Below, in pieces: positions 1 to 64,000 of a stretch of 64,000 bases of DNA. Below the pieces are notes generated by a model. It was not told the DNA's origin. It worked only from the letters and a program-made list of their open reading frames with translations, and searched no databases. This DNA is from Aureliella helgolandensis (GTDB taxonomy: Bacteria > Planctomycetota > Planctomycetia > Pirellulales > Pirellulaceae). The stretch spans positions 6,138,859 through 6,202,858 of the forward strand of contig NZ_CP036298.1 in NCBI RefSeq assembly GCF_007752135.1, in the 5' to 3' direction. The position numbers and the translations under genes were made by a program. Every line of letters begins with the position of its first letter. The first letter of the stretch is position 1.

Positions 1-3000
1 GAGGAAGGTGATCGCGGGTCCACCCGTTTTGGTCGACAGATCGCTAAAGCCAGGCACTTCAGCTCGCAGGAAGTCGATCACTGGGCGCACTGGCTCGATG
101 TACTTCTCGAAGATACCAAAGGCGGGACCTGCGATCGATTCAAAGAAGCTGCCAAGATCGAGCGATACGTCGTGAAAGGCCATGTCGGGCAAGCCACCGA
201 CGAAACCAGCGGTCGTCGTGTAGGAAAGCCCCCAGTCTACGGTCAGGTCCGCACTCAATTTAGGAAGGGACGATGCGTCGGTATCAGCCGACAAGGCCAT
301 GTCCACGTAGGCTTCCGTACGAATGCCTGCCGAGAATATCGAGCCACTCTTTAAGTCGCCAAGCGTCAGGCGATTGCTCTCCGTTGTACTACCATCCGGC
401 TTGTTGAAATCCAGGAAGATTTGGCCCTTGAGGCCCGTGCCGCGCGACAGTCTGCCGTCGCCATTCAGATCGCTTTCAGTCAGCAGATCATTCATGTCGC
501 CGTCGCGATTGTAGTCGATCTGGTCGAGCACCTCGTTCAGCTTGGGACCTTGCGGCAGTTTGGTAGCCGGATCGATACCGGTCAGACCATTGTTGAGAAT
601 GCCGTCGCGATTGTAATCCTCCAATTTATTGGTTTGCGCATTGAGATTCAGGAAGAACAGCTCGCCGTTGAGCTTGGTTCCGTTCTTCAGATTGACTTCA
701 GCGTTGAGCAGGATCTCCGGCGTACCGCCGCTACCGTCCGAGAAGCCGGCTGTATCGAATTTCGTATTGGGATTCAACTGAAAGAAGAAGCCGTCGCGGA
801 GGTTGATGCCGAAGCCGAAATTAAAGTCGTAGTCCCAAGCGAGCTCGACACCACCGCTGGTGTTGAATTCAAAGGCGACCGCATCGAGTCCTAGATCGAA
901 ATTGGCGTCGATTTCGTCGCGGCCCTTCAGATGCAGATTGATCGAGAACTCCATTTCGTTGATCTTCGCCGAGGAAAACGGCGTGATCGAAACTTCCACG
1001 TCGCGGCTGTCGGCTTTTTCATTCGCATTGTCAACACTTGGGTCATCGTGGAACAGCGGATTGAGCTCGAGCATTTTCGCACCCGCAGGACCGAGCGCAC
1101 CGTAGATCAACGTCTGAATCTCGCCGACCAGTTTGTCTACGCTCTCATCGGTAGAATTGACGAGCGTCTCAAATTGATCGACCATGGCTTGAAGCTTACC
1201 CACAAAGCTAGCGCTGAGATCGACGCCGTCACCGATCAACGGCAGGGCGGTCAACAGATCTGAGGTCATACCAGATTCGATGACGTTCAGAACCGTCCGC
1301 GTGCCCGAGATCAACTGATCCAGGCTCATACTGCTCAAATCGGTCAAGCTATTGAGATAGTTGTTGACTCCCGTCGTGAGATTGGAGTAGTCGATCGTGG
1401 GAGTGCCACCGCTGATCGCATTGCTCAAGTCGTAATTAACTTGGATCGCGTCAGCGATGTTGGTACCCGCCAGCGAGGCGTCGAGGTCGGCGTTGACCTC
1501 GCCATCGAGGTTGAACGCGAATGTGTTCTTGAGGCCGCCGTCCTTTAGTTGACGAATGGGAATGGCACCAATCGTATTGCCATCGGTGGGCGTGGCCGAT
1601 TTTACCGACACGCCAATACTGGCTGACGAATCCGGATCACCGACCTTGCCCAGCGTGGCCGTACCAGTCAATCCAGCTTGAAACCCACCGATTCCAGCGC
1701 TTACGCCTACGTTAGAATTGATTTTGGCCGTGATCGCGAAATTAGTCGTATCAAACACATAGGGTGTTAGCGATGCGAAATTGTAGCCCAGATCGAGGTT
1801 GATATCTCCACCGAAGATAATGTTGATATTCCCATCGGAGCCGATCGAAAGTGGTCCGAAGTCGCCGAGTGACAAATCGAAGCCGACGTTCTTGGTTACT
1901 TCTGGTTTGATATCCAGGTGCAGCTTTAACGTGGCTTGAAATCCGGGCTTGACGCTATCTGCGTCAATGAATTCAACGCCAACTTTTCCATCTGGCAAGC
2001 CTAGTTTGTCTTGCAGTAGAGTTGTGAGAAAGTCGCTGAGATTATCCGTTGAAACAACACCGCCGGTCATCTGGTCAATAAGGCCGGTCAGAGCACTGAC
2101 ATCGACATTGTCTGCGGTCAACTCGTCGAGGGTCGATTTCAGATTGAGCAGCGACGCTACCAATCCGTTCGACTTGAGGAATTCGCCCGTTTGCACTTCG
2201 TCCGTTGTATTGGCAACACCCTCGATTGTCGTTTCCAATTGCAGTATTAAACCCGATTCGCTGGAGGAATCGAGTGTTACATTGCCGAGCGATTTGTCGA
2301 ACGTGAATTCGTACGGACCGCCCGCGTTGCCCGTCACCGTGACTTTGCCGAGCAGTCCAGGGGCGGCTGTGAGAGCCGCTTGTATGTCCAGCGCCGTGGC
2401 TTCGCTGGACAACACTCCCGTCGTGTAGGAATTCGCCGCCCCATCGGTCAACCGCAACGTGAACGTCTGAACTGGATCAACATTGCGCGACATTCCCGAA
2501 AATGCCGTCGTCAATTTGGCGAGCTGTTCTGGCGTTGCGTCCACCAGGTCGATTGCCGCTTTGAATTGGTCGCGCAGTCCCTTAATCGCATCGATGTCAG
2601 CACCGGCCAGCAACTTCTCCGAGGCCGCGAGGAGCCCATCTGTAAAGCCCAGCAAATCATTGGGCGACTGGTTGATCAGGGGGATATCCGTATTGAGTCC
2701 CGCAATGTCGCTATCGCGCAGCATGTCGACCGCTAGACGCAGCATGCCTGCCAAGTCTCCGAGCGAAAGACTTTTGAAATCGCCGATCAATTCGGCGACG
2801 TTGGGTGCAGCAATGGCGAAGTCGGGTCGATTGTTGGTACCCTGTGCTAGCGTCAAGGTGATATTTGGTGACTCGGTAGTTATAAAACTAGGGAGTTTGA
2901 GCGGCAGAGTCGCTTGGCCGCCGTAGGTAAAGGTAGGTGTTATGCCCGCCAGCGCGGACTTGAAGCCGCTTTGCCCAAAATCACTCAATCTAAGCAAGCC

Positions 3001-6000
3001 ATCTGAATCGCCATTGTCGGGGAGCGATAGCATGGCATCGATCGAAAAGCCAGTCGTACTACCGTCGCCGAACTTGCCACCCTCGATACCCAAATCGAGC
3101 AACCCCAGCGAGGCAGTGAGATCGATATTGTTGGCGAGAATCGTCGCTTTGACGGAAACCTTACTACCGTCGGTATCGATGAAGAATTGATCCGCCACCG
3201 ACCCGCGCAGCAGGTGCTCTCCTTCAATAGTGGTCGAATCATCGTAGTCGGAGGTCAGGTCAGAGTCCACGTCCAGCGTGGCACCCAAGATGCCAAGCCC
3301 GCCTGCGGCCGAGCTGGTTCCAAAGGAACTCTTAGCCGCCGCGATGCTCATGCGTTTTTCATCAACGGGCGTGGTCAGGTCAACGATTTGTAAACGGTCA
3401 TCAACTAGGTTTACGGCAATTTTTCCAGCGAATGGAGCTTGAATCTTCGACTGCACATCGCCGATGGTCTGAGCACCGTCGAGAGCAATAGAGTGCTGGC
3501 TGCCATCGGCCAAAGTGATGTCCAAGTCCGCTTCATTGCTAACTTGCCCCGCCGTGAAGCCGAACGCGACTGCCGTGCCGGCAAGAATCGACAATTGATT
3601 GATCGAGTCGTCTTCGGCGATCAAGATCAGTTTGTCGCCGTTCATGGTCGCTCGAATCGGCTGCTCAGCATCCTTCAGAGCGTCGCCGATATCAAAGGCT
3701 AGATCTTCGGCCGAGACATTGTCTGACAACGCGCCTGCTGTCAATGTGACATTGACGTTTTCAGGCGTGGCGACACCGAAACGATGGATCGCGAACTTTA
3801 AGTCGAGCGGTCCTGGGGCTGAAATGCCGGGCACCGCGCTGCCTGTGACGGCAACTTGGATCGCAATCCCCTTGCCACCGTTGAGCGAAGTCAGTGGCGT
3901 GGCTGGAGTCAACGACTCGCCCGCCGCAGCTCGATTGAGATCGAGGCCCACTTTCAAGTTCAGACCGGCCTTCGCTTCGAAGGTCGCATCGGTGCCTCCA
4001 GCTAGGTTCAGATCGGCGAAGCCCAAGTTGATGGCTTGGGAGAAATCCAGATCGATCGACTTCGAGTATATTTTATTGAGATCCAACCCGAATGTAATAC
4101 GTTTGTGCGCACTGTCGTAAACCAACGACGTGCTTGTGGACGTGTCATTTAGAATCGGTAAGACTTCGTTTAGTACAGCGACCAAGTCCTGCACGTTGGC
4201 AACTCGCAGTTTCGCTGTCGCGACTTGTGAAACACCCAGTCCCAGTACACTGTTGGCCGGATTGACATCTTCGGCTTGCGTTGCACTCAGTCCAAGGCTT
4301 GATCCGCCGGAGACCGAGAGTGATTGCGTAGTACTATCGAGTGCAGCGAGTCGAATGTGGCCATCGACGGCTTGGGCGACGATCAAATCGCTCAGCAGCG
4401 ATCCATCACCGATGTCGACCGCCATGGCTGTGTTCAAATCTCGCACCAAATTGGCGAGTGTGGCATTCGACGTGATAGCCCCGGCCGGTAGTGTTACTGC
4501 TACACTCTGCGGGTCGTTGCTATTCTTCGTCTCGATCGTGAAATTCAGCTTCACATCTTGACCGATGCGACCACTGCTGGGTGCTGGCGCTGAGCCAGTG
4601 ATTTGCAGTGTACTAACGCTAAATGCACTGCCAGCAGATTGGTTCTTCAGACGTATGGATAGCTTGTTAGCGTTCCCATCGGTGCCAGTTGCTCGCACCG
4701 CTTCGACTTTGTCCCCCACTCCAGCATTCACCAGTGCTTGGTTGATGTCGTCGTACAGGTCGTTGATCGTTAAATTGTCGCTCGTAGCGGCAGCATGTAG
4801 CGTTACCAATACGGGGTCGTTGTCTGCGATGCGTAGCACGAAACTGGCGTCGCTAGTCAATACGCCCGTCGTTGCCGAAATCTCGTGCTCGCCTTGCAAC
4901 TGCGCCTTGTCGAATAGCTGGCTCGCCAAATTCTCGGTTTGATCTAGAAAACCGGCGACCGAACTGATGGAATCCTTCACGAACGGAATACCACCGGGAA
5001 CATCTAGCTTACTCATCACGGAGTCGATGGAGTCACCGAGCTGAATAACCATCGACAGCACGTCGGCGGGTGACAGGTCCGAGAAGTCCTCGAACGTAGC
5101 AACTCCAGCGACGACAGTACCACTGGTCGACAACCCATTCAGGGTTGAGAAGTCACTGAAGCTTTGCGAGCCAGCAGTGCTAACGTTGATCTTCCCTGTC
5201 GTGCCGGCTAGATCGGGCGTCAGCGACAATCCAGGAATGTTGTAGGTGCCGCTAACAACCGCAGGCTTGAAAAAGGCATAGTTGTCGGGCGCGAGCTGGC
5301 TGATCGTTGTACCACCAATGTTTTCAATGCTCGCACCAATGGTCGTGTCAAACATGACGCCGCTGTTGGCACTCGACTCCTGCAGAACCGCTTTCATGAA
5401 TCCCAGCGAGCCTACGATCGTTGGATCATCCAGTGTGGCGGAAAGTTTAATGCTCACTTCATGTGCTGCATCACTTTTGATTCGCAGGCGATCTCCGCTT
5501 GCCGTGGCGGGATTGAGGTCCACTTCCAGAGGCAGTTTGAACGTCGGAGCGGCATGCAGCGTGAAATCGCCCGATTCGTCAAACTTCAAACCATCCAGCG
5601 GCCCTTTAGCCCCAGGCAAAGCCCCAGCCTCGGTCAGGTCCAGACGCACGGGAATGTCCAAAACTGTTGGTGAAAACGTCGACGTCAGCGAGAGGGTCGT
5701 GCCGCTGAGTGTGATAGCCGTCATGGTGATCCCCAGCGGCCCAGCAAGATCACTCAGGACTTGCCCCAGAGTTGGATCGGATTCGCTCTGCTGATATCGC
5801 TCCAAGGCAGCCCGCAGCGAGTCGCCGAAGAGAGTTGTGTCTGTTGCCGAATCGAGCGCAGGACCGCCGTACAAATCATGCTTGCCACCCACGTTGAACG
5901 AGAACGATGGGTTGGTGGTGTCCGGTGTATCGCCGCGCGAGGCAGGATAACTCAAAGTCACCGTTCTGCCTCTGACTGCGACAACGGTAGCGCTAAAATG

Positions 6001-7392
6001 CTCTCCGGTGGTGGCTAGAAAACGCGCTGAATTGCCGATCGCAATGCCTTGCTTGGCAACATCTTTGTTCAGGGTCACTGTGAATTGATTAGATTGGTCT
6101 ACGACGACTGGCGAAGTGACATCTGTTACTTGTGCTCCGCTGAACTGGCGCGTTGCCCCCGACGCAGCTAGCACTTCGGCCAGGCTGCGATTGACCAGCG
6201 GCAGTTTCGTCGCAAGCTGTGGATGGTTGATGACCGCGTCATCGATCCAATCTGCCAATTTGCCCAGTCCGTCAATCAGTGGCTTGCCCGAGACATTGAG
6301 ATCGAGCGAGGTCAAGTTGCTGAGCGGATCCAATAGGATTGGCGAGGTGTCCAGCACGTTCGTGTCCGTGAACTTTGCTCTGGCATCGGCGATCGTGGTG
6401 CCGAATAGCTGCGGGTCGTCAAACGGCAAGTCGATATTGAGCGGATTGGAAGCAGCCGGTGTTACCAGAATGCGATCGGCCAGCGGCCCCGCGCCAGGCA
6501 TGCTGATATTGACATCCGCGCCGACCGAGTACTCGGTTGCTACAATATTACCCGTTACGACGCCATCGCCGATCGAATAGTCGAGGGTTTTTCCGGCTGC
6601 GTCAATAGAGGTAGCTATCGCAAAATTGTCGAGATTGAAGTAGGGGTTGACCCCTTCAGGAACCTTCATATCCACGCCAAATTTCAGGTCGATATCTGCT
6701 GTCGTGTGCTGAGTTACTTGAACACCCGAGTTGAAATCAACATGCAAGTCATTCCACGCTTGGCCCAGGCCACTTAGATCTGGCGTGACGAGCGTGTCTG
6801 CATCGGCGGCTACTAGGATTTGAAACTGGAGCTTGCCTGCAGCATCGCTTCCACCGATAACGCTCAGAGCGGGCGTACTACCACGGCCAACGAACCCACC
6901 GTCGACGCCAACGTCAATCTGTGTTTGGATGGCATCGCGCAGTCCCCAAGCTGTGGGATTCAAGCCTGTATTGCTAGAGTCAAAACGTGGACTGGACGCA
7001 TCAAAGGCAGAAAAGTAGTCTGTCGCCACCTGTTCAAACTGAATGAAGTCGCCCCAGTCGCGATCGACGCTACCGTCGGCCGAGTCGAGCAGATCGTTCA
7101 GGCTGCGTCCTGTGCCTGGAATGTCTTGATTGAGAGTCGAATTGAAGGCCAGCGAACTGGCGGCCTGGTCGAGCGAACCGAGAAGCGACAGGAGCTGGTC
7201 CTGAATCGGGGCTGTCAGCGAAGAGTCTATGAGCGCGGGAGCCTCCCCTTCTGCAGACAGACCATCGACCGCCAGCACTCGGCGATCTTCGAGGGACTCC
7301 ATCTGCATCAGCCGCTTGCGGAATTCGTTTCGTTTTCGGCGACTGGCGGAAGACAGGGCGGCACGCTTTTTAGCAGTCATGACTATGCTCAT
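1..7392 (-). CDS. Giant exported surface protein, 3' end outside the window
   Basis: The minus strand is open from an ATG at 7392 (or 7380) to the left edge, giving at least 2460 residues. The N-terminus is a basic stretch followed by MQMESLEDRRVLA, the planctomycete export signature of the LEPRxLL type. The body is low in cysteine and rich in Asp, Gly, Ser, Thr and Leu. It repeats a beta-rich module of the form VTLxAGAxSDN..AxDLxxDIxxAL, for example around residues 820-870, 970-1030 and 1180-1240. Near residues 2250-2315 there are three calcium-loop-like motifs (DYNRDGILN, DYNRDGDMN, DLNGDGRLS) resembling dockerin or EF-hand loops. It is probably secreted or cell-surface attached, with a structural or adhesive role; the specific function is unknown. 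No strong Shine-Dalgarno separates the two candidate starts. It is divergent from the sigma gene. Confidence 0.85.
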   Translation of the reverse strand, partial: MSIVMTAKKRAALSSASRRKRNEFRKRLMQMESLEDRRVLAVDGLSAEGEAPALIDSSLTAPIQDQLLSLLGSLDQAASSLAFNSTLNQDIPGTGRSLNDLLDSADGSVDRDWGDFIQFEQVATDYFSAFDASSPRFDSSNTGLNPTAWGLRDAIQTQIDVGVDGGFVGRGSTPALSVIGGSDAAGKLQFQILVAADADTLVTPDLSGLGQAWNDLHVDFNSGVQVTQHTTADIDLKFGVDMKVPEGVNPYFNLDNFAIATSIDAAGKTLDYSIGDGVVTGNIVATEYSVGADVNISMPGAGPLADRILVTPAASNPLNIDLPFDDPQLFGTTIADARAKFTDTNVLDTSPILLDPLSNLTSLDLNVSGKPLIDGLGKLADWIDDAVINHPQLATKLPLVNRSLAEVLAASGATRQFSGAQVTDVTSPVVVDQSNQFTVTLNKDVAKQGIAIGNSARFLATTGEHFSATVVAVRGRTVTLSYPASRGDTPDTTNPSFSFNVGGKHDLYGGPALDSATDTTLFGDSLRAALERYQQSESDPTLGQVLSDLAGPLGITMTAITLSGTTLSLTSTFSPTVLDIPVRLDLTEAGALPGAKGPLDGLKFDESGDFTLHAAPTFKLPLEVDLNPATASGDRLRIKSDAAHEVSIKLSATLDDPTIVGSLGFMKAVLQESSANSGVMFDTTIGASIENIGGTTISQLAPDNYAFFKPAVVSGTYNIPGLSLTPDLAGTTGKINVSTAGSQSFSDFSTLNGLSTSGTVVAGVATFEDFSDLSPADVLSMVIQLGDSIDSVMSKLDVPGGIPFVKDSISSVAGFLDQTENLASQLFDKAQLQGEHEISATTGVLTSDASFVLRIADNDPVLVTLHAAATSDNLTINDLYDDINQALVNAGVGDKVEAVRATGTDGNANKLSIRLKNQSAGSAFSVSTLQITGSAPAPSSGRIGQDVKLNFTIETKNSNDPQSVAVTLPAGAITSNATLANLVRDLNTAMAVDIGDGSLLSDLIVAQAVDGHIRLAALDSTTQSLSVSGGSSLGLSATQAEDVNPANSVLGLGVSQVATAKLRVANVQDLVAVLNEVLPILNDTSTSTSLVYDSAHKRITFGLDLNKIYSKSIDLDFSQAINLGFADLNLAGGTDATFEAKAGLNLKVGLDLNRAAAGESLTPATPLTSLNGGKGIAIQVAVTGSAVPGISAPGPLDLKFAIHRFGVATPENVNVTLTAGALSDNVSAEDLAFDIGDALKDAEQPIRATMNGDKLILIAEDDSINQLSILAGTAVAFGFTAGQVSNEADLDITLADGSQHSIALDGAQTIGDVQSKIQAPFAGKIAVNLVDDRLQIVDLTTPVDEKRMSIAAAKSSFGTSSAAGGLGILGATLDVDSDLTSDYDDSTTIEGEHLLRGSVADQFFIDTDGSKVSVKATILANNIDLTASLGLLDLGIEGGKFGDGSTTGFSIDAMLSLPDNGDSDGLLRLSDFGQSGFKSALAGITPTFTYGGQATLPLKLPSFITTESPNITLTLAQGTNNRPDFAIAAPNVAELIGDFKSLSLGDLAGMLRLAVDMLRDSDIAGLNTDIPLINQSPNDLLGFTDGLLAASEKLLAGADIDAIKGLRDQFKAAIDLVDATPEQLAKLTTAFSGMSRNVDPVQTFTLRLTDGAANSYTTGVLSSEATALDIQAALTAAPGLLGKVTVTGNAGGPYEFTFDKSLGNVTLDSSSESGLILQLETTIEGVANTTDEVQTGEFLKSNGLVASLLNLKSTLDELTADNVDVSALTGLIDQMTGGVVSTDNLSDFLTTLLQDKLGLPDGKVGVEFIDADSVKPGFQATLKLHLDIKPEVTKNVGFDLSLGDFGPLSIGSDGNINIIFGGDINLDLGYNFASLTPYVFDTTNFAITAKINSNVGVSAGIGGFQAGLTGTATLGKVGDPDSSASIGVSVKSATPTDGNTIGAIPIRQLKDGGLKNTFAFNLDGEVNADLDASLAGTNIADAIQVNYDLSNAISGGTPTIDYSNLTTGVNNYLNSLTDLSSMSLDQLISGTRTVLNVIESGMTSDLLTALPLIGDGVDLSASFVGKLQAMVDQFETLVNSTDESVDKLVGEIQTLIYGALGPAGAKMLELNPLFHDDPSVDNANEKADSRDVEVSITPFSSAKINEMEFSINLHLKGRDEIDANFDLGLDAVAFEFNTSGGVELAWDYDFNFGFGINLRDGFFFQLNPNTKFDTAGFSDGSGGTPEILLNAEVNLKNGTKLNGELFFLNLNAQTNKLEDYNRDGILNNGLTGIDPATKLPQGPKLNEVLDQIDYNRDGDMNDLLTESDLNGDGRLSRGTGLKGQIFLDFNKPDGSTTESNRLTLGDLKSGSIFSAGIRTEAYVDMALSADTDASSLPKLSADLTVDWGLSYTTTAGFVGGLPDMAFHDVSLDLGSFFESIAGPAFGIFEKYIEPVRPVIDFLRAEVPGFSDLSTKTGGPAITFL

Positions 7393-7688
7393 GGGGGGGA
7401 GGCGAAGTGGACCAGTCGCTGCGGAGGGAAAGTCGATAGAAAACGCGAGGTCCCGCCAATAGCAGCTATTACTTAGACCTCCCAGAACAACCTGCCTGTC
7501 GCCCAATAAACTGCTCAAAAAATGGATTTGCACTAAAGTTTGTGATGTGGTGCCAAGCAGCCTGCACCAAATTGCCGCAGGCCTGTCAGTGTTTGGCTGC
7601 CTCAGTTGGCCCGCCAGACAAGCCGCCAGATAAAAAGAGATTGGCGAGTTGGCGACATTCGTGCCGGAGTTGTAGGTATAGTGTTACC
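7393..7688. promoter_or_regulatory. Divergent intergenic region
   Basis: About 296 bp separate the start of the giant exported protein (leftward) from the start chosen for the sigma factor (rightward). Promoters for both must lie here or be read through from outside. I see no clear -35/-10 pair, no strong inverted repeat and no RNA gene. The rightward frame is open back to 7542, but the sequence before 7689 does not look like sigma-factor coding sequence. Confidence 0.4.
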
Positions 7689-8348
7689 ATGTCATCACCC
7701 ATCCTTCTTAGTCCCCGTCCCGATCCACTCGACGACTCGCTGGTTCAGCGCGCCAAGCTGGGAGACCAATTGGCGTTAGCCGAGCTATTCGGACGTTATC
7801 GTCCTAGATTGCGCAACATGGTCGCTTTTCGCATGGACCGGCATCTACAGGGCCGAATCGATCCGTCGGACGTTTTGCAAGACGCTTTCATCGTTTTGGC
7901 GGACCGTCTGCATGAGTATGTCCCAGAGAAGAAGATGACCTTCTTTGTTTGGGTCCGCCTAGTAACCATGGAGCGCTTGCTACGTTTGCATCGTGATCAT
8001 ATTCAAACGCAAAAGCGTGACGCACGTCGTGAACTTTCCATCGAGCAACAGCTTGGAACCGACGCCACGAGTATGTCGATTGCAGCGGGCCTATTGGCTA
8101 GCGCGACTTCAGCCTGCAACAGGATGGCACGCAAGGAACAGCGCGTGGCGCTGCTGTCGCTGTTAGCTAAAATGGACGAACTCGATCGAGAAATCATTGC
8201 GCTCCGTATTTTCGAAGCCCTAACCAATGGCGAGGCAGCCGAAATCCTTGGTCTTACCAAGCAAACAGCTAGCAAACGTTTTATCCGCGCCATCTCCCGC
8301 CTCCGCGAAGAAATGGTGCAAATCCCAGGATTTGCCGAATTGTTTTAG
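7689..8348 (+). CDS. ECF-type RNA polymerase sigma factor
   Basis: A 219-residue sigma-70-family protein. Residues about 20-68 carry region 2, with the core-binding and -10-recognition stretch ending DPSDVLQDAFIVLADRL. Residues about 160-212 carry region 4 with a helix-turn-helix (LTNGEAAEILGLTKQTASKRF). The frame is open further upstream to 7542, but I prefer ATG 7689: the protein then begins MSSPILLSP and reaches region 2 after about 20 residues, as is usual in this family. The kinase gene follows after 85 bp on the same strand. Planctomycetes are known to encode many ECF factors paired with Ser/Thr kinases. Inference: the kinase, or a signal it senses, controls this sigma factor. No anti-sigma gene is seen. 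Confidence 0.88.
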   Translation: MSSPILLSPRPDPLDDSLVQRAKLGDQLALAELFGRYRPRLRNMVAFRMDRHLQGRIDPSDVLQDAFIVLADRLHEYVPEKKMTFFVWVRLVTMERLLRLHRDHIQTQKRDARRELSIEQQLGTDATSMSIAAGLLASATSACNRMARKEQRVALLSLLAKMDELDREIIALRIFEALTNGEAAEILGLTKQTASKRFIRAISRLREEMVQIPGFAELF

Positions 8349-8433
8349 CTTTGCATAGTTACGCTACCGACCGACAGCCTTCGAATCAGACACCATGCTC
8401 GCTTAGCTCCGATGCACAATTCGATATGCAACG

Positions 8434-11400
8434 ATGATTGAACCTAGCCAAGATCCCGAGAGCCAGGACAGCCAGATCGACAGTTTGGCTGACGAGTACT
8501 TGGGCCTATTGCGAGCCGGAACAGCGCCACCAATTGCAGATTTCGCTGGGCAACATCCAGAAGTCGCTCTCGCTCTTCGCGCTGTACTGGAAACGCTTGT
8601 CGCGTTGCATCAAATAGTCCCTCAAGAATCGGGATCCACATCGAGTATTTATGGTGAGAATCACCAGGCTACGTTCCCAAAGTTTGACGACTATCGACTG
8701 TTGAGCGTCGCGGGGCAGGGGGGGATGGGAGTCGTGTATGAGGCGATTCAAGTGTCACTCGACCGTCGCGTGGCATTGAAAGTCCTGCCTCATTATCTGT
8801 CTCGCGATCTTCTGGCTGTAGAGCGTTTTCGCGTGGAGGCCTGTGCAGCGGCCAAATTGCATCACACCAACATCGTACCGGTCTTCGAAGTTGGCGAGCA
8901 GGGCAAGCAGAGTTTTTATGCGATGCAGTTTATCGATGGTGAGTCGTTGGACAAAGTCATCCGAAAACTGCGCAATTTCCGACAGTATTCCGCCGCAGGC
9001 AGTCCAGTCATCAAGCATGTCCGTGGAATGCCGCAAACTTCGGTAGACGCCATGCGCTGTCAAACCGGTCTCCACTCACAAGAACCAGCGTCCATTGTTG
9101 AACATACGACTCTGGCGCCTCCCAATGAGCCAGCCCCTGTTACAGATGAAGCAGACAGCGGCGACACCCGCCCCATGCATACTGCGGGTCTACTTGATTC
9201 AGCAACACAACTTCTCGACCCAAGCTCAACTTTCGCATCAGCTAGCGATGCTAAACCTTTTTACCGAAATGTCGCTCGGCTTGGTCGGCAGGTAGCTCTA
9301 GCTCTCCAACATGCACACGTTCATGCCGTTCTTCATCGCGACATCAAACCAGCCAATCTAATGCTGGATCTGACCGGCAATATTTGGGTTACCGATTTTG
9401 GGCTGGCGAAAACTGAAACCGACGAACTGACGCGCGACGGCGATGTGGTGGGAACTTTACGCTACATGGCACCGGAGCGGTTTAGCGGAACTTATGATGC
9501 GCGCAGTGACATCTACTCGCTGGGAGTCACCTTGTACGAGCTAATCGGCTTGCAACCCGCATTCAACTCACGGGATCGACTGAGCCTAATTGAAACGATT
9601 AAGAATGGTGACACGCTGCCACTACGATCGCTGAATCGACGCATCCCCTATGATCTGCAGACAATTGTCGGCAAGGCCATGGAATCGCAACCAGCGCGGC
9701 GTTATCAGTCGGCGCAGACCATGGCTGACGATTTGCAGCGTTTCCTCGATGGCCAGCCGATCCAAGCCCGGCGGGTTTCCAATCTGGAACGGCTGTGGCT
9801 GTGGTCCCACAAGAATGCGGCCTTGGCCGCTTCTCTGGCGATTGTCATGTGCTTGCTACTGTTTGGCGCAATTGGCTCAACACTGGCGGCCATTGCACAA
9901 TCACACCTCGCTTTAGAAATGTCGCTTCTAGCGACGGCCAAGGAAGCTCAGTCCATCGAAGCTTTGAAGCAACGAGATATAGCCTTTCACAATGCTTACT
10001 TCGCCGACATTCGCCAAGCCCAGCAGGACTGGGAAAATGGTCATACACGGCGAATGCTAATGACGCTTCAACGCTATGTTCCGACCGGTGACCATCAAGA
10101 TATCCGTGGCTGGGAATGGTTTTACTTGCTCTCGCTTGCACATCAAGATGAGGCCACCATTTCGGATTTCGAAGGGACCGCCCCACAGATCCAGTGGTCT
10201 CGCGATGGAGAGCGCATCTTCAGTTGCGGGACGGACGGGACAATCTGCGTACGAAACGGGCAAGGCAAACTGTTGGTGTCGATAGCGATTCCGAAGGTCC
10301 GCCAATTTGCACTGAATTACAACGATAAGCAGTTGGCAACAGTCAGTGACGACGAAGTCGTGCGAATCTGGGATACCCACTCGGGCGAGCTCGTGCAGAC
10401 GATTCGCCTACCTCAGCGACAACTGGTCAGCGTGGGCTGGGGAAAAATCCCAAACCTGATTGTGGTCGCTGCCCGACCGACGGTGGATGTTCCAGGCGGC
10501 GAAGTGATTCTGATCGATCGGATTACTGAACTCGTACTCCAACGACACGACAGTGCAGCGGGGATTGCCAATTGGCTGCATGTACATCCGCAGGGAGATG
10601 GATTGGCCGTCGGTGGACCCGGTATTGGAATCACAATTGGGTTTATAACGCAAAAAGATGTAATTGAAATAGGTGCTTCGCTATTCGGGCATGTCAATCG
10701 GGTGACCTGTTCGGCATGGCATCCAGATGGGCGGTGGATCGCAGTTGGGGTAGAAACACGCGGGGTTTGCGTTTTCGAAATTGACCGAAACACGCCGCAG
10801 CCCAAACTGCTCTTCCAAACCGACGATTCAGCCACAGCCGACGCGGTAGCCTTCTCCATCGATGGCAAACAGTTGTTCGTCGGAAACCGCTCGCAACGCA
10901 TCGACGTGTACGACCTGGACTCACAACAGAGAACGGCATCTTTCAAAGGACATCTCGGGTCGATACTATCGATCGCTCCGCATCCATCAGGAACTTTGCT
11001 TGCCTCCAGTTCGGCGGATGGCACCATCAAAGTGTGGCGCACGGATGCTGTTGTTGACGCCGCTGAGCCTGTCAGCGTGCCGCAAGATTGCCACGGCGAC
11101 AGCCCCGACGGCAGTTGGAAATGGCAACAGCTTGGAAACCAAGTGCTGATCACCGATGCGGCATCAGGAGATGAACTCACCCGGCTCTCTCCGTTTAATG
11201 GATTAAATCAAGATACGTGTGCACCGGCTCGAGTCAAATTGTTCCCCGAGGTAAATCGCGCCCTATTCTGGCCGACACCCCATGAAGTGGGAGGACCGCG
11301 AAGAATCTGGGTTTGTGATACCGTCAATTGGAAAAACACATTAGACCTTGGCAATGTTCGGTTCCAAGCTCCTTGGGCCGATTTGAGAGGTGATTTTGCC

Positions 11401-13611
11401 ATCATGGCTCAGAATGGAGTCGCAAAGCTTTTCGATGGTCGCACCGGAGGCCTCCATTCCGTGTTGGTCTCATCCGGTAGTCCACCGGGGTTAAATGATC
11501 GAATTGAAGACTTCGACGGTGGTATGGTTGTCATGTTGAGTCCCAGCGGCGCTCGATTTGTGACCTGCGCGGGTGCTGAAGTGAAGATTTGGGATTCTGA
11601 AACGCGAGTTGAGCTAGCCACTCTAATTGGGCATCGCCCCGGCAATTTCGTGTCGCGCCTGGGGTGGAGCAACCTCGGAAATTTCTTCGCCACCGGAGCC
11701 ACGGATCAGACAATCGTCCTATGGGACGCACAGCAACTTCGGCAAATGCAAACCTTGCGAGGACTGCAAGATACGCCCGACACCGACCTGTTTGGGTTTA
11801 ATCATGATGACTCGCGCTTTATCGCAGCCGACTCGCAAAACCTAAAACTGTGGGATGTGGCAAGCGGACGCGAAGTGCTATCAATGGAGCGCGGCCCACA
11901 GACACCATCCGTATTTAGGAAATTTGTAGAGAGTGACTCTGCAGTAAAGCTTGGCTTGTCTGATGCCGCCCTGCGTTTTGAGCAACTAGCCAGGGGTGAA
12001 TCGCTGCGCAATGATCGTGACCTCATCGACCACTTCCGTCACGACACCCTACTGGGACTCGCCCGCTATCTCGTATTCAGTTCTCCAAGCGATAGTCCGC
12101 CTAGTAATCCGCCAGAAAGAGCGATAGCTTTAACCAATCAAGCGTTGAAACTGAAACCAACCGACGCCGAGTCTCTATTCCTACATGCACTGGCGCTCTA
12201 CCGAGCTGCCGATTTCACGGAGTCCCTGCGAGTGCTCAAGTTGGCGTCAGACTCCGGCTTGGCGGACGATTACGCACTGAAAATCCTGCGGTCATTATGC
12301 CTGAAGAATGCTGATTCAGCCGACGATGCGTCTGCCGCAGCTTCAGAGGCTTTCGAGGCGCTGAACTTGGCTGATGAAATTGACTTAGAGCATTGTAACC
12401 TTGTCTCTGAGTTTGCCCATGCTTTCATACCAAGCGAGCAGGCGCATGACGAACAATTGCGCATAGTTGTCAATACTTTGCAAGATGGACTCGACGAAGA
12501 CGCATCCACCACCTCCTTGCGCGAAGCCTTGTTGCTGGCCCCAAAGCATGCAAGAATCGAATTCAACGTGAGTGGTACAATCAAGCTGAAGTTCGGACCT
12601 CTTGAAATCCAAAGATCGCTGCAGATTATTGGCTCTGGATGCGAAAAAATTGCAATCAGTGGGTGCCATAAGACTCGGTTGCTAATCGTCGACGATGGAG
12701 ACCCAACTCTTTTGTCGGACGTCGCATTGTCAGGCATTCGCTTTACGGCAGGACACTCGCAGGCCAAGAGTGACTCCAGGATACTGGAATTTCACGATGG
12801 CCCGCGAGGGTCTATTTACTCGCATGAGTCGCTTTCGATCTCGGATTGCCAACTAGATGCAAATCACGTGTCCAGCGGCTGGGGAGGTGCAATTTACACC
12901 GATGAAGACTCAGTATTGAAAGTCATCCGCACGTCGTTCACAAACAATTCGGCAATGTCCGGTGGCGCCCTGTGTACGGCCCCTAACAGCAGTGTATCGA
13001 TCGACTCATGCACTTTTGCACACAACCTGCAAACGGCGCGCTTGTCAGGCGTTGGAAGCGCGATTGAGAATGGTGGGATGCTCAGAATTTTCAACTCTAC
13101 CTTTTCCCAGAATGGCGCTTTTCGCGGAGGCGCAGTCGACACCCCCACCCAGGGCAACCAAGTTGAAATTCGACATTGCACGTTTACGCAGAACAGAGGC
13201 GGAGCGATCAGTACCCATACCGATCCAGTTGCTCACCAACAGTTCCGAGCGGTTATTGCAAACTGTATTTTGTGGGGTAATACCAATGAAAAAGGGGAAC
13301 CATTAGATATTCTGGCGACTGATGGAGTTCAGGCCGACATCTCTCAGTCCATCGTCGGAGTCGTCCAGGGGGACACCATTGACGCGGTAGCCAACCTCAC
13401 CGATGTCGACCCCAGACTGGCTGCTCTGGCCGACAATGGCGGGCCCACCAAAACCCATGCCCTTCTCGAAGGCAGCCCCGCCATCGATGCTGGCAGCATA
13501 ACCGAGCTGAAATTCGACCAACGCGGCCCCCCCTACGCTCGCACCTTGCACTCCATCCCTGATATTGGCGCCTTCGAATTTGGCAACGATGCAATGGCTC
13601 GGGACAGATAG
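8434..13611 (+). CDS. Membrane Ser/Thr protein kinase with WD40 repeats and C-terminal CSLREA/beta-helix
   Basis: A 1725-residue protein. Residues 10-55 hold the acidic N-terminal segment common in planctomycete kinases. The kinase domain spans about 84-450: glycine loop GQGGMG near 93-98, ATP-binding Lys116 in VALKVLP, catalytic HRDIKPAN with Asp303, DFG Asp321, and APER. A long Ser/Thr/Pro-rich insert (about 190-275) lies between the hinge and the catalytic loop. One transmembrane helix is at about 461-489, followed by a helical linker. WD40-type repeats fill about 570-880 and 960-1180, a TPR-like pair lies near 1215-1270, and a CSLREA-type motif (SLREALLLAP) near 1360 opens a right-handed beta-helix ending in a PAIDAG signature. 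The kinase should be cytoplasmic and the rest exported. It lies 85 bp after the sigma gene. The beta-helix is the unusual part. Confidence 0.9.
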   Translation: MIEPSQDPESQDSQIDSLADEYLGLLRAGTAPPIADFAGQHPEVALALRAVLETLVALHQIVPQESGSTSSIYGENHQATFPKFDDYRLLSVAGQGGMGVVYEAIQVSLDRRVALKVLPHYLSRDLLAVERFRVEACAAAKLHHTNIVPVFEVGEQGKQSFYAMQFIDGESLDKVIRKLRNFRQYSAAGSPVIKHVRGMPQTSVDAMRCQTGLHSQEPASIVEHTTLAPPNEPAPVTDEADSGDTRPMHTAGLLDSATQLLDPSSTFASASDAKPFYRNVARLGRQVALALQHAHVHAVLHRDIKPANLMLDLTGNIWVTDFGLAKTETDELTRDGDVVGTLRYMAPERFSGTYDARSDIYSLGVTLYELIGLQPAFNSRDRLSLIETIKNGDTLPLRSLNRRIPYDLQTIVGKAMESQPARRYQSAQTMADDLQRFLDGQPIQARRVSNLERLWLWSHKNAALAASLAIVMCLLLFGAIGSTLAAIAQSHLALEMSLLATAKEAQSIEALKQRDIAFHNAYFADIRQAQQDWENGHTRRMLMTLQRYVPTGDHQDIRGWEWFYLLSLAHQDEATISDFEGTAPQIQWSRDGERIFSCGTDGTICVRNGQGKLLVSIAIPKVRQFALNYNDKQLATVSDDEVVRIWDTHSGELVQTIRLPQRQLVSVGWGKIPNLIVVAARPTVDVPGGEVILIDRITELVLQRHDSAAGIANWLHVHPQGDGLAVGGPGIGITIGFITQKDVIEIGASLFGHVNRVTCSAWHPDGRWIAVGVETRGVCVFEIDRNTPQPKLLFQTDDSATADAVAFSIDGKQLFVGNRSQRIDVYDLDSQQRTASFKGHLGSILSIAPHPSGTLLASSSADGTIKVWRTDAVVDAAEPVSVPQDCHGDSPDGSWKWQQLGNQVLITDAASGDELTRLSPFNGLNQDTCAPARVKLFPEVNRALFWPTPHEVGGPRRIWVCDTVNWKNTLDLGNVRFQAPWADLRGDFAIMAQNGVAKLFDGRTGGLHSVLVSSGSPPGLNDRIEDFDGGMVVMLSPSGARFVTCAGAEVKIWDSETRVELATLIGHRPGNFVSRLGWSNLGNFFATGATDQTIVLWDAQQLRQMQTLRGLQDTPDTDLFGFNHDDSRFIAADSQNLKLWDVASGREVLSMERGPQTPSVFRKFVESDSAVKLGLSDAALRFEQLARGESLRNDRDLIDHFRHDTLLGLARYLVFSSPSDSPPSNPPERAIALTNQALKLKPTDAESLFLHALALYRAADFTESLRVLKLASDSGLADDYALKILRSLCLKNADSADDASAAASEAFEALNLADEIDLEHCNLVSEFAHAFIPSEQAHDEQLRIVVNTLQDGLDEDASTTSLREALLLAPKHARIEFNVSGTIKLKFGPLEIQRSLQIIGSGCEKIAISGCHKTRLLIVDDGDPTLLSDVALSGIRFTAGHSQAKSDSRILEFHDGPRGSIYSHESLSISDCQLDANHVSSGWGGAIYTDEDSVLKVIRTSFTNNSAMSGGALCTAPNSSVSIDSCTFAHNLQTARLSGVGSAIENGGMLRIFNSTFSQNGAFRGGAVDTPTQGNQVEIRHCTFTQNRGGAISTHTDPVAHQQFRAVIANCILWGNTNEKGEPLDILATDGVQADISQSIVGVVQGDTIDAVANLTDVDPRLAALADNGGPTKTHALLEGSPAIDAGSITELKFDQRGPPYARTLHSIPDIGAFEFGNDAMARDR

Positions 13612-13717
13612 TTTGCAGCTAAGGACTCGCAAGAAAATATAGCTCCGCATTGGAATTTATCTGTGCTTGGATTTCTCCCAGCTTGGCAGGATGCCAGATG
13701 CAAATGTTGTTGAATAG

Positions 13718-14100
13718 ATTCGTGAAAAGTATACCGCATTGATCGGCGACCTCGATGAGCAAGGAAGCAGAAGATAGGCGGCAACCGAAGCTCGTTCCTT
13801 GATGCGAGGAGGGATCGCAGCTGTCGCCGAGGCGATAGGAATGTCGGATCGTACGATTCGCAACGCAATCGCCGAGTTGTCTGACAATCCGCCACTCGCT
13901 TCTGATCGCCAAAGGCGTCTAGGTGGAGCTCGCGTCAGTCGCGTGAAGAAACAACCAGAGCTCCTTGAATCACTTCTTTCCCTTGTTGAGAATGGCACTC
14001 GTGGCGATCCCATGTCGCCGCTTCGCTGGACCTGTAAGAGCACTCGCTCCCCGCTGAACTTAATCGCAAAGGTCACGCAATCAGCAGCACAAAAGTCGGT
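13718..14100 (+). pseudogene. ISAzo13-family transposase remnant (N-terminal part)
   Basis: Translation gives the helix-turn-helix segment and the GTRGDPMSPLRWTCKSTR block typical of ISAzo13 (Rhodopirellula-type) transposases. Three lesions are visible. An in-frame TAG sits where the family usually has Trp (..SRR-stop-AATEARSL). A frameshift near 14045 moves the matching sequence to another frame (AELNRKGHAISSTKVGELL). The catalytic DDE part is absent after about 14100. This is a dead fragment of an old insertion. Confidence 0.75.
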
Positions 14101-14109
14101 GAGTTGCTT

Positions 14110-14480
14110 TCGCTCGAAGATTCCCACTTTTCGAAACGCCACTCAAGCACCTTGCTGCACATTCGTCAGGCCATGCCGGAACGCCTGGTAGTCGAAGTTG
14201 ATTGATCTCCGCCAGAATGTCGACGATCTGCTCCTGAGACAATGACACCGACGCAGGCTTAGCGGCGTCGGACGTGATTAGTGGTGCGAGCAGTTTCAGC
14301 AGGTCCGCTTGCCTGGCTTGCCCTGAGCGTTCGTCGTCCGACCTCCGGCGCCAAAATCAACTTGCATCTCCGCTCCGGGATCAATTTCCATCCTGCGAAA
14401 CGGTAGCGGAGTCGTCTGGCCAAGTTGAATAACGTAGCGATAGACTGACCAGTACTTGCCCGCGTACCACCGCCGCCTGT
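14110..14480 (-). pseudogene. IS21 IstA-type transposase fragment with adjoining unknown coding-like fragment
   Basis: On the minus strand around 14325-14475 one frame reads VYRYVIQLGQTTPLPFRRME followed by IDPGAEMQVDFGAG. This is the PLPFRRME...PGEEAQVDFG block that precedes the catalytic domain in IS21 IstA proteins. The frame closes soon after. A different minus frame at about 14115-14335 gives a coding-like stretch (SLSQEQIVDILAEINQLRLP) that I cannot assign. No element ends are recognisable. Confidence 0.6.
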
Positions 14481-14716
14481 GAGAAGTTCCGGCATCTTCC
14501 TAGCCGACGCACCAACCGCTCGCTCACAATGCTCGTCAGTCACCTGAAGGTCGTGCGTCTCCGCAATGCGGCTCGAACGTACCGTCCATGCGCTAATGAG
14601 TAAGCGCACACCATAGCCAGTCGGCCTGCGTGGTTGTTTGGTTGTCGAGTTCGCTGTAGGGCACGGCTGGTTGCTTGTGACCGTTTGGTGGACTCTGCAA
14701 CTGAGGAACGATAGTT

Positions 14717-15015
14717 ATGGCGCGAAGTCGAGGGTCAAAGAAGTTTGCTGTGTGGCGGAAGCGGTTGGCGAAGTTTGGCAGGTACGGTTTGGCAGGAACG
14801 GCCTTCTGCAAACGGGAGGGCATTGCTCAACGCTATTCTAATACTGGTCGCGTTGAATTCGGAACAGGCGACTCATGCAGAACTCGAAGGCCCCGGCATC
14901 CATGGGCGGCAAGCGTTGCCTATCGAGAGCACCATCGAAGTCTTCATTGGCGCAGACGTCAAGGTGCGTCTGCCAGGAACGGACCGAGAGCTGATCAAGT
15001 TCGTTTGGCATGGCC
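14717..15015 (+). pseudogene. IS66-type accessory TnpA-like remnant
   Basis: The frame from ATG 14717 begins MARSRGSKKFAVWRKRLAKF and continues GLAGTAFCKREG. This resembles the N-terminal helix-turn-helix of IS66 accessory proteins (WRxRLxxF..SGLxVxxFCxREG). The C-terminal hallmark (VKVRLPGTDRELIKFVW) appears about 200 bp later in another frame, so the gene carries a frameshift and probably an internal deletion. No intact tnpB or tnpC follows. With the two preceding fragments it marks an old insertion hotspot. Confidence 0.55.
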
Positions 15016-15114
15016 TACAATTCGAAGCCATCACGAACGGTCGGCCTTCAGCGTTCGAGCGAATCGATTTCGGTAAGGACTGGGCGGCGGAGCGATGCTG
15101 CATAGCACCACCGT

Positions 15115-15735
15115 TCAGCGCTCCGTTGCACCTTTTCCGGCAAAAATCTTATCACGAAATTTGGCAATTCGAGACCTTCGCGTTTCTGCCTTTTTTGCTG
15201 AATTGAGATTGATCACGTAACTTTTCTGCCTGCCGGGCGTCAGGATACGAAACGCTTCTGCAAGCGCCGGGTCAGCTTCAAGTGCCTCGACAAGCTCAGC
15301 CGGTAGCTCCAGTGTTCTTTTTTCTTTCGGTGGCTTGATGCCAGCCTCCGCATACCCTTTCGCCTCGTCCAAATAGGAATGGATTGTCGGCCTCATCAAC
15401 TGCACTTGAGCATTGTTCGTAAACCGAATCATGTCAGGGTGCCGGGTATTGGGGCCTTGCTTTTCCAGGACTTGCTCCAAGTCCTTCATTAATGCGGCGT
15501 TAAAAAAACTTATGCGGAAGTCGCTGCGCAAGGCTCCGAGAATCACGATATTGCGACCAGAATGCATGTAGCACGGATGTGCCCATTTAACAGCCTCAAC
15601 CAGCCCGGATTCAAGACAAATCCGCCGAAGCTCATTGAGACCTTGGCTCCACTGTCGCGTCGAACAATCCGAGGTGGCGAATCGCTTGCAGCGTCCACAC
15701 CCTTTCTCAAAGTACGTCTCGATGTCAGTAATCAT
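15115..15735 (-). CDS. YdeI/OmpD-associated family protein
   Basis: A 206-residue protein with the DUF1801-like N-terminal domain (about 10-120: CRRICLESGLVEAVKWAHPCY, then ALRSDFRISFFNAALMKD) and the short C-terminal OmdA-type helical segment (about 140-200: PAELVEALEADPALAEAFRILTPGRQKSYV). This is the usual architecture of bacterial YdeI-like proteins, probably cytoplasmic, whose biochemical role is not established. It is the last gene of the ArsR operon and starts 4 nt after the DoxX-like stop. The length is normal for the family and no lesion is seen. Confidence 0.85.
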   Translation of the reverse strand: MITDIETYFEKGCGRCKRFATSDCSTRQWSQGLNELRRICLESGLVEAVKWAHPCYMHSGRNIVILGALRSDFRISFFNAALMKDLEQVLEKQGPNTRHPDMIRFTNNAQVQLMRPTIHSYLDEAKGYAEAGIKPPKEKRTLELPAELVEALEADPALAEAFRILTPGRQKSYVINLNSAKKAETRRSRIAKFRDKIFAGKGATER

Positions 15736-15739
15736 TGCT

Positions 15740-16105
15740 TCACCCCACCAATACTAAACGACCATAGGCGATGAATCCGCAAACCACGGCGACCATGATC
15801 CAGTAGATCATTGGACCGAATGTCGAGTCACCGGAGAAGTAATGAAGGACAATGAATATCAGCATTTCTGCAGCGATGCAAATCGCCGCAGCCGGAGCCA
15901 AGAAATCCAAAGGCATGTAGAACAGCGGGACGACCAAAGCAATACTCCCAAGGATTTCGAAGCCTCCCATCGCTTGCCACAATCCGTTCGGAATTGCCTT
16001 GAGCGAGGGCATCGTCTTTTCAACTGAATTCGAAAACTTCCAAACTGCCCCCATCAGCGTGTGGAGCGCCAAAAGGATTTGAAGGGTCCACAGAAGAATG
16101 TTCAT
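15740..16105 (-). CDS. DoxX-like small membrane protein
   Basis: A 121-residue protein from ATG 16105, with four predicted membrane helices (starting near residues 3, 45, 70 and 97) and the DoxX-family pattern of a first helix followed by a short W/K/F segment (ALHTLMGAVWKFSNS). I chose ATG 16105 over the longer upstream frame because it overlaps the SRPBCC stop codon as ATGA, the usual sign of translational coupling. DoxX-like proteins of this type often occur with ArsR and SRPBCC genes. The function is not known; a role in membrane redox or stress physiology is only a guess. Confidence 0.85.
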   Translation of the reverse strand: MNILLWTLQILLALHTLMGAVWKFSNSVEKTMPSLKAIPNGLWQAMGGFEILGSIALVVPLFYMPLDFLAPAAAICIAAEMLIFIVLHYFSGDSTFGPMIYWIMVAVVCGFIAYGRLVLVG

Positions 16106-16542
16106 CTTGCTTGCCTCTTGTCGACTGCTACTATTTCGGCGAGCTTGCTGAGCATTGCTGACCATCCTTGCCTTGCTCCCCGGAGAGCTTGCTTGCCAAA
16201 CGGTTTTGCAACATTGAATCCAGAATGCTCGAATAACAATCGCGTGCCGTCCCCTTCCGGTTCAAGTTTGAAGCTGACCTGCGTTCCAACAAGTGCTCCC
16301 CCTTCCCACGAAAATACGAGTAGATTCGGTTCATCGCACTTAAGAACTTCACATTGCACGCTCAATCCCCCAAATCCAACCTCGGGTTTGGGTGGCACTT
16401 CAAATGTGAATCGATGTCCGACCCGAGGCTTGAAATCATTGGGGTACAACCACTCGCTCAGTGCAGCACTGCTGGCGAGTGATTTCCAAACCGCTTCTGG
16501 CGGCTTTGGAAACACCATCTCACGATGGATGGTTTCGCTCAC
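16102..16542 (-). CDS. SRPBCC (AHSA1-like) domain protein
   Basis: A 146-residue START-like hydrophobic-pocket protein. It begins VSETIHREMVFPKPPEAVWKSL (the usual first beta strand and helix) and contains the FSWEGGALVGTQVSFKLEPEG strands and the C-terminal GWSAMLSKLAEIV helix. The start is GTG 16542, overlapping the ArsR stop (GTGA), with AAGGAG a few bases upstream. A longer frame to 16620 lies inside arsR and is rejected. The protein probably binds a small hydrophobic ligand. ArsR-SRPBCC pairs are common and are often autoregulated. Confidence 0.88.
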   Translation of the reverse strand: MSETIHREMVFPKPPEAVWKSLASSAALSEWLYPNDFKPRVGHRFTFEVPPKPEVGFGGLSVQCEVLKCDEPNLLVFSWEGGALVGTQVSFKLEPEGDGTRLLFEHSGFNVAKPFGKQALRGARQGWSAMLSKLAEIVAVDKRQAR

Positions 16543-16865
16543 TTTCCGTCTCCTTTCATTACATGCTCTTGGAGTCTCTGAAGATGCTTGTCCCAGAACT
16601 GTTCGTAGTGCGCAATCCAATCCCGCACCGGGGCTAGCTGCTCAGGTACTAAACGGTAGCGGCGTTCTCGGCCGTGTCTTTGCTCCGCAACAAGTCCAGC
16701 GTTTAAGAGCACGCGCAGATGCTGCGAAACCGCAGGCCGACTCATCTCGAACAGTTCGGCAATCGCGTTCACTGGGCGCTCGGCCTCAATGAGGACGTCC
16801 AGCATCTGGCGGCGCGCCGGATGGCTGATGGCGGCAAAAACATCGGTTTCAGTCGTCGTAGTCAT
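16539..16865 (-). CDS. ArsR-family winged-helix repressor
   Basis: A 108-residue DNA-binding protein. The order is FAAISHPARRQMLDVL (helix 1 and 2), VNAIAELFEMSRPAVSQHLRVL (recognition helix-turn-helix, about 32-53), and wing LVAEQRHGRERRYRL. No ArsR-type metal-binding CxC motif is present, so it is probably not a metal sensor. It heads the four-gene operon and overlaps the next gene by 4 nt. An inverted repeat 14 bp upstream of its start is a good candidate for its own operator. Confidence 0.9.
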   Translation of the reverse strand: MTTTTETDVFAAISHPARRQMLDVLIEAERPVNAIAELFEMSRPAVSQHLRVLLNAGLVAEQRHGRERRYRLVPEQLAPVRDWIAHYEQFWDKHLQRLQEHVMKGDGK

Positions 16866-16878
16866 GCCTTTAATATAC

Positions 16879-16894
16879 GTAAGAATTCACTTAC
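16879..16894. promoter_or_regulatory. Candidate ArsR operator (inverted repeat)
   Basis: GTAAG-AATTCA-CTTAC is a perfect 5-bp inverted repeat with a 6-bp spacer containing GAATTC, 14 bp upstream of the arsR start. It lies where the promoter of the leftward operon should be. Binding by the adjacent regulator is inferred from position only. Confidence 0.45.
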
Positions 16895-17019
16895 CGGTCA
16901 AGGGCGATCCTACAATTACGAGAGTGAAAACCATCTTTCCCGGATGAGGCTCTATTGCTGGTAGAGGCAATTGTTCTGCACGATTTGGTAACTCGTGGCC
17001 TGGGCAATTCATTGCAGCC

Positions 17020-17679
17020 AAGGCATTCATTTGCCTCGCGTACAACGAAGACTATTCAGCATCAGGAGGTGAAGCGTTGATTCGGGCCGAACTTTCGGGA
17101 GAGGTGATTCGCTTGGCACATTTGCTTCTGGAACTGCTTCCCGATTCGGAAGGAATGGGTTTGCTCGCATTGCTACTGCTCCTCAAATCACAACGCTCGG
17201 CTCGCATGTCGGATCGGGCGATTGTATTGTATTGAAGGATCAGGACCGTTCGCGTTGTGACAGTGAACTAGTCGACGAAGGCAAGCAGCTTGCCGAGCAG
17301 TCGCTCGCATCGCGTCGTTACAATGCCTACAGGATTCAGGCGGTGATCACGGCAGCAGACTCAGAAACTCAACACTTGCCCATACCGATTGTTTCCCAAT
17401 CATGGCTCTGTACGACATCCTGCTGCGGGCGGACGCATCGCCGATCGCCGAACTGAGCAGTGCGAAGGTGGTTGCGATGCGAGATGGCCCCGAGGCCGGT
17501 ATGGCGATCGTTGAAAAGATCGTGTCACGCGATGAGCTATGGAACTATCTCGATCGTATCATGCTGCGTCTCACATGTGTCGTCGAAATATGGCCGCTTT
17601 TAGAAACGGATGCTTCCGGCGAAGAGTCCGTGCCGGTTCCGGTGCAAGAACCTGAAGCGTTCGGTGAAAAGATTTAGGC
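17020..17679 (+). pseudogene. Decayed ECF42-like sigma factor gene
   Basis: Pieces of the C-terminal half of an ECF sigma factor of the TPR-bearing (ECF42/DUF6596) type are readable in order but in different frames. They are YNEDYSASGGEALIRAEL, LLALLLLLKSQRSARMSD, LKDQDRSRCDSELVDEG with SLASRRYNAYRIQA, and ALYDILLRADASPIAELSSAK with MRDGPEAGMAIVEKI. Stops and frameshifts separate them (for example the in-frame TGA near 17234), and the sigma region 2 and 4 domains are missing. Genes of this family commonly sit near YCII, DUF899, DoxX and SRPBCC genes, which matches the neighbourhood. Confidence 0.75.
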
Positions 17680-17691
17680 GGAGGTAGATCG

Positions 17692-18012
17692 ATGAGCCAT
17701 TGCTGCGAGTCCGCCAGCAAAGATAAGTCTAAGCCACTGACACACAAAGTGCGAGGGTTCCTAGCATGGCTTCTTCCGAGCGTCGTGCTGGTGATGATGA
17801 CGAAGTGCCCAGCTTGCCTGGCAGCCTACGTGGCCCTTTGGACCGGACTGGGACCATCGCTTTCGGCGGCAACCAATTTGCGCAGGGCAATGATCCTGCT
17901 AGGCGCCCTTTCGTTGCTGTTCTTGTCTGTGAAACCACTGAGTCGTAAGACAGCTAGCTGCAACCGGTTTACCAACTTCAGAAAGGAGCAAAACAAATGC
18001 AAAACCCAATAG
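17692..18012 (+). CDS. Small membrane protein with CPAC motif
   Basis: A 106-residue protein with two to three membrane helices (about 24-40, 44-60 and 66-82) and a conserved-looking MTKCPACLAAYVALWTGLG segment at the start of the second helix. An N-terminal CC pair (MSHCCES) may also be redox- or metal-related. A good Shine-Dalgarno (GGAGG) precedes the ATG. It overlaps the following DUF899 remnant by 16 bp. Similar short CPxC membrane proteins resemble parts of MerC-like proteins, but I cannot assign a function. It seems to be the only intact gene between two decayed ones. Confidence 0.65.
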   Translation: MSHCCESASKDKSKPLTHKVRGFLAWLLPSVVLVMMTKCPACLAAYVALWTGLGPSLSAATNLRRAMILLGALSLLFLSVKPLSRKTASCNRFTNFRKEQNKCKTQ

Positions 18013-18505
18013 TCAGTCGAGGCCAATGGAATACGGCGCGTGCAGAATTGCTTGAAAAGGAAAAGAAGCATACACACGCTGGCGACGCGTTAGCCGCGGC
18101 GTGGCGACGACTGCCGATGACACCAATGGAGCCGGTAACAGTCGTGGGGCCGAAGGGACCGATTGCGTTGCAGGAAGTGTTCGAGAGCCGGAAAATTCTG
18201 CTCGTCTATCACTTCATGTGGAAACTTGGCACGCCGCACCACAAGCAATGTGAAGGATGCACGTTTAGTCAGGTCGCAATGAACGACGCCGTGCGTTCCT
18301 ATCTCGGCGAGCGCGATGTGACCTACGCCGTCTTCTGCAGCGGGCGCTCGAAGAGCTCATCGCGTAACGAGATTTCATGGGCTGGACCGCGCCGTGGTAC
18401 TCGACTGCTGACTCTGACGAAGCACTGAAAACTCGCGATGGTGGTGATCTCCGCTGTTATCGGCAGGCCGACGAGCAGGTGTTCCAGACGTACGAAACCA
18501 AGTGA
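17997..18505 (+). pseudogene. DUF899-family (thioredoxin-like) gene, frameshifted
   Basis: The first 115 residues match the DUF899 pattern: IVSRGQWNTARAELLEKEK, DALAAAWRRLPM, ILLVYHFMWK and CEGCTFSQVAMNDAV. Near 18341 the family sequence shifts frame (ALEELIA-stop-RDFMGWTAPWYS), and in that frame TAA at 18365 replaces the expected Tyr codon. The matching frame then runs to TGA at 18503-18505, well short of the usual 220-250 residues. A truncated 143-residue product from the first frame is possible but probably non-functional. Confidence 0.8.
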
Positions 18506-18529
18506 CGGGGGATTGAAGCCATGCTGCCG

Positions 18530-18655
18530 TTGTTTGTTAGTTTACCTTTGGCGGCGAACCGCAGGGGACGTTGTGGCTGGAGGACGGACGCCAGGTGCCG
18601 CTGTTCATGCCTGTTCTGGAAGATTCATATGAGTCTGATCTTGGGCTGTGAAGTG
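18530..18655 (+). pseudogene. Unidentified coding remnant
   Basis: One plus frame reads FGGEPQGTLWLEDGRQVPLF then MPVLEDSYESDLGL and a TGA. It has the look of real coding sequence, but no start codon and no family that I recognise. Probably another decayed fragment at the end of the DUF899 remnant. The 140 bp after it show nothing further. Confidence 0.3.
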
Positions 18656-18797
18656 GAGAAGCAAGGCGTTGCACACGAAACCCCGGAGCCGAGCGGTGTG
18701 ACAGTTGAGAATCGTTCGCCGCAGCACGTTGATCGTCCCTTTCCCACTTTTGAACTGGCAGGGCAAGGTGTGATCTAATTAAACGGACTGCTATTAG

Positions 18798-20801
18798 TCA
18801 CTGTGCTGTTTCAGTACCGTCTTCCGGCTCTAAGGCATACACCTGGAAATTCGTATAGATGTGGTGCGTACCTACCATGCGAACCCCGAAATAGCCCTCC
18901 CGATAGACCGGAATGCGATCAAGATCGTAGACGGTTGTCCGAGCAGTTAGCTGGCCTTCGCTGTCGCGGCCTTCGACCTGAATCGGGTCGCCCCGAGCGA
19001 TCTGGTAAATCAGTTTGCCGTCGACGATGTATTGAATCACATCGTCATAGGCTACCAGCTGCACCGTCATGACCTTATCTGGCGTGATCAAGTAGTCCGG
19101 TTTTCCGTCCTTATCGTTAAGCGCCAGATGCTCGGCTGGTTTGCCGTCCACTTCACGCGGATACCGCCGCATTCGGGTCGTCAAGTTGGCAGCTCCAGCA
19201 CCACCACCACCTGTGCTCGCGTAATAGCCGTGAATCTTGTCGTAGGATGAGAATTTGCCCGTGTACCGGTTCGAATCGAAGAGGCTCTCATCGGGATCCA
19301 ATGGATCGCTAGCCATCCAGAAGTTATTGATGTCGCGTGGTTGGAGTCCCTGAATCGCTGGTTCGGGCGTCGGGCAGAGCACGTCATACGTAATCGCCAC
19401 GCGAGTGGAGAGCTTGTGCTTGAACCACACCGTGCATCCGCGTCCCGGCAAGAGACAGTCAAGCGAGTGATCTCTTGCCACGACTTTGGCTGCCGCAAGT
19501 CCCGGTCGCTCCTGGATCTGGACCACCCAGTTGTTTAGGTTTCCAAAATCATCCTGAGCCAGCTGCGCCCCGACCTTGAACAGCCCCGCCCCATGACCGA
19601 GCACCGCTGGCTTCTTCCCGCTGCCAGCCGGTTTCACCGTTACTGAATCGGTCGGAACTGAATCGGTCGGAACTGGCAATCCGTGACACAAAAGAGTCCC
19701 CCACGACATATGTTGGAGGTGCGCCCCTTCGGGGCGTTCCTTGCTTGCCACTGTCCGGCTGTAGTGCATCTCCAGCCCCATTCGGTCATGGTAATGATGC
19801 ACGCCCCGTTCGTAGATCGGTCGAAAGCGTCCCCGGCCTTTTCGAGAGATGGTGGGATAAACGTATCTGTCCCCCACACTGCGATAGCTTTGGTAAGGAA
19901 CGTCTTGACCTAGGTTGTATTTAGCAGTGTATTCAAATCCCAGCGCGAGACGATTGTCGGCAGCGCCGTACAGATCCACGCCTTGCTTCCAGGCCATCTC
20001 ACAAGCGCAGGCGAGGAAGCCAATTCCCATCTGAACGTGCGACTGATCTCGACCACTCTCCTGGCATTCTCCGAACTCGTTGAAATATTTTCTGATGCTG
20101 CCGTTTCCTGCGCCATGCAAGTAATAATTTACCGCGCGGTCAAACATCGCACGATCATCAAGAAACACTCCCATCGCGATCATGGTCTGGATCATCGAGG
20201 CATCCCAATTGCCGTTGGCGGTGGGGTAGAAGTCCTCAATCACTGGATAAAAGACTTGCCGAAGCATTTGCTCAAATCGCTGCTGTTCCTCGTCCCGCCA
20301 TTCAGTGCTGGTGTGTCGGATGAGCTCTGCCGCATTGCAGAACGCTACTCCGTCCATGCCTACCAACAGCCGCGCATCGTGACCGGAAACGGACTGGAGC
20401 GTGGTGGCCCACGCGTTAAGAATCTCGATTGCTTTTGTCGCGTGCGCCTTTTTCTGCGTAAGACTCCACTGCAAAGCATGGGCATAAGCCGCCGCCGCGT
20501 CGTTGGACATATCTGAACTGCCAATGTTCGGATTGTTCTTGACTCCGCGTACAACATTGGCGAACGGCTTAGGGGTGTAAGCGAGTGAACTTCCTGCGTC
20601 TGCTTGCAATTGCTCCCAGGCGGACTGCCACGGCTGCTGGCCGGTGTTGATCTTCTGTTGAATGAACTCCAGCTCGGCGCGACTGTGAAGCAGGCCTGGA
20701 TGAACGAACGGCTTCGCCGCCCCTGGAGCTCTAGGGCTCTCGTCGGCCAACGTCGAAGCCGCCAGTCCAAACGCGAGAAGAACGAGAAGGAAGGACTTCA
20801 T
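18798..20801 (-). CDS. Exported alginate-lyase-superfamily protein with C-terminal DUF6250-like domain
   Basis: A 667-residue protein with a signal peptide (MKSFLLVLLAFGLAASTLA). Residues about 30-370 resemble the alpha/alpha-barrel of the alginate lyase superfamily: FVHPGLLHSRAELEFIQQKI at the start, then NGNWDASMIQTMIAMGVFLDD and ECQESGRDQSHVQMGIGFLA with the His/Arg-rich active-site region. The C-terminal half (about 415-660) is beta-rich (WVVQIQERPG..., NFWMASDPLDPDES, YFGVRMVGTHHIYTNFQVYA), like DUF6250 jelly-roll domains. It probably cleaves uronic-acid polysaccharide by beta-elimination, outside the cytoplasm. A 15-bp tandem duplication at about 19643-19672 repeats TDSVP in the linker. 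It is the most downstream member of a leftward cluster of four exported enzymes. Confidence 0.78.
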   Translation of the reverse strand: MKSFLLVLLAFGLAASTLADESPRAPGAAKPFVHPGLLHSRAELEFIQQKINTGQQPWQSAWEQLQADAGSSLAYTPKPFANVVRGVKNNPNIGSSDMSNDAAAAYAHALQWSLTQKKAHATKAIEILNAWATTLQSVSGHDARLLVGMDGVAFCNAAELIRHTSTEWRDEEQQRFEQMLRQVFYPVIEDFYPTANGNWDASMIQTMIAMGVFLDDRAMFDRAVNYYLHGAGNGSIRKYFNEFGECQESGRDQSHVQMGIGFLACACEMAWKQGVDLYGAADNRLALGFEYTAKYNLGQDVPYQSYRSVGDRYVYPTISRKGRGRFRPIYERGVHHYHDRMGLEMHYSRTVASKERPEGAHLQHMSWGTLLCHGLPVPTDSVPTDSVTVKPAGSGKKPAVLGHGAGLFKVGAQLAQDDFGNLNNWVVQIQERPGLAAAKVVARDHSLDCLLPGRGCTVWFKHKLSTRVAITYDVLCPTPEPAIQGLQPRDINNFWMASDPLDPDESLFDSNRYTGKFSSYDKIHGYYASTGGGGAGAANLTTRMRRYPREVDGKPAEHLALNDKDGKPDYLITPDKVMTVQLVAYDDVIQYIVDGKLIYQIARGDPIQVEGRDSEGQLTARTTVYDLDRIPVYREGYFGVRMVGTHHIYTNFQVYALEPEDGTETAQ

Positions 20802-20919
20802 GTGAATGCTCCAATGATCGTTCCAGGAGAACCAATAGTGCCCAGTTCCAATTCATCGCCTGACCACGGCCGGGCGTGAAATCCATGTCCCCGAGTCCCC
20901 AGCGATTCGGTGATCGCAT

Positions 20920-22110
20920 CTATTGAATCTCAATGAATTCAGAGCTGACCATCAGGTCACGCTCATCGGTGAGGTTAAAGAACACGACAGACGCACCGAC
21001 GGGAACCGTCGCGCTCAATAATGAGTCAACCATCATCGCCGGCGCAGTTTCCCATTTTCGCTGGGGCCACAGGCCTGTATCTCTTGTATACAAAAGCTCC
21101 GCTTGCGTGACTTTCGAGGCGGAGGAGAAAATTACCTTGACCTGGTCCCCTACGATTTGCGCTTGTGCCAGCGTTGCCAACGGCAAGCCGTCGTTCACAA
21201 TGCTGTCGGCAAATGCATAAATCTCCGGCGGTCGCCAGCCCGCCCCATGTCCATGCTTCATTCTCAACTCAAAGCGCAACGTCGCCGGGCCCGATATGGT
21301 CTGCGCCGATCGCTGAGTCGACGGCATGGGGAAGTGCGTATCATTGGTGCCGTTCACCCAGAGCGTTGGAGTGGTGACATTGGCAAAATAGGCCGAACCA
21401 TCGTAGTACTTGTTCACAAAATCGCTGTAGGGCCCAGGCTTAATTGCCAGTCCCTGATTTCCATCGGAATCGGGCAGGAAGCCGCAGCCATAGACGGGAA
21501 TGGCAAATTTGAACCGAGAGTCCAGTCCCATGATGGTACTGGTCAGCGTTCCACCCCAACTGATGCCCGTGATGCCAATCTTGTCGGCATTCACTTCCGG
21601 GAATGATCGAATTAGCGAGTGAGCCTGGATGGCTTGTGCCACCGCATGAAAATACCACTGCTCTTCGAGGGGATCTTGATAGTTTGCAAAAATTCCTAAA
21701 CGACTGAGACCGGGGTGCTCCATGCGGCTGCCAGCTTCCTTCGGATAATGACCTTCCAAATCCATACTGATCGCTGCGAACCCGTGGTCATTCCACTTCT
21801 TAACCCAGGTATCAAACGCAGTCCCCCCGCCGCCGTGCACACACACCACAGCTGGCCAGCCGCCATCGGGAGCCGTTCCCTCGGGAGCGTTGTAGTAGGC
21901 AAAGACCTGTACCCGCTTACCACGCACCGGAATCGCATCGTACAGCAGACCGGTCATTCCGGGCCTCGCCGCCGCCTCGGTCTTTTCCCACACGGGGGTC
22001 TGAAATAAATGTGCGGTATCCCATGGGCCATCGCTGGCCAGGCAGCTGGCTGCTGTATAGCTGTTGCCAAGAATGACAAGCACAAACAGCGCCGTTACCT
22101 TGATTCTCAT
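20920..22110 (-). CDS. Exported alpha/beta-hydrolase, acetyl-xylan-esterase-like
   Basis: A 396-residue protein with a signal peptide (first about 25 residues). The alpha/beta-hydrolase core includes the oxyanion segment VHGGGG (91-96), the nucleophile elbow GIS184WGG, and a probable acid/His pair in VNGTNDTHFPMP and KHGHGAGW. The last 80 residues form a beta-domain (QAELLYTRDTG...), as in dienelactone-hydrolase or acetyl-xylan-esterase-like proteins of planctomycete and Bacteroidetes sugar clusters. It probably removes acyl groups from polysaccharide. It lies 118 bp upstream of the lyase gene and 67 bp downstream of the beta-helix gene, all on the minus strand. Confidence 0.82.
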   Translation of the reverse strand: MRIKVTALFVLVILGNSYTAASCLASDGPWDTAHLFQTPVWEKTEAAARPGMTGLLYDAIPVRGKRVQVFAYYNAPEGTAPDGGWPAVVCVHGGGGTAFDTWVKKWNDHGFAAISMDLEGHYPKEAGSRMEHPGLSRLGIFANYQDPLEEQWYFHAVAQAIQAHSLIRSFPEVNADKIGITGISWGGTLTSTIMGLDSRFKFAIPVYGCGFLPDSDGNQGLAIKPGPYSDFVNKYYDGSAYFANVTTPTLWVNGTNDTHFPMPSTQRSAQTISGPATLRFELRMKHGHGAGWRPPEIYAFADSIVNDGLPLATLAQAQIVGDQVKVIFSSASKVTQAELLYTRDTGLWPQRKWETAPAMMVDSLLSATVPVGASVVFFNLTDERDLMVSSEFIEIQ

Positions 22111-22177
22111 GTTGGATTCTCCTCCCCTAGGACGGTCATCATGATATCGATTTTTCCAAAATGAAATCCGACGCGGT

Positions 22178-25100
22178 CTACTTCCAAGTTATCTTCGCTG
22201 CTTGCTTCTCAATATCCAGAAACACGCTTGCTGATTCAAAGTCTCGGGTGTAGGTAGTTCCATTTTGAATGGCAGGTCCCAAGGGTGGCCCCAGGGGCTT
22301 GTCATATTCAGGAAACCGTGTGAGCCAGACGGAACTGCGATTGTAGTTCACATCGTATCCGTCGTGGGGAAGAAAATAGCTGTACTTCTCGGCGCAGATC
22401 AGGAACAGTGCCAAGCAATACTCCAGGCGAGGCTGAATGTTCGCGCCCCGCGCCAGCTTCTTCCGGCTGTCATCGATCTTGAGCCCAGTGAGCGCCGCTT
22501 TCCCCAGTCCAATTGACATGCAGATAATTTTACCCTGGCGTGCCGCTTTCTGAACCGCAGCGATGCCGTTGGCCAAATACTCAACGCGGGTTAAACCATT
22601 GGCTGGACTTTCAATTCCCTCAAGGTAGGATCCGTCAAAATACGGCATATAACTCAAACCGGAATCCGTCAGTCTTGCGCGGATAATATTTGCCACCAAC
22701 ATTTTGTTCTCTGGAATCCGGTCCCTGAGCTCTTTCATCATAGCCGTGTAGCCTTCAGCCACTGCTTGCTTCCGTTCGGAGCCGATTTCCTGATCAAGAA
22801 AGGCTGGCTCCAGAGCTTTGATATTGCCATCCAGGAAAATCCCGTCGATCTCGTCGTACCCCACCATCTCCACGCAATGATCGACCCACCATTTGCGCAG
22901 CTCGGGATTCGACAGATCGTAGACTTTCCTCACACCCCGATGCAGCTTCCTATTCCCGTCGCTGTCCTGAAGGAACGCCCCAGGGATATCCTTCAGCCCG
23001 CTATTCACCTTGTAGGTAGAATAGTTGCACATGACATTTCTGTAGTAAAGAACGCAGGCATCTCGATTGACTGCTTTGATAGCCTTGGCTGCCGCGCGGG
23101 ATCCATCTTCAGTGGAACCATAAGTACTGCTGCCGGTCGTTTTCTCGAGAGTGATCAGCGGGAATCCTGCCAGGTATTCCAACTCCTCCTGTGTAAAGTC
23201 AGTAGCCTTTCGCATGTGCATATACAGAGGAACATGATCCCAGCTGAAGGCCGGGTAATGCGTGGCCGAACCGTCTAACTTCTTGCGCCCCATTTGGGAT
23301 ACATCCAGCGGTTCAATACCTAGCTGCAGAGCGGGGCTACCGGGCTGGAAACTGAAATCGCCAGCAGCCGGATCGGTGAACAGAGGATCGCCCAAAAGAC
23401 TGGCCTTCTCTTTGCCGATCGCACGCATCTTGCTCAAACGTTCATCCATCCAGGCCGGGTCGGTCGGATGAAAATAGAGATTCGAATCCATGTCGGTTTG
23501 CTCGAGCTTGGGACCTTCCCCCCCATCTCTCGTTCCGCCTCTGGGTCTGGCGGCATAGGCATTGCCACCTTCCGGATGCGAAATAATTATGTTGCGATGA
23601 ACCTTAGAGCCCGTCACCGGGACCCATTCGAAGCTGAGATAGCCCCACCGCGGCACAGCCACTGGATCGACAATGAAATTGTTGATGATATCATTAACAC
23701 CTTTGGAGGCGATGCTGGCAGAAAATCCATGATTCTTGTACAGGACATTTCCATAGATCAGCGTGTCATGCTGATCATCATCACATCGGATCGCTGCTGG
23801 TAGTGAATGAGCTTGATTATCGTGCAGGTAATTGTAGCGCACAATATTGCCGGTACCTGCTCCGGAGACATAGATACCATTCCCGTCGGACAGCAATTGC
23901 ACCGAATGGCTAATCTCGTTGTATTCCACCAAGTTGTGCCGCGAGTGAATATATTTCTCACGATTCCGCCAATCCTCATAACCATTTCGGGCTTGATTCT
24001 CTTTAGGCGTAATCTCATGGCGGCGCACTGTCCTGGCGCCTTCCCCGTCTAAGTTGGCCCCCCCTCCGTCCCTGCTGGGGTTGACCCTGGTCGTGATGAG
24101 CACTGCGGCGTATCCACTGTGGTGCAGCTCGTTGTGAGAAATCCGATTATGCCCACTTTGCCAAGCCCAGAATCCTGGAGAATGCCAAGTGATTTCACTG
24201 AAATGATGAATGTAGTTATTGATAATACTATTGTGATGATTGACGTCTTTGGTACCAGGACCGTAGCCTGCGAGCAGAATCCCGGCCTCGCCCAGATGCG
24301 CAAATTCGCAATCCTCCACTCGATTGCGTTGGGCATGAAGATCCATGCGGACTCCGCTGCCTCCAGAATAGAGAAAGCGACACGAGGTAACCCTGCACTC
24401 TTCAGCGCCGCGGAAACGGAGCATTGCAGTGGGCCTGTCGAACATATCCCAATCATGCTGCAGCCCCCAGCCCAGGCGATTCTCGTCGTTGGTCCACGCC
24501 AAACGGTCCGCATGCGTAAAGGTCAGCCCGGAAAAGGCAATGCCTCGAACCGGAGTATCCTTGGGCCCGTCATAGTCGATGGTTCCTTCGACGCGAATCA
24601 GTTCACTCGTTGTGGGCGCTAGAATCCCGTGAGGTGATCCATCCGCAGCCGGATCAGACGGCCACAAATAGATCTTGCGCGTTCGGGTATTCACCACCCA
24701 TTCTCCGGGTTCATCCAATGCAGTAAGAGTGTTTTCAACCCATACGGTGGCGCCCGAAGGATTGTGAACCCAACCGGGTAAGGGGCTCATGCCATACGTT
24801 GCAGAAACGCCCGTTGTCGCAGTCCCAGAGACTTCGTCTACGGACTCGAGTGGCAGCATATTGATTACCCAGGGACGACCTGGTCTTACCTGGATCTCCA
24901 CATCCTCCAGGTTGTCCCATGCCTTCAAAGCACCTGCAGGAAAGTGCAGCGTTCTCTGGTTGCCCGGCTTCGTGTATGCAAATCCAGCACCTCGGGCGCG
25001 GCGCAGACGCCCACGGCCGTCGAACAGACACTGAAATCTCCCGAGACCGGCAGGCATGTCGGCCACCCATACTCTCCCAACCGCTTGGGTGGAAAGTTCA

Positions 25101-25567
25101 GCTGGTGCGGATTCCAATCGCTTCCAACCGGTCACCGGCATTGCCCCACTCACAATCGGCCTCTCGCCTGGATACGCTGCGAACGTCAGATAATCTGCCT
25201 CGGACGTTTCACCAGCGCCGTATTTTTCAAAGGCTATCGATTTCGATGAGATGGGATTTCCGTCCTCCAGCCCCAGTACTAAGACTTGGTTGAGCTGATG
25301 GCGTCCCTCGCGGAGGTAAATCACCGCCGGCGCAGTATTACCCGATTTACGCAAGGCTCGTACGGCGTTCACCGCATCCGGAATGGTTCCGTAGGGTTTC
25401 GTTGCGCTACCATCGGCCTGCGCATGGCCGCCGACCGACACATAGATGTCCGTTGCCCAACACTCACCTCGTACAACAAAAACAACCAAGACCAGAAACA
25501 ACCAGCCAAAGAATTGCTTGGATTCAATAAACATATCAGCGGGCTTCACTTCATTTTTTGCGACCAT
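22178..25567 (-). CDS. Beta-helix protein fused to a putative TIM-barrel glycoside hydrolase
   Basis: A 1129-residue exported protein (hydrophobic FFGWLFLVLVVFVVRGECWA near residues 19-38; start 25567 or ATG 25534). Residues about 40-760 form a right-handed parallel beta-helix of the GH141/pectate-lyase-like type, beginning IYVSVGGHAQADGSATKPYG and carrying repeated N-x-I/V-x-x-N-x-I/L rungs. Residues about 772-1129 are a second domain: LYYRNVMCNY, DLSNPELRKWWVDHCVEM, DEIDGIFLDGN with a likely catalytic Asp, and an ITWK end. It resembles putative GHL10/GHL15-type hydrolases. The second domain is paralogous to the whole next gene (25760-27043). It probably acts on an extracellular polysaccharide; the substrate is unknown. 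Confidence 0.78.
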   Translation of the reverse strand: MVAKNEVKPADMFIESKQFFGWLFLVLVVFVVRGECWATDIYVSVGGHAQADGSATKPYGTIPDAVNAVRALRKSGNTAPAVIYLREGRHQLNQVLVLGLEDGNPISSKSIAFEKYGAGETSEADYLTFAAYPGERPIVSGAMPVTGWKRLESAPAELSTQAVGRVWVADMPAGLGRFQCLFDGRGRLRRARGAGFAYTKPGNQRTLHFPAGALKAWDNLEDVEIQVRPGRPWVINMLPLESVDEVSGTATTGVSATYGMSPLPGWVHNPSGATVWVENTLTALDEPGEWVVNTRTRKIYLWPSDPAADGSPHGILAPTTSELIRVEGTIDYDGPKDTPVRGIAFSGLTFTHADRLAWTNDENRLGWGLQHDWDMFDRPTAMLRFRGAEECRVTSCRFLYSGGSGVRMDLHAQRNRVEDCEFAHLGEAGILLAGYGPGTKDVNHHNSIINNYIHHFSEITWHSPGFWAWQSGHNRISHNELHHSGYAAVLITTRVNPSRDGGGANLDGEGARTVRRHEITPKENQARNGYEDWRNREKYIHSRHNLVEYNEISHSVQLLSDGNGIYVSGAGTGNIVRYNYLHDNQAHSLPAAIRCDDDQHDTLIYGNVLYKNHGFSASIASKGVNDIINNFIVDPVAVPRWGYLSFEWVPVTGSKVHRNIIISHPEGGNAYAARPRGGTRDGGEGPKLEQTDMDSNLYFHPTDPAWMDERLSKMRAIGKEKASLLGDPLFTDPAAGDFSFQPGSPALQLGIEPLDVSQMGRKKLDGSATHYPAFSWDHVPLYMHMRKATDFTQEELEYLAGFPLITLEKTTGSSTYGSTEDGSRAAAKAIKAVNRDACVLYYRNVMCNYSTYKVNSGLKDIPGAFLQDSDGNRKLHRGVRKVYDLSNPELRKWWVDHCVEMVGYDEIDGIFLDGNIKALEPAFLDQEIGSERKQAVAEGYTAMMKELRDRIPENKMLVANIIRARLTDSGLSYMPYFDGSYLEGIESPANGLTRVEYLANGIAAVQKAARQGKIICMSIGLGKAALTGLKIDDSRKKLARGANIQPRLEYCLALFLICAEKYSYFLPHDGYDVNYNRSSVWLTRFPEYDKPLGPPLGPAIQNGTTYTRDFESASVFLDIEKQAAKITWK

Positions 25568-25759
25568 GTTCGTACTCCGGAGTCAATGTACCCAAGTGCA
25601 TGTGTTGCTTCTACTGTCGAGGGACTATTTACCGCCTCCCTCAGCTTGCCCCCCTCTCGGAAAGGAGCCTTATGCCTGTCCGCACCATAACACTCGCGGC
25701 AGATCCCGCTGTCTGATTGTCAATTTTACAGCCGGTTTATGCAGAGATTGTCAGAGGCC

Positions 25760-27043
25760 CTAATCGCCAGACTCCGCGCGCCACGTGATCCTGGCCTCTC
25801 TGTTTTCGGTATCAACCCAAACGCTGGCATGCTCGAATTCCCGCGTGAATACCCAACCGTGACTGTCCTTGCGATGATAGGCACCCTTTGGAGCCCCCAG
25901 CGGCTTATGCAACTCGGGATAATCCTGCAGGGAGCCCGACGACAGAGTCCAGCCCCAGCCGTACTGGAAGTAGGAATAGGGTTGGGCGCCGATCAAGTAA
26001 CAGGCGAGATAGTACTCCAATCGTTCTTTGGCCAAGGCGACCACTGATTTCGATCGCCCGCGTCTTGCCTCCGACTGGTTTTGTCGCGGACTTTCGCTGG
26101 GCGCTACGTCGACACCAATTCGAAAGATCGACATTTTCCCCGCCTTCGCAATGCGCAACATGTCTTCCCAGTCTTGCAGCAGGCTCTCTTTACTCAAGAG
26201 CTTTTCGTTGTAATGCTCGAACATACTGGCATCAATCACCGGAAATACATGTTTGGCGAGCGCTTGATTGGCGTTGTTACCCAATAAGATTTTGTCGTGG
26301 CCCAGCTTCTTTTTCAGCGCGGCCATCATCTCGCCCATCGCCCTTTCCACTTCCTGGCTTCGCTCTTTTCGCAACCACGCAAATCCGTGCATCTGGTCGA
26401 TAAAGACACCGTCGCTGCCCGATTCGGCGACCCCCTGGGCCACCGTATCAACCCACCAATGACGAAAATCGGGGTTGAGCACATCGAAGGAGAAGGTATT
26501 GCGGCGGTGAGCCAGTTGGCCTGTTTCAGGATCGACTAACAAGAATTGTTTCAATTCGGGATGTCGGTCGATTTTTTCGCGAGTAAACGCTTTGTTGTAC
26601 GAAGTAAAAGGCCAGGCATAGGCCGCATTAAAGTAGAACAGTACTTTGACTTCTGGTTTGATTTTTTTGAAGGCGGCGACCTCATGTTTCGCCCCCAGCT
26701 CGGCGGCCCCTAGTGCTCTGGCTCCGTGCGATTTTTCAATACAAAGAAAATCGGTGCGAGACGCGATGGAGTCGACTTCCTCCGGCAGTAGCACTCGTTG
26801 CGAATCGCCAAACATGAAGTACTGTGGCGTCACCTCCCAACTAAACTTGGGAAAAAAGTCCTTGGGCTCAAAACGACTGCCGTCGCTCAAGATCCATGGA
26901 GATTTATCGTCCTGACTCTGTGCAGCAAGAACCGGTGGCAAGCAACATAACAGAGCTAAAGAACACAACAGACGCGCCGCTTGGGACCATCTCACTAAGC
27001 ACTGATTCAGTAAATTCTTGTGGTGCAAGATGCTCTCCCCCAA
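25760..27043 (-). CDS. Exported putative glycoside hydrolase (GHL10/15-like), stand-alone paralogue
   Basis: A 427-residue protein with a membrane-targeting segment (AARLLCSLALLCCLPPVLAA, about 22-41). The mature part matches the C-terminal domain of the neighbouring 1129-residue protein block by block: FYFNAAYAW, DVLNPDFRHWWVDTVAQGV, GSDGVFIDQMHG, LEYYLACYLIGAQPYSYF, and a C-terminal FEHASVWVDTENREARITWR. The Asp in DGVFID is a candidate acid/base. It is the first gene of the leftward polysaccharide cluster, with 192 bp before the next gene. The family identity is from memory and the enzyme activity is unproven. Confidence 0.7.
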   Translation of the reverse strand: MGESILHHKNLLNQCLVRWSQAARLLCSLALLCCLPPVLAAQSQDDKSPWILSDGSRFEPKDFFPKFSWEVTPQYFMFGDSQRVLLPEEVDSIASRTDFLCIEKSHGARALGAAELGAKHEVAAFKKIKPEVKVLFYFNAAYAWPFTSYNKAFTREKIDRHPELKQFLLVDPETGQLAHRRNTFSFDVLNPDFRHWWVDTVAQGVAESGSDGVFIDQMHGFAWLRKERSQEVERAMGEMMAALKKKLGHDKILLGNNANQALAKHVFPVIDASMFEHYNEKLLSKESLLQDWEDMLRIAKAGKMSIFRIGVDVAPSESPRQNQSEARRGRSKSVVALAKERLEYYLACYLIGAQPYSYFQYGWGWTLSSGSLQDYPELHKPLGAPKGAYHRKDSHGWVFTREFEHASVWVDTENREARITWRAESGD

Positions 27044-27452
27044 CTAGTTGTTTTAGTGGCGCAGTGGACACCCCATCTATTCTACTGCACTGTGATCCGC
27101 ATTGGTGGCCAGTACCTCTAGCACTCGTGCCTGGGGCTGCTTGCTGTCGGCTGCATCGTTCGGCACGACCAATGAATGCTGCTAAAAACGCATTGGGAAT
27201 CTTCCGGCTACCGTTCAGGCAGCGAGGAATGTCGTCAAAGTGATGGCGTTATCGTGGGTGTTCGAAGCGTGATTACTGTATCCTGCGTGCCTCAAGACGA
27301 ACCGTCCGTTGCACTCAAGATTTGATAGTTAATGTTGTTCGCTCCTCGGTCGCAAAGCGATCTCGGTGCGGAGCTTGGATTGTCGGTGCCGTGTTGCCAT
27401 CAAGCTGATGGCGCACCGGCACCTGGCTGCTTTACTGCTTCAAGATTCGGCG
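27044..27452. other. Intergenic, no gene seen
   Basis: About 400 bp upstream of the leftward glycoside hydrolase cluster. It should contain the cluster promoter. No convincing coding frame, RNA gene or repeat is seen. Confidence 0.4.
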
Positions 27453-27492
27453 GAGACTGCGAGACTGCGAGACTGCGAGACTGCGAGACTGC
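27453..27492. repeat. 8-bp tandem repeat, five copies
   Basis: GAGACTGC is repeated five times without a mismatch, followed by a partial unit. A simple tandem array in non-coding DNA; likely a slippage-prone site. Confidence 0.9.
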
Positions 27493-27581
27493 GAACCGAA
27501 ATGAATTCAAGAGTGGTCTTGGTCGAGGGGGTTTAGACAGCGAGGAACAACCAGCATCCTTTGACGCCCCATCGTTCCGTG

Positions 27582-27669
27582 GTAACCGTTCACTGTTGTC
27601 TGCGCGTTCAACTCAAACCTGAAGCAAGGTTGAAGCTGTTAGTGGATAAGGAAGGTCGTGAACGGTTAC
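27582..27669. repeat. 88-bp inverted-repeat element (family A, copy 1)
   Basis: Begins GTAACCGTTCAC and ends with its exact reverse complement GTGAACGGTTAC. Inside is a small hairpin AACCT-GAAGCA-AGGTT. Related copies lie at 57387-57470 and 57633-57727. Looks like a MITE or REP-type mobile repeat. Confidence 0.8.
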
Positions 27670-27870
27670 AGGGATTATACACTTCTCCCTGCTTGAAGCA
27701 GCATGTCTGCAGGCAAGAATAACTCTGGCGTGAAAGTCTCCATTTCTTCCAGCTTCAGAGCTAGTTGAGTCTTGCGGCCTGAAAAAAGCCGAAAGGGCCT
27801 TGGAGCATGGGAAGTACCCTCCACAAAACCTCTAACGAAAACGGGTTCGTATCTTTCAACTCTTCAAGGG

Positions 27871-28168
27871 AAGGCCACGGGGACACTGCACTTAGATGGG
27901 TGGAGTGCCGCCCCCCCCGCCGAAATGCAGTGCCCCCACCGTTGCGCATTAAGCCAATGCATAATTGTGACACCGACTCCGGCTCGCGGTTGTAGAGGCA
28001 GAGAGTTTCGGTTTCCCTAGCAAAGGCCACGGGGAAACTGCACTTAGATGGGTGGAGTGCGCCCCCCCGCCGAAATGCAGTGCCCCCACCGTTGAGCAAA
28101 GGCCAATGCATAACCGTGACACCGACCCTCCGGCTCGCGGTTGTGGAGGCAGAGAGTTTCGGTTTCCC
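27871..28168. repeat. 152-bp tandem duplication containing palindromic element (family B, copies 1 and 2)
   Basis: Two units of about 152 bp (from 27871 and from 28023). Each opens with an imperfect palindrome, GGGGACACTGCA in the first unit (GGGGAAACTGCA in the second), a GC-rich middle, then TGCAGTGCCCCC. Each ends with GAGAGTTTCGGTTTCCCTAG. The second unit runs into the 3' end of the outer-membrane gene, whose stop codon overlaps its end. A long minus-strand open frame here (27761-28294) is an artefact of the repeats. Confidence 0.8.
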
Positions 28169-29205
28169 TAGAAACTCTTTGACCAGCTCGCAGCCATAGT
28201 CCAGTCGGTTTCGAGCTGTATGCCGTTCAGATTTTGATACAGCGTTGGAACGAATTCGACGTTCAGCAGATGGGCGTTCAACAAGGCGGCACATCCAAGT
28301 CCAAGATTCAACGAATAGCCGCCTCGGAAGCTCTCAACATTAGTGCTAATCAAACCGTCTGGCGCCATAGGGTCAGCACCGCCGTAGTTGGTGCGCCATA
28401 AGTTCTCTACACGAATGCTCGTAGACAAATTTTCGGTTAGCAGGTGGCTGTACCAATTATTTAATCTGAACTCGTCACTGACAGAGTAACCGCGATAGTT
28501 ATGCCCAATCGGGAGATCTGTTTGGAACTGGGTACCGAACGAACCGAAATCAAAATAGCGTTTCCAGGTGATTCCCGGCTTTGCGTTGAACGTGCCGGAA
28601 CCTAGGCGCATTGGATAGGGTAGAGGCTGCTCCATAGCTCCGTCGGTTGGTAGGGATGAAATCCGAAAAATGCGTCCCGTCGGAGCAGAACCACCTAGAT
28701 TCAGAATGACGTCGTCGTCGTCGTCGTAATACAGTCTCACCAAAGCCCCGAACGAAGTGTCGCCGAAACCGCTATTGTGTGTCGTGAAGAAAGTCCCAGC
28801 CCCAGCAGGATTCATGGGACCGCGTATGTGATCCATGGTAATGCTTGGCATCATGATCATCGCGTACAAGGTAACGTTTTCGGTGTATCCTCGCATCAGG
28901 TGCAACATATGCATCTCATGGGTCATTTCAGTTGGTGACGCACCACGATTCGTCACTGGATCGCTGGTTGCGCCCCAAAGTATGGCATCTTGATCGCTAA
29001 GCCGCTGATCACCAACTCGATTACCATTCATGTACATGTTCATGTACTTGTACTCGACCATCCATTCACCCGGTTTGTGGACATGATCTCCCATTAGAGA
29101 AGCTGGAGCGTGCTTGTCGGCACGACCGCGATGGTTGTCATCAGCCCATAGTGGAGAGCCGCACGCTAGCAACGCTAGCATGATTGTCGTAGTCAGTTTG
29201 TTCAT
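28168..29205 (-). CDS. Exported outer-membrane beta-barrel protein (phenol MetA/transporter-like)
   Basis: A 345-residue protein from ATG 29205, which gives a clean signal peptide (MNKLTTTIMLALLACGSPLWA) and follows AAGGA; an 18-residue longer frame is less likely. After a His/Asp-rich segment there is MVEYKYMNMYMNGNR, a Met/His-rich stretch (SPTEMTHEMHMLHLMRGYTE), and alternating amphipathic strands ending ...TDWTMAASWSKSF with a C-terminal Phe, as in outer-membrane barrels. It resembles MetA-pathway or transporter-like porins found near metal or aromatic-compound genes. The Met/His richness may mean metal handling (inference). It is flanked on both sides by family B repeats. Confidence 0.7.
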   Translation of the reverse strand: MNKLTTTIMLALLACGSPLWADDNHRGRADKHAPASLMGDHVHKPGEWMVEYKYMNMYMNGNRVGDQRLSDQDAILWGATSDPVTNRGASPTEMTHEMHMLHLMRGYTENVTLYAMIMMPSITMDHIRGPMNPAGAGTFFTTHNSGFGDTSFGALVRLYYDDDDDVILNLGGSAPTGRIFRISSLPTDGAMEQPLPYPMRLGSGTFNAKPGITWKRYFDFGSFGTQFQTDLPIGHNYRGYSVSDEFRLNNWYSHLLTENLSTSIRVENLWRTNYGGADPMAPDGLISTNVESFRGGYSLNLGLGCAALLNAHLLNVEFVPTLYQNLNGIQLETDWTMAASWSKSF

Positions 29206-29596
29206 CCGTGAACCGTCCTTACTGTTAGAAAAAGCTCTCCACTGAGTCTGTATCTGCACAGCGAGTGTCTCTTCTCAACCTAGATTTGAAGGCTCGAGTG
29301 GATAAGCGCTGCAGTCGCTGAAGAACCCTCAAATCTTAACTATATTATCGCAATGTCATGTGGTCTTGAAAATTGAGTCGCGAGTTACTTGCTGGCAATT
29401 CCTGGGAACAAGGTCGAAACCGGAGAATGGGTTGAAGCTGACGGTGCAACTGGACACACAGAGATTTCAGATTGCGGCTTCTCGCTTTGTTCTACGGTAT
29501 CGCAATGCGTGAAACGCGTCCCAAGTCGTTCGAGAAAACCCAATAGCGTTCAGCGTCTGGGAGAGAGAGCCATGGTAAGAAGAGCCACAGAGAACG

Positions 29597-29768
29597 CACG
29601 GGGACACTGCACTTAGATGGGTGGAGTGCCGCCCCCCGCCGAAATGCAGTGTCCCCACCGTTTTTTGGAACGCACGGGGACACTGCACTTAGATGGGTGG
29701 AGTGCCGCCCCCCGCCGAAATGCAGTGTCCCCACCGTTTTTTGAAATGCAGTGTCCCCACCTTTTTTT
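29597..29768. repeat. Palindromic repeats with T-runs (family B, copies 3, 4 and a fragment)
   Basis: Two near-identical copies (29597-29663 and 29672-29737) of a palindrome with arms GGGGACACTGCA and TGCAGTGTCCCC and a GC-rich middle, each followed by ACCGTTTTTTG. A right-half fragment follows at 29744-29768. In RNA each would fold as a strong hairpin followed by U residues, so they may act as terminators for rightward transcription, though no gene runs into them. Confidence 0.8.
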
Positions 29769-30408
29769 TGAGGTCGGCGATGGAACGCTGGAGGAAGACA
29801 TTGAGGCTCGCTGGCTGACTCGCAACTCTCAAACGTTATCTCGCCACTGTTGCCAGCTGGCTTGACACTGGCGAACACGTGGCCGAATCATTGCTTCAGA
29901 TTAGGCTCACACCAGCCAACGCTCTTTGGCCTAACAAGCTCGACAGGCCTTTGCACCGCTGCGAAACGGATTCTTCATGCACAGTTCCGACAGTTGAGCC
30001 ACCATGACTTGGCAGATCACCATATATACCGGACCTCAAAGGGAATCACGAAACACTTGACCAGCTTCCATGCCCAAAGCTGGTCAAGGCATCTGTGAAA
30101 CGCTAAGCTCATGCGTTAAGACCGATTCCAGTCGATTGCCTTCGGCGTGAAGTTAAAAGATTGTAAAGGGAACAATCTCAGCCCTTGGAAGACCATTTTC
30201 AACTTTCAGGGGATCGCTTCCTCACCGCGCCGGCGAAGGCCGGCCCTCTGTCGCAGTTGGGCGGTTACATACAGTTTGGTGGACAGAATCTTTTTCCGCT
30301 CCAGCCAGCTGCCTTTTGTGTGCCAGCCTACGCATGAGTGGCACAAGAATTGCGTAACTCAAACGCATTCACCAATACACTGCGTGCACCACTCTACAGG
30401 CTAAAACG
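29769..30408. other. Intergenic, no gene seen
   Basis: About 640 bp before the next gene. Short open frames here have no start context or family resemblance. No RNA gene is recognised. Confidence 0.35.
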
Positions 30409-31377
30409 ATGTTGACTTACCGCCAACTAAAATTACTGGCGTTGACAATTTCGCTGTCGACATCTTCTGTGTGCGCCCTGTCTGCGGACCAGCAAAGTCA
30501 GCAGGTGAGTTCGAGCGATGATGATAGAAGATCGGCCAGTTCGGTTGCTATGACACCAGCTCCCCGGGCAATTCTCGTTCGCGTGCCCAGCTCTGTCATC
30601 GCAAACACGTTTGGTCAGCAACTGCAACATACGACTCCAGTAAATCACTGCATTCTGGGGACGCAGTCCAAGGGTACAGCCCACTGCATCAGCATTATTA
30701 GCGCTGAGCCAGTTGAATGCGAGATGGGAGCTAGCTTGATTGTCACCGTCAGGGGTAGTGTCACGTCGAAAACGGATGGTAGGAATGGACCGGCGATAAT
30801 TCAATCGCGATCGGACACTGGTTATGAAGCCCACAAGCAACTCATTTTTGACGGCCATGAGATAAGAACTCTACCGGCTACGATTTCTACACAGACGCAA
30901 GTAGAAATCCTCAATATTGGCAGCTCACTTCCCGGCGTGCGCGGACGGATTGTCACCAGGATTGCATCTCACAAAACCCGAGCTAGCCATGCAGAAGCGG
31001 AAGCGATCGCAGCGCGATTGAACAAACAGCAGCTGCTTGAGCGTATTGACCGCGATATAGACGCACGGGTGGCGGGGATGAATCATGAACTTGCACTGAA
31101 AACAGCAACGCTCCATCGCTTGATGGGGACTAAAAATCTGGTGAGCCAAAGCCACTCTGATTGTATTTTCTTGGGCGTCAGCACCGTTCCAAATCTGACA
31201 GTTGACTATCCTGAGGTGCAAACGGCGGATTCTAATGCCATCGAGTTGTGGGTCCAAACAAGCGAGGACGGAGCACACAGGCTGGATGTGAAAGAGCTCG
31301 TTTCCCAGGCGATTGTTTGGTGGGGCACCAGTGCTGACATTTCCGACCACAATCTATTGGGATTTGCTGGGAAGTAG
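30409..31377 (+). CDS. Exported protein of unknown function
   Basis: A 322-residue protein with a signal-peptide-like N-terminus (MLTYRQLKLLALTISLSTSS, cleavage probably after CALSA). The middle is beta-rich (residues about 50-190). A helical, charged segment at about 195-245 (RASHAEAEAIAARLNKQQLL) could be a short coiled coil. The C-terminal part (VSQSHSDCIFLGVSTVPNLT) is compact. I do not recognise a named family. It stands alone between two repeat-rich intergenic regions, and codon use looks like its neighbours. Confidence 0.6.
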   Translation: MLTYRQLKLLALTISLSTSSVCALSADQQSQQVSSSDDDRRSASSVAMTPAPRAILVRVPSSVIANTFGQQLQHTTPVNHCILGTQSKGTAHCISIISAEPVECEMGASLIVTVRGSVTSKTDGRNGPAIIQSRSDTGYEAHKQLIFDGHEIRTLPATISTQTQVEILNIGSSLPGVRGRIVTRIASHKTRASHAEAEAIAARLNKQQLLERIDRDIDARVAGMNHELALKTATLHRLMGTKNLVSQSHSDCIFLGVSTVPNLTVDYPEVQTADSNAIELWVQTSEDGAHRLDVKELVSQAIVWWGTSADISDHNLLGFAGK

Positions 31378-31617
31378 TTCTCCACGTTGCGCCCCACAGA
31401 ATGGTCTTCCGCGACCTATAACCGCCCCTCGTGGACGGGAACGTTCCAAAGTGCGCTCCAAGGCCTCGCAGTGAACAACTCCTGTCATCCGGAAGAAGCG
31501 ACGTTTGCCCGCCACACTTCCGCAGGAAACGATCGCAACGCGAACTTGCGGTGAGCTTCGCCACTGACTGCCCAGAAAAGAATAACCAACGCTCCCCCGC
31601 AACGCCCCGCAGAATTC

Positions 31618-32080
31618 GTAGCTACGCTCGCCAGAGCGTGGGGGCGTATGCAGGGAAGCCGGATGGTGGAACCTGTGCCGCCCACCGTCTGGCGACGGTA
31701 GCCACGAATTCAAGGGTGTGATTGCGGTGGTAGCTACGCTCGCCAGAGCGTGGAGGCGTTTGCAGGGAAGCCGGATGGTGGAAACTGTGCGGACCACCGT
31801 CTGGCGACGGTAGCTACGAATTCAAGGGTGTGATTGCGGTGGTAGCTACGCTCGCCAGAGCGTGGAGGCGTTTGCAGGGAAGCCGGATGGTGGAATGCGT
31901 GCCGCCCACCGTCTGGCGACGGTAGCTACGAATTCTAGGGTGTGATTGCGGTGGTAGCTACGCTCGCCAGAGCGTGGGGGCGTTTGCAGGGAAGCCAGAT
32001 GGTGGAATGCGTGCGGACCACCGTCTGGCGACGGTAGCCACGAATTCTAGCCCACCGTCTGGCGACGGTAGCTACGAATC
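31618..32080. repeat. 112-bp tandem array, four copies plus partial, with paired hairpins
   Basis: Copies start at 31618, 31730, 31842 and 31954, an exact 112-bp period, with a fifth right half at about 32047-32080. Each has a left arm GTAGCTACGCTCGCCAGAGC and a right arm ending GACGGTAGCTAC. The arms are inverted repeats of one another and each also folds alone (GCTC-GCCA-GAGC; CCGTC-TGGC-GACGG). The middle alternates between two versions (..GCCGCCCACCG and ..GCGGACCACCG) in successive copies. No coding sequence is evident. Confidence 0.88.
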
Positions 32081-32388
32081 CTGGGGTTCCTGCTCGCGGG
32101 AGCGTTGCGCTCGAAACAGAAGGGAAGAAACGCGAAAGTGTGCGTCGATCTTGCGCCACGGATTGAAACCCAAAACTTCCTCGCAGCCAAATGATAATCG
32201 CATTGATTTGTGTTAAGCTGTTGACCGATCGGGAGCAATCCAGCTCCCGTGCCGTCATCCCACCCAAAGCCAATGCTGGTCGCAGACTGTGCTAGTGTTC
32301 ACTACACCATGTCGATCGACAACCGCGCTCTTCATCGCACCAGCAGCCCTCAATTTGTGAGCGTGTCGTCCCACTTAAGAGTGATCGC

Positions 32389-32565
32389 TTACCAAACTTG
32401 ATCCTTGCGCACTGGCGAGAGCACCTTGAAAGCGTAGATCAGCAATGAATGGTTCGGCGAAATCATTCGCAGCACACTTACCGGTGTGATTTCGATCACC
32501 TGATTGAGAGCATAGTGCCGGTAGCCCACCAACCCGATTTCCTTAGCTTTTGAAACGCTAAGTTC
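32389..32565 (-). pseudogene. Unrecognised coding remnant, 5'-truncated
   Basis: One minus frame, open from an upstream stop, reads VSKAKEIGLVGYRHYALNQV then IEITPVSVLRMISPNHSLLI with a short tail ending VRKDQVW and TAA at 32391-32389. Composition and periodicity look like real protein, but there is no start codon and I recognise no family. It lies in the region upstream of the beta-propeller gene on the opposite strand. Confidence 0.35.
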
Positions 32566-32602
32566 CTGCCTGTTTCAAGCCCATAGTTCAGAAACATGTC
32601 CC

Positions 32603-34177
32603 ATGAAGCCCCGAATAATCCTCGCGTTTGTGATGCTGGCGTGTACCGCGAGTATGTTGCCGGTTCGCGCCGAAGACCGCGTTCTATTTTCGTTTGATGA
32701 TCACAGCATTCCCTGGCGGCATAACCTGAAAGTTACGCTAGTTGCGGCGGAGAAACATCCAGACAACCCTGTGCTGCGCCGTGGCCCTGAGGGCGCGCCG
32801 GACCATGGCCACGCGATTTTGTACGGCACTGTTTTGAAAGACGGTGATACGTTTCGCATGTGGTATCTCGGTATGATTCAAACGGAGATTGAAAAAGGGC
32901 AAGCTCCCGGCTGGTGGCGACCAATGTGCTACGCTGAAAGTAAAGATGGCGTGCACTGGACGAAGCCTGAATTGGGATTGGTTGAACTCAACGGCAACAA
33001 AAAGAACAATATCTGCCTCATCGAAGGTCCTGTCCATTCAATGACGCGAGTCAACGACTTCCTCTCCGTCCTATACGAACCGAACGATCCGGATCCGAGT
33101 CGGCGTTACAAAGTGGCCTACATTGCTCATATGCCCTACGACGATATCAAGGGTGGCATGAGCAATGTAGGTGTCCAGGAACAGCGCGTCGGGGCAACGG
33201 TTTGCGCCACCAGTGCCGATGGCTTGAGCTGGGAAGTGGTGGGAGATCGTCCGGCCAATGCGGGCGGCGAACGTTTCGAAGTGTCCTCACTCTACCGCTT
33301 TAGCGATTTCTACTATTCAACCGGTCAACTACTCTCTCCGTGGACCTGGCGCGCTGACGGGAGCAAAACCGAACGCCAGACGCTGGTCTTTCGGTCGCCG
33401 GATTTCCAAACCTGGTCGCAGGCCTCCGCCCACGCCTACTCGCGGCCTGGACAACTCACCACTCCTCCGGTCGCGGGCGAGCAAGGGCACATGGGCATGG
33501 GATTATGGAATCGCGGCAATGTGATGGTCGGCTTGCACGGCATGTGGCAAGATGCTGCGACGAGCCCGGAAAAGGGAGAGCACTGGAACAAGGGAGTTCA
33601 CGTCGATCTTGGCTTAGTCGTCAGCAACGACGGCGTGCATTTCCGCGAACCGGTACCCAATTTCAAAGTGATTGCACGCGGTGAGCCGGGGGCATGGGAT
33701 GACACAGCGTTGCTACAGGGCCATGCGTTCGTCAATCACGCTGACAAGACAATGATTTGGTATTCCCACTGGGACACCTCCGGACAACTGAAGACCATGG
33801 AGATTGGCTTGGCGACCCTGCGCCGCGACGGCTTCGGCTACCTGTCAGCTCAGGAAAAAGACAACGACTCGGAATTCATCACCGACTTCTTTGAACTCGA
33901 TGAAGAAGACACAATCTATTTGAACGTTTCCGGCGTATCCCCCAACTCACCGCTGACGGTCGAATTGTTGGATCATCGCGCTCAGCCGATTCCAGAATAC
34001 TCCGTGGCGATTTCCACTAGCGGCGTCCATGTCCCTGTCGTCTGGCCCAGACCAGCACACGCAGGGCAAAAGCGGGCGTTGAGAGTACGTTACCCGGTCG
34101 CGTCTCCGGCACGGGTTTACGCGATATACGTTAGCGACAGAGTGCGTCCAAGTCAGCAGGAGAGCCACGATGAGTAA
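32603..34177 (+). CDS. Exported five-bladed beta-propeller glycosidase-like protein (GH32/GH43-like)
   Basis: A 524-residue protein with a signal peptide (MKPRIILAFVMLACTASMLP). Residues about 40-430 show propeller blade motifs: GTVLKDGDTFRMWYLG, YAESKDGVHWTKPELGL, TSADGLSWEVVG, VVSNDGVHFREP, and SHWDTSGQLKTMEIGLATLR. Asp and Glu residues in the first, second and fourth blades are candidates for catalysis. The last 90 residues are a small beta domain. This type of protein is common in planctomycete sugar loci. The gene overlaps the next by 8 bp, so the two are probably cotranscribed. Confidence 0.78.
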   Translation: MKPRIILAFVMLACTASMLPVRAEDRVLFSFDDHSIPWRHNLKVTLVAAEKHPDNPVLRRGPEGAPDHGHAILYGTVLKDGDTFRMWYLGMIQTEIEKGQAPGWWRPMCYAESKDGVHWTKPELGLVELNGNKKNNICLIEGPVHSMTRVNDFLSVLYEPNDPDPSRRYKVAYIAHMPYDDIKGGMSNVGVQEQRVGATVCATSADGLSWEVVGDRPANAGGERFEVSSLYRFSDFYYSTGQLLSPWTWRADGSKTERQTLVFRSPDFQTWSQASAHAYSRPGQLTTPPVAGEQGHMGMGLWNRGNVMVGLHGMWQDAATSPEKGEHWNKGVHVDLGLVVSNDGVHFREPVPNFKVIARGEPGAWDDTALLQGHAFVNHADKTMIWYSHWDTSGQLKTMEIGLATLRRDGFGYLSAQEKDNDSEFITDFFELDEEDTIYLNVSGVSPNSPLTVELLDHRAQPIPEYSVAISTSGVHVPVVWPRPAHAGQKRALRVRYPVASPARVYAIYVSDRVRPSQQESHDE

Positions 34178-36728
34178 AAGTTCGAACGACTCCATGCAAA
34201 AATCACCTGCTGTAGCTTGGCTGCTGACTGCGGGACTGCAGCTTCTCAGCGTCTTCTGGGTGGCGCGGGCAGCGGCTCAGGAAACGCAAAATCCCTATCC
34301 TCCAATGCATCGCCTAACTTGGCAGGAATATGCAGGCACCCTCCAATTCTGGGAAAGCACCTATCCACAATGGGTCACTCTTGAGTCACGGGGGCTCAGC
34401 GGGCAGAACATGCCCGTGTATCTGGTCAGAATCACGGATCGTGATGTGGCCGATGAAGATAAGCAAATCTGCCTAATCACGACACTACATTGCGGACCGG
34501 AGCGAACTGGAACGTCAGGAGCATTGACCTTTATTGAGTGGATGCTGAGCGATGATCCATTGGCGGCAGAGACTCGACGGCGGCAGATCATTCTCGTCAT
34601 GCCAGTCGTGAACCCTGTGGCGTTGTTTCATACAGACCGCTGGGGTAACGAACACGGCGTCGAGTCCTATGTCGGGCGGGATCGCAAGGGCAAGGCCTGG
34701 GACGTGGAAACGCTAACGATCCGCAATCCCCAGGAGGCACCGGAACTGATGGCCGTGTTATCCGTGGTCGACGAATATCAACCCGAGATTCACGCTGATT
34801 TCCATGGTACGGGTCTTCAGGAATACAGACCTGACCAACTCGGTACGCGACAAACCTACCACGGCCAAATCATGACAGAGATTACGGGAAGCGCTTATTC
34901 GAACAGCGCACTGCGTCCCTGGGATTGGCGAGTGACCGAAGCCATGATCGATACCGGAAACGCGGCCGGATTTCCGTCGGATCGATTTGAGGCGGATGCA
35001 CAGCGCACTTTCTGGGGTTCTGAACTGAATCCATTGGCAAAGAAGGTATGGCCTGGAAAACCGATGTTCTACTCACAGCACTATTCCTATGCCAAGTACC
35101 ACACGATGCTCTGCACTCAAGAGGTGGCCTGGGAGCAAAGCATCGTTGCAAGAATGAAAGGACTGTTGCGCATCGGCAACCGAGTCTGGAATGACGAGCG
35201 GCAGCCGAGCTATCCGGTCAATCGACTGAAGCATTTCGTCGGGCACTTCGTCACCGCGTATGGCAACACGGCATCTGAGCGTCGCAAGAGCCGCGTTGAG
35301 CTATGGTCCCAACAAAGTCAATTTGCACTTGGATTCCTATATCCGCAAACAGATGGTCGCGAGAGCCTGATTTGTGCGACCACGGCTGCAGCCAAACGGG
35401 CCGTAGCCGCAGCTGATCTTCGCGAGTTGGAAGTGAATCTGCACGAGCCGTTCGCTGCTGACGCTCACAACATCAGGAAATTCCTCGAAGCTGGCCCGGA
35501 GATTAAGCTAGCCCTCGACACCCCGAGTGCGCAGCTGCTTGCCGCGAGCGATTCGGATGACGTTAAGCTTGAGAACGGCATCGGCTTCCGTCTGCGTTTG
35601 CCTTACCGTGCCCCAGCTGAGATCGAAGTACAGCTCAATGGCCGCTCCCTGTCCCCCAGTCCCACCGATGGCTACGAAACCTGGTTCGCGGATGGCTTCA
35701 CGCAAGTGCATGTCAACGTTCCACCTGCCAAGGCCAGCGAGACGGAACTGTATTTCATCACCTGCTCATATACGCCGGACGAGGTTCGCCCCACCGGCTG
35801 GATGCCTCCGGCTGCCGTCCAAGAACGATTTGCAACAGCCCAAGCCGATGCTACGCCCGCCACTTTCACAGACATGCCCTACGGAAAACACTTTCGTCAG
35901 TCGATGGATGTTTGGCTGGCGTCAGCTTCAACGCCCACTCCGCTTGTGTTTTACCTCCACGGCGGCGGATGGTCAGCCCAGGACAAGACCGATATCCATC
36001 AACACCTCGATGTGCGTGAATTTCTGAACGCTGGCATTTCCGTAGCCTCAGTCAACTATCGACTGCTCCAGGATGCCAATGCCGCCGAGGTCAGCCCGCC
36101 TGTACAATGGCCTCTGCAGGATGCCGCGCGTGCGTTGCAATATCTACGTTCGAATGCTGAAGCATGGAAGATTGACTCAGCCCGCATTGGCGCCTGTGGA
36201 GTTAGCGCCGGTGGATGCTCCTCGCTGTGGTTAGCTCTCCATGACGAGATGGCTGAGGAAAATAGTGACGACCTAGTTGCCCGCGAATCTACGCGATTGC
36301 TGTGCGCTGCAGGCAAAGCACCACAAACGTCGCTCGACCCGCAACAACTGAAAGAATGGATTCCGAACTACGAGTACGGGGGCAGCGCGTTCGGGTTTCC
36401 GGGTGCGACCCGTCCAGATTCCTTTGCGTTGTTCCTCGCCGCACGTGATTCGCTACTTCCAGAAATTCAACGTTATTCCCCCATCGAACACGCCAGCCAG
36501 GACGATCCTCCGATCTTCATGGAATTTCCTGCACAGGACAAAGCTCCCATTCTTGGAGAGCGGCAGACAGACCCCACGCATTCAGCAGTTTCTGGACTCA
36601 TGCTACAGCAGCGGCTGCATGCACTGGGCGTCGATTCGGAACTGCGTTATCAAGGCGATCGCAAGACGGGCAGTGCGAATATGCAGCAGTTTCTAATGCG
36701 CCAACTAAAGGGGGATGGCTTGGAATGA
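34170..36728 (+). CDS. M14-type zinc peptidase fused to an alpha/beta-hydrolase esterase
   Basis: An 852-residue exported protein (hydrophobic segment about 13-36). Residues about 45-370 resemble M14 carboxypeptidases: MHRLTWQEYAGTLQFW, LESRGLSGQNMPVYLVRIT, TTLH107CGPE111RTG as the first metal-binding segment, NPVALFHTDRWGN, and EIHADFHGTG for the second His. The first metal motif reads HxxxE rather than the usual HxxE, which is unusual. A beta-rich linker covers about 450-560. Residues about 565-850 form an esterase domain with H597GGGW and the nucleophile GVS679AGG. It lies between two propeller glycosidase-like genes, so the substrate may be a decorated glycan or glycopeptide. Confidence 0.78.
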   Translation: MSKSSNDSMQKSPAVAWLLTAGLQLLSVFWVARAAAQETQNPYPPMHRLTWQEYAGTLQFWESTYPQWVTLESRGLSGQNMPVYLVRITDRDVADEDKQICLITTLHCGPERTGTSGALTFIEWMLSDDPLAAETRRRQIILVMPVVNPVALFHTDRWGNEHGVESYVGRDRKGKAWDVETLTIRNPQEAPELMAVLSVVDEYQPEIHADFHGTGLQEYRPDQLGTRQTYHGQIMTEITGSAYSNSALRPWDWRVTEAMIDTGNAAGFPSDRFEADAQRTFWGSELNPLAKKVWPGKPMFYSQHYSYAKYHTMLCTQEVAWEQSIVARMKGLLRIGNRVWNDERQPSYPVNRLKHFVGHFVTAYGNTASERRKSRVELWSQQSQFALGFLYPQTDGRESLICATTAAAKRAVAAADLRELEVNLHEPFAADAHNIRKFLEAGPEIKLALDTPSAQLLAASDSDDVKLENGIGFRLRLPYRAPAEIEVQLNGRSLSPSPTDGYETWFADGFTQVHVNVPPAKASETELYFITCSYTPDEVRPTGWMPPAAVQERFATAQADATPATFTDMPYGKHFRQSMDVWLASASTPTPLVFYLHGGGWSAQDKTDIHQHLDVREFLNAGISVASVNYRLLQDANAAEVSPPVQWPLQDAARALQYLRSNAEAWKIDSARIGACGVSAGGCSSLWLALHDEMAEENSDDLVARESTRLLCAAGKAPQTSLDPQQLKEWIPNYEYGGSAFGFPGATRPDSFALFLAARDSLLPEIQRYSPIEHASQDDPPIFMEFPAQDKAPILGERQTDPTHSAVSGLMLQQRLHALGVDSELRYQGDRKTGSANMQQFLMRQLKGDGLE

Positions 36729-36991
36729 ACCGTCGGCTGTTCCTGATTGCATGTCGCAGGAATCCGCTTGCCACTAGCAATTCTACTCGCGCTGCTGTAA
36801 CGATCTATCGAGCCCTCAATTGCCTCCAAGAGGCACTACCATGCACTGCTGCCTGCTAGTCGAAAACCGGGCTATCCCCTCTTAGGATTGATGACAACCA
36901 CAGCGAGTCTTCGACTCCGGTTGCGAATCGAACAGCAGACCGCTGATCACTCACACTCAACATTTCACTTTACAACACTGCCTATATTCCC

Positions 36992-38470
36992 ATGCGATAC
37001 CTACTGGCTATTCTTTCGCTGCTTGCCTCGCCACTCACACTGCTATGCCATACCGCTATCGGAGCGGATGACGAGGTGGTTCACATTGGTAACCGTCGTG
37101 AACTGCTTGTCGATCATCACCTGATAGAAGAACTCGATCATGTTCGACTGGTTCTCAACCGACCGCGTGATGAAGGCGTAGCGTTGAAGTTTGACAATCC
37201 CTGGGAGGGGCCGTTCTGTGGCTACTGCACCGTGATCAAGGATGGCGATCAGTATCGCGCTTACTATCGCGGTAGGCCCGAAGCGGGAGCGGACGGGGAT
37301 CCAGGCGAAGTGTATTGCTGTGCCGAGTCCGAAGACGGTATCGTATGGACCAAACCGGAACTCGAACTTTTCACTGTGCGAGGCCACTCGAAGAACAACA
37401 TTATCCTTGCCGAAGCAGCACCGGTGACTCACAATTTCAGTCCAATGCTCGATACTCGCCCAGGAGTCCCGGCAGACGAGCGATACAAGGCGATCGGAGG
37501 CACCATGACCAGCGGTCTGATTGCCATGATCTCAGCCGACGGAATTCATTGGAAGAAGCTCCGCGATGAACCTGTCATTGCCACCACGATGGTTCCCTAC
37601 AAATACATGTTTGATTCCCAAAATCTGGCCTTCTGGTCTACCCACGAGAATAAGTACATCTGCTACTTTCGGGTTTTTGAAGACGGCATCCGTCGTATCT
37701 GCCGCTCCACCAGCGATGACTTTCTTCAATGGTCCGAGCCAGTTTTGATGGAGTACCGCAATCCAACCAGCGAGCCCCCGATCGAGCAGCTCTACACGAA
37801 TCAGACACATCCCTATTTCCGCGCCCCGCATCTCTATGTCTCCATCGCCGCAAGGTTCATGCCAGGACGTCAGGTGCTCACAGAGGCCCAGGCCAATGCG
37901 ATCGACGTCTCTCCTCAATATTTCCGGGACACCTCGGATGCCATATTGATGACCTCTCGAGGTGGTAAGTTCTACGACCGAACGTTTTTGGGTGGCTTCG
38001 TGCGGCCCGGTATTGGAGCACGCAACTGGGTATCGCGAACGAACTACCCCGCTCTGAATATTGTGCAAACGGGTCCCACCGAAATGTCCGTCTATCTGAA
38101 CCAGGACTACGCTCAACCGACGTCTCACCTACGAAGATACTCCATGCGTTTGGATGGATTTGCATCGGCTCAGGCACCTCATTCTGGCGGGGAACTGTTG
38201 ACCAAACCGTTGACGTTCACTGGGCGTGAATTGGCCATTAACTTTGGAACTTCAGCGGCAGGCGGCATTCGTGTTGAAATTCAGGATCCAGCCGGAAACC
38301 CGCTTCCAGGGTTCTCCCTCGACGAAGCCACTGAGCAGATTGGCAATGAGATCAAACGCGTGGTTACGTGGAAGTCAGGCAGCGATGTTGCCTCGCTCTC
38401 AGGAAAGCCTGTTCGCTTGCGATTTGTCATGAAAGACGCTGATCTCTACGCCTTTAAGTTTGATGACTAG
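36992..38470 (+). CDS. Exported beta-propeller glycosidase-like protein, paralogue of the upstream one
   Basis: A 492-residue protein with a signal peptide (first about 25 residues). Blade motifs are GYCTVIKDGDQYRAYYRG, CCAESEDGIVWTKPELELF, MISADGIHWKKLRDEP, WSTHENKYICYFRVFEDGIR and STSDDFLQWSEPVLMEY. The C-terminal 100 residues (LTKPLTFTGRELAINFGTSA) form a beta-sandwich also seen at the end of related planctomycete proteins. It shares fold and motif order with the 32603-34177 protein, including the LFxxxGHSKNNI / ELNGNKKNNI segment. It is probably a polysaccharide hydrolase; the substrate is unknown. It starts 263 bp after the peptidase-esterase gene. Confidence 0.78.
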   Translation: MRYLLAILSLLASPLTLLCHTAIGADDEVVHIGNRRELLVDHHLIEELDHVRLVLNRPRDEGVALKFDNPWEGPFCGYCTVIKDGDQYRAYYRGRPEAGADGDPGEVYCCAESEDGIVWTKPELELFTVRGHSKNNIILAEAAPVTHNFSPMLDTRPGVPADERYKAIGGTMTSGLIAMISADGIHWKKLRDEPVIATTMVPYKYMFDSQNLAFWSTHENKYICYFRVFEDGIRRICRSTSDDFLQWSEPVLMEYRNPTSEPPIEQLYTNQTHPYFRAPHLYVSIAARFMPGRQVLTEAQANAIDVSPQYFRDTSDAILMTSRGGKFYDRTFLGGFVRPGIGARNWVSRTNYPALNIVQTGPTEMSVYLNQDYAQPTSHLRRYSMRLDGFASAQAPHSGGELLTKPLTFTGRELAINFGTSAAGGIRVEIQDPAGNPLPGFSLDEATEQIGNEIKRVVTWKSGSDVASLSGKPVRLRFVMKDADLYAFKFDD

Positions 38471-38583
38471 CGCCGGGGAATTGCCTCTCATTCAGCGAGA
38501 CTGCAGGGCCACAAGCGATTTTCCAGGTGAATTCGCAGTTCTCCAAGCATCCCGCCGACTCGTTGCCGCAGGCCTGGCTTCGG

Positions 38584-39081
38584 TCACACCTGCTTGAATC
38601 GATATGCACCTTCCGGCAAACAGATGCTGGGGTTTGCACGTGCCAGAGCTGTGTAGAGCTTGCGGCGATTGTAGTTGTAATTTTGTAGGATCTGGATCTT
38701 CTCACCCGACATCATGGACATGATGATCGTGTTGCGATGAATGTGCTTTTGGTGAATCTGCCTGATCTTTTCAATTTCGCGGACCGGGACCGAGAACGAA
38801 GTACTCTTAAAAAGAGGATCGACAATTTCAAAGCGGTCGGCGTCAACCGAAATCCTGAAAGTTCCATTTTGCACCCAGAAGAGAATGGCCACCAGGAACA
38901 GGCAGAACTCAACCACCGGAACGGCGATATTCAACCAATAGATTAATTGTGCGCCCGCCTCAGTTGGCTCAATCAACTTTCGGGCCGCAACATACATTGC
39001 TAGCAGTATGGCCATGTTGAGTAGCAGAAGCATGGCAGTTCTTCGCTGCGTTTTTTCGTAGAGATAATAATGAGTAGTCAT
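38584..39081 (-). CDS. Two-helix membrane protein with PH-like C-terminal part
   Basis: A 165-residue protein. Two membrane helices are seen (about 16-34 MLLLLNMAILLAMYVAARK, and 48-71 ending FLVAILFWVQNG). The cytoplasmic tail alternates beta strands (FRISVDADRFEIVDPLF, TSFSVPVREIEKIRQIH, GEKIQILQNYNYNRRKLY), as in bacterial PH-domain-like proteins. No specific function can be given. It is convergent with the preceding propeller gene and followed on its own upstream side by a 500-bp gap. Confidence 0.6.
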   Translation of the reverse strand: MTTHYYLYEKTQRRTAMLLLLNMAILLAMYVAARKLIEPTEAGAQLIYWLNIAVPVVEFCLFLVAILFWVQNGTFRISVDADRFEIVDPLFKSTSFSVPVREIEKIRQIHQKHIHRNTIIMSMMSGEKIQILQNYNYNRRKLYTALARANPSICLPEGAYRFKQV

Positions 39082-39597
39082 AGGGGAAATAGTCGCTTAC
39101 GGGGCAGCGTGTTTCATCATCGTTCGCATTTCAATAATCATTGATCGACTCCGCCGGACGTCTGCTGGACGATCTCCCAGTAAACAATCGGTCAATTTCA
39201 TTGTCGTCCGATTCCAGTCCAGTCCATAAGCTCTCAAGTCAACGAAATCGACAAAGTCAGACTGTGCGTCGCACGCGGACCTGCGAAACCCTAGGCTGGA
39301 TTTTGGACAAATAGCAGTTTTGCGTGAGTATCGCGCTAGTAGTTCATCGGATTTCAGTTGACGTCGATCGCTTTAAAATTGGTGAATTGCTATTGGCTGC
39401 GTCGCACAAAGAACGACAATTGCGACCAATGCCCACAGGATGCGAGTCCAATTGGACCGCGTGGTAGCAACCTGGTCAGATCCTACTGGATCCATTTTGA
39501 CACGGACCGAGTTTTATTGCGAGAATCCATTCTCTCACTCTTCAGTTTACCAATCCTCTTTCTCATTCAAGAAATCCCAGAATGATAGAACGAAAAA
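39082..39597. other. Intergenic, no gene seen
   Basis: About 515 bp between two divergent genes. A 75-codon plus frame (39358-39585) has no family resemblance, and I do not call it. Promoters for both neighbours should be here; none is clear. Confidence 0.35.
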
Positions 39598-40263
39598 GTG
39601 CGGCCCATAATGCTTGAAGCAGCAGTGTTTGACATGGACGGATTGATGATCGATTCACAACCGTATTGGCAGACGGCCCAACTAGAAATCCTCTCGACGC
39701 TGGGCGTTCCGATCACGCGTCAGGACACGCTCCAAACGACTGGCATGCGCGTCGATGAGATCGTTCAGTTGTGCTATGACACATCTCCGTGGGATTCAGT
39801 AAGTCGCGAAGAAGTCTGCCAAGCGATCGTCGATCGTGTGATTGAATTGGTGAACCAACACAAACCCGCGATGCCCGGCCTAGAGCACGCAATTGAGGTT
39901 TTCCGCAAACGAGGAGTGAGACTCGCAATCGCCTCTTCTTCTCCCTTAAGTCTGATCACGGCAACCATTGAAGCGTTGAAGCTAGACGGTGTTTTCGAAG
40001 TAAAAATGTCGGGCGCAGAGCTTCCCTATGCCAAACCGCATCCCGCAGTCTACCTGAACGTCTGCAATGCTCTAGGCGTCCAGCCAACGAGGGCGGTTGC
40101 TCTCGAAGATTCCTTCATTGGCCTACTAGCCGCCAAATCGGCTCAGATGAAGACAATCGTGATTCCGGAATCGACGGTCGCCAATGACCAACGATTTCTT
40201 ATAGCAGACCGTCAGCTCAACTCGTTGCAAGAGATCTCTGACCAGCTGCTCGAGTCACTTTGA
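39598..40263 (+). CDS. hxpB: HAD-family sugar/hexitol phosphatase, HxpB-like
   Basis: A 221-residue HAD hydrolase. Motif I is AAVFDMDGLMIDSQPYW (nucleophile and acid Asp), motif II is LAIASSSP, the motif III Lys is in LPYAKPHPAVYL, and motif IV is VALEDSFIGLLAAKSAQM. The alpha-helical cap lies at about 20-95. The sequence lines up well from memory with E. coli HxpB (YniC), including LVPAxxxxNDQRFLIAD-like spacing near the C-terminus, so dephosphorylation of hexitol or 2-deoxyhexose phosphates is likely. The start is GTG 39598 or ATG 39610; neither has a strong Shine-Dalgarno. It appears monocistronic. Confidence 0.82.
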   Translation: MRPIMLEAAVFDMDGLMIDSQPYWQTAQLEILSTLGVPITRQDTLQTTGMRVDEIVQLCYDTSPWDSVSREEVCQAIVDRVIELVNQHKPAMPGLEHAIEVFRKRGVRLAIASSSPLSLITATIEALKLDGVFEVKMSGAELPYAKPHPAVYLNVCNALGVQPTRAVALEDSFIGLLAAKSAQMKTIVIPESTVANDQRFLIADRQLNSLQEISDQLLESL

Positions 40264-40502
40264 GCCCTACAGTTCATTCATCCGCTTGCACCACTTACCC
40301 AAATATTTAGCGTTGCGATTCCCGCTCTACTCCTCCAAGCGAACGTCCTGCTGGATCCGAAACGGGGTTGAAACGAGTGGTGTTCAGGCGAGGGTGCAAT
40401 TCAGGTGTGCCGGGTCTGTGGCTAGCTGCCCAGCGGCTCACGAAGTCAATGGCCTGCGGAGTTCTTAATAAGGAGCGAGGAAGGCAAACTTGAAAACGGG
40501 AA

Positions 40503-40922
40503 TCAGAGGTGAAACGCTCCGACCCGCTCGGGTTGGAAAGAGAGTTTGTCGATACGCTTCCGAGACTCACGATCCAATACATGAACCGTGACTGCTTCAC
40601 CAACTCTGCGGCCTAGGATCTCCACTCCCAATGGAGAAAGAATCGAGAGTTTCCCTTCGGCGATGCATGCCTCCTCTGGATAAACGAGCGTGTAGACATC
40701 GGTTTCGCTGCGATCAAGATCGTGCACGTAGACTGTTGAATTCATCGTCACCACATCGGGCAGCATGTCCGGCGATTCGACTACGGTTGCCCGCTGCAAG
40801 TTCTCACGAAGCTCCCTCAAATGGGCGCGCTGCCCAACGATGGCAAGCGTAAGCTCACTGTCAAGTATCTCGGTGAGTCGGTGCAGGTCAGTGCGTGTAA
40901 TCGTAATCATTCTTGCAGACAT
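40503..40922 (-). CDS. rnk: Rnk-like GreA/GreB C-terminal domain protein
   Basis: A 139-residue protein from ATG 40922; a longer frame to 41015 adds unrelated residues. It has a short N-terminal helical part (about 8-45) and the GreA/GreB-type FKBP-like C-terminal domain: PDVVTMNSTVYVHDL, DVYTLVYPEEA, LSILSPLGVEILGRRVGEAV. That is the layout of Rnk, the regulator of nucleoside diphosphate kinase, which binds RNA polymerase. It lacks the long Gre coiled coil, so transcript cleavage is unlikely. The symbol follows this likeness. Confidence 0.78.
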   Translation of the reverse strand: MSARMITITRTDLHRLTEILDSELTLAIVGQRAHLRELRENLQRATVVESPDMLPDVVTMNSTVYVHDLDRSETDVYTLVYPEEACIAEGKLSILSPLGVEILGRRVGEAVTVHVLDRESRKRIDKLSFQPERVGAFHL

Positions 40923-41015
40923 GGCTCTGCTCCGGTGAATTTGAGGGTGATATCCGTGATTTACGTTCCGCGAGCGCTCCCGCGTGGACGCTGCGAACAA
41001 ATCCATTTCCGTCAA

Positions 41016-41390
41016 TGTGATTTAGCGTGGGCGACGGACCACTTCAGAGGCAGCCCCATTCCTGCGCCGGCTTAACCGTCACGCAGATCGCTCCAGCTTA
41101 GAAATCGAGACGTCGACACGGGACGCTTTAGCGACACCAACTCGTGATCGATTTTCATTTCAGACCAGTACCGAAGCGTGCACGCTACGGCGCGAAAATC
41201 CAGCCAGCGCAGCTCGATGTAACTGGAAGAGCGAATCGCGAGTTTCAGAGCTTCGCCGTTACAGGGCTGAAGCCACAGAAAGATGCATCAAAATCACTCC
41301 AGAAACGTTGTAAGCAGAAAAGAGTAGGGTGTTGGGGCAGCCAGTCAAAATCCCCCCGTGTTAGCAGACGAAAACATTGGCGCCGCTGAG
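41016..41390. other. Intergenic, no gene seen
   Basis: 375 bp with no convincing coding frame, RNA or repeat. A short stretch TAGGGTGTTGGG near 41325 recurs near 60989 next to the duplicated block. Confidence 0.35.
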
Positions 41391-41537
41391 CTATCCACTC
41401 AGTGAGCGAAGCATAATTGCAACCACGAATAGCAAGAGCAGCACGATTTGGCCAAGCAACATGGCTGCTGGCGAATGGCCGTCACTCGACACATCGAGTT
41501 CTAGATTGCCTACTGTTTTGTATTCCGGATTTCGCAT
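41391..41537 (-). CDS. 48-residue single-pass membrane protein (copy 1)
   Basis: ATG 41537 to TAG 41391 encodes a 48-residue protein: polar N-terminus MRNPEYKTVGNLELDVSSDG, then HSPAAMLLGQ and a membrane helix (about 30-44) ending MLRSLSG. A second copy of identical length at 60619-60765 differs at about 17 positions, mostly conservative in the C-terminal half, with HSPAAMLLGQ unchanged. Retention of frame and length despite divergence argues for a real gene. No family is recognised. It is divergent from the DHODH-like gene, with a perfect palindrome in the space between. Confidence 0.65.
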   Translation of the reverse strand: MRNPEYKTVGNLELDVSSDGHSPAAMLLGQIVLLLLFVVAIMLRSLSG

Positions 41538-41727
41538 CAACACGATAGACGGTCCTTAGAAAAGACGAAGAGTGAACGCATCCGTGGCCTGCAGATGAAC
41601 GCAATGCAACAACCATGCCACGAGCATCGGCAGACACCAAGCTCCCTTGTTTCCTGGGCAATTTCTCGCAAACTCAACGGTCGGAGCCCCTGAGAAGCAA
41701 ATTGGCTGCCGTCAACTAGCGAAGATT

Positions 41728-41747
41728 GCGTCAACCTAGGTTGACGC
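41728..41747. promoter_or_regulatory. Perfect 20-bp palindrome, candidate operator
   Basis: GCGTCAACCTAGGTTGACGC is perfectly palindromic. A third GTCAAC half-site lies about 17 bp upstream. The same layout, with both 8-bp arms conserved and only the central four bases changed, occurs at 60959-60978 in the duplicated block. Position between two divergent genes suggests a shared operator. Confidence 0.55.
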
Positions 41748-42041
41748 TGGTGACAAGCATGACGCCGCTGTGGGGGCAGGTCTTTCCCGGCTTTCTGAAC
41801 AGGCTGTCCCAATTAAGGGCGTCTCTAGTTTTGCGCACAGGTTGTGCCCCGAATGGCCCTGTAGCGGGAACCACCGGTCTTTGCTCACGCTGTGGGTTCT
41901 ATTTCAACAAGCTTCTTCAGCAGGTACAAGTTCTTGACGGCAGCCATTGCCAATAGCGTGGCGATGCCTCAGCCGCCGGTATCGCAATTGCTCTAATCAA
42001 CAAGACGATTCCCACAACCCGCCTCTGGAGGAGTGCTTCCC

Positions 42042-43130
42042 ATGTCATTCGATCTCTCGACCAATTACGGCGGGCTGCAGCTACGCTCGCCAATCATCGT
42101 CGGTTCTTGCCCGATGACAGCCAGTGTGCAAAACAGGATCGCCATGGAAAGCGCTGGGGCGGGAGCTGTCGTCCTGCCTTCGTTGTTCGAGGAGCACGTT
42201 ATCGCGTGGAAATTAAGGAACGGAGGCAATGCAAGCGAGCGTGAGCAACGATTGATTGACCGAGTCAACCGCCTCACGCAGGACACACTAGTCCCCGACG
42301 TGGAGACGTATTTGTCCGTGTTGGACCGAGCGCACGTGCAATGCTCTATTCCGGTGATTGCCAGCTTAAACGGAGAGAGTGCGGGCGATTGGCTCGACTT
42401 TGCAGGAGAATTGCAATCTGCTGGAGCGAAAGCCATTGAATTGAACATTCATCATCGACCAGTCGGTCTCCACGATACTCCTCGCGACTTGGAAAACCAA
42501 GTCATCGAGGTCGTACGAATGATGCGTGAATCGATCTCGGTCCCACTTTTTTTGAAACTTCATCGGGAATACACCAGCGTCGCCCACTTAGCACGACGTC
42601 TCGTCTCAGGCGTGCAAGGGTTGGTGCTCTATGCTCGAGATCCTGAAATCGACATATCTTTGTACGACTGTCAACTCAAATCCAACTGGGGACTGACGGC
42701 GCCCGGTTCGATCTCACCGACCCTCCAAGCCCTGATGAGTGTCTACGGGCACTGCCCGTCCATGCCGTTAGCGGGCAATGGAGGAATTGCACAGCCTGAG
42801 GACGTGATCAAAATTCTGCTGGCGGGAGCCGACGCAGCCATGATCGTTTCGGCAATCTACCGCCAGGGCCCAGACGTGATCCGTACAATGCTCGACGGAC
42901 TGGTTCAATACATGGAAAGCAACCGACTAGGTTCGCTGAACGCCTTGCGGGCCCGTCGTCCCCTCGAATTTGCTAGCGATGAAGAGCGGCTAACACTGAT
43001 ACGCGGACTCACTTCGAATGCTGGTGCTAGCAGAATCAATTCCTATGAGAACATCATGGAATCCGACCGTTGGGGCCATCTCGTCCGCAGCTCGCCTCTA
43101 AACATTGGCGGGAATAGTCCCACGGAATAA
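42042..43130 (+). CDS. Dihydroorotate-dehydrogenase-like flavoprotein
   Basis: A 362-residue TIM-barrel protein of the DHODH-like group: MSFDLSTNYGGLQLRSPIIV at the start, then AGAGAVVLPSLFEEHVIAW, IPVIASLNGESAGDWLDFA, AIELNIHH, VPLFLKLHREYT, and the phosphate/FMN-binding LAGNGGIAQPEDVIKILLAGADAAMIVSA. Related proteins annotated as dihydroorotate dehydrogenase-like occur beside PFOR-type genes in many bacteria; true pyrD function is uncertain. The start is ATG 42042 with GGAGGA 10 nt upstream; a GTG at 42033 overlaps that Shine-Dalgarno. A degraded partial copy lies at about 61150-61655. Confidence 0.85.
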   Translation: MSFDLSTNYGGLQLRSPIIVGSCPMTASVQNRIAMESAGAGAVVLPSLFEEHVIAWKLRNGGNASEREQRLIDRVNRLTQDTLVPDVETYLSVLDRAHVQCSIPVIASLNGESAGDWLDFAGELQSAGAKAIELNIHHRPVGLHDTPRDLENQVIEVVRMMRESISVPLFLKLHREYTSVAHLARRLVSGVQGLVLYARDPEIDISLYDCQLKSNWGLTAPGSISPTLQALMSVYGHCPSMPLAGNGGIAQPEDVIKILLAGADAAMIVSAIYRQGPDVIRTMLDGLVQYMESNRLGSLNALRARRPLEFASDEERLTLIRGLTSNAGASRINSYENIMESDRWGHLVRSSPLNIGGNSPTE

Positions 43131-43170
43131 TGCAGGTCGGTCACCGGACGTGCCCCTCAGCGGAACGAAA

Positions 43171-43288
43171 CTTAGGACCTTCGGAACAATAAGTGTCGCC
43201 AGATCGCTCCGCCGATCGGCATTTTCCCGAACGAACCGGCGGAGCGGTTCGGCGACGATCCGCCAATAATTGTTCCGACGGTCCTTAG
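43171..43288. repeat. 118-bp inverted-repeat element
   Basis: Arms CTTAGGACCTTCGGAACAAT (43171 on) and the reverse complement of the right end (CTAAGGACCGTCGGAACAAT) match at about 18 of 20 positions. Inner parts also pair (GATCGCTCCGCCG... with CGGCGGAGCGGTTC). The whole can fold as one long hairpin. Probably a MITE-like or REP-like element; no second copy was found in the window. Confidence 0.6.
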
Positions 43289-43536
43289 TCAACTCTGCGC
43301 CGGCTCCCCCCAGGAACTTAATTCGCGCGGCAATTCGCCAATTGCTTGAACCCTTGCGAGGAGGGTACTAATACACGAATCCTGGAGAAACGCCTGCCCT
43401 CAGCAAGCGATTTCCGGGGAGCTTTTCGTTGCGTGGGGCAGGGTAGGCCTCCTAATGTGCAGCGTGGTTACCTCCGGCGCTACCACTGTTGCCTGCGGGT
43501 AACTCAACACCCTCCCAGGCCGACTCTCTAACAGCC

Positions 43537-44175
43537 CTATCCCTGTGGTTTGGCTCGGCGATTGTGCCGTTGGGCTTCGAGCGCGCCATGCAGATCCCAA
43601 GTCTCGCCTGCATCGCTGGAGATGCCGACTCCCTGGAGCTGCTTTTCCCGAGCGAACCAGCTTCCGATCGGCTCGCTGGCATGCGTGACGGACATGAGCC
43701 ATGCTCCGCTGGAAAGCACGGTCGGCTTGTTCATGCGGAAGGCATACGGGCACTGGAGGTCAATTCGGAACTCTGCGCCAAAGAGCGGCACCTTGGCATC
43801 GGGATCATCGCACACTCGTGCCCACACATCGTGCTGGGCGGTCTCCGGGTTGCCACGATTAAAGATGTACCACAGGCGACCTTTCGGATCGATCCAGAGC
43901 GTAGGATCGAAGCACCGCGTACCGCGTTTCGGTTCGGCCATGACTTCTGGCGCGTTGAAGGATTTTGCCTGATCGTCACTGTAGCACAGCAGCACCGTGT
44001 TCTCAGGCGATGGTTCTTTGGGGCCCTCTGTAAACCAGGACACGAACACACGGCCCTTTGCCGTACGCTCAAGTCCCGGTATCCCCTGCCAAGTGCGTCC
44101 CGTAATCACCGAATGAACTTCGGTCTCGGCGTGCAACGGAACCGCCACAACTAAGAGAAGAACGGGAAACAACAT
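43537..44175 (-). pseudogene. Truncated sialidase/BNR-repeat exo-glycosidase-like gene
   Basis: A 212-residue product with a signal peptide (MLFPVLLLVVAVPLHA) and sialidase-type segments: GRVFVSWFTEGPKEPSPENT, CYSDDQAKSF, FDPTLWIDPKGRLWYIFNRG, and an Asp-box-like GISSDAGETWDLHGAL. Family members continue for another 150-180 residues to complete the six-bladed propeller. Here the sequence loses similarity after HGALEA and meets a stop. It is most likely a decayed gene. The 43289-43536 interval shows no remainder of the propeller. Confidence 0.65.
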
Positions 44176-45125
44176 CCGTTACATAGTAGCGAGAATTTCA
44201 AGCATGACTCAATGACTGTTTGTAGAAACGCCTAACGACGGGCATTCCCCGGTTGTCAGGTTTGATATGTTAATCCCCCGGACGACCTCGGCGACTCCGC
44301 AAGCATGCGTTCAGCTTTCTTGCAGCGAACCGATTCTAGAATTCGATCGCCACGTTTAGTTTATCAGAACGAAAATACTGGTTGCAATTGTTTAAGCGAT
44401 GCCTGGATAGAGGCTGTGCAGAGTGAATTTACATGTGATAGGCGCGAATTGCGGTCGGGGCAGACAGAGGCATGGGAGCGTCTCAGAGACAGGAAGCCTG
44501 CGTGAATGCGAGGGGAAATTGGTGTCGTTGATGAGCTCGAGGAATGGAAACTTACGAAGCAGGGGGCGTCAGCGGATTAGGAACAGCCCGTAGTAGATCG
44601 TCGTACTGCGTTAGACTTCGAGCACCTGTTTCCAACTTGGCCGGTGTGCCTTAGACGGTGTGCCTTACTCGTGCACTCCAAGGATATGTGCCATAAGCGG
44701 TGTTCCGCCTTAGAACGTCAAGGACTCGAACGACCTCTGGGACGCCTGCTCTTGCGGTTGCGAAAAGTGTGTCTGGACGTTCGCCGCTCTCTGGTGATGC
44801 CGGTTGGGACGAAGCAGCTGCACGTCCATACAACCTTGTATTCAATACTGCGAAAGCGGGGCCGCCCACGAAAGTTTACCCAGGCTGCCAATTCGGCTCC
44901 TGACCCTTTTTCTGTTCCCAACGCGTCATGCCACCACTCCCTACTCAAAACAGCTTGGCAACAATGCCGACTCGTCGCCCCCCCCACCTGATATGGTACG
45001 ATTCGAAAATGCGATAGGGAATCAAGGATTTAGCACGCAACTGATAGGTCGATAGCTCGACAATGGCACTGGTCGAGGTGCTACGACTTCCCAAAGACCG
45101 ATTCAATTTTAAGTGAGTTCACGGC
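44176..45125. other. Intergenic, no gene seen
   Basis: About 950 bp before the vgrG gene. Several short frames exist on both strands (for example around 44650-44990), but none resembles a protein family or has a good start. The region may hold the promoter of the effector cassette and old debris. No tRNA or other RNA gene is recognised. Confidence 0.4.
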
Positions 45126-47228
45126 ATGGCCACGCGATTGCTCGAGTTAATCCCTAATGGGCTATTTGGCGACAAGGCGATCGTCACTTCACTGTCGGGT
45201 CGTGAAGAGATTTCACAGCCCTATGAATTTTCGTTGACGATCTCCTCCCCCAAAGACAAGTTAAAGCCAGAGGAAATCATTGGCCAACCGTTGGCGGTCA
45301 AGATTGACCGAGGAGACGAAGCGCCAAGATTTGTACATGGCTACATCAGTCATATGTGGGCGGGAGACTATAGCCAAACCGAGGACGACAAATCGGCGCC
45401 GTCGCGCTGTTATCGAGTGCGGCTGGTCCCTTGGCTGTGGTTCATGACCCGCGCCTCGCGGTGTTTTGTCTACTTACCAGAAAAACTGGAAAAATCGATT
45501 CAGGAGGTGATCGATGAATTGTTTGAACGAGTCGAGAGTTATCGACATGTGCAGACCTGGAATGAAACGGGAGCCGCCTCGATTCTCAAGTCTCGAAAAG
45601 TTGAGCATTGTGTCCAGTACCGCGAGACCGACTTCAACTTTCTTACTCGCACGCTCGAGCAATATGGCGTCTACTACTATTTCCGTCATGAACAGGACAA
45701 GCATACGCTCATCCTTTCCGATCAGCCGAATTACCAAGACGCCCCCGAGTCGAAAGTCGAATATCATCCCTCCGAGGCAGGGCATATTTCTATTGATGCC
45801 ATCAGTTCCTGGGAGCACGCCTACGAATTTGTGCCTGGGAAATATGAACAGACCGACTACGACTTCAAGCAACCGTCTACGAACCTAAAAGTCAGCACGG
45901 CCAAGCATAATTTGATCCCGCTGTCGAACAACAGCGGCTACGAGGTATTTAACTTTCCCGGCGAGTACATGCAGAAGGATGACGGCGAAAAAGAGGTCAT
46001 CCGCCGCATGGAAGAAGAAGAGTCACGATTCAACTTGGTGCAGGGCTCCAGTTTTTGCAAGAGCTTTAGCCCCGGCTATACCTTCAAGTTAACCAAGCAT
46101 CACAGTTGCCACGACGAAGAGGGAAAGAGTTACCTGATCACATCGATCACGCATTCGGCCACGCAAGCCGGCACCTTCTCTGGGCATGGTGAGGGGGACA
46201 GTTATTCGAATCAGTTCTCCTGCATGCCTAAGGAAAGTCAGTTTCGCCCCCCGCGTAAAACGCCTCGTCCCTATTTGCCGAGCGTGCAAACGGCGGTCGT
46301 GGTAGGCCCCTCTGGTGAAGAGATCTATACGGACGAATTTGGACGGGTGAAGGTTCAATTCCACTGGGATCGCGAAGGCAAACGCGATGAGAATACTTCC
46401 TGCTGGATGCGTGTCAGTCAAGTCCATGCGGGGGTCGGCTTTGGCGGTATCGACATTCCCCGCGTGGGCGAGGAAGTGATCGTTTCGTTCATTGAAGGCG
46501 ATCTCGATTGTCCAGTCGTCACCGGGCGTTTATACCACAAGGAATCGATGCCTCCGTTTGGACTTCCCAACGCAAAGAAAGTCAGTGGCATCAAAACCAA
46601 GACCTACAAAGGTTCTGGTTATAACGAGATGTCGATGGACGACACCCCAGGGCAGGAACTGATCAATATCCATGCTCAGTACGACATGACCACCACCGTC
46701 GAACACGATGACACGCAAACGGTTCACAATGATCGGACCATTACCGTCAACGGCAAGCACACCGAGACGATCAAGAAAGATACGACGATCAAGATCACTG
46801 AGGGAAAGCTGGATCACGATGTCGTTGATGGGACTGCCACCTTTCACGTCAAAAAAGCTGTTACGGAGAATTACGACGCTACCCAGGATACTACCGTCAA
46901 GCAGAAGCTCACCGTTACATCGACCACGGAAGATATCTATATCGACGGCAAGACGAAAATTACGCTCCACAGTGGTAAGAGCGAGATCATTCTGGAAGAG
47001 AGTGGTGTCATCACAATCAAGGCGCTTGAGATCAACGTGCTGGGTGACAAAATGGTCAAAATCTCGGGAAAAATGGTGGAAGCTAGCGGCGGCAAAGAGG
47101 CAAAGTTAGGAGTGGGAAATCAAAACATTACCTGTGACCTGACCAAAGCGGCAATATCCGGGGCGGCTATCAATTCCTCAGCCGTTGGTATGCACGAAAT
47201 CACGGGAGCGTTGGTGAAGATCAACTAA
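45126..47228 (+). CDS. vgrG: VgrG-type spike protein
   Basis: A 700-residue VgrG. Residues about 1-370 are the gp27-like base (EEISQPYEFSLTISSPKDKL, QYRETDFNFLTRTLEQYGVY, SYLITSITHSATQAGTFSGH). Residues about 385-480 form the OB-fold gp5-like domain (TDEFGRVKVQFHWDREGKRD, SCWMRVSQVHAGVGFGGIDI, PRVGEEVIVSFIEGD). The remainder is a Thr/Asp/Lys-rich beta-helical needle (HNDRTITVNGKHTETIKKDT...). It forms the puncturing tip of a contractile injection apparatus. It is the first gene of the cassette and ends 5 bp before the next. No other type VI structural gene is in the window. Confidence 0.93.
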   Translation: MATRLLELIPNGLFGDKAIVTSLSGREEISQPYEFSLTISSPKDKLKPEEIIGQPLAVKIDRGDEAPRFVHGYISHMWAGDYSQTEDDKSAPSRCYRVRLVPWLWFMTRASRCFVYLPEKLEKSIQEVIDELFERVESYRHVQTWNETGAASILKSRKVEHCVQYRETDFNFLTRTLEQYGVYYYFRHEQDKHTLILSDQPNYQDAPESKVEYHPSEAGHISIDAISSWEHAYEFVPGKYEQTDYDFKQPSTNLKVSTAKHNLIPLSNNSGYEVFNFPGEYMQKDDGEKEVIRRMEEEESRFNLVQGSSFCKSFSPGYTFKLTKHHSCHDEEGKSYLITSITHSATQAGTFSGHGEGDSYSNQFSCMPKESQFRPPRKTPRPYLPSVQTAVVVGPSGEEIYTDEFGRVKVQFHWDREGKRDENTSCWMRVSQVHAGVGFGGIDIPRVGEEVIVSFIEGDLDCPVVTGRLYHKESMPPFGLPNAKKVSGIKTKTYKGSGYNEMSMDDTPGQELINIHAQYDMTTTVEHDDTQTVHNDRTITVNGKHTETIKKDTTIKITEGKLDHDVVDGTATFHVKKAVTENYDATQDTTVKQKLTVTSTTEDIYIDGKTKITLHSGKSEIILEESGVITIKALEINVLGDKMVKISGKMVEASGGKEAKLGVGNQNITCDLTKAAISGAAINSSAVGMHEITGALVKIN

Positions 47229-47233
47229 GACCC

Positions 47234-48469
47234 ATGCGTGACCTACTCAAGCCGACTGAAGCCTATCTACAGCAGTTTGTCGAGCAACACGACAAACTAG
47301 CGTTAATCTTCCGATCGCCAGCTAGTGATGCGTTGGCAATCCTCAAGGTCATCGAAGGTTTGGAAGACCCGAATCCATCTGATTTCTTTTGGATCTTCAA
47401 CGATCCCTTTGTGGATGCCACTTCCTATGCCAGCAGTTTGGTGAAAGGCTTTGCCAGCAAGCATGGCATGGTCCAAGTGCTTCAGGATCAAGAGCAGATG
47501 GACCGTTGGCCAGACATGCCAGCAGCGGTGCTGTCTGAAGGCACGCCTCCGATGAGCCGTATTCGGGAGTTAGCGGCCTACTCACGCGAATTGCTGCCAG
47601 TTCCCTTAGGCGGCAACAACGTGTGGGTGTTTTATCCCTTGCATATCGCTGACCACATCGGTTACGCAACGTTTGTCCAAGGTGTGCTCGAGCATGAGTT
47701 TCCCAATCCATGGTGCCATCACCTGCGTTTCATGGCTCGCGAAGACCCTGAGGCTCCGCTGCTGAGTCAAGCCTTGGGGGCCGCTCCCAGTGTCGACTTC
47801 CATGAACCCGACCTTAGTCCTCAGGCGGTCGAACGTAGTCTTGAACGCGAAGTGGAAGACGATAGCCAGCCGATCGAAGTTCGGCTCAATTCACTCCTGG
47901 TGCTGGCGGCGACCGATATGGCGCACGGTCGCTTCGAACGATCGCTTGAGAGACATGCGCAAATTCTCAAATACCATGCGGCCGTCGGCAACCACACAAT
48001 GGCAGCCGTCGCGCTCAACGGGATGGGAGAGGTCTACGAGCGTATGGAAGATCACGACCGAGCCAACCAAGCCTTTCAGGCAGCGCTCATTCCAGCCAGT
48101 CATGGCGAACATCCGCCTTGGCAAGTGTTTCAAAACGTCTCGATGAACTTGGCCAACCTACGTATGAAACAGGGCAATTTCGAGCAGTCGGGAGAGTATT
48201 GGGATGTGGTGCAGAAAGTCTCGACGGTCACTCGCAATCCCGATTTGAAGCTCCGTGCACTCGATCAAATGGGCTACTGTCTCTACCGTTCGCAGAAGGT
48301 CGAGGACGCCGAGCGGATATGGCGCGACGGCGCAACGCTGGCTCTGAAACTTGAAAATAAGGACCTAGGCGCCACGCTGTTAGAGCGTCGACGCGCGCTA
48401 TACGTCGAGTTGGGGCAGACAGCCAAGGAACAAGAAGTATCGCAACAATTATCTGCACTGAAAAGTTAA
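47234..48469 (+). CDS. VgrG-linked TPR protein (probable effector adaptor)
   Basis: A 411-residue protein. Residues 1-190 form an alpha/beta domain (YLQQFVEQHDKLALIFRSPA, PSDFFWIFNDPFVDATSYAS, GNNVWVFYPLHIADHIGYAT). I do not recognise the family, but its position and size recall DUF4123- or DUF2169-type adaptors. Residues about 220-400 are TPR-like helical repeats (GRFERSLERHAQILKYHAAV, MGEVYERMEDHDRANQAFQA, QKVEDAERIWRDGATLALKL). Being encoded between VgrG and PAAR genes, it probably loads the RHS effector on the spike (inference). It is probably cytoplasmic: no signal peptide or membrane helix. Confidence 0.65.
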   Translation: MRDLLKPTEAYLQQFVEQHDKLALIFRSPASDALAILKVIEGLEDPNPSDFFWIFNDPFVDATSYASSLVKGFASKHGMVQVLQDQEQMDRWPDMPAAVLSEGTPPMSRIRELAAYSRELLPVPLGGNNVWVFYPLHIADHIGYATFVQGVLEHEFPNPWCHHLRFMAREDPEAPLLSQALGAAPSVDFHEPDLSPQAVERSLEREVEDDSQPIEVRLNSLLVLAATDMAHGRFERSLERHAQILKYHAAVGNHTMAAVALNGMGEVYERMEDHDRANQAFQAALIPASHGEHPPWQVFQNVSMNLANLRMKQGNFEQSGEYWDVVQKVSTVTRNPDLKLRALDQMGYCLYRSQKVEDAERIWRDGATLALKLENKDLGATLLERRRALYVELGQTAKEQEVSQQLSALKS

Positions 48470-48484
48470 CCAGGGGAGCACATC

Positions 48485-49525
48485 GTGGGTAATATCCTCT
48501 TGGCCATCGAGCAGAAGCTGGACGGCGTGACCGGCGATCAGACATCGTCGATCGATCGCATGGCCAATACGCCCAACGAAGTTCTGGGAGTTGCCACCCG
48601 GTATGCCGAGTCGGTTGGAAAAGCTAGCGAAGCCTGGGGAAAGATCGGCGATCCGGGCCCCAACGGAAATCCCCCTACCACTGGAGAGACGGCGGCACGT
48701 ACCATCCGCGCTGCTCAACAAACGGCAGCAGTTGCCTTGGGCGTTGCGAGTTTGGGAACTGACATGTTAGATGTTGGTTTTGCTAACTTGACGGCACCCT
48801 TGGCTGCGATCTGTCCCAGTATGCCCGCCGCGACGCTGATGGGAATGTACATTGGGACGCCCCACTGCCATCCCACACACCCACCGAGCGGTCCACCGCC
48901 CATTCCTCCCACACCTCTACCAAGTATTGGGATGGTGACACTTGGAATGAGTGTAAAAGTTTTGATCAACAACCTGCCTGCAGCTCGCGCTGGGGATATT
49001 GGTTTGGCGCCCAGTTGCTGTGGCATTCCCCCAGCGTGGTTCAAAATCAAGACTGGCTCGTCCAACGTCTTCATCGGCGGCGCTCGGGCTGCGCGGACGA
49101 CCGATATTTGTCAGGCTTGCAAGAACATTCCAGATCCCCCAGTGGCCTCCGCTTTCGCCAATGCCATGCAAGTCGCTGGTATTGCAGTTGGGGCCATGGG
49201 GATGGCCGCCGATGTAGCCGAAGCGGCCGTCGAAGACCAAGCCGCCATGGCGGCGGCCAAGGCAATGTCAGCGGCCATGGCGGCGGCGCAGATGGCCGCC
49301 GATGCCGCCAAAATGGCGGTTGAGGCCACCATGTGGAAGGACCCCACCATGCCACCGACCGGTAGCATGGGTGCCATTACTTTGCCCAGCAGCAGTGGGA
49401 CGGTGCTCATCGGTGGCTTCCCTATGATTAGTGTCATGGACCTAGCCAAGGCCATCATGAACCGATTAAAGCGTTTTAAAGCCAAGTCGAACGACGATGA
49501 CGGAGCTGGAACGGGGGCCTGTTAA
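48485..49525 (+). CDS. PAAR-like tip protein with helical C-terminal extension
   Basis: A 346-residue protein starting at GTG 48485, with GGGGAG just upstream. The N-terminal 100 residues are helical. Residues about 118-215 carry the PAAR-like (DUF4150-type) pattern, rich in Pro, Gly, His and Cys: MYIGTPHCHPTHPPSGPPPI, GAARTTDICQAC-like turns and paired SCCG. A long Ala/Met-rich helical stretch (about 228-280, MAADVAEAAVEDQAAMAAAK) follows, then a second beta segment (GSMGAITLPSSSGTVLIGGF). The PAAR cone caps the VgrG spike and connects it with an effector. It sits between the adaptor and RHS genes. Confidence 0.8.
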   Translation: MGNILLAIEQKLDGVTGDQTSSIDRMANTPNEVLGVATRYAESVGKASEAWGKIGDPGPNGNPPTTGETAARTIRAAQQTAAVALGVASLGTDMLDVGFANLTAPLAAICPSMPAATLMGMYIGTPHCHPTHPPSGPPPIPPTPLPSIGMVTLGMSVKVLINNLPAARAGDIGLAPSCCGIPPAWFKIKTGSSNVFIGGARAARTTDICQACKNIPDPPVASAFANAMQVAGIAVGAMGMAADVAEAAVEDQAAMAAAKAMSAAMAAAQMAADAAKMAVEATMWKDPTMPPTGSMGAITLPSSSGTVLIGGFPMISVMDLAKAIMNRLKRFKAKSNDDDGAGTGAC

Positions 49526-49527
49526 CC

Positions 49528-52500
49528 ATGAATCAACATTGCCCACTTTCCGCTAATCCGCGCTTGGTCGGGGATCCGGTCGATACCATGACCGGTGCCG
49601 TGGTCGAAGCCCAACGCGACTTTCGACTGGCCGGGCATTTGCCACTGCAGTGGTGGAGACACTATGACAGCTCCCGAGTTGATCAAAAATTTTCCCTGGG
49701 GTGGGGACAATCGCATGATTTCGATTGTTGGTTGCGATTCGACCAAGATGGCATGCGTTACGAAGCTCCGCTGGGGCAATCCACCCACTTTCCGCCACTC
49801 CTAGAAGATGGTCAACGCGTTGCCGCTCAAGGCATGACCCTCACGCGGCTCGATCGGACGCGATATGCGTTGCAGGAACGCGGTTACCCCATCCGCGAAT
49901 TTCATTTCACCGACTTCAGCCATCCCACTCCCTTGGCCCGCCTAGTCAAAGGGAGCCACGCGATCACGTTTCACTACGATCGCCAGCGACGCTTGAACGA
50001 AATCGTCGATTCTCTGGGGACCAGTATTGACGTTGCCACCCGCGAGGATGGCTTGATCTTAGGATTGTCGATCCCTAAGACGGAGCAGCGCGAACGACGC
50101 GATTTGTTGCGATACGAATACGATGCCAGTGGCAATTTAATCGCAGGGCACGATGGTTTCGGTAGTCGTTTCTCGATGGCCTACGATGCGGCCAATCGTC
50201 TGTTGCGCAAGACCGACCGCATCGGACACACCTTTGAATTCACCTACGACGCCGATGGACGATGCACTCGTACCGCCGGGACCGATGGGGTGCTCGATCA
50301 TCGTTTGGAATACGTGCGGCCCGGGGAGCTGACTCGGGTCACGCGTGGCAATGGAGGGGCATGGAATTACCGCTATCTCCTGGGACAGTTGAGTTCCATT
50401 ACCGATCCGCTGGGGGGCGTTGAAAAGTTCGTCTATGACGAAGACGGTAAACTCATTCAGGAGCTCGATACCAACGGCAATGCCACCGATATCATCCGTG
50501 ACGACAGCGGAGCAATTGTTGGCAAACGCGATCCGCTCGGCAATGTCCATGCCGAGCCACGAGAGCCCAATGCTCCCGATCCCCGCGCGCATCGCGTCGC
50601 ACAAAACGCAGCTGAATATGAATTCGGTCGCTTGATCAACATCGAGCCACGTCACTCCGCGAGGCCCGTTACCGAATCAACTCCCAGTGAGACCAATCAA
50701 GCTCCAGAGAGTTATGTCGAAAAGGCCAATCTGTTTTCGAGCGCCAATCTCGGATTTGTGGTGGGGCGCCAATGGTGGCCCGAGCCGAGTAGCGGTCGGC
50801 TGTTTGATGCTACGGGTGATTTAATTCAACAAATCGATCGTCGCGGCAATTCGCGGCGTTGGATGTACGATGGCAACGGAAATGTCACCAAATTCGTCGA
50901 CTTTGATGGTGGCGCGTGGAAGTATCAGTACCAGTCGTGGAATCACCTGGTCAGCGAAGTCAATCCGTTGGGGCTGACCAACCGCATGGAATACGACTCG
51001 CAAGAGAACTTGACCGCCTTCATCGACGCTGGCGGCACGCGTAGCGAGTACGCCTACGATCTCAAGGATGAACTTGTCGAAGTGCGTCGTCACGGACAAC
51101 TCCGCGAGCGCTACCAGCGCGATAGTGCAGGGAATTTGGTAGGCAAATACGCTGCCGACGGTCGCCTGCTCATGCTGCGCGAGATCGGCGCGGGGAATCT
51201 ACTTACCAAGCGTGCGCTCAGTTCTGGTGAACAACAGACCTATGCTTATGACGAGCAAGGGCGTTTCCTAAACGCCAACACGAACAAGGATGCGATCGAG
51301 TTTGAGTATGACGCGCTCGGGAATCGAAGCGTGGAAAAACGCAACGGCCGAGGCGTAGCTCATGACTTTCGTGGCTGGCGACAGTTCGGTGAGAGTCTGT
51401 GGCTGGACAAATTCCAGATAGCTCAGACTCAGGCCGAGGACAATACGCTGGTGATTAGTGATCCTACAGGTGGAAAGCACCGTGTAAGGGTCTTAGCGGA
51501 CGGACGCGTCGAACGCCGTTATAGCAATGGCACTGTAGAGACTCTCAGCTACGATGAGCTTGGTCGCTGCGAATCAAAGACGGTCGAGCGGATGGGAGCC
51601 AAGCTTTGGCAGCGAGATTATCAGTGGTCGGGCGAAGGGGAACTACGACAAGTCGACGATAGTTACGCCGGGACGACGCGTCATCAGTACGACGCTGCCC
51701 ATCGCTTGCGCGGTCGCACACTCCCCAATGGGCAACAGGAATCGTATCGTTTTGACGATGCCAACAATCTCCTTGAACAACCGGGCCTGCAGGATGTCAG
51801 TCTGCACGCAGGGAATCAGCTGGCGTCCGCCGGTGACGAGACATTTGATTACAACGACCGCAATCACATCTCAGAGCGCAAGACGGCTCGAGAGATGATC
51901 AAGTATTTTTACGACGACCGCGATCAATTGATTCGAGTCGAATCGGCGAATGGAGTTTGGGAAGCCGAGTACGATGCCTTGGGACGTCGAGTTCGCAAGA
52001 CCTTTAACGGTGCGACTACTGAGTATCTCTGGAACACCGATCAGTTAGCCGGTGAAATTGCACCCGACGGTCGCTTGCGGTTGTACGTTTTCGCTGATCC
52101 GCTAGCGCTCACTCCGATGATGTTTGCCGATTATGATTCGGTCGACGCCGAACCGAACTCGGGCAAGCGGTACATCGTGCTCAGCGATCAGATCGGCACG
52201 CCGATTTGTATTGAGGACGCAGCCGGGCAGGTTGTTTGGCGGGCGAGTATCGAACCCTTCGGTGAAGCTCGGCTTGCCTCCGAAAATCGCATTGACTTTA
52301 ATTTGCGTTTCCCAGGCCATTACTGGGACGAAGATGTTTCGTTGAATTACAACCGTTTTCGGTTTTACGATCCGAAACTGGGACGGTATATACAGAGCGA
52401 TCCGATTGGGATCGCGGGCGGAGATAATGTTTATGCGTACGCGACGAATCCTTTGTGTCTTGTCGACGTTCGCGGTCTTACCTCGCCCGATTGTGCAACA

Positions 52501-52923
52501 TGCGGTGGAAAGCACCCTCCTTCTGAGGAATGTACTGACGACGCAGAGCTTATACCTGGATTCAACAAAGCAGAATCCGAGACTATTCGTGAAGCAAAAG
52601 GAATTTTGAGTTCGGAACAAATGGCCGCCATTCGAGAGGCTCACGAGAGAGGAGAGTCAGTTACTGTGGTGATCGATGGAAGAACTGTTCAGTATGAACC
52701 GGGTTTACCTGCATCTGGGATGACAATGTTTGGAGAAGACGGTTTTCTCATTGGGCGAGAGGCATTCTCGACGCCGGGTGAGTTAGAAAAGACGGTGCTG
52801 CATGAACTTCATCGTCTAAACACAAGTGAGTCGAGCGGCGGCGTGTCGGGTGCCCTTGCGACTAACGAAACCAAAGCTGCAGCAGATTTTGCTGATCGTG
52901 GAGCGGAGGAACTCAACCGGTGA
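49528..52923 (+). CDS. RHS-repeat polymorphic toxin protein
   Basis: A 1131-residue RHS protein. Residues about 10-90 are the DUF6531-like N-terminal domain (NPRLVGDPVDTMTGAVVEAQ, RDFRLAGHLPLQWWRHYDSS). YD repeats fill about 100-930 (YDASGNLIAGHDGFGSRFSM and similar). The conserved core end is at about 940-985 (YNRFRFYDPKLGRYIQSDPI, then NPLCLVDVRGL). The last about 145 residues are the variable toxin: CATCGGKHPPSEEC, IREAHERGESVTVVIDGRTV, and TVLHELHRLNTS...NETKAAADFADR. I do not know the toxin family. Translation is coupled to the next gene (GTGA overlap), which suggests an immunity partner. Confidence 0.92.
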   Translation: MNQHCPLSANPRLVGDPVDTMTGAVVEAQRDFRLAGHLPLQWWRHYDSSRVDQKFSLGWGQSHDFDCWLRFDQDGMRYEAPLGQSTHFPPLLEDGQRVAAQGMTLTRLDRTRYALQERGYPIREFHFTDFSHPTPLARLVKGSHAITFHYDRQRRLNEIVDSLGTSIDVATREDGLILGLSIPKTEQRERRDLLRYEYDASGNLIAGHDGFGSRFSMAYDAANRLLRKTDRIGHTFEFTYDADGRCTRTAGTDGVLDHRLEYVRPGELTRVTRGNGGAWNYRYLLGQLSSITDPLGGVEKFVYDEDGKLIQELDTNGNATDIIRDDSGAIVGKRDPLGNVHAEPREPNAPDPRAHRVAQNAAEYEFGRLINIEPRHSARPVTESTPSETNQAPESYVEKANLFSSANLGFVVGRQWWPEPSSGRLFDATGDLIQQIDRRGNSRRWMYDGNGNVTKFVDFDGGAWKYQYQSWNHLVSEVNPLGLTNRMEYDSQENLTAFIDAGGTRSEYAYDLKDELVEVRRHGQLRERYQRDSAGNLVGKYAADGRLLMLREIGAGNLLTKRALSSGEQQTYAYDEQGRFLNANTNKDAIEFEYDALGNRSVEKRNGRGVAHDFRGWRQFGESLWLDKFQIAQTQAEDNTLVISDPTGGKHRVRVLADGRVERRYSNGTVETLSYDELGRCESKTVERMGAKLWQRDYQWSGEGELRQVDDSYAGTTRHQYDAAHRLRGRTLPNGQQESYRFDDANNLLEQPGLQDVSLHAGNQLASAGDETFDYNDRNHISERKTAREMIKYFYDDRDQLIRVESANGVWEAEYDALGRRVRKTFNGATTEYLWNTDQLAGEIAPDGRLRLYVFADPLALTPMMFADYDSVDAEPNSGKRYIVLSDQIGTPICIEDAAGQVVWRASIEPFGEARLASENRIDFNLRFPGHYWDEDVSLNYNRFRFYDPKLGRYIQSDPIGIAGGDNVYAYATNPLCLVDVRGLTSPDCATCGGKHPPSEECTDDAELIPGFNKAESETIREAKGILSSEQMAAIREAHERGESVTVVIDGRTVQYEPGLPASGMTMFGEDGFLIGREAFSTPGELEKTVLHELHRLNTSESSGGVSGALATNETKAAADFADRGAEELNR

Positions 52924-53201
52924 AGACGACCAGAGAACTATGGATTGAAGCGGGCTGCATATTGGCAAACAACCCTAATGCCAGGGTCGAATGCCCAAAT
53001 TGCAGGGCAACAGAACTGCAAATAGTCGATGTACGTCCAGGAACTAGCGATTTAGTCGAGCGAATTATGTCGTGTCCAGATTGTGGCGCTAGAAATACTC
53101 TCCGCCTTCACCGTCCAATAGAGCACAATAATTCGGAAAACGACGGAAGCTGTGCAAGCGACAGACACGATCGGGAAGACAACGATGCTACCGTTAATTA
53201 G
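52920..53201 (+). CDS. Zinc-ribbon protein, candidate immunity protein
   Basis: A 93-residue protein starting at GTG 52920, overlapping the RHS stop by 4 nt. It has two CxxC pairs (VECPNC at about 23-28 and SCPDC at about 54-58), forming a probable zinc ribbon, after a helical start (TTRELWIEAGCILANNPNAR). The C-terminus is acidic and His/Asn-rich and may be partly disordered. Short proteins of this layout occur directly after RHS toxin genes, so immunity to the adjacent C-terminal toxin is a reasonable but unproven proposal. Confidence 0.6.
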   Translation: MKTTRELWIEAGCILANNPNARVECPNCRATELQIVDVRPGTSDLVERIMSCPDCGARNTLRLHRPIEHNNSENDGSCASDRHDREDNDATVN

Positions 53202-53562
53202 TGTTACATTCGCGGTGATCGCGGGAGTGATCTGGATAATTTTCTTGCGTCCTGTGCCAACGCAAACTGCGTTTGGGGCAGTACTGGAAAAGAACTACAA
53301 GCCTCCAGGCGAATATACCCAAGTGCATGGGGGGACGCGGGATGCGTTTCACCTGCCGACGACTATTTCAATCGCCGAAGGTTATGTCGTGGAGATCAAA
53401 CTCGATGAAGAGCAGGGGACAGTTTCTTCTTTGCTGAACTCGATTGAGGCAGAGAGATACGAAGTGGGCACGCGCGTCAAAGTAGAGTATTCGCTGCGGA
53501 GTGTGCCGATGCTGTGGCAAAAATGCTATGTGCATTCCGTCGCGCTCGCTGAAGAAACCTGA
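53185..53562 (+). CDS. Small membrane-anchored protein downstream of the RHS cassette
   Basis: A 125-residue protein from ATG 53185 (a GTG at 53152 is also in frame). It has one N-terminal membrane helix (ISVTFAVIAGVIWIIFL, about 5-21), then a beta-rich domain of about 95 residues (TTISIAEGYVVEIKLDEEQG, EVGTRVKVEYSLRSVPMLWQ). It overlaps the zinc-ribbon gene by 17 bp. No family name is known to me. It may be a second immunity protein or an unrelated passenger. The exact topology is not certain. Confidence 0.55.
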   Translation: MLPLISVTFAVIAGVIWIIFLRPVPTQTAFGAVLEKNYKPPGEYTQVHGGTRDAFHLPTTISIAEGYVVEIKLDEEQGTVSSLLNSIEAERYEVGTRVKVEYSLRSVPMLWQKCYVHSVALAEET

Positions 53563-53640
53563 TCGACTCTCCTTGGGCGTGCCTCGCGGATTCCCAGGCT
53601 CAATTGAATAGCGGACACATCCTTGATTGCAAACTACATC

Positions 53641-53740
53641 GGTGGCCCCGCCGGGACGAGCCCGGACGGAGGCCCGCAAGCTGATGCGGTCGATGGTAGC
53701 TGTCAGTTGTGACTCCGAGCCGAGGCAAGCTCGACGGAAG
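53641..53740. repeat. REP-like GC-rich repeat (family C, partial copy)
   Basis: GCCCCGCCGGGACGAGCCCGG and the following about 90 bp (GATGGTAGCTGTCAGTTGTGA...) resemble the left part of the 313-bp repeats at 53775 and 55227. Contains short GC-rich inverted repeats typical of REP elements. Confidence 0.65.
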
Positions 53741-53774
53741 TCTGAATGAGGGTTGATGGACTTCCGCCGACGGG

Positions 53775-54087
53775 CCGGACGGAGGCTTGCATGCGAATGC
53801 GGTGTAATGGTAGCTGCCAGTTGTGACGTCAGACCGGGACAAGCCCGACGGAAGTCGATTCGACGCCTGGACTGATTCTGTGGGCAGCTCGTCCGGGCAA
53901 GTGTGTGAATGTCTGGACATGGAGTGTGAAAATCCGTTGGGACTTAATGTTCGGTTCTGGGCTTCCGCCGGGCTTGACCCGGTCCGGAGCCAACAACTGG
54001 GAGCTACGACAGCTACAATAAAAACCATCCTGTTTGCATCTCTTCCGATCTCCGGCTCGGGATTGCCCCGGCGGAATCAACGACTCG
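53775..54087. repeat. 313-bp direct repeat, left copy (family C)
   Basis: From CCGGACGGAGGC to CGGAATCAACGACTCG. It matches 55227-55539 base for base in length, with roughly a dozen differences. Internal GC-rich hairpins are present (for example CCGCCGGGCTTGACCCGG). An open plus frame crosses both copies but is not a gene. It lies 17 bp upstream of the transposase start. Confidence 0.9.
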
Positions 54088-54104
54088 AGTTGGGAGGACC
54101 GACG

Positions 54105-55259
54105 ATGGATCCAATCTATTCGGCAGACAATACCACCACAGCCTATCAACTAAATTGGTCGTTAGCCCTATTCGGCAAGGCCGCCTTGCCCGACTCATCT
54201 CTCTGGCTGATTGATCTCTCCGCTGCCACCGAGAAAGATGGCGTCAGAATTCTCTCAGCGAATTCACGTTCGGAAAACGTGATTCAATTCCTCATCAGCA
54301 CTCGTCCCGAGTCTTCACCATCGGATTGCGTCAGAAGTGTTAAAGGACGCTTGCAGTATCTAATTCGAGACCACAATCCCAAAGCCTTTCGCCGCAACTA
54401 TCATATTCACAGCGTGGGCGAGACAACTTCCAGCGCACTAGACGAATATGTTGCCAGGCAAACAGCCAAACATCCTATGGCCGATCCCAAGGTTCAAGCT
54501 CGTTTGGAAGCGAATCAATTCTTGGATCCTGAGATTGATTTGTCTAAGTGTATAGCGACAACTAGATTTGCCGGCCGTGTTGCCTCAATCAATGAAGATA
54601 CCGAAATAAGACACTCTTCTGAGTAATTAGGGGATTGGGGAATCGCTAAGCGTTGCCTTCGTCGGAGCCGGCCGTCGGTCGTTCAAACATAGCGATGACT
54701 GGCGGCCGGCGCAGTGAAGGCAAACGCTCGTTGCCTTTGTTGGAAGGTCATAGGGAGCGAATTCGGTATCTTTCTGTTGAGGCAACCACTACCGTTCGGT
54801 ATCCATTCAGTTGAGGCAATGCGAAGCGCAGAGGTAGTTGTCGCCGAACAGTCTAAGCCTGAAATCGGTGCTTATGGACAGTATTTGAATTCGCTGCACA
54901 TCGTGATGGAGAATGCAGATGGCTTGCATGAAGTGCGCGAAGATGAGTTGCAAGCGGTACGTGATATCGTGATTCGAGCCACCGCAAAAAAGAATTGGTG
55001 GCTATCCCGGATCGGACTGCTTAGCAATCACCTGCATGTTCTGCTTGGAGCACGGGTGACGGATTCGCCTCAAGCGGTGGCGCTGTCGCTGATGAATAAT
55101 ATCGCGTATGTGTACGAGATGAAAGCGATTCTGAAATTCAGCTATTATGCGGGGACATTTGCGGGATATGATCGAGGGGCGATAAGATTGCATGCTACAC
55201 AAGTCGCTGGCCCCGCCGGGACGAGCCCGGACGGAGGCCCGCATGCGAATGCGGTGTAA
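54105..55259 (+). pseudogene. HUH (Y1/RAYT-like) transposase gene split by an inserted element
   Basis: Two frames make one protein. The left part (ATG 54105, GGAGG upstream, 148 codons to AAG 54548) reads MDPIYSADNTTTAYQLNWSL, CVRSVKGRLQYLIRDHNPKA, HPMADPKVQARLEANQFL and DPEIDLSK. The right part (from 54858) reads PEIGAYGQYLNSLHIVMENA, KKNWWLSRIGLLSNHLHVLL, ALSLMNNIAYVYEMKAILKF. HLH is the likely HUH motif, and Tyr in AYVYEM may be the nucleophile. Removing 54549-54857 joins the parts in frame to give 281 residues. Present frames (to 54626, and from 54714) run into the insert. Flanking 313-bp repeats support an REP-associated transposase. Confidence 0.7.
54549..54850. mobile_element. 302-bp MITE-like element with 7-bp target duplication
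   Basis: Direct repeats GTCTAAG lie at 54542-54548 and 54851-54857. The element begins TGTATAGCGACAACTA, and its other end, read inverted, begins TGTTCGGCGACAACTA: 13 of 16 positions agree. Subterminal TTGCCTCAA...ATACCGAA is matched inverted by two tandem copies near the right end (TTCGGTATCTTTCTGTTGAG; TTCGGTATCCATTCAGTTGA). The centre folds into a large hairpin (AGCGTTGCCTTC...GCCGGCCG / CGGCCGGC...GAAGGCAAACGCT). It has no coding capacity of its own, so it needs a transposase in trans. Confidence 0.85.
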
Positions 55260-55539
55260 TGGTAGCTGCCAGTTGTGACAACCGACCGGGACAAGCCCGA
55301 CGGAAGTCGATTCGACGCCTGGACTGATTCTGTGGGCAGCTCGTCCGGGCAAGTGTGTGAATGTCTGGACATGGAGTGTGAAAATCCGTTGGGACTTAAT
55401 GTTCGGTTCTGGGCTTCCGCCGGGCTTGCCCCGGTCCGGAGCCAACAACTGGGAGCTACAACGGCTACAATAAAAATCATCCTGTTTGCTGCTCTTCCGA
55501 TCTCCGGCTCGGGCTTGCCCCGGCGGAATCAACGACTCG
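55227..55539. repeat. 313-bp direct repeat, right copy (family C)
   Basis: The counterpart of 53775-54087, same length and orientation. The preceding GCCCCGCCGGGACGAGC matches the partial copy at 53641. The 3' end of the transposase frame reads into this repeat (..GPAGTSPDGGPHANAV). Confidence 0.9.
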
Positions 55540-55613
55540 GAGGCAAGAGTTCAAATCAACTTGACAGCGCAAAGTCGCTTGCGTGCAAATAACAAATCAC
55601 GCAGCTAAGTCAA

Positions 55614-57215
55614 ATGGAACCGCGTGTGACCGCTCAGCCCTTTTCAAATAGCTACGACGAAGTTCCCTACAACAGTTATCCCTATGCACTCGCTCATCCA
55701 GATCATATTGCCATGATTGCGGTGTTGTTGAGGTTAAATCCGCCACGTAGACCTTATCGCGTGTTGGAATTGGGATGCGCATCGGGAGGGAATCTGATCC
55801 CGATCGCAGCTAGTCGCCCTGACTGTAGTTTTGTGGGGGTCGATTACTCGACGCGTCAAATTGCTACTGGACAATTGATAGTCGATCAACTGAGGCTGAC
55901 TAATATTGAGCTGCTGGTCCAGAGTATACTCGACGTGGAGAAAACGATCGGTCGCTTTGATTACATCCTATGTCATGGCGTCTATTCCTGGGTGCCGAGC
56001 GACGTGCAAGTCAAAATATTAGACTTATGCCGTTCGCTGTTGACAGAGCAGGGGATTGCTTACATCAGCTACAACACACAGCCCGGTTGGCGACAGCGTG
56101 GCGCGCTGCGTGATATGATGCAGTATCATGTTGGGCGGAGTGCGGGGAGTAGTCCTGCCCAGCGGATCGATCAAGCGCGAGGACTACTCGACTTCCTGGT
56201 CAACGCGACCAGCACCACGGATAATTCGTACGCCCGAATGCTACGAGAACAGCAGGAACTGCTGGGAAAACACTCCGACTCGTATATCTACCACGAACAT
56301 CTCGAGCGACACAACGAACCATTGTGGTTTCTCGATTTCTGCCACCGACTCGATCAGCATGGACTGCGATATTTAGGTGAGGCAGATTTCAGTTCAATGG
56401 TGGGTAGCATGTCACTCACCCCCGAACTCCAACAGCAGTTGGACGATCTAGCCCCGGATTTGACGGAGAAAGAGCAATACATCGACTTCGTGCGCAATCG
56501 TTCCTTTCGGCAAACCCTGGTTTGTCATGCTCGTCAGCGCCCCAACTACGCAGTGCGCGGCGAGCGACTGCGAGGATTGTTTGCGGCGACGCCGGGACGC
56601 GTGCAAATGAATGACGGTGAGGGTGGCGAGCCGAAGTGGCGTTTGGTAGTCAACGATGATTTGTCGCTTTCTACCGACCTACGGACCACGCAGATAGCCT
56701 TTGAATTGCTCAGCCAAGCTTGGCCAGAGCGAATTCCGGTGGCGCTGTTGGTGGATCAAGTGGCTGAACAGCTCAATGATCCCACGCTGGATCGCGCTGA
56801 ACTACAGCGAACGCTAGAAGTCGCACTACTCACTGCTTTCTCGTCGAGCAGTGGAGAGGTAGTTGAGCTTTCCGTTTCCCCATTGAACAGTATGGTCGAC
56901 GAGAGTGAAAACCATGGCGCCCCCATGGTCAGTCGGCTTGTTCAACTGCAAGCACGCGAGGGGATGCCCGTGGTCAATCGTCGGCACAATCTACTCCCGG
57001 TGATGCCGCTCGATCGTCGCATCTTGTCGCTGTTGGATGGTACATGCGATGGTGAACAACTATTGGTTGAATTGCTCGCGCAACATCAAAGCGGAGACTT
57101 GATTATTCTTGATGAGCACGATGTACCCATTTCTGATTCTGCGGTTATTACCAGTATGCTAAGGGAACTAGTTCCACAGCGAATGGCCCACTACCACCGT
57201 GGTTCGCTCCTATAG
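55614..57215 (+). CDS. SAM-dependent methyltransferase with regulatory domain (protein-lysine-methyltransferase-like)
   Basis: A 533-residue protein. Residues about 45-165 form a Rossmann methyltransferase: motif I VLELGCASGGNLIPIA, motif II FVGVDYSTRQI, then FDYILCHGVYSWVPSDVQ and GIAYISYNTQPGW. Residues about 210-310 match the methyltransferase regulatory domain (YIYHEHLERHNEPLWFLDFC, LRYLGEADFSSM). The C-terminal part (about 330-525) is helical with a PKMT-type ending (HNLLPVMPLDRRILSLLDGT). This is the layout of the rickettsial outer-membrane lysine methyltransferases, so methylation of a surface protein is possible; the substrate is unknown. It appears monocistronic. Confidence 0.82.
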   Translation: MEPRVTAQPFSNSYDEVPYNSYPYALAHPDHIAMIAVLLRLNPPRRPYRVLELGCASGGNLIPIAASRPDCSFVGVDYSTRQIATGQLIVDQLRLTNIELLVQSILDVEKTIGRFDYILCHGVYSWVPSDVQVKILDLCRSLLTEQGIAYISYNTQPGWRQRGALRDMMQYHVGRSAGSSPAQRIDQARGLLDFLVNATSTTDNSYARMLREQQELLGKHSDSYIYHEHLERHNEPLWFLDFCHRLDQHGLRYLGEADFSSMVGSMSLTPELQQQLDDLAPDLTEKEQYIDFVRNRSFRQTLVCHARQRPNYAVRGERLRGLFAATPGRVQMNDGEGGEPKWRLVVNDDLSLSTDLRTTQIAFELLSQAWPERIPVALLVDQVAEQLNDPTLDRAELQRTLEVALLTAFSSSSGEVVELSVSPLNSMVDESENHGAPMVSRLVQLQAREGMPVVNRRHNLLPVMPLDRRILSLLDGTCDGEQLLVELLAQHQSGDLIILDEHDVPISDSAVITSMLRELVPQRMAHYHRGSLL

Positions 57216-57386
57216 CAATTGGTGGATCATCAACCAATCGCTGGCTCCCCGGCGACTCATCTCTAGCTTGCCACAGAAGAAATAGAATCCGCGTCCTCTA
57301 GTTTTCGAATTCAACGAATCCTCATGCATTGGCTTGAAGTTGTTGAATCTTGCTACCCAATCCTTCAGCCATTGCGTTTGTCATAC

Positions 57387-57470
57387 GTAACCGTTGACGG
57401 TTGTCTGTGACTCAAACCTGAAGCAACGATTGAGGCTGCCTGATGGGGGAGGAAGGTCGTGAACGAGCGG
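57387..57470. repeat. Family A inverted-repeat element, degenerate copy
   Basis: Begins GTAACCGTTGAC and shares internal ACTCAAACCTGAAGCAACG and GGAAGGTCGTGAACG with the 27582 copy. The right terminal arm is degraded (GTGAACGAGCGG). Confidence 0.7.
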
Positions 57471-57632
57471 ATAAAATGCTTCGCAGTGGTGAGCTTGCTT
57501 GGTATTACTCCTCGCCGTTGAGTTTGGCTGGGGCGAGTTTGGTGCAGCAGAGAGTGTTGTTGGCAGGAAGATAGCCAGAGCAATTCATCTTCCTGCCCCC
57601 ATGTTCCTGTCATACGTCCGCCTGGTTACTTG

Positions 57633-57727
57633 GTAACCGTTCACCGTTGTCTGCGACTCAAATCTAAACTCAAACCGGAAGCAACGGTTGAAATCGTTGG
57701 TGGATAGGGAAGATCGTGAACGTTTAC
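57633..57727. repeat. Family A inverted-repeat element, copy 3
   Basis: Begins GTAACCGTTCAC and ends GTGAACGTTTAC. The internal hairpin is AACCG-GAAGCAA-CGGTT, where the 27582 copy has AACCT-GAAGCA-AGGTT: the changed base pair is compensated on the other side. Confidence 0.8.
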
Positions 57728-57906
57728 CATCCTACGATGCATTCCGCAGTTAAGCAGGTCTTCAAAATGTGGTTCATCGGGACTTTGAATGGCAGGTTAT
57801 CGGATTGAGTTCTAGCTTGCCACAGTAGAAGAGAGAAGTGGTGCGGCAATTTGCAAAGTTGTGGAAGCCGAGAACGCTCGTATTGATGGAGCGGAAGCGA
57901 TCACGT

Positions 57907-58410
57907 TCACGGCGTTACCAACACGGGACAGCCTTCAGGCAATCCGTAACCTCCCGCAATTGTGACTATGTCGCCCACGCTCAGTCCGCTAAGAACTTGG
58001 ACTTGCAATTGCAGCCCCCACTGTCACGGCTGTCTCGTATGCTTTTCCGTCTCGAACGATGGTTACGACCGGAATTCCTGCATTGTCTGCGACGGCAGCC
58101 ACCGGAATCACCAAAGCGTCAACGATCACTGGCAACGCCACGCTCGTTTGGCAACTCAATCCGGGGCGCAGCTTGAACTCCGAATTGTAGATCTTGGCAA
58201 ACACAATCACATTGCCTGTGGCTGGGTCAGCCTGACCACTGATCCGAGTCACTCGTGCCTTAAACACTTGATCCGGAAACGAGACAATTTCAATATTCAC
58301 TTCGCTGTCGTCATGAACCTTAGCGAACTGAATGCTCGGAATCCGAATTTGCGCAAAGACTTCGGTCAGGTCGATCACGGTCGCCAATGGAACCGCGCAG
58401 CGAACATCGA
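57907..58410 (-). pseudogene. RND-efflux periplasmic adaptor, decayed C-terminal part
   Basis: The minus frame from about 58410 reads PLATVIDLTEVFAQIRIPSI, SGQADPATGNVIVFAKIYNS, LRPGLSCQTSVALPVIVDAL and VIPVAAVADNAG, the barrel-sandwich and beta-barrel part of membrane-fusion proteins. Near 57990 the matching sequence moves to another frame (VLSGLSVGDIVTIAGGYGLP, then EGCPVLVTP and stop at 57907). Upstream (58410-58800) only scattered fragments are readable and no intact N-terminus is present. No RND pump gene accompanies it. Confidence 0.72.
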
Positions 58411-58812
58411 CGTTTCATTCCCGTCAGTACCACTCGGAGAGCGCGATGAACACCTTCGGAGGCAGCCGCCAGCACCTTCTCGTCCTTGGTGGTCCCGCGG
58501 ATTGCCTCAGTCCAGAAACCGAGGCGTTGACGCGCCACAGCTTGTCAACACTGCCGCGCGAGCCGTTTGCATCACCGACCAGCACCGATACCTGCGTGAT
58601 GTTCGACGAAAATCTTTCGCATGCATTTCGGTTGCACTTGCCGCCTTGAGTCGTGAGTGCCCGAGTTCAAAAGGGCTATTCGCAGAGCAATAGAAACGTG
58701 CATCGAAAGCACGCCAAAGACGTAGACCACAGAAAATCGCTACCAGCGGCAGTCCTGCTGCAGTCCCTCCTCTTAAGGGGGAACTAAAACGTTGCATTAC
58801 TTTCACTAGCTA

Positions 58813-60619
58813 GTGTCTGTCCGGAAATTGCCTTGCTGGAGGATTTCACGCAGTCAGATGCTATCAGACAATCACGAAGAGTTGCCTTCGCTTCGCATTC
58901 ATTGCCGCTAGGTGAAGTCAAATCCAGCCGTTTTGACCGACTTTGCGCCGCTGGCGCGGACCGGTAGCCAGCTGGCTAATTCAAAAGTGACGAACCTCAG
59001 TCACATGCCCTAAGCCGCTTTGCGTTTGCTCTGCGCTGCCGATGCATTGGGGCGTTGTTTAGAAAGCAGTAGCTTTCCAAGCGTGTGTATATTGCGACCT
59101 AGAATCGCTAAACCCAAATAGCGTTCAAAGCCGAGTTCAGTCCGGTTGCGACAACGCTTCAAACCATTGCCCCGCTGTAACACTCCGATCGCTGCCTCGA
59201 TGCCTGAGTGGTGTAGTCGGGTTCGGTGAAATTTAGCACTTTCGTTCTTAATCCGCTGTACGTATTCACCAGGAGCCCGCGGTAGTACGCATACATCTTC
59301 GATTATCTGCTGCAGGTTTGATTCATTTTCCGCTGAATAGAAACCTCGGTCAAAAGACGCGGTGTGAATCTCGCCTGCGTGCTTCTTCTGAGCCAACTTC
59401 GTTTGTTCCACCACGACATCCTGGTCACGCACGTCGCGAGCCATCAAGTGATAGTGACTAATGAAACCAGCACCATCCTCGTAAACCAAAGCCAATCGAC
59501 CATATTGATTGGGTTGTCCGGCTTTGCCGCGACGGTAAAGCTGCGTGTGTGTTTCGAACAAGCTGAACAGCTTGTCGCAATTGGGGACTGACTCACCCAA
59601 TAGGACACGCCGACGCGCCGTATCGCAAACCTGCTCGGTCAGTCCTGTCCAATGTTCGATTGTTGTGATTAGCGACAGAGTTACTGTGGACGCACCGAGA
59701 GATTTCGCCTCATTAGTCAGTGATTTCGCTCGCTCGAGCAAAAGTGCTACGCGTTGCAGCAGGTCGCGATAACGCGATTCCAAGGCTTCCTTTTTGCGTG
59801 AGCTCTTGCTGGCAGCAATCCGTCCTATCTGCTGCTTTAAGCTCTTGATCTTCTTGACTAGATGCCCCACTTGTCTCCATCCTGTGGTCTCAAGCTGTTG
59901 CGCCAACTCAACACAGAACGGAATGAACTTGCGAACACCGTCGTAGATCAAACTGCTCTCTGTCGGATAGTGAATGTTAGTTTCAATAACAAATGAATCA
60001 GCCCGAACTGTGGAACTGGCATCGGGAGCAATGCTCTGGCCAGCGGTGACGATAGCTTGGTTGATCTTACTAATCGTCTCAGGTTTGAGCAGACAGATGG
60101 TATCGCGTATGCGTCTGAAAGTGAAACCGTCGGTGTCTTGCCAGTCGCCGATTCCCATGATTCCGCGGAGACGCCGATGATTCTCGACTTGATCCTGTAG
60201 TTTGTCGTAATCAAGATTACATCCAAGTCTGACTGCTGCAAGCACAACAACATGCCAATCGTCTATGCCTGGCCTTCCAACATCCCGTCGAGAGTCTTGG
60301 TTTAGATCCGCAGCGACAGCCTGAACGACTTTCGTTCTCAACTTGGCATTGGTATAAAGATATTGAAGCCCGAGCAAGACGGGCACGATTTCATCGCGAG
60401 ATTCCAAGTTGAGTTCAACTTGTGCGATAGGGCTGCAATCGAAGCGTTGCTGTTTTTGATATGGCTTGCGAACCACTTCTACTCCTCGAAGATTAAGCGT
60501 TTGGACCTGTTTTAGTCAACAAATTCAACGCTCGAACTCGCTCGCGGGTTCGTTCTTCGGGGAGCTTTTTTGAAAATTAGCCAATAATTTACAGACGCTT
60601 TTAATTTCCGGACGGACAC
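58813..60619 (-). mobile_element. ISNCY-like insertion sequence, apparently intact
   Basis: The left end GTGTCTGTCCGGAAATT (58813-58829) is the inverse of the right end AATTTCCGGACGGACAC (60603-60619), with one mismatch in 17. TAGCTA flanks both sides (58807-58812 and 60620-60625). Because TAGCTA is its own reverse complement, it may be a 6-bp target duplication or an extension of the inverted repeats. The element is 1807 bp and carries one full-length transposase gene. Confidence 0.82.
59010..60476 (-). CDS. DDE transposase of the ISNCY (ISDol1-like) type
   Basis: A 488-residue transposase starting at GTG 60476, with GAGGAG about 8 nt upstream. It has an N-terminal helical domain (GRPGIDDWHVVVLAAVRLGC, MGIGDWQDTDGFTFRRIRDT). 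The catalytic triad candidates are Asp in VRADSFVIETNIHYPTESSL, Asp in SFDRGFYSAENE, and Glu in SGIEAAIGVLQRGNGLKRCR. A coiled-coil-like insert lies at about 200-260. No stops or frameshifts are present, so it may be active. The family name is from recall of the ETNIHYPT motif. Confidence 0.82.
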   Translation of the reverse strand: MVRKPYQKQQRFDCSPIAQVELNLESRDEIVPVLLGLQYLYTNAKLRTKVVQAVAADLNQDSRRDVGRPGIDDWHVVVLAAVRLGCNLDYDKLQDQVENHRRLRGIMGIGDWQDTDGFTFRRIRDTICLLKPETISKINQAIVTAGQSIAPDASSTVRADSFVIETNIHYPTESSLIYDGVRKFIPFCVELAQQLETTGWRQVGHLVKKIKSLKQQIGRIAASKSSRKKEALESRYRDLLQRVALLLERAKSLTNEAKSLGASTVTLSLITTIEHWTGLTEQVCDTARRRVLLGESVPNCDKLFSLFETHTQLYRRGKAGQPNQYGRLALVYEDGAGFISHYHLMARDVRDQDVVVEQTKLAQKKHAGEIHTASFDRGFYSAENESNLQQIIEDVCVLPRAPGEYVQRIKNESAKFHRTRLHHSGIEAAIGVLQRGNGLKRCRNRTELGFERYLGLAILGRNIHTLGKLLLSKQRPNASAAQSKRKAA

Positions 60620-60765
60620 TAGCTACTAAGCGAACGAAGCAGAATTGCAACCGTGAATAGGAGCAGCAGCGCTACCTGGCCAAGCAGCATTGCAGCTGGC
60701 GAATGAGCTTCGCGCGATATGTCGACCTCTTGTTGGGGAACGGTTTGGTAATTGGGATTTCGCAT
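60619..60765 (-). CDS. 48-residue single-pass membrane protein (copy 2)
   Basis: ATG 60765 to TAG 60619. N-terminus MRNPNYQTVPQQEVDISREA, then HSPAAMLLGQ, a membrane helix and LLRSLSS. Same length as copy 1 (41391-41537), with the conserved HSPAAMLLGQ and helix. The stop codon spans the junction with the insertion sequence (right end at 60619, flank TAGCTA from 60620), so the last codons may have been reset by the insertion while length was kept. Promoter and palindrome upstream are also duplicated. Confidence 0.6.
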   Translation of the reverse strand: MRNPNYQTVPQQEVDISREAHSPAAMLLGQVALLLLFTVAILLRSLSS

Positions 60766-60958
60766 CAACATGATCGACGAGCTCTTCGAGAAGACGGAAA
60801 GTGAACTCATCCGTGGCTTGCATGTGATCAACAATGCAACAACCATGCCGCGTGCGCCGGACGGTAGCAAGCAATGACGTTTCCCGCGTAATTTGTCGCA
60901 AACGTCGGCGTTCGCAGCCTCTGCGATGCGAGATGGCGGCCGTCAACTAGCGAATATT

Positions 60959-60978
60959 GCGTCAACCGACGTTGACGC
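60959..60978. promoter_or_regulatory. Conserved inverted repeat, second copy of the candidate operator
   Basis: GCGTCAACCGACGTTGACGC keeps both 8-bp arms of the 41728 palindrome while the centre differs. The upstream half-site GTCAACTAGCGAA is also kept. Confidence 0.5.
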
Positions 60979-61149
60979 CTGTGACAAGTAGGGTGTTGGG
61001 AAAGCCGTCAGGTTTTTCGACGACTTCCCAACTCAGCTGAAGTTCTGGACGAGGCTCATCGCGATCGGCGCCGGGCTGCGACAACCAACGCGTCCGTTGC
61101 ACGGATCATCGAGCCAAATCCCAAAGTCCATTTTAACGGAGTTCTTCCC

Positions 61150-61655
61150 CTGCCTTGCGACCTCTCGACCAACAACGGCATTCTGCAGCAACGCTCGCCC
61201 ATCCCCTCGGATCCTGCCCGATGACAGCCAGTGTGCAAAACCGAATCGGCATGGAAAGCGCTGGTGCGCGAGCTAAAGTGCTGCCTCCCCTGTTCGAAGA
61301 CCACGTTATTGCGTGGAAGTTAAAAAATGGCGGCGATGCGAGCGAGCGTGAGCAACGGTTGTTCGACCGAGTGAATCGCCTCACGCAAGACACACGACTC
61401 CCCGACGCGGAGACGAAATGGTCAGTGCTGGACCGAGCGAGTGTGCAATGCTCAATGCCGTTGATCGCCAGCTTAAACGGTTGGAACGCTGGCGATTGGC
61501 TCGACTTCGCAGGAGAGCTGCAATCCGCCGGTGCAAAGACCGTTGCCCCAGACATTCATCGCTGCCCTGCCGGACTCCCTGAGCAGACTCAATTTCACAG
61601 TGAGCCCGTTTTCGACGAAGCATCCACGGATTGTTCCGGTATTCTGGAACGATAG
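61150..61655 (+). pseudogene. Degraded partial copy of the DHODH-like gene
   Basis: Near 61157 one frame reads CDLSTNNGILQQRSP, matching the N-terminus of the 42042 protein. After a frameshift around 61200 another frame continues SCPMTASVQNRIGMESAGAR, LPPLFEDHVIAWKLKNGGDA, LIASLNGWNAGDWLDFAGEL and QSAGAKTVAPDIH, then unrelated sequence and a stop at 61655. About 60 percent of the parent gene, including the FMN/phosphate-binding part, is absent. Confidence 0.85.
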
Positions 61656-61710
61656 CCGCTATATTGGAATGATTTCGCAATTCCGTTGCCCTATTCGTCG
61701 GAACTATGAA

Positions 61711-64000
61711 ATGAATGTATTGCGAATACGCACAGTTCTAACCTGTCTGGTACTAGTGATCCCTGGAGCGGTCTTGCTGTCGCCCGCTGCCGGACAGGAA
61801 GGGATTGGAGCTGCCGATCGAGGAGAGGGGCTGCGTCTGTTCGAAAGTAAGATTCGTCCGGTTCTCGCCGAGCACTGCTATGAATGCCACTCAGCCCGCG
61901 ACGGCGCGGATGAGGGTGGCTTGCAACTCGATACACCGCGCGCAATCCAAGCTGGAGGCGACCGCGGAAATTTGGCCGTTTCAAAAATGCCTAATGCGAG
62001 TCTGCTCTTGAGAGCGATCGCGCACACCGACGTAGATATTGCGATGCCGCCGAAACAGGATCGCCTGAGTGATACGATTGTAGGTGACTTTAGAAAGTGG
62101 ATCGAACTCGGCGCAGTAGTTCCCGAGCGGGAGGTGAACGACGTACAGGGGCGCGAAAAGACACAGGCTCACTGGGCGCTACAACCGATTTGCAAAGCAA
62201 AAATCCCCGATCTGCGAGGTTCAACTTGGGCCAAGAAGCCAGTAGACGCTTTTATCCTAGCCGGCCTGGAGGCGCAGGGGCTGGAGCCTTCGGCCGACGC
62301 ACCTGTCAACGTGTTGCTCAGACGTTTGCACTTTGATGTTGTAGGTCTACCACCTTCCCCGGCTGACATTCTTCGCTTCACCGCGCTCGTCGCAGCGGAG
62401 GGGATGGATCTTGCAGTGGCGCAAGAGGTCGATCGCTTGCTGGAGACGCAAGAGTTTGGCGAGCGTTGGGGTCGCCATTGGTTGGACGTTGCTCGGTTTG
62501 CCGAGTCCAGTGGAAAAGCAGCGAATATTTCCTTCCCTTACGCCTGGCGTTTCCGGGACTATGTCTTCGATTGCTTTAACGACGACCTTCCATTCGATCG
62601 TTTTATACTTGAACAAATCGCTGGCGATCTTTTGCCCTATGAAAGCGACCAACAGCGTGCCCGCTTACTGATTGCCACAGGATTTCTTGCGATCGGGGTG
62701 AAAAATTTAGACGAGATGAGTGCTCCTCAGTTTCGAGCGGATGTCATTGACGAGCAGATTGACACGGTAACTCGGGCGTTCACGGGATCTTCGGTCGCTT
62801 GTGCGCGATGCCACGATCACAAGTTTGAATCGTACACGATGGAGGACTACTACGCGCTGGCCGGTATTTTCTCCAGCACCAAGACCTTGTTCGGGACGTG
62901 GGTGGCTCCGTCAAACAGAGTCGGAGGAGATCCTCTCCCGCTGCCGATCGGCCGCGAACCAATCGTTTTGCACAAGTCGATTTCGGCCGAGCGAGTTGCA
63001 TCCCTGAAAGCAGAGAAAGAATCGCTATTGCGGGAAAGGGAAGATTTCCAAGCGATGAACATGGGGGCGATGATGATGAGCGAGGGGAAAGAAAAAGTCC
63101 CCAAGAAGGAATTCACACTCCGCGACGCTCTGCGAATTTTCTGGCGAGTTGGGGCAATCGACGGACAGTTGGAAAAGGTTGATGCCAACGGAAACGCAAT
63201 CCCACTCGCAATGGGAGTGCTCGATGACGAGACAATTACCGACGCGACGCTGCTGTTGCAAGGCGACATCAAACAACCCAATATTGACGTTCCACGAGGT
63301 GTTCCCTTTTTTGATGCGATGGATGAAGCACACCAACGTTTGCAATTCCCCGCCGATCAGAGCGGACGACTGGAGTTGGCGCAATGGTTGACCCACGCAA
63401 CACACCCATTGACCGCACGCGTCTACGTCAACCGTGTATGGAAGCACCTGATGGGCGAAGGCATTGTACGGACCGTAGATGACTTCGGAACGACCGGCGA
63501 AGCCCCGAGTCATCCGGACTTGCTCGACTACTTGGCAACGCGGTTCGTTGAAGACGGGTGGTCCACCAAGCGATTGGTTCGACACCTCCTATTGTCGCGA
63601 ACCTATCGGCAGTCTTCGGAACACCGTGAAGCCGCGTTCCTTGCCGATCCCGACAATCGACTTTTGTGGCGTCAATCGAAGCGGAGGCTCGAAGCGGAGG
63701 CGATGCGCGATGCGATGCTGGCAGTTTCCGGGGAGATCGATCTTCAACGACCGATCGGCTCTTTGGTTGGAAGAGTTATCGGTGATCGACCGATCTCACT
63801 GATTGGTCTCGACAAACGTCTTCCGCCAGATCTCGACGGTACCGTTCACCGTTCGGTCTACTTGCCTGTCATTCGCGATCGCATGCCAGATATCCTCGAT
63901 CTGTTCGATGTCGCTAATCCCGACTTCGTTTCGGGCGCACGCGAGGCAACGTCCACTCCCCTGCAGTCGCTTTACTTGATGAACAGCCCATTTGTTCGCG
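61711..64000 (+). CDS. PSCyt1/DUF1549/DUF1553 protein with c-type heme motif, 3' end outside the window
   Basis: Open from ATG 61711 to the right edge (763 residues seen). A hydrophobic export segment (TVLTCLVLVIPGAVLLSPAA) is followed by a cytochrome-like domain with C56YECH60 for covalent heme (residues about 35-140). DUF1549 follows (about 170-380: KKPVDAFILAGLEAQGLEPS, WGRHWLDVARFAESSG, FDRFILEQIAGDLLP, and a second C-A-R-C-H motif in SVACARCHDHKFES). DUF1553 begins at about 555 (GRLELAQWLTHATHPLTARV, NRVWKHLMGEGIVRTVDDFG). It is typical of planctomycetes, where these genes usually precede a DUF1501 gene; that partner would lie beyond the window. Confidence 0.93.
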   Translation, partial: MNVLRIRTVLTCLVLVIPGAVLLSPAAGQEGIGAADRGEGLRLFESKIRPVLAEHCYECHSARDGADEGGLQLDTPRAIQAGGDRGNLAVSKMPNASLLLRAIAHTDVDIAMPPKQDRLSDTIVGDFRKWIELGAVVPEREVNDVQGREKTQAHWALQPICKAKIPDLRGSTWAKKPVDAFILAGLEAQGLEPSADAPVNVLLRRLHFDVVGLPPSPADILRFTALVAAEGMDLAVAQEVDRLLETQEFGERWGRHWLDVARFAESSGKAANISFPYAWRFRDYVFDCFNDDLPFDRFILEQIAGDLLPYESDQQRARLLIATGFLAIGVKNLDEMSAPQFRADVIDEQIDTVTRAFTGSSVACARCHDHKFESYTMEDYYALAGIFSSTKTLFGTWVAPSNRVGGDPLPLPIGREPIVLHKSISAERVASLKAEKESLLREREDFQAMNMGAMMMSEGKEKVPKKEFTLRDALRIFWRVGAIDGQLEKVDANGNAIPLAMGVLDDETITDATLLLQGDIKQPNIDVPRGVPFFDAMDEAHQRLQFPADQSGRLELAQWLTHATHPLTARVYVNRVWKHLMGEGIVRTVDDFGTTGEAPSHPDLLDYLATRFVEDGWSTKRLVRHLLLSRTYRQSSEHREAAFLADPDNRLLWRQSKRRLEAEAMRDAMLAVSGEIDLQRPIGSLVGRVIGDRPISLIGLDKRLPPDLDGTVHRSVYLPVIRDRMPDILDLFDVANPDFVSGAREATSTPLQSLYLMNSPFVR

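Follow-up and report, generated by a model that had tools for sequence, protein, structure and literature searches.

The window analyzed here is a 64,000-nucleotide stretch of the Aureliella helgolandensis genome, in which a Y1/HUH transposase gene is interrupted by a short element. The features of this locus are as follows.

53764 to 54087, no strand: upstream REP-type repeat block, a 95% copy of the one downstream of the host gene
54105 to 54548, plus strand: left part of the interrupted Y1/HUH transposase gene, 148 codons (Pfam Y1_Tnp, 9.2e-7)
54542 to 54548, plus strand: left copy of the target duplication GTCTAAG
54549 to 54850: the element (insert), 302 bp, with the GTCTAAG duplication and inverted-repeat ends
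54549 to 54575, plus strand: left tip, 27 bp, with exactly the sequence of the left end unit (L1) in a resident IS21-family insertion sequence (IS)
54576 to 54823, plus strand: inner body, 248 bp, an internally deleted ISBj12-like element (ISB) plus a hairpin
54576 to 54607, plus strand: ISB outer end (CGTGTTGCCTCA...GATACC), by-eye comparison with the ISB core of genome G179
54652 to 54745, no strand: REP-like hairpin, with similar hairpins free-standing in relatives
54758 to 54823, minus strand: ISB inner end (CGCATTGCCTCA...GATACC, plus a second TTGCCTCAA repeat)
54824 to 54850, minus strand: right tip, 27 bp, with exactly the sequence of the right end unit (R1) in that IS
54851 to 54857, plus strand: right copy of the target duplication GTCTAAG
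54858 to 55259, plus strand: right part of the interrupted transposase gene, to which homologues align until about 55241
55200 to 55545, no strand: REP-type repeat block downstream of the host gene, with 29 genome matches, itself and the upstream copy counted

Upstream of the locus lies a large RHS-repeat protein gene (49528-52923; Pfam RHS_repeat, 1.5e-49), and directly downstream a gene for a methyltransferase with a regulatory domain (MethyTransf_Reg, 55614-57215).

The initial annotation interpreted the locus as one HUH-type protein gene into which a non-autonomous element has inserted, duplicating 7 bp of target, and our results support this. Joining 54105-54548 to 54858 onward gives an open frame of 281 residues, as had been claimed, and the match to Pfam Y1_Tnp on the left half assigns the joined protein to the Y1 (IS200-like) kind; the right half alone gave no match to this model. 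Two intact homologues that were scanned have two Y1_Tnp stretches each. The joined protein was matched in 40 of the 199 genomes of the family, its own included. When the best 12 loci of these matches were aligned, all 12 homologues crossed the junction at residue 148/149, 11 of them without a gap, i.e., the homologues fetched are uninterrupted where the extra segment lies. The closest of these has 79% identity to the left part and 70% to the right part, and an intact paralogue (66%) is found in the same genome at C1:2652681-2653463. Some lower-ranked homologues are matched in two pieces near the junction, 20-56 bases apart (G138, G015), and some contain stops. Past about residue 276 the joined frame enters repeat DNA, where none of the fetched homologues aligns. 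Some matches of the downstream repeat block lie on either side of the paralogue. The host gene has both features looked for in a RAYT gene, namely a Y1_Tnp domain and flanking palindromic repeats common to other loci.

GTCTAAG is indeed present on both sides of the 302-bp segment, whose ends are inverted repeats at 13 of 16 positions, as first described, and at 17 of 27 over the full unit. The subterminal repeats (at 54772 and 54806) and the central hairpin (z of -3.65, with 0 of 200 shuffles equally stable) were likewise borne out. The explanation that there is no genuine element, and that chance repeats lie within a decaying gene, has a negligible probability: no point in its support was found, and the other genomic copies, the target duplication and the uninterrupted homologues all argue against it. 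Chance is excluded by the exact recurrence of both 27-bp tips at the termini of a single 2,708-bp IS, and by that of the inner 248 bp, found at 99% identity elsewhere in the genome. The undecayed gene halves and this 99% identical body fit the earlier proposal that the insertion is recent.

An autonomous IS with the same ends, for which a search had been proposed, is present in the genome itself (8.44 Mb, searched as one contig). It is 2,708 bp long and carries istA and istB; its proteins are assigned to the IS21 family by NCBIfam models (istA 2.4e-57, istB 1.8e-77). The tips of the MITE are identical to its first and last 27 bp (27/27 on each side), and past 27 bp the two share just short chance-level matches on either side. 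The expected 7-bp duplication was not recovered for the IS, which is flanked by a 6-bp one (ACTGAC), and none was seen elsewhere in the genome at the places examined (L010, L011, L012 and the resident IS). Target duplications of IS21-family elements are 4-8 bp long, a range that includes both the 7 bp of the MITE and the 6 bp of the resident IS. When relatives of solved structure were sought by sequence for the resident IstA, none matched at 0.001.

The MITE lacks the two or more IstA repeats per end that were looked for, as its IS21 matches stop at 27 bp and the second repeat is replaced by an ISB end; in vitro, IstA required two complete repeats per end (PMC10122671). A simple internal-deletion derivative of IS21 would have tips identical to IS21, as observed here. 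This origin is nevertheless very improbable, since only short chance-level IS matches are found beyond 27 bp on both sides, and since the 248-bp body bears the ends of another IS and is absent from the resident IS21 copy. Plain internal deletion was ruled out, the body being foreign. The reading of the insert as a MITE therefore stands insofar as it is non-autonomous and shares its ends with a resident IS, and fails insofar as it is not a simple MITE of a single IS, because its interior derives from a different element.

The 248-bp body carries the two termini of ISB at its ends. Compared with the ISB core of G179, the outer end is 76% identical over 59 bp, tip included, and the inner end 86% over 66 bp, and the body has the ISBj12-like core ends CG(C/T)(A/G)TTGCCTCA with GATACC. 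It has no ISBj12-like transposase gene, for which 248 bp is too short. The hairpin between the ISB ends resembles lone hairpins in other genomes of the family (14 loci examined).

Partial copies of the MITE occur at three further places in the genome. At L010 the body (99% identical) lies within a right-end fragment of the resident IS, 27 bp from the tip and flanked by AAGCG on both sides. At L011 the left part of the MITE is fused to IS21 interior, and at L012 left-type units stand on both sides, with flanks GAGGCGAG and GAGTCGCG that on comparison show no exact duplication. The L012 copy (1148-1349) is without 66 bp of the hairpin, the missing stretch being one between two CGTTGCCTT repeats. 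The end types beside the body differ among the window, L010, L011 and L012. A free-standing 248-bp element with only its own ends was rejected, because the body is 27 bp from an IS21-type end at all four places. A query with the ISB transposase matched only a 50% fragment and IstA's domain in this genome, and IstA and IstB are therefore the only matched enzymes found there. The fragment, L095 (C1:5433189-5433536), is the sole ISB-like coding remnant found in the genome; it is 50% identical and shortened, and no IS21 tip was seen beside its end.

Matches of the body in G179 led to ISB, which is 1,678 bp long, encodes a transposase of 491 residues (rve, PF00665) and is located inside a 4,118-bp IS21-family composite. 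Its relatives are named ISNCY in NCBI records, and ISBj12 in one case. The identical ISB gene is found at seven G179 loci, and each of the 8 outer ends seen there is separated by 27 bp from an IS21-type tip; the unit is a left one in six cases, a right one in one and a variant in one. Among the five left-unit composites there are four different inner ISB junctions, as adjacent deletions would leave. One G179 locus, L091, consists of a left unit, ISB, a second ISB inverted and a right unit; it is without istA and istB and is bounded by GCCAG. In three ISB-free IS21 copies of G179 the empty site is visible, and these have 5-bp duplications (CCCAT, TCACT and GGTAC). A 299-bp version of the whole MITE, 70.6% identical, is found in G185, a genome from the genus of G179. 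Its left tip is that of the G179 IS21 (27/27), its right tip is 2 bp shorter, and no duplication surrounds it.

The resemblance to IS21 extends to the ISB protein. A profile of nine ISB proteins compared with four IstA proteins aligned ISB 416-479 with IstA 49-112 (98.3% probability, 47% identity); the catalytic regions gave no match (0.1% probability). A model of the second helix-turn-helix stretch of IstA matched the C terminus of all nine ISB proteins compared, with best-stretch E-values from 2.9e-21 to 9.8e-9. The NCBIfam IS21 model matches the G179 transposase at 413-480 and also all 8 other ISB proteins, weakly for L138 and L142 and with a catalytic best stretch for L135. Of 108 matches of the ISB transposase, the 60 listed are retroviral integrase catalytic cores. 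In the published IstA structure, HTH-2 spans positions 55-104 and makes contact with CS1, one of the two conserved words that each end repeat contains (PMC10122671). We infer that this numbering corresponds to that of the IstA compared here, and that CS1 is the conserved word closer to the tip. ISB may thus locate the IS21 unit through its C-terminal copy of IstA's second helix-turn-helix.

Relatives of ISB were found at 6 loci in a search of genome contigs and in 344 plasmid records at 1e-5, with 173 covering at least 80% of the query; shorter plasmid matches may be IstA's domain alone. In the class, 8 of 397 genomes were matched at E <= 1e-20, two of them just by a fragment (the window's own genome) or by the C-terminal domain (G364). 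The IS21-type end-unit core word YTGHCGC, a motif defined only after the first cases had been seen, was scored with at most one mismatch at 9-20 bases outside the ISB core, and stands beside the core at 44 of 61 ends in 32 relatives from planctomycetes and proteobacteria. The shifted-window control gave 4-14 ends (mean 8.1) over 15 windows. The word was found at one or more ends in 28 of the 32 elements and at both in 16; it is missing from 17 of the 61 ends, and from both ends in 4 elements. This sample was picked by hand and comprises 9 genome loci and 23 plasmid loci, the latter selected for differing genera among the 120 matches listed for one query. It omits the copies that had prompted the idea (G179, G037, G139, G000 and G185), the duplicates L122 and L125, and L120 and L124, whose ends the pattern missed, although both units were seen there later. 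For L118, L136 and L143, only one of the two ends was located. Some matches are closer to the core than the unit predicts, e.g., at offset 9 for the inner ends of L099 and L145.

Duplications were counted in 31 elements (L136 dropped) and point to two ISB arrangements, one in which it lies outside the units and one in which it lies at the core border, with IS21 sequence continuing inward. Duplications of at least 5 bp at the core border were found in 4 of 31 elements (control mean 0.33, maximum 3), and the control maximum reaches 3 because the units have the word CCGG in common. In P. phenoliruptrix and Caballeronia, ISB lies in complete-looking IS21 elements with both istA and istB annotated. 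The former has an outer duplication TTGTTCT and a core duplication GGAGG 26-27 bp from the tip, and the latter an outer CCGAAT and a core GACCGG, placed by reading between the second and third unit. GACCGG is also the core-border duplication in P. phymatum.

Outside the units, duplications of at least 5 bp are seen in 14 of 31 elements (control mean 0.47, maximum 2) and of at least 6 bp in 10 (control mean 0.27, maximum 1). The tips are poor in two of these 14 elements, L098 and L137, and L137 was counted in both duplication classes; in L144 the motif failed, yet a duplication lies outside tip-like ends. Two-tip ISB elements were also found in G318, G382 and G489, where a degenerate pattern at zero mismatches detected the tip only at ISB itself; istB relatives (34-40% identity) are present in four of the five genomes searched and absent from G489. 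In G262, two identical 1,920-bp ISB copies end at the units, both tips included, and no duplication was seen at either. ISB may therefore own the unit as its end and move without IS21. These observations, i.e., the 14 outer duplications, the G262 pair and the three genomes in which no same-tip IS21 was found by pattern, favor an explanation in which the 27-bp units belong to the terminal repeats of ISBj12-like elements, whose own transposase moves unit, core and unit together. The window MITE would then be an ISBj12-family MITE that has IS21-like tips through descent or exchange. We regard this as possible but rather doubtful, as in G179 an identical core adjoins three different units, of which two are the ends of the IS21 resident there, as core-border duplications occur inside complete-looking IS21 elements, and as the left and right ends of a single IS21 copy in the window genome match both tips at 27/27 positions.

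Three further loci are described here for their surroundings. An ISBj12-like element in a Rhodospirillales MAG (L099, about 3700-5900) lies amid repeats that by eye resemble a CRISPR array (GGTCCATCCCCGCGCG...GGGGGAGCC). In a gammaproteobacterial MAG (L096, 3207-3909) the inner end of an ISB relative adjoins a cut istB-like stretch, preceded by IstA-like sequence. A Bradyrhizobium relative (L146, 1860-3760) has inverted copies of another sequence on its two sides and, beyond these, istB and istA.

The best supported explanation is that ISB picks places beside IS21 end units, after which a deletion or a second event, and then travel, would follow. ISB would first have inserted beside an IS21 end unit, a habit of many relatives. 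A deletion would then have joined the ISB remnant to the unit of the other IS21 end, giving L1-ISB-R1, and resident IstA and IstB could have carried this two-tip piece in trans into the transposase gene. As an alternative to adjacent deletion, a second event at the other IS21 end may have produced unit-ISB-unit pieces, which would then travel and leave a duplication beyond the units. We see the window MITE as a degenerate form with two units that was probably moved by IstA and IstB in trans. Against such movement stand the one repeat per end of the MITE versus the two needed in vitro (PMC10122671), and its duplication of 7 bp versus 6 bp for the resident IS. The G185 copy, with no duplication and a shortened right tip, the two-tip ISB elements of G318, G382, G489 and G262, and the 17 of 61 ISB ends without the core word are points against the best explanation as a whole. 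The sequence itself shows the layered structure, the tips shared with IS21, the duplication of 7 bp and homologues without the interruption, and we consider it likely that the element is a three-layer MITE (IS21 units, ISB ends and REP-like hairpin) with the insertion, deletion and trans history proposed here. We are evenly divided on the broader proposal that ISBj12-like elements are chimeras in protein and DNA, with an IS481/IS3-like transposase that has taken over the end-reading helix-turn-helix of IstA and employs it to settle beside, and later to wear, IS21 units. They would be a family-wide parasite of IS21 ends in planctomycetes and proteobacteria, with the window MITE as a fossil.

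MITEs of IS are already known, as are elements that insert at the ends of others. In the literature searched, including passages from PMC8692435, PMC3281130 and PMC10045372, we found neither a link between ISBj12 and IS21 nor an IS21 MITE, and no family uniting IS21 end units with the reading domain of IstA. On the present reading, an anonymous MITE becomes the record of successive steps: first IS21, next ISB, next the hairpin and shrinkage, and last the host gene. This reading also suggests a testable rule, namely that a transposase with a borrowed end-reading domain may find its target by that domain. If true, this would explain the recurrent IS21 ends on a family still listed as 'not classified yet', and nature would here offer a case of transposase retargeting through domain exchange.

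The host gene resembles RAYT/REP systems (PMC3733652) in encoding a Y1 transposase and being flanked by repeat blocks, and the inner hairpin of the MITE is REP-like; its homologues differ in that two intact ones scanned have two Y1_Tnp stretches. Like members of the IS21 family (structure in PMC10122671), the MITE has TG...CA ends, tips identical to those of a resident member, an end unit of the L1/R1 kind and a similar duplication length, but it differs in having one unit per end instead of two, in lacking istA and istB, and in its foreign body. With ISBj12 (in NCBI, 'ISNCY-like element ISBj12 family transposase') it shares the core ends, and relatives of its body carry the rve transposase with a C terminus like IstA HTH-2, whereas the window copy has lost the gene. 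IS4321 and IS5075 insert in Tn21-type ends. IS30 inserts next to its own inverted repeats (PMC9333248). ISB is like all three in that its insertions have a set position with respect to a transposon end, but differs in that its target is the end unit of another family, and in that its transposase has a domain resembling the target family's own end-reader.
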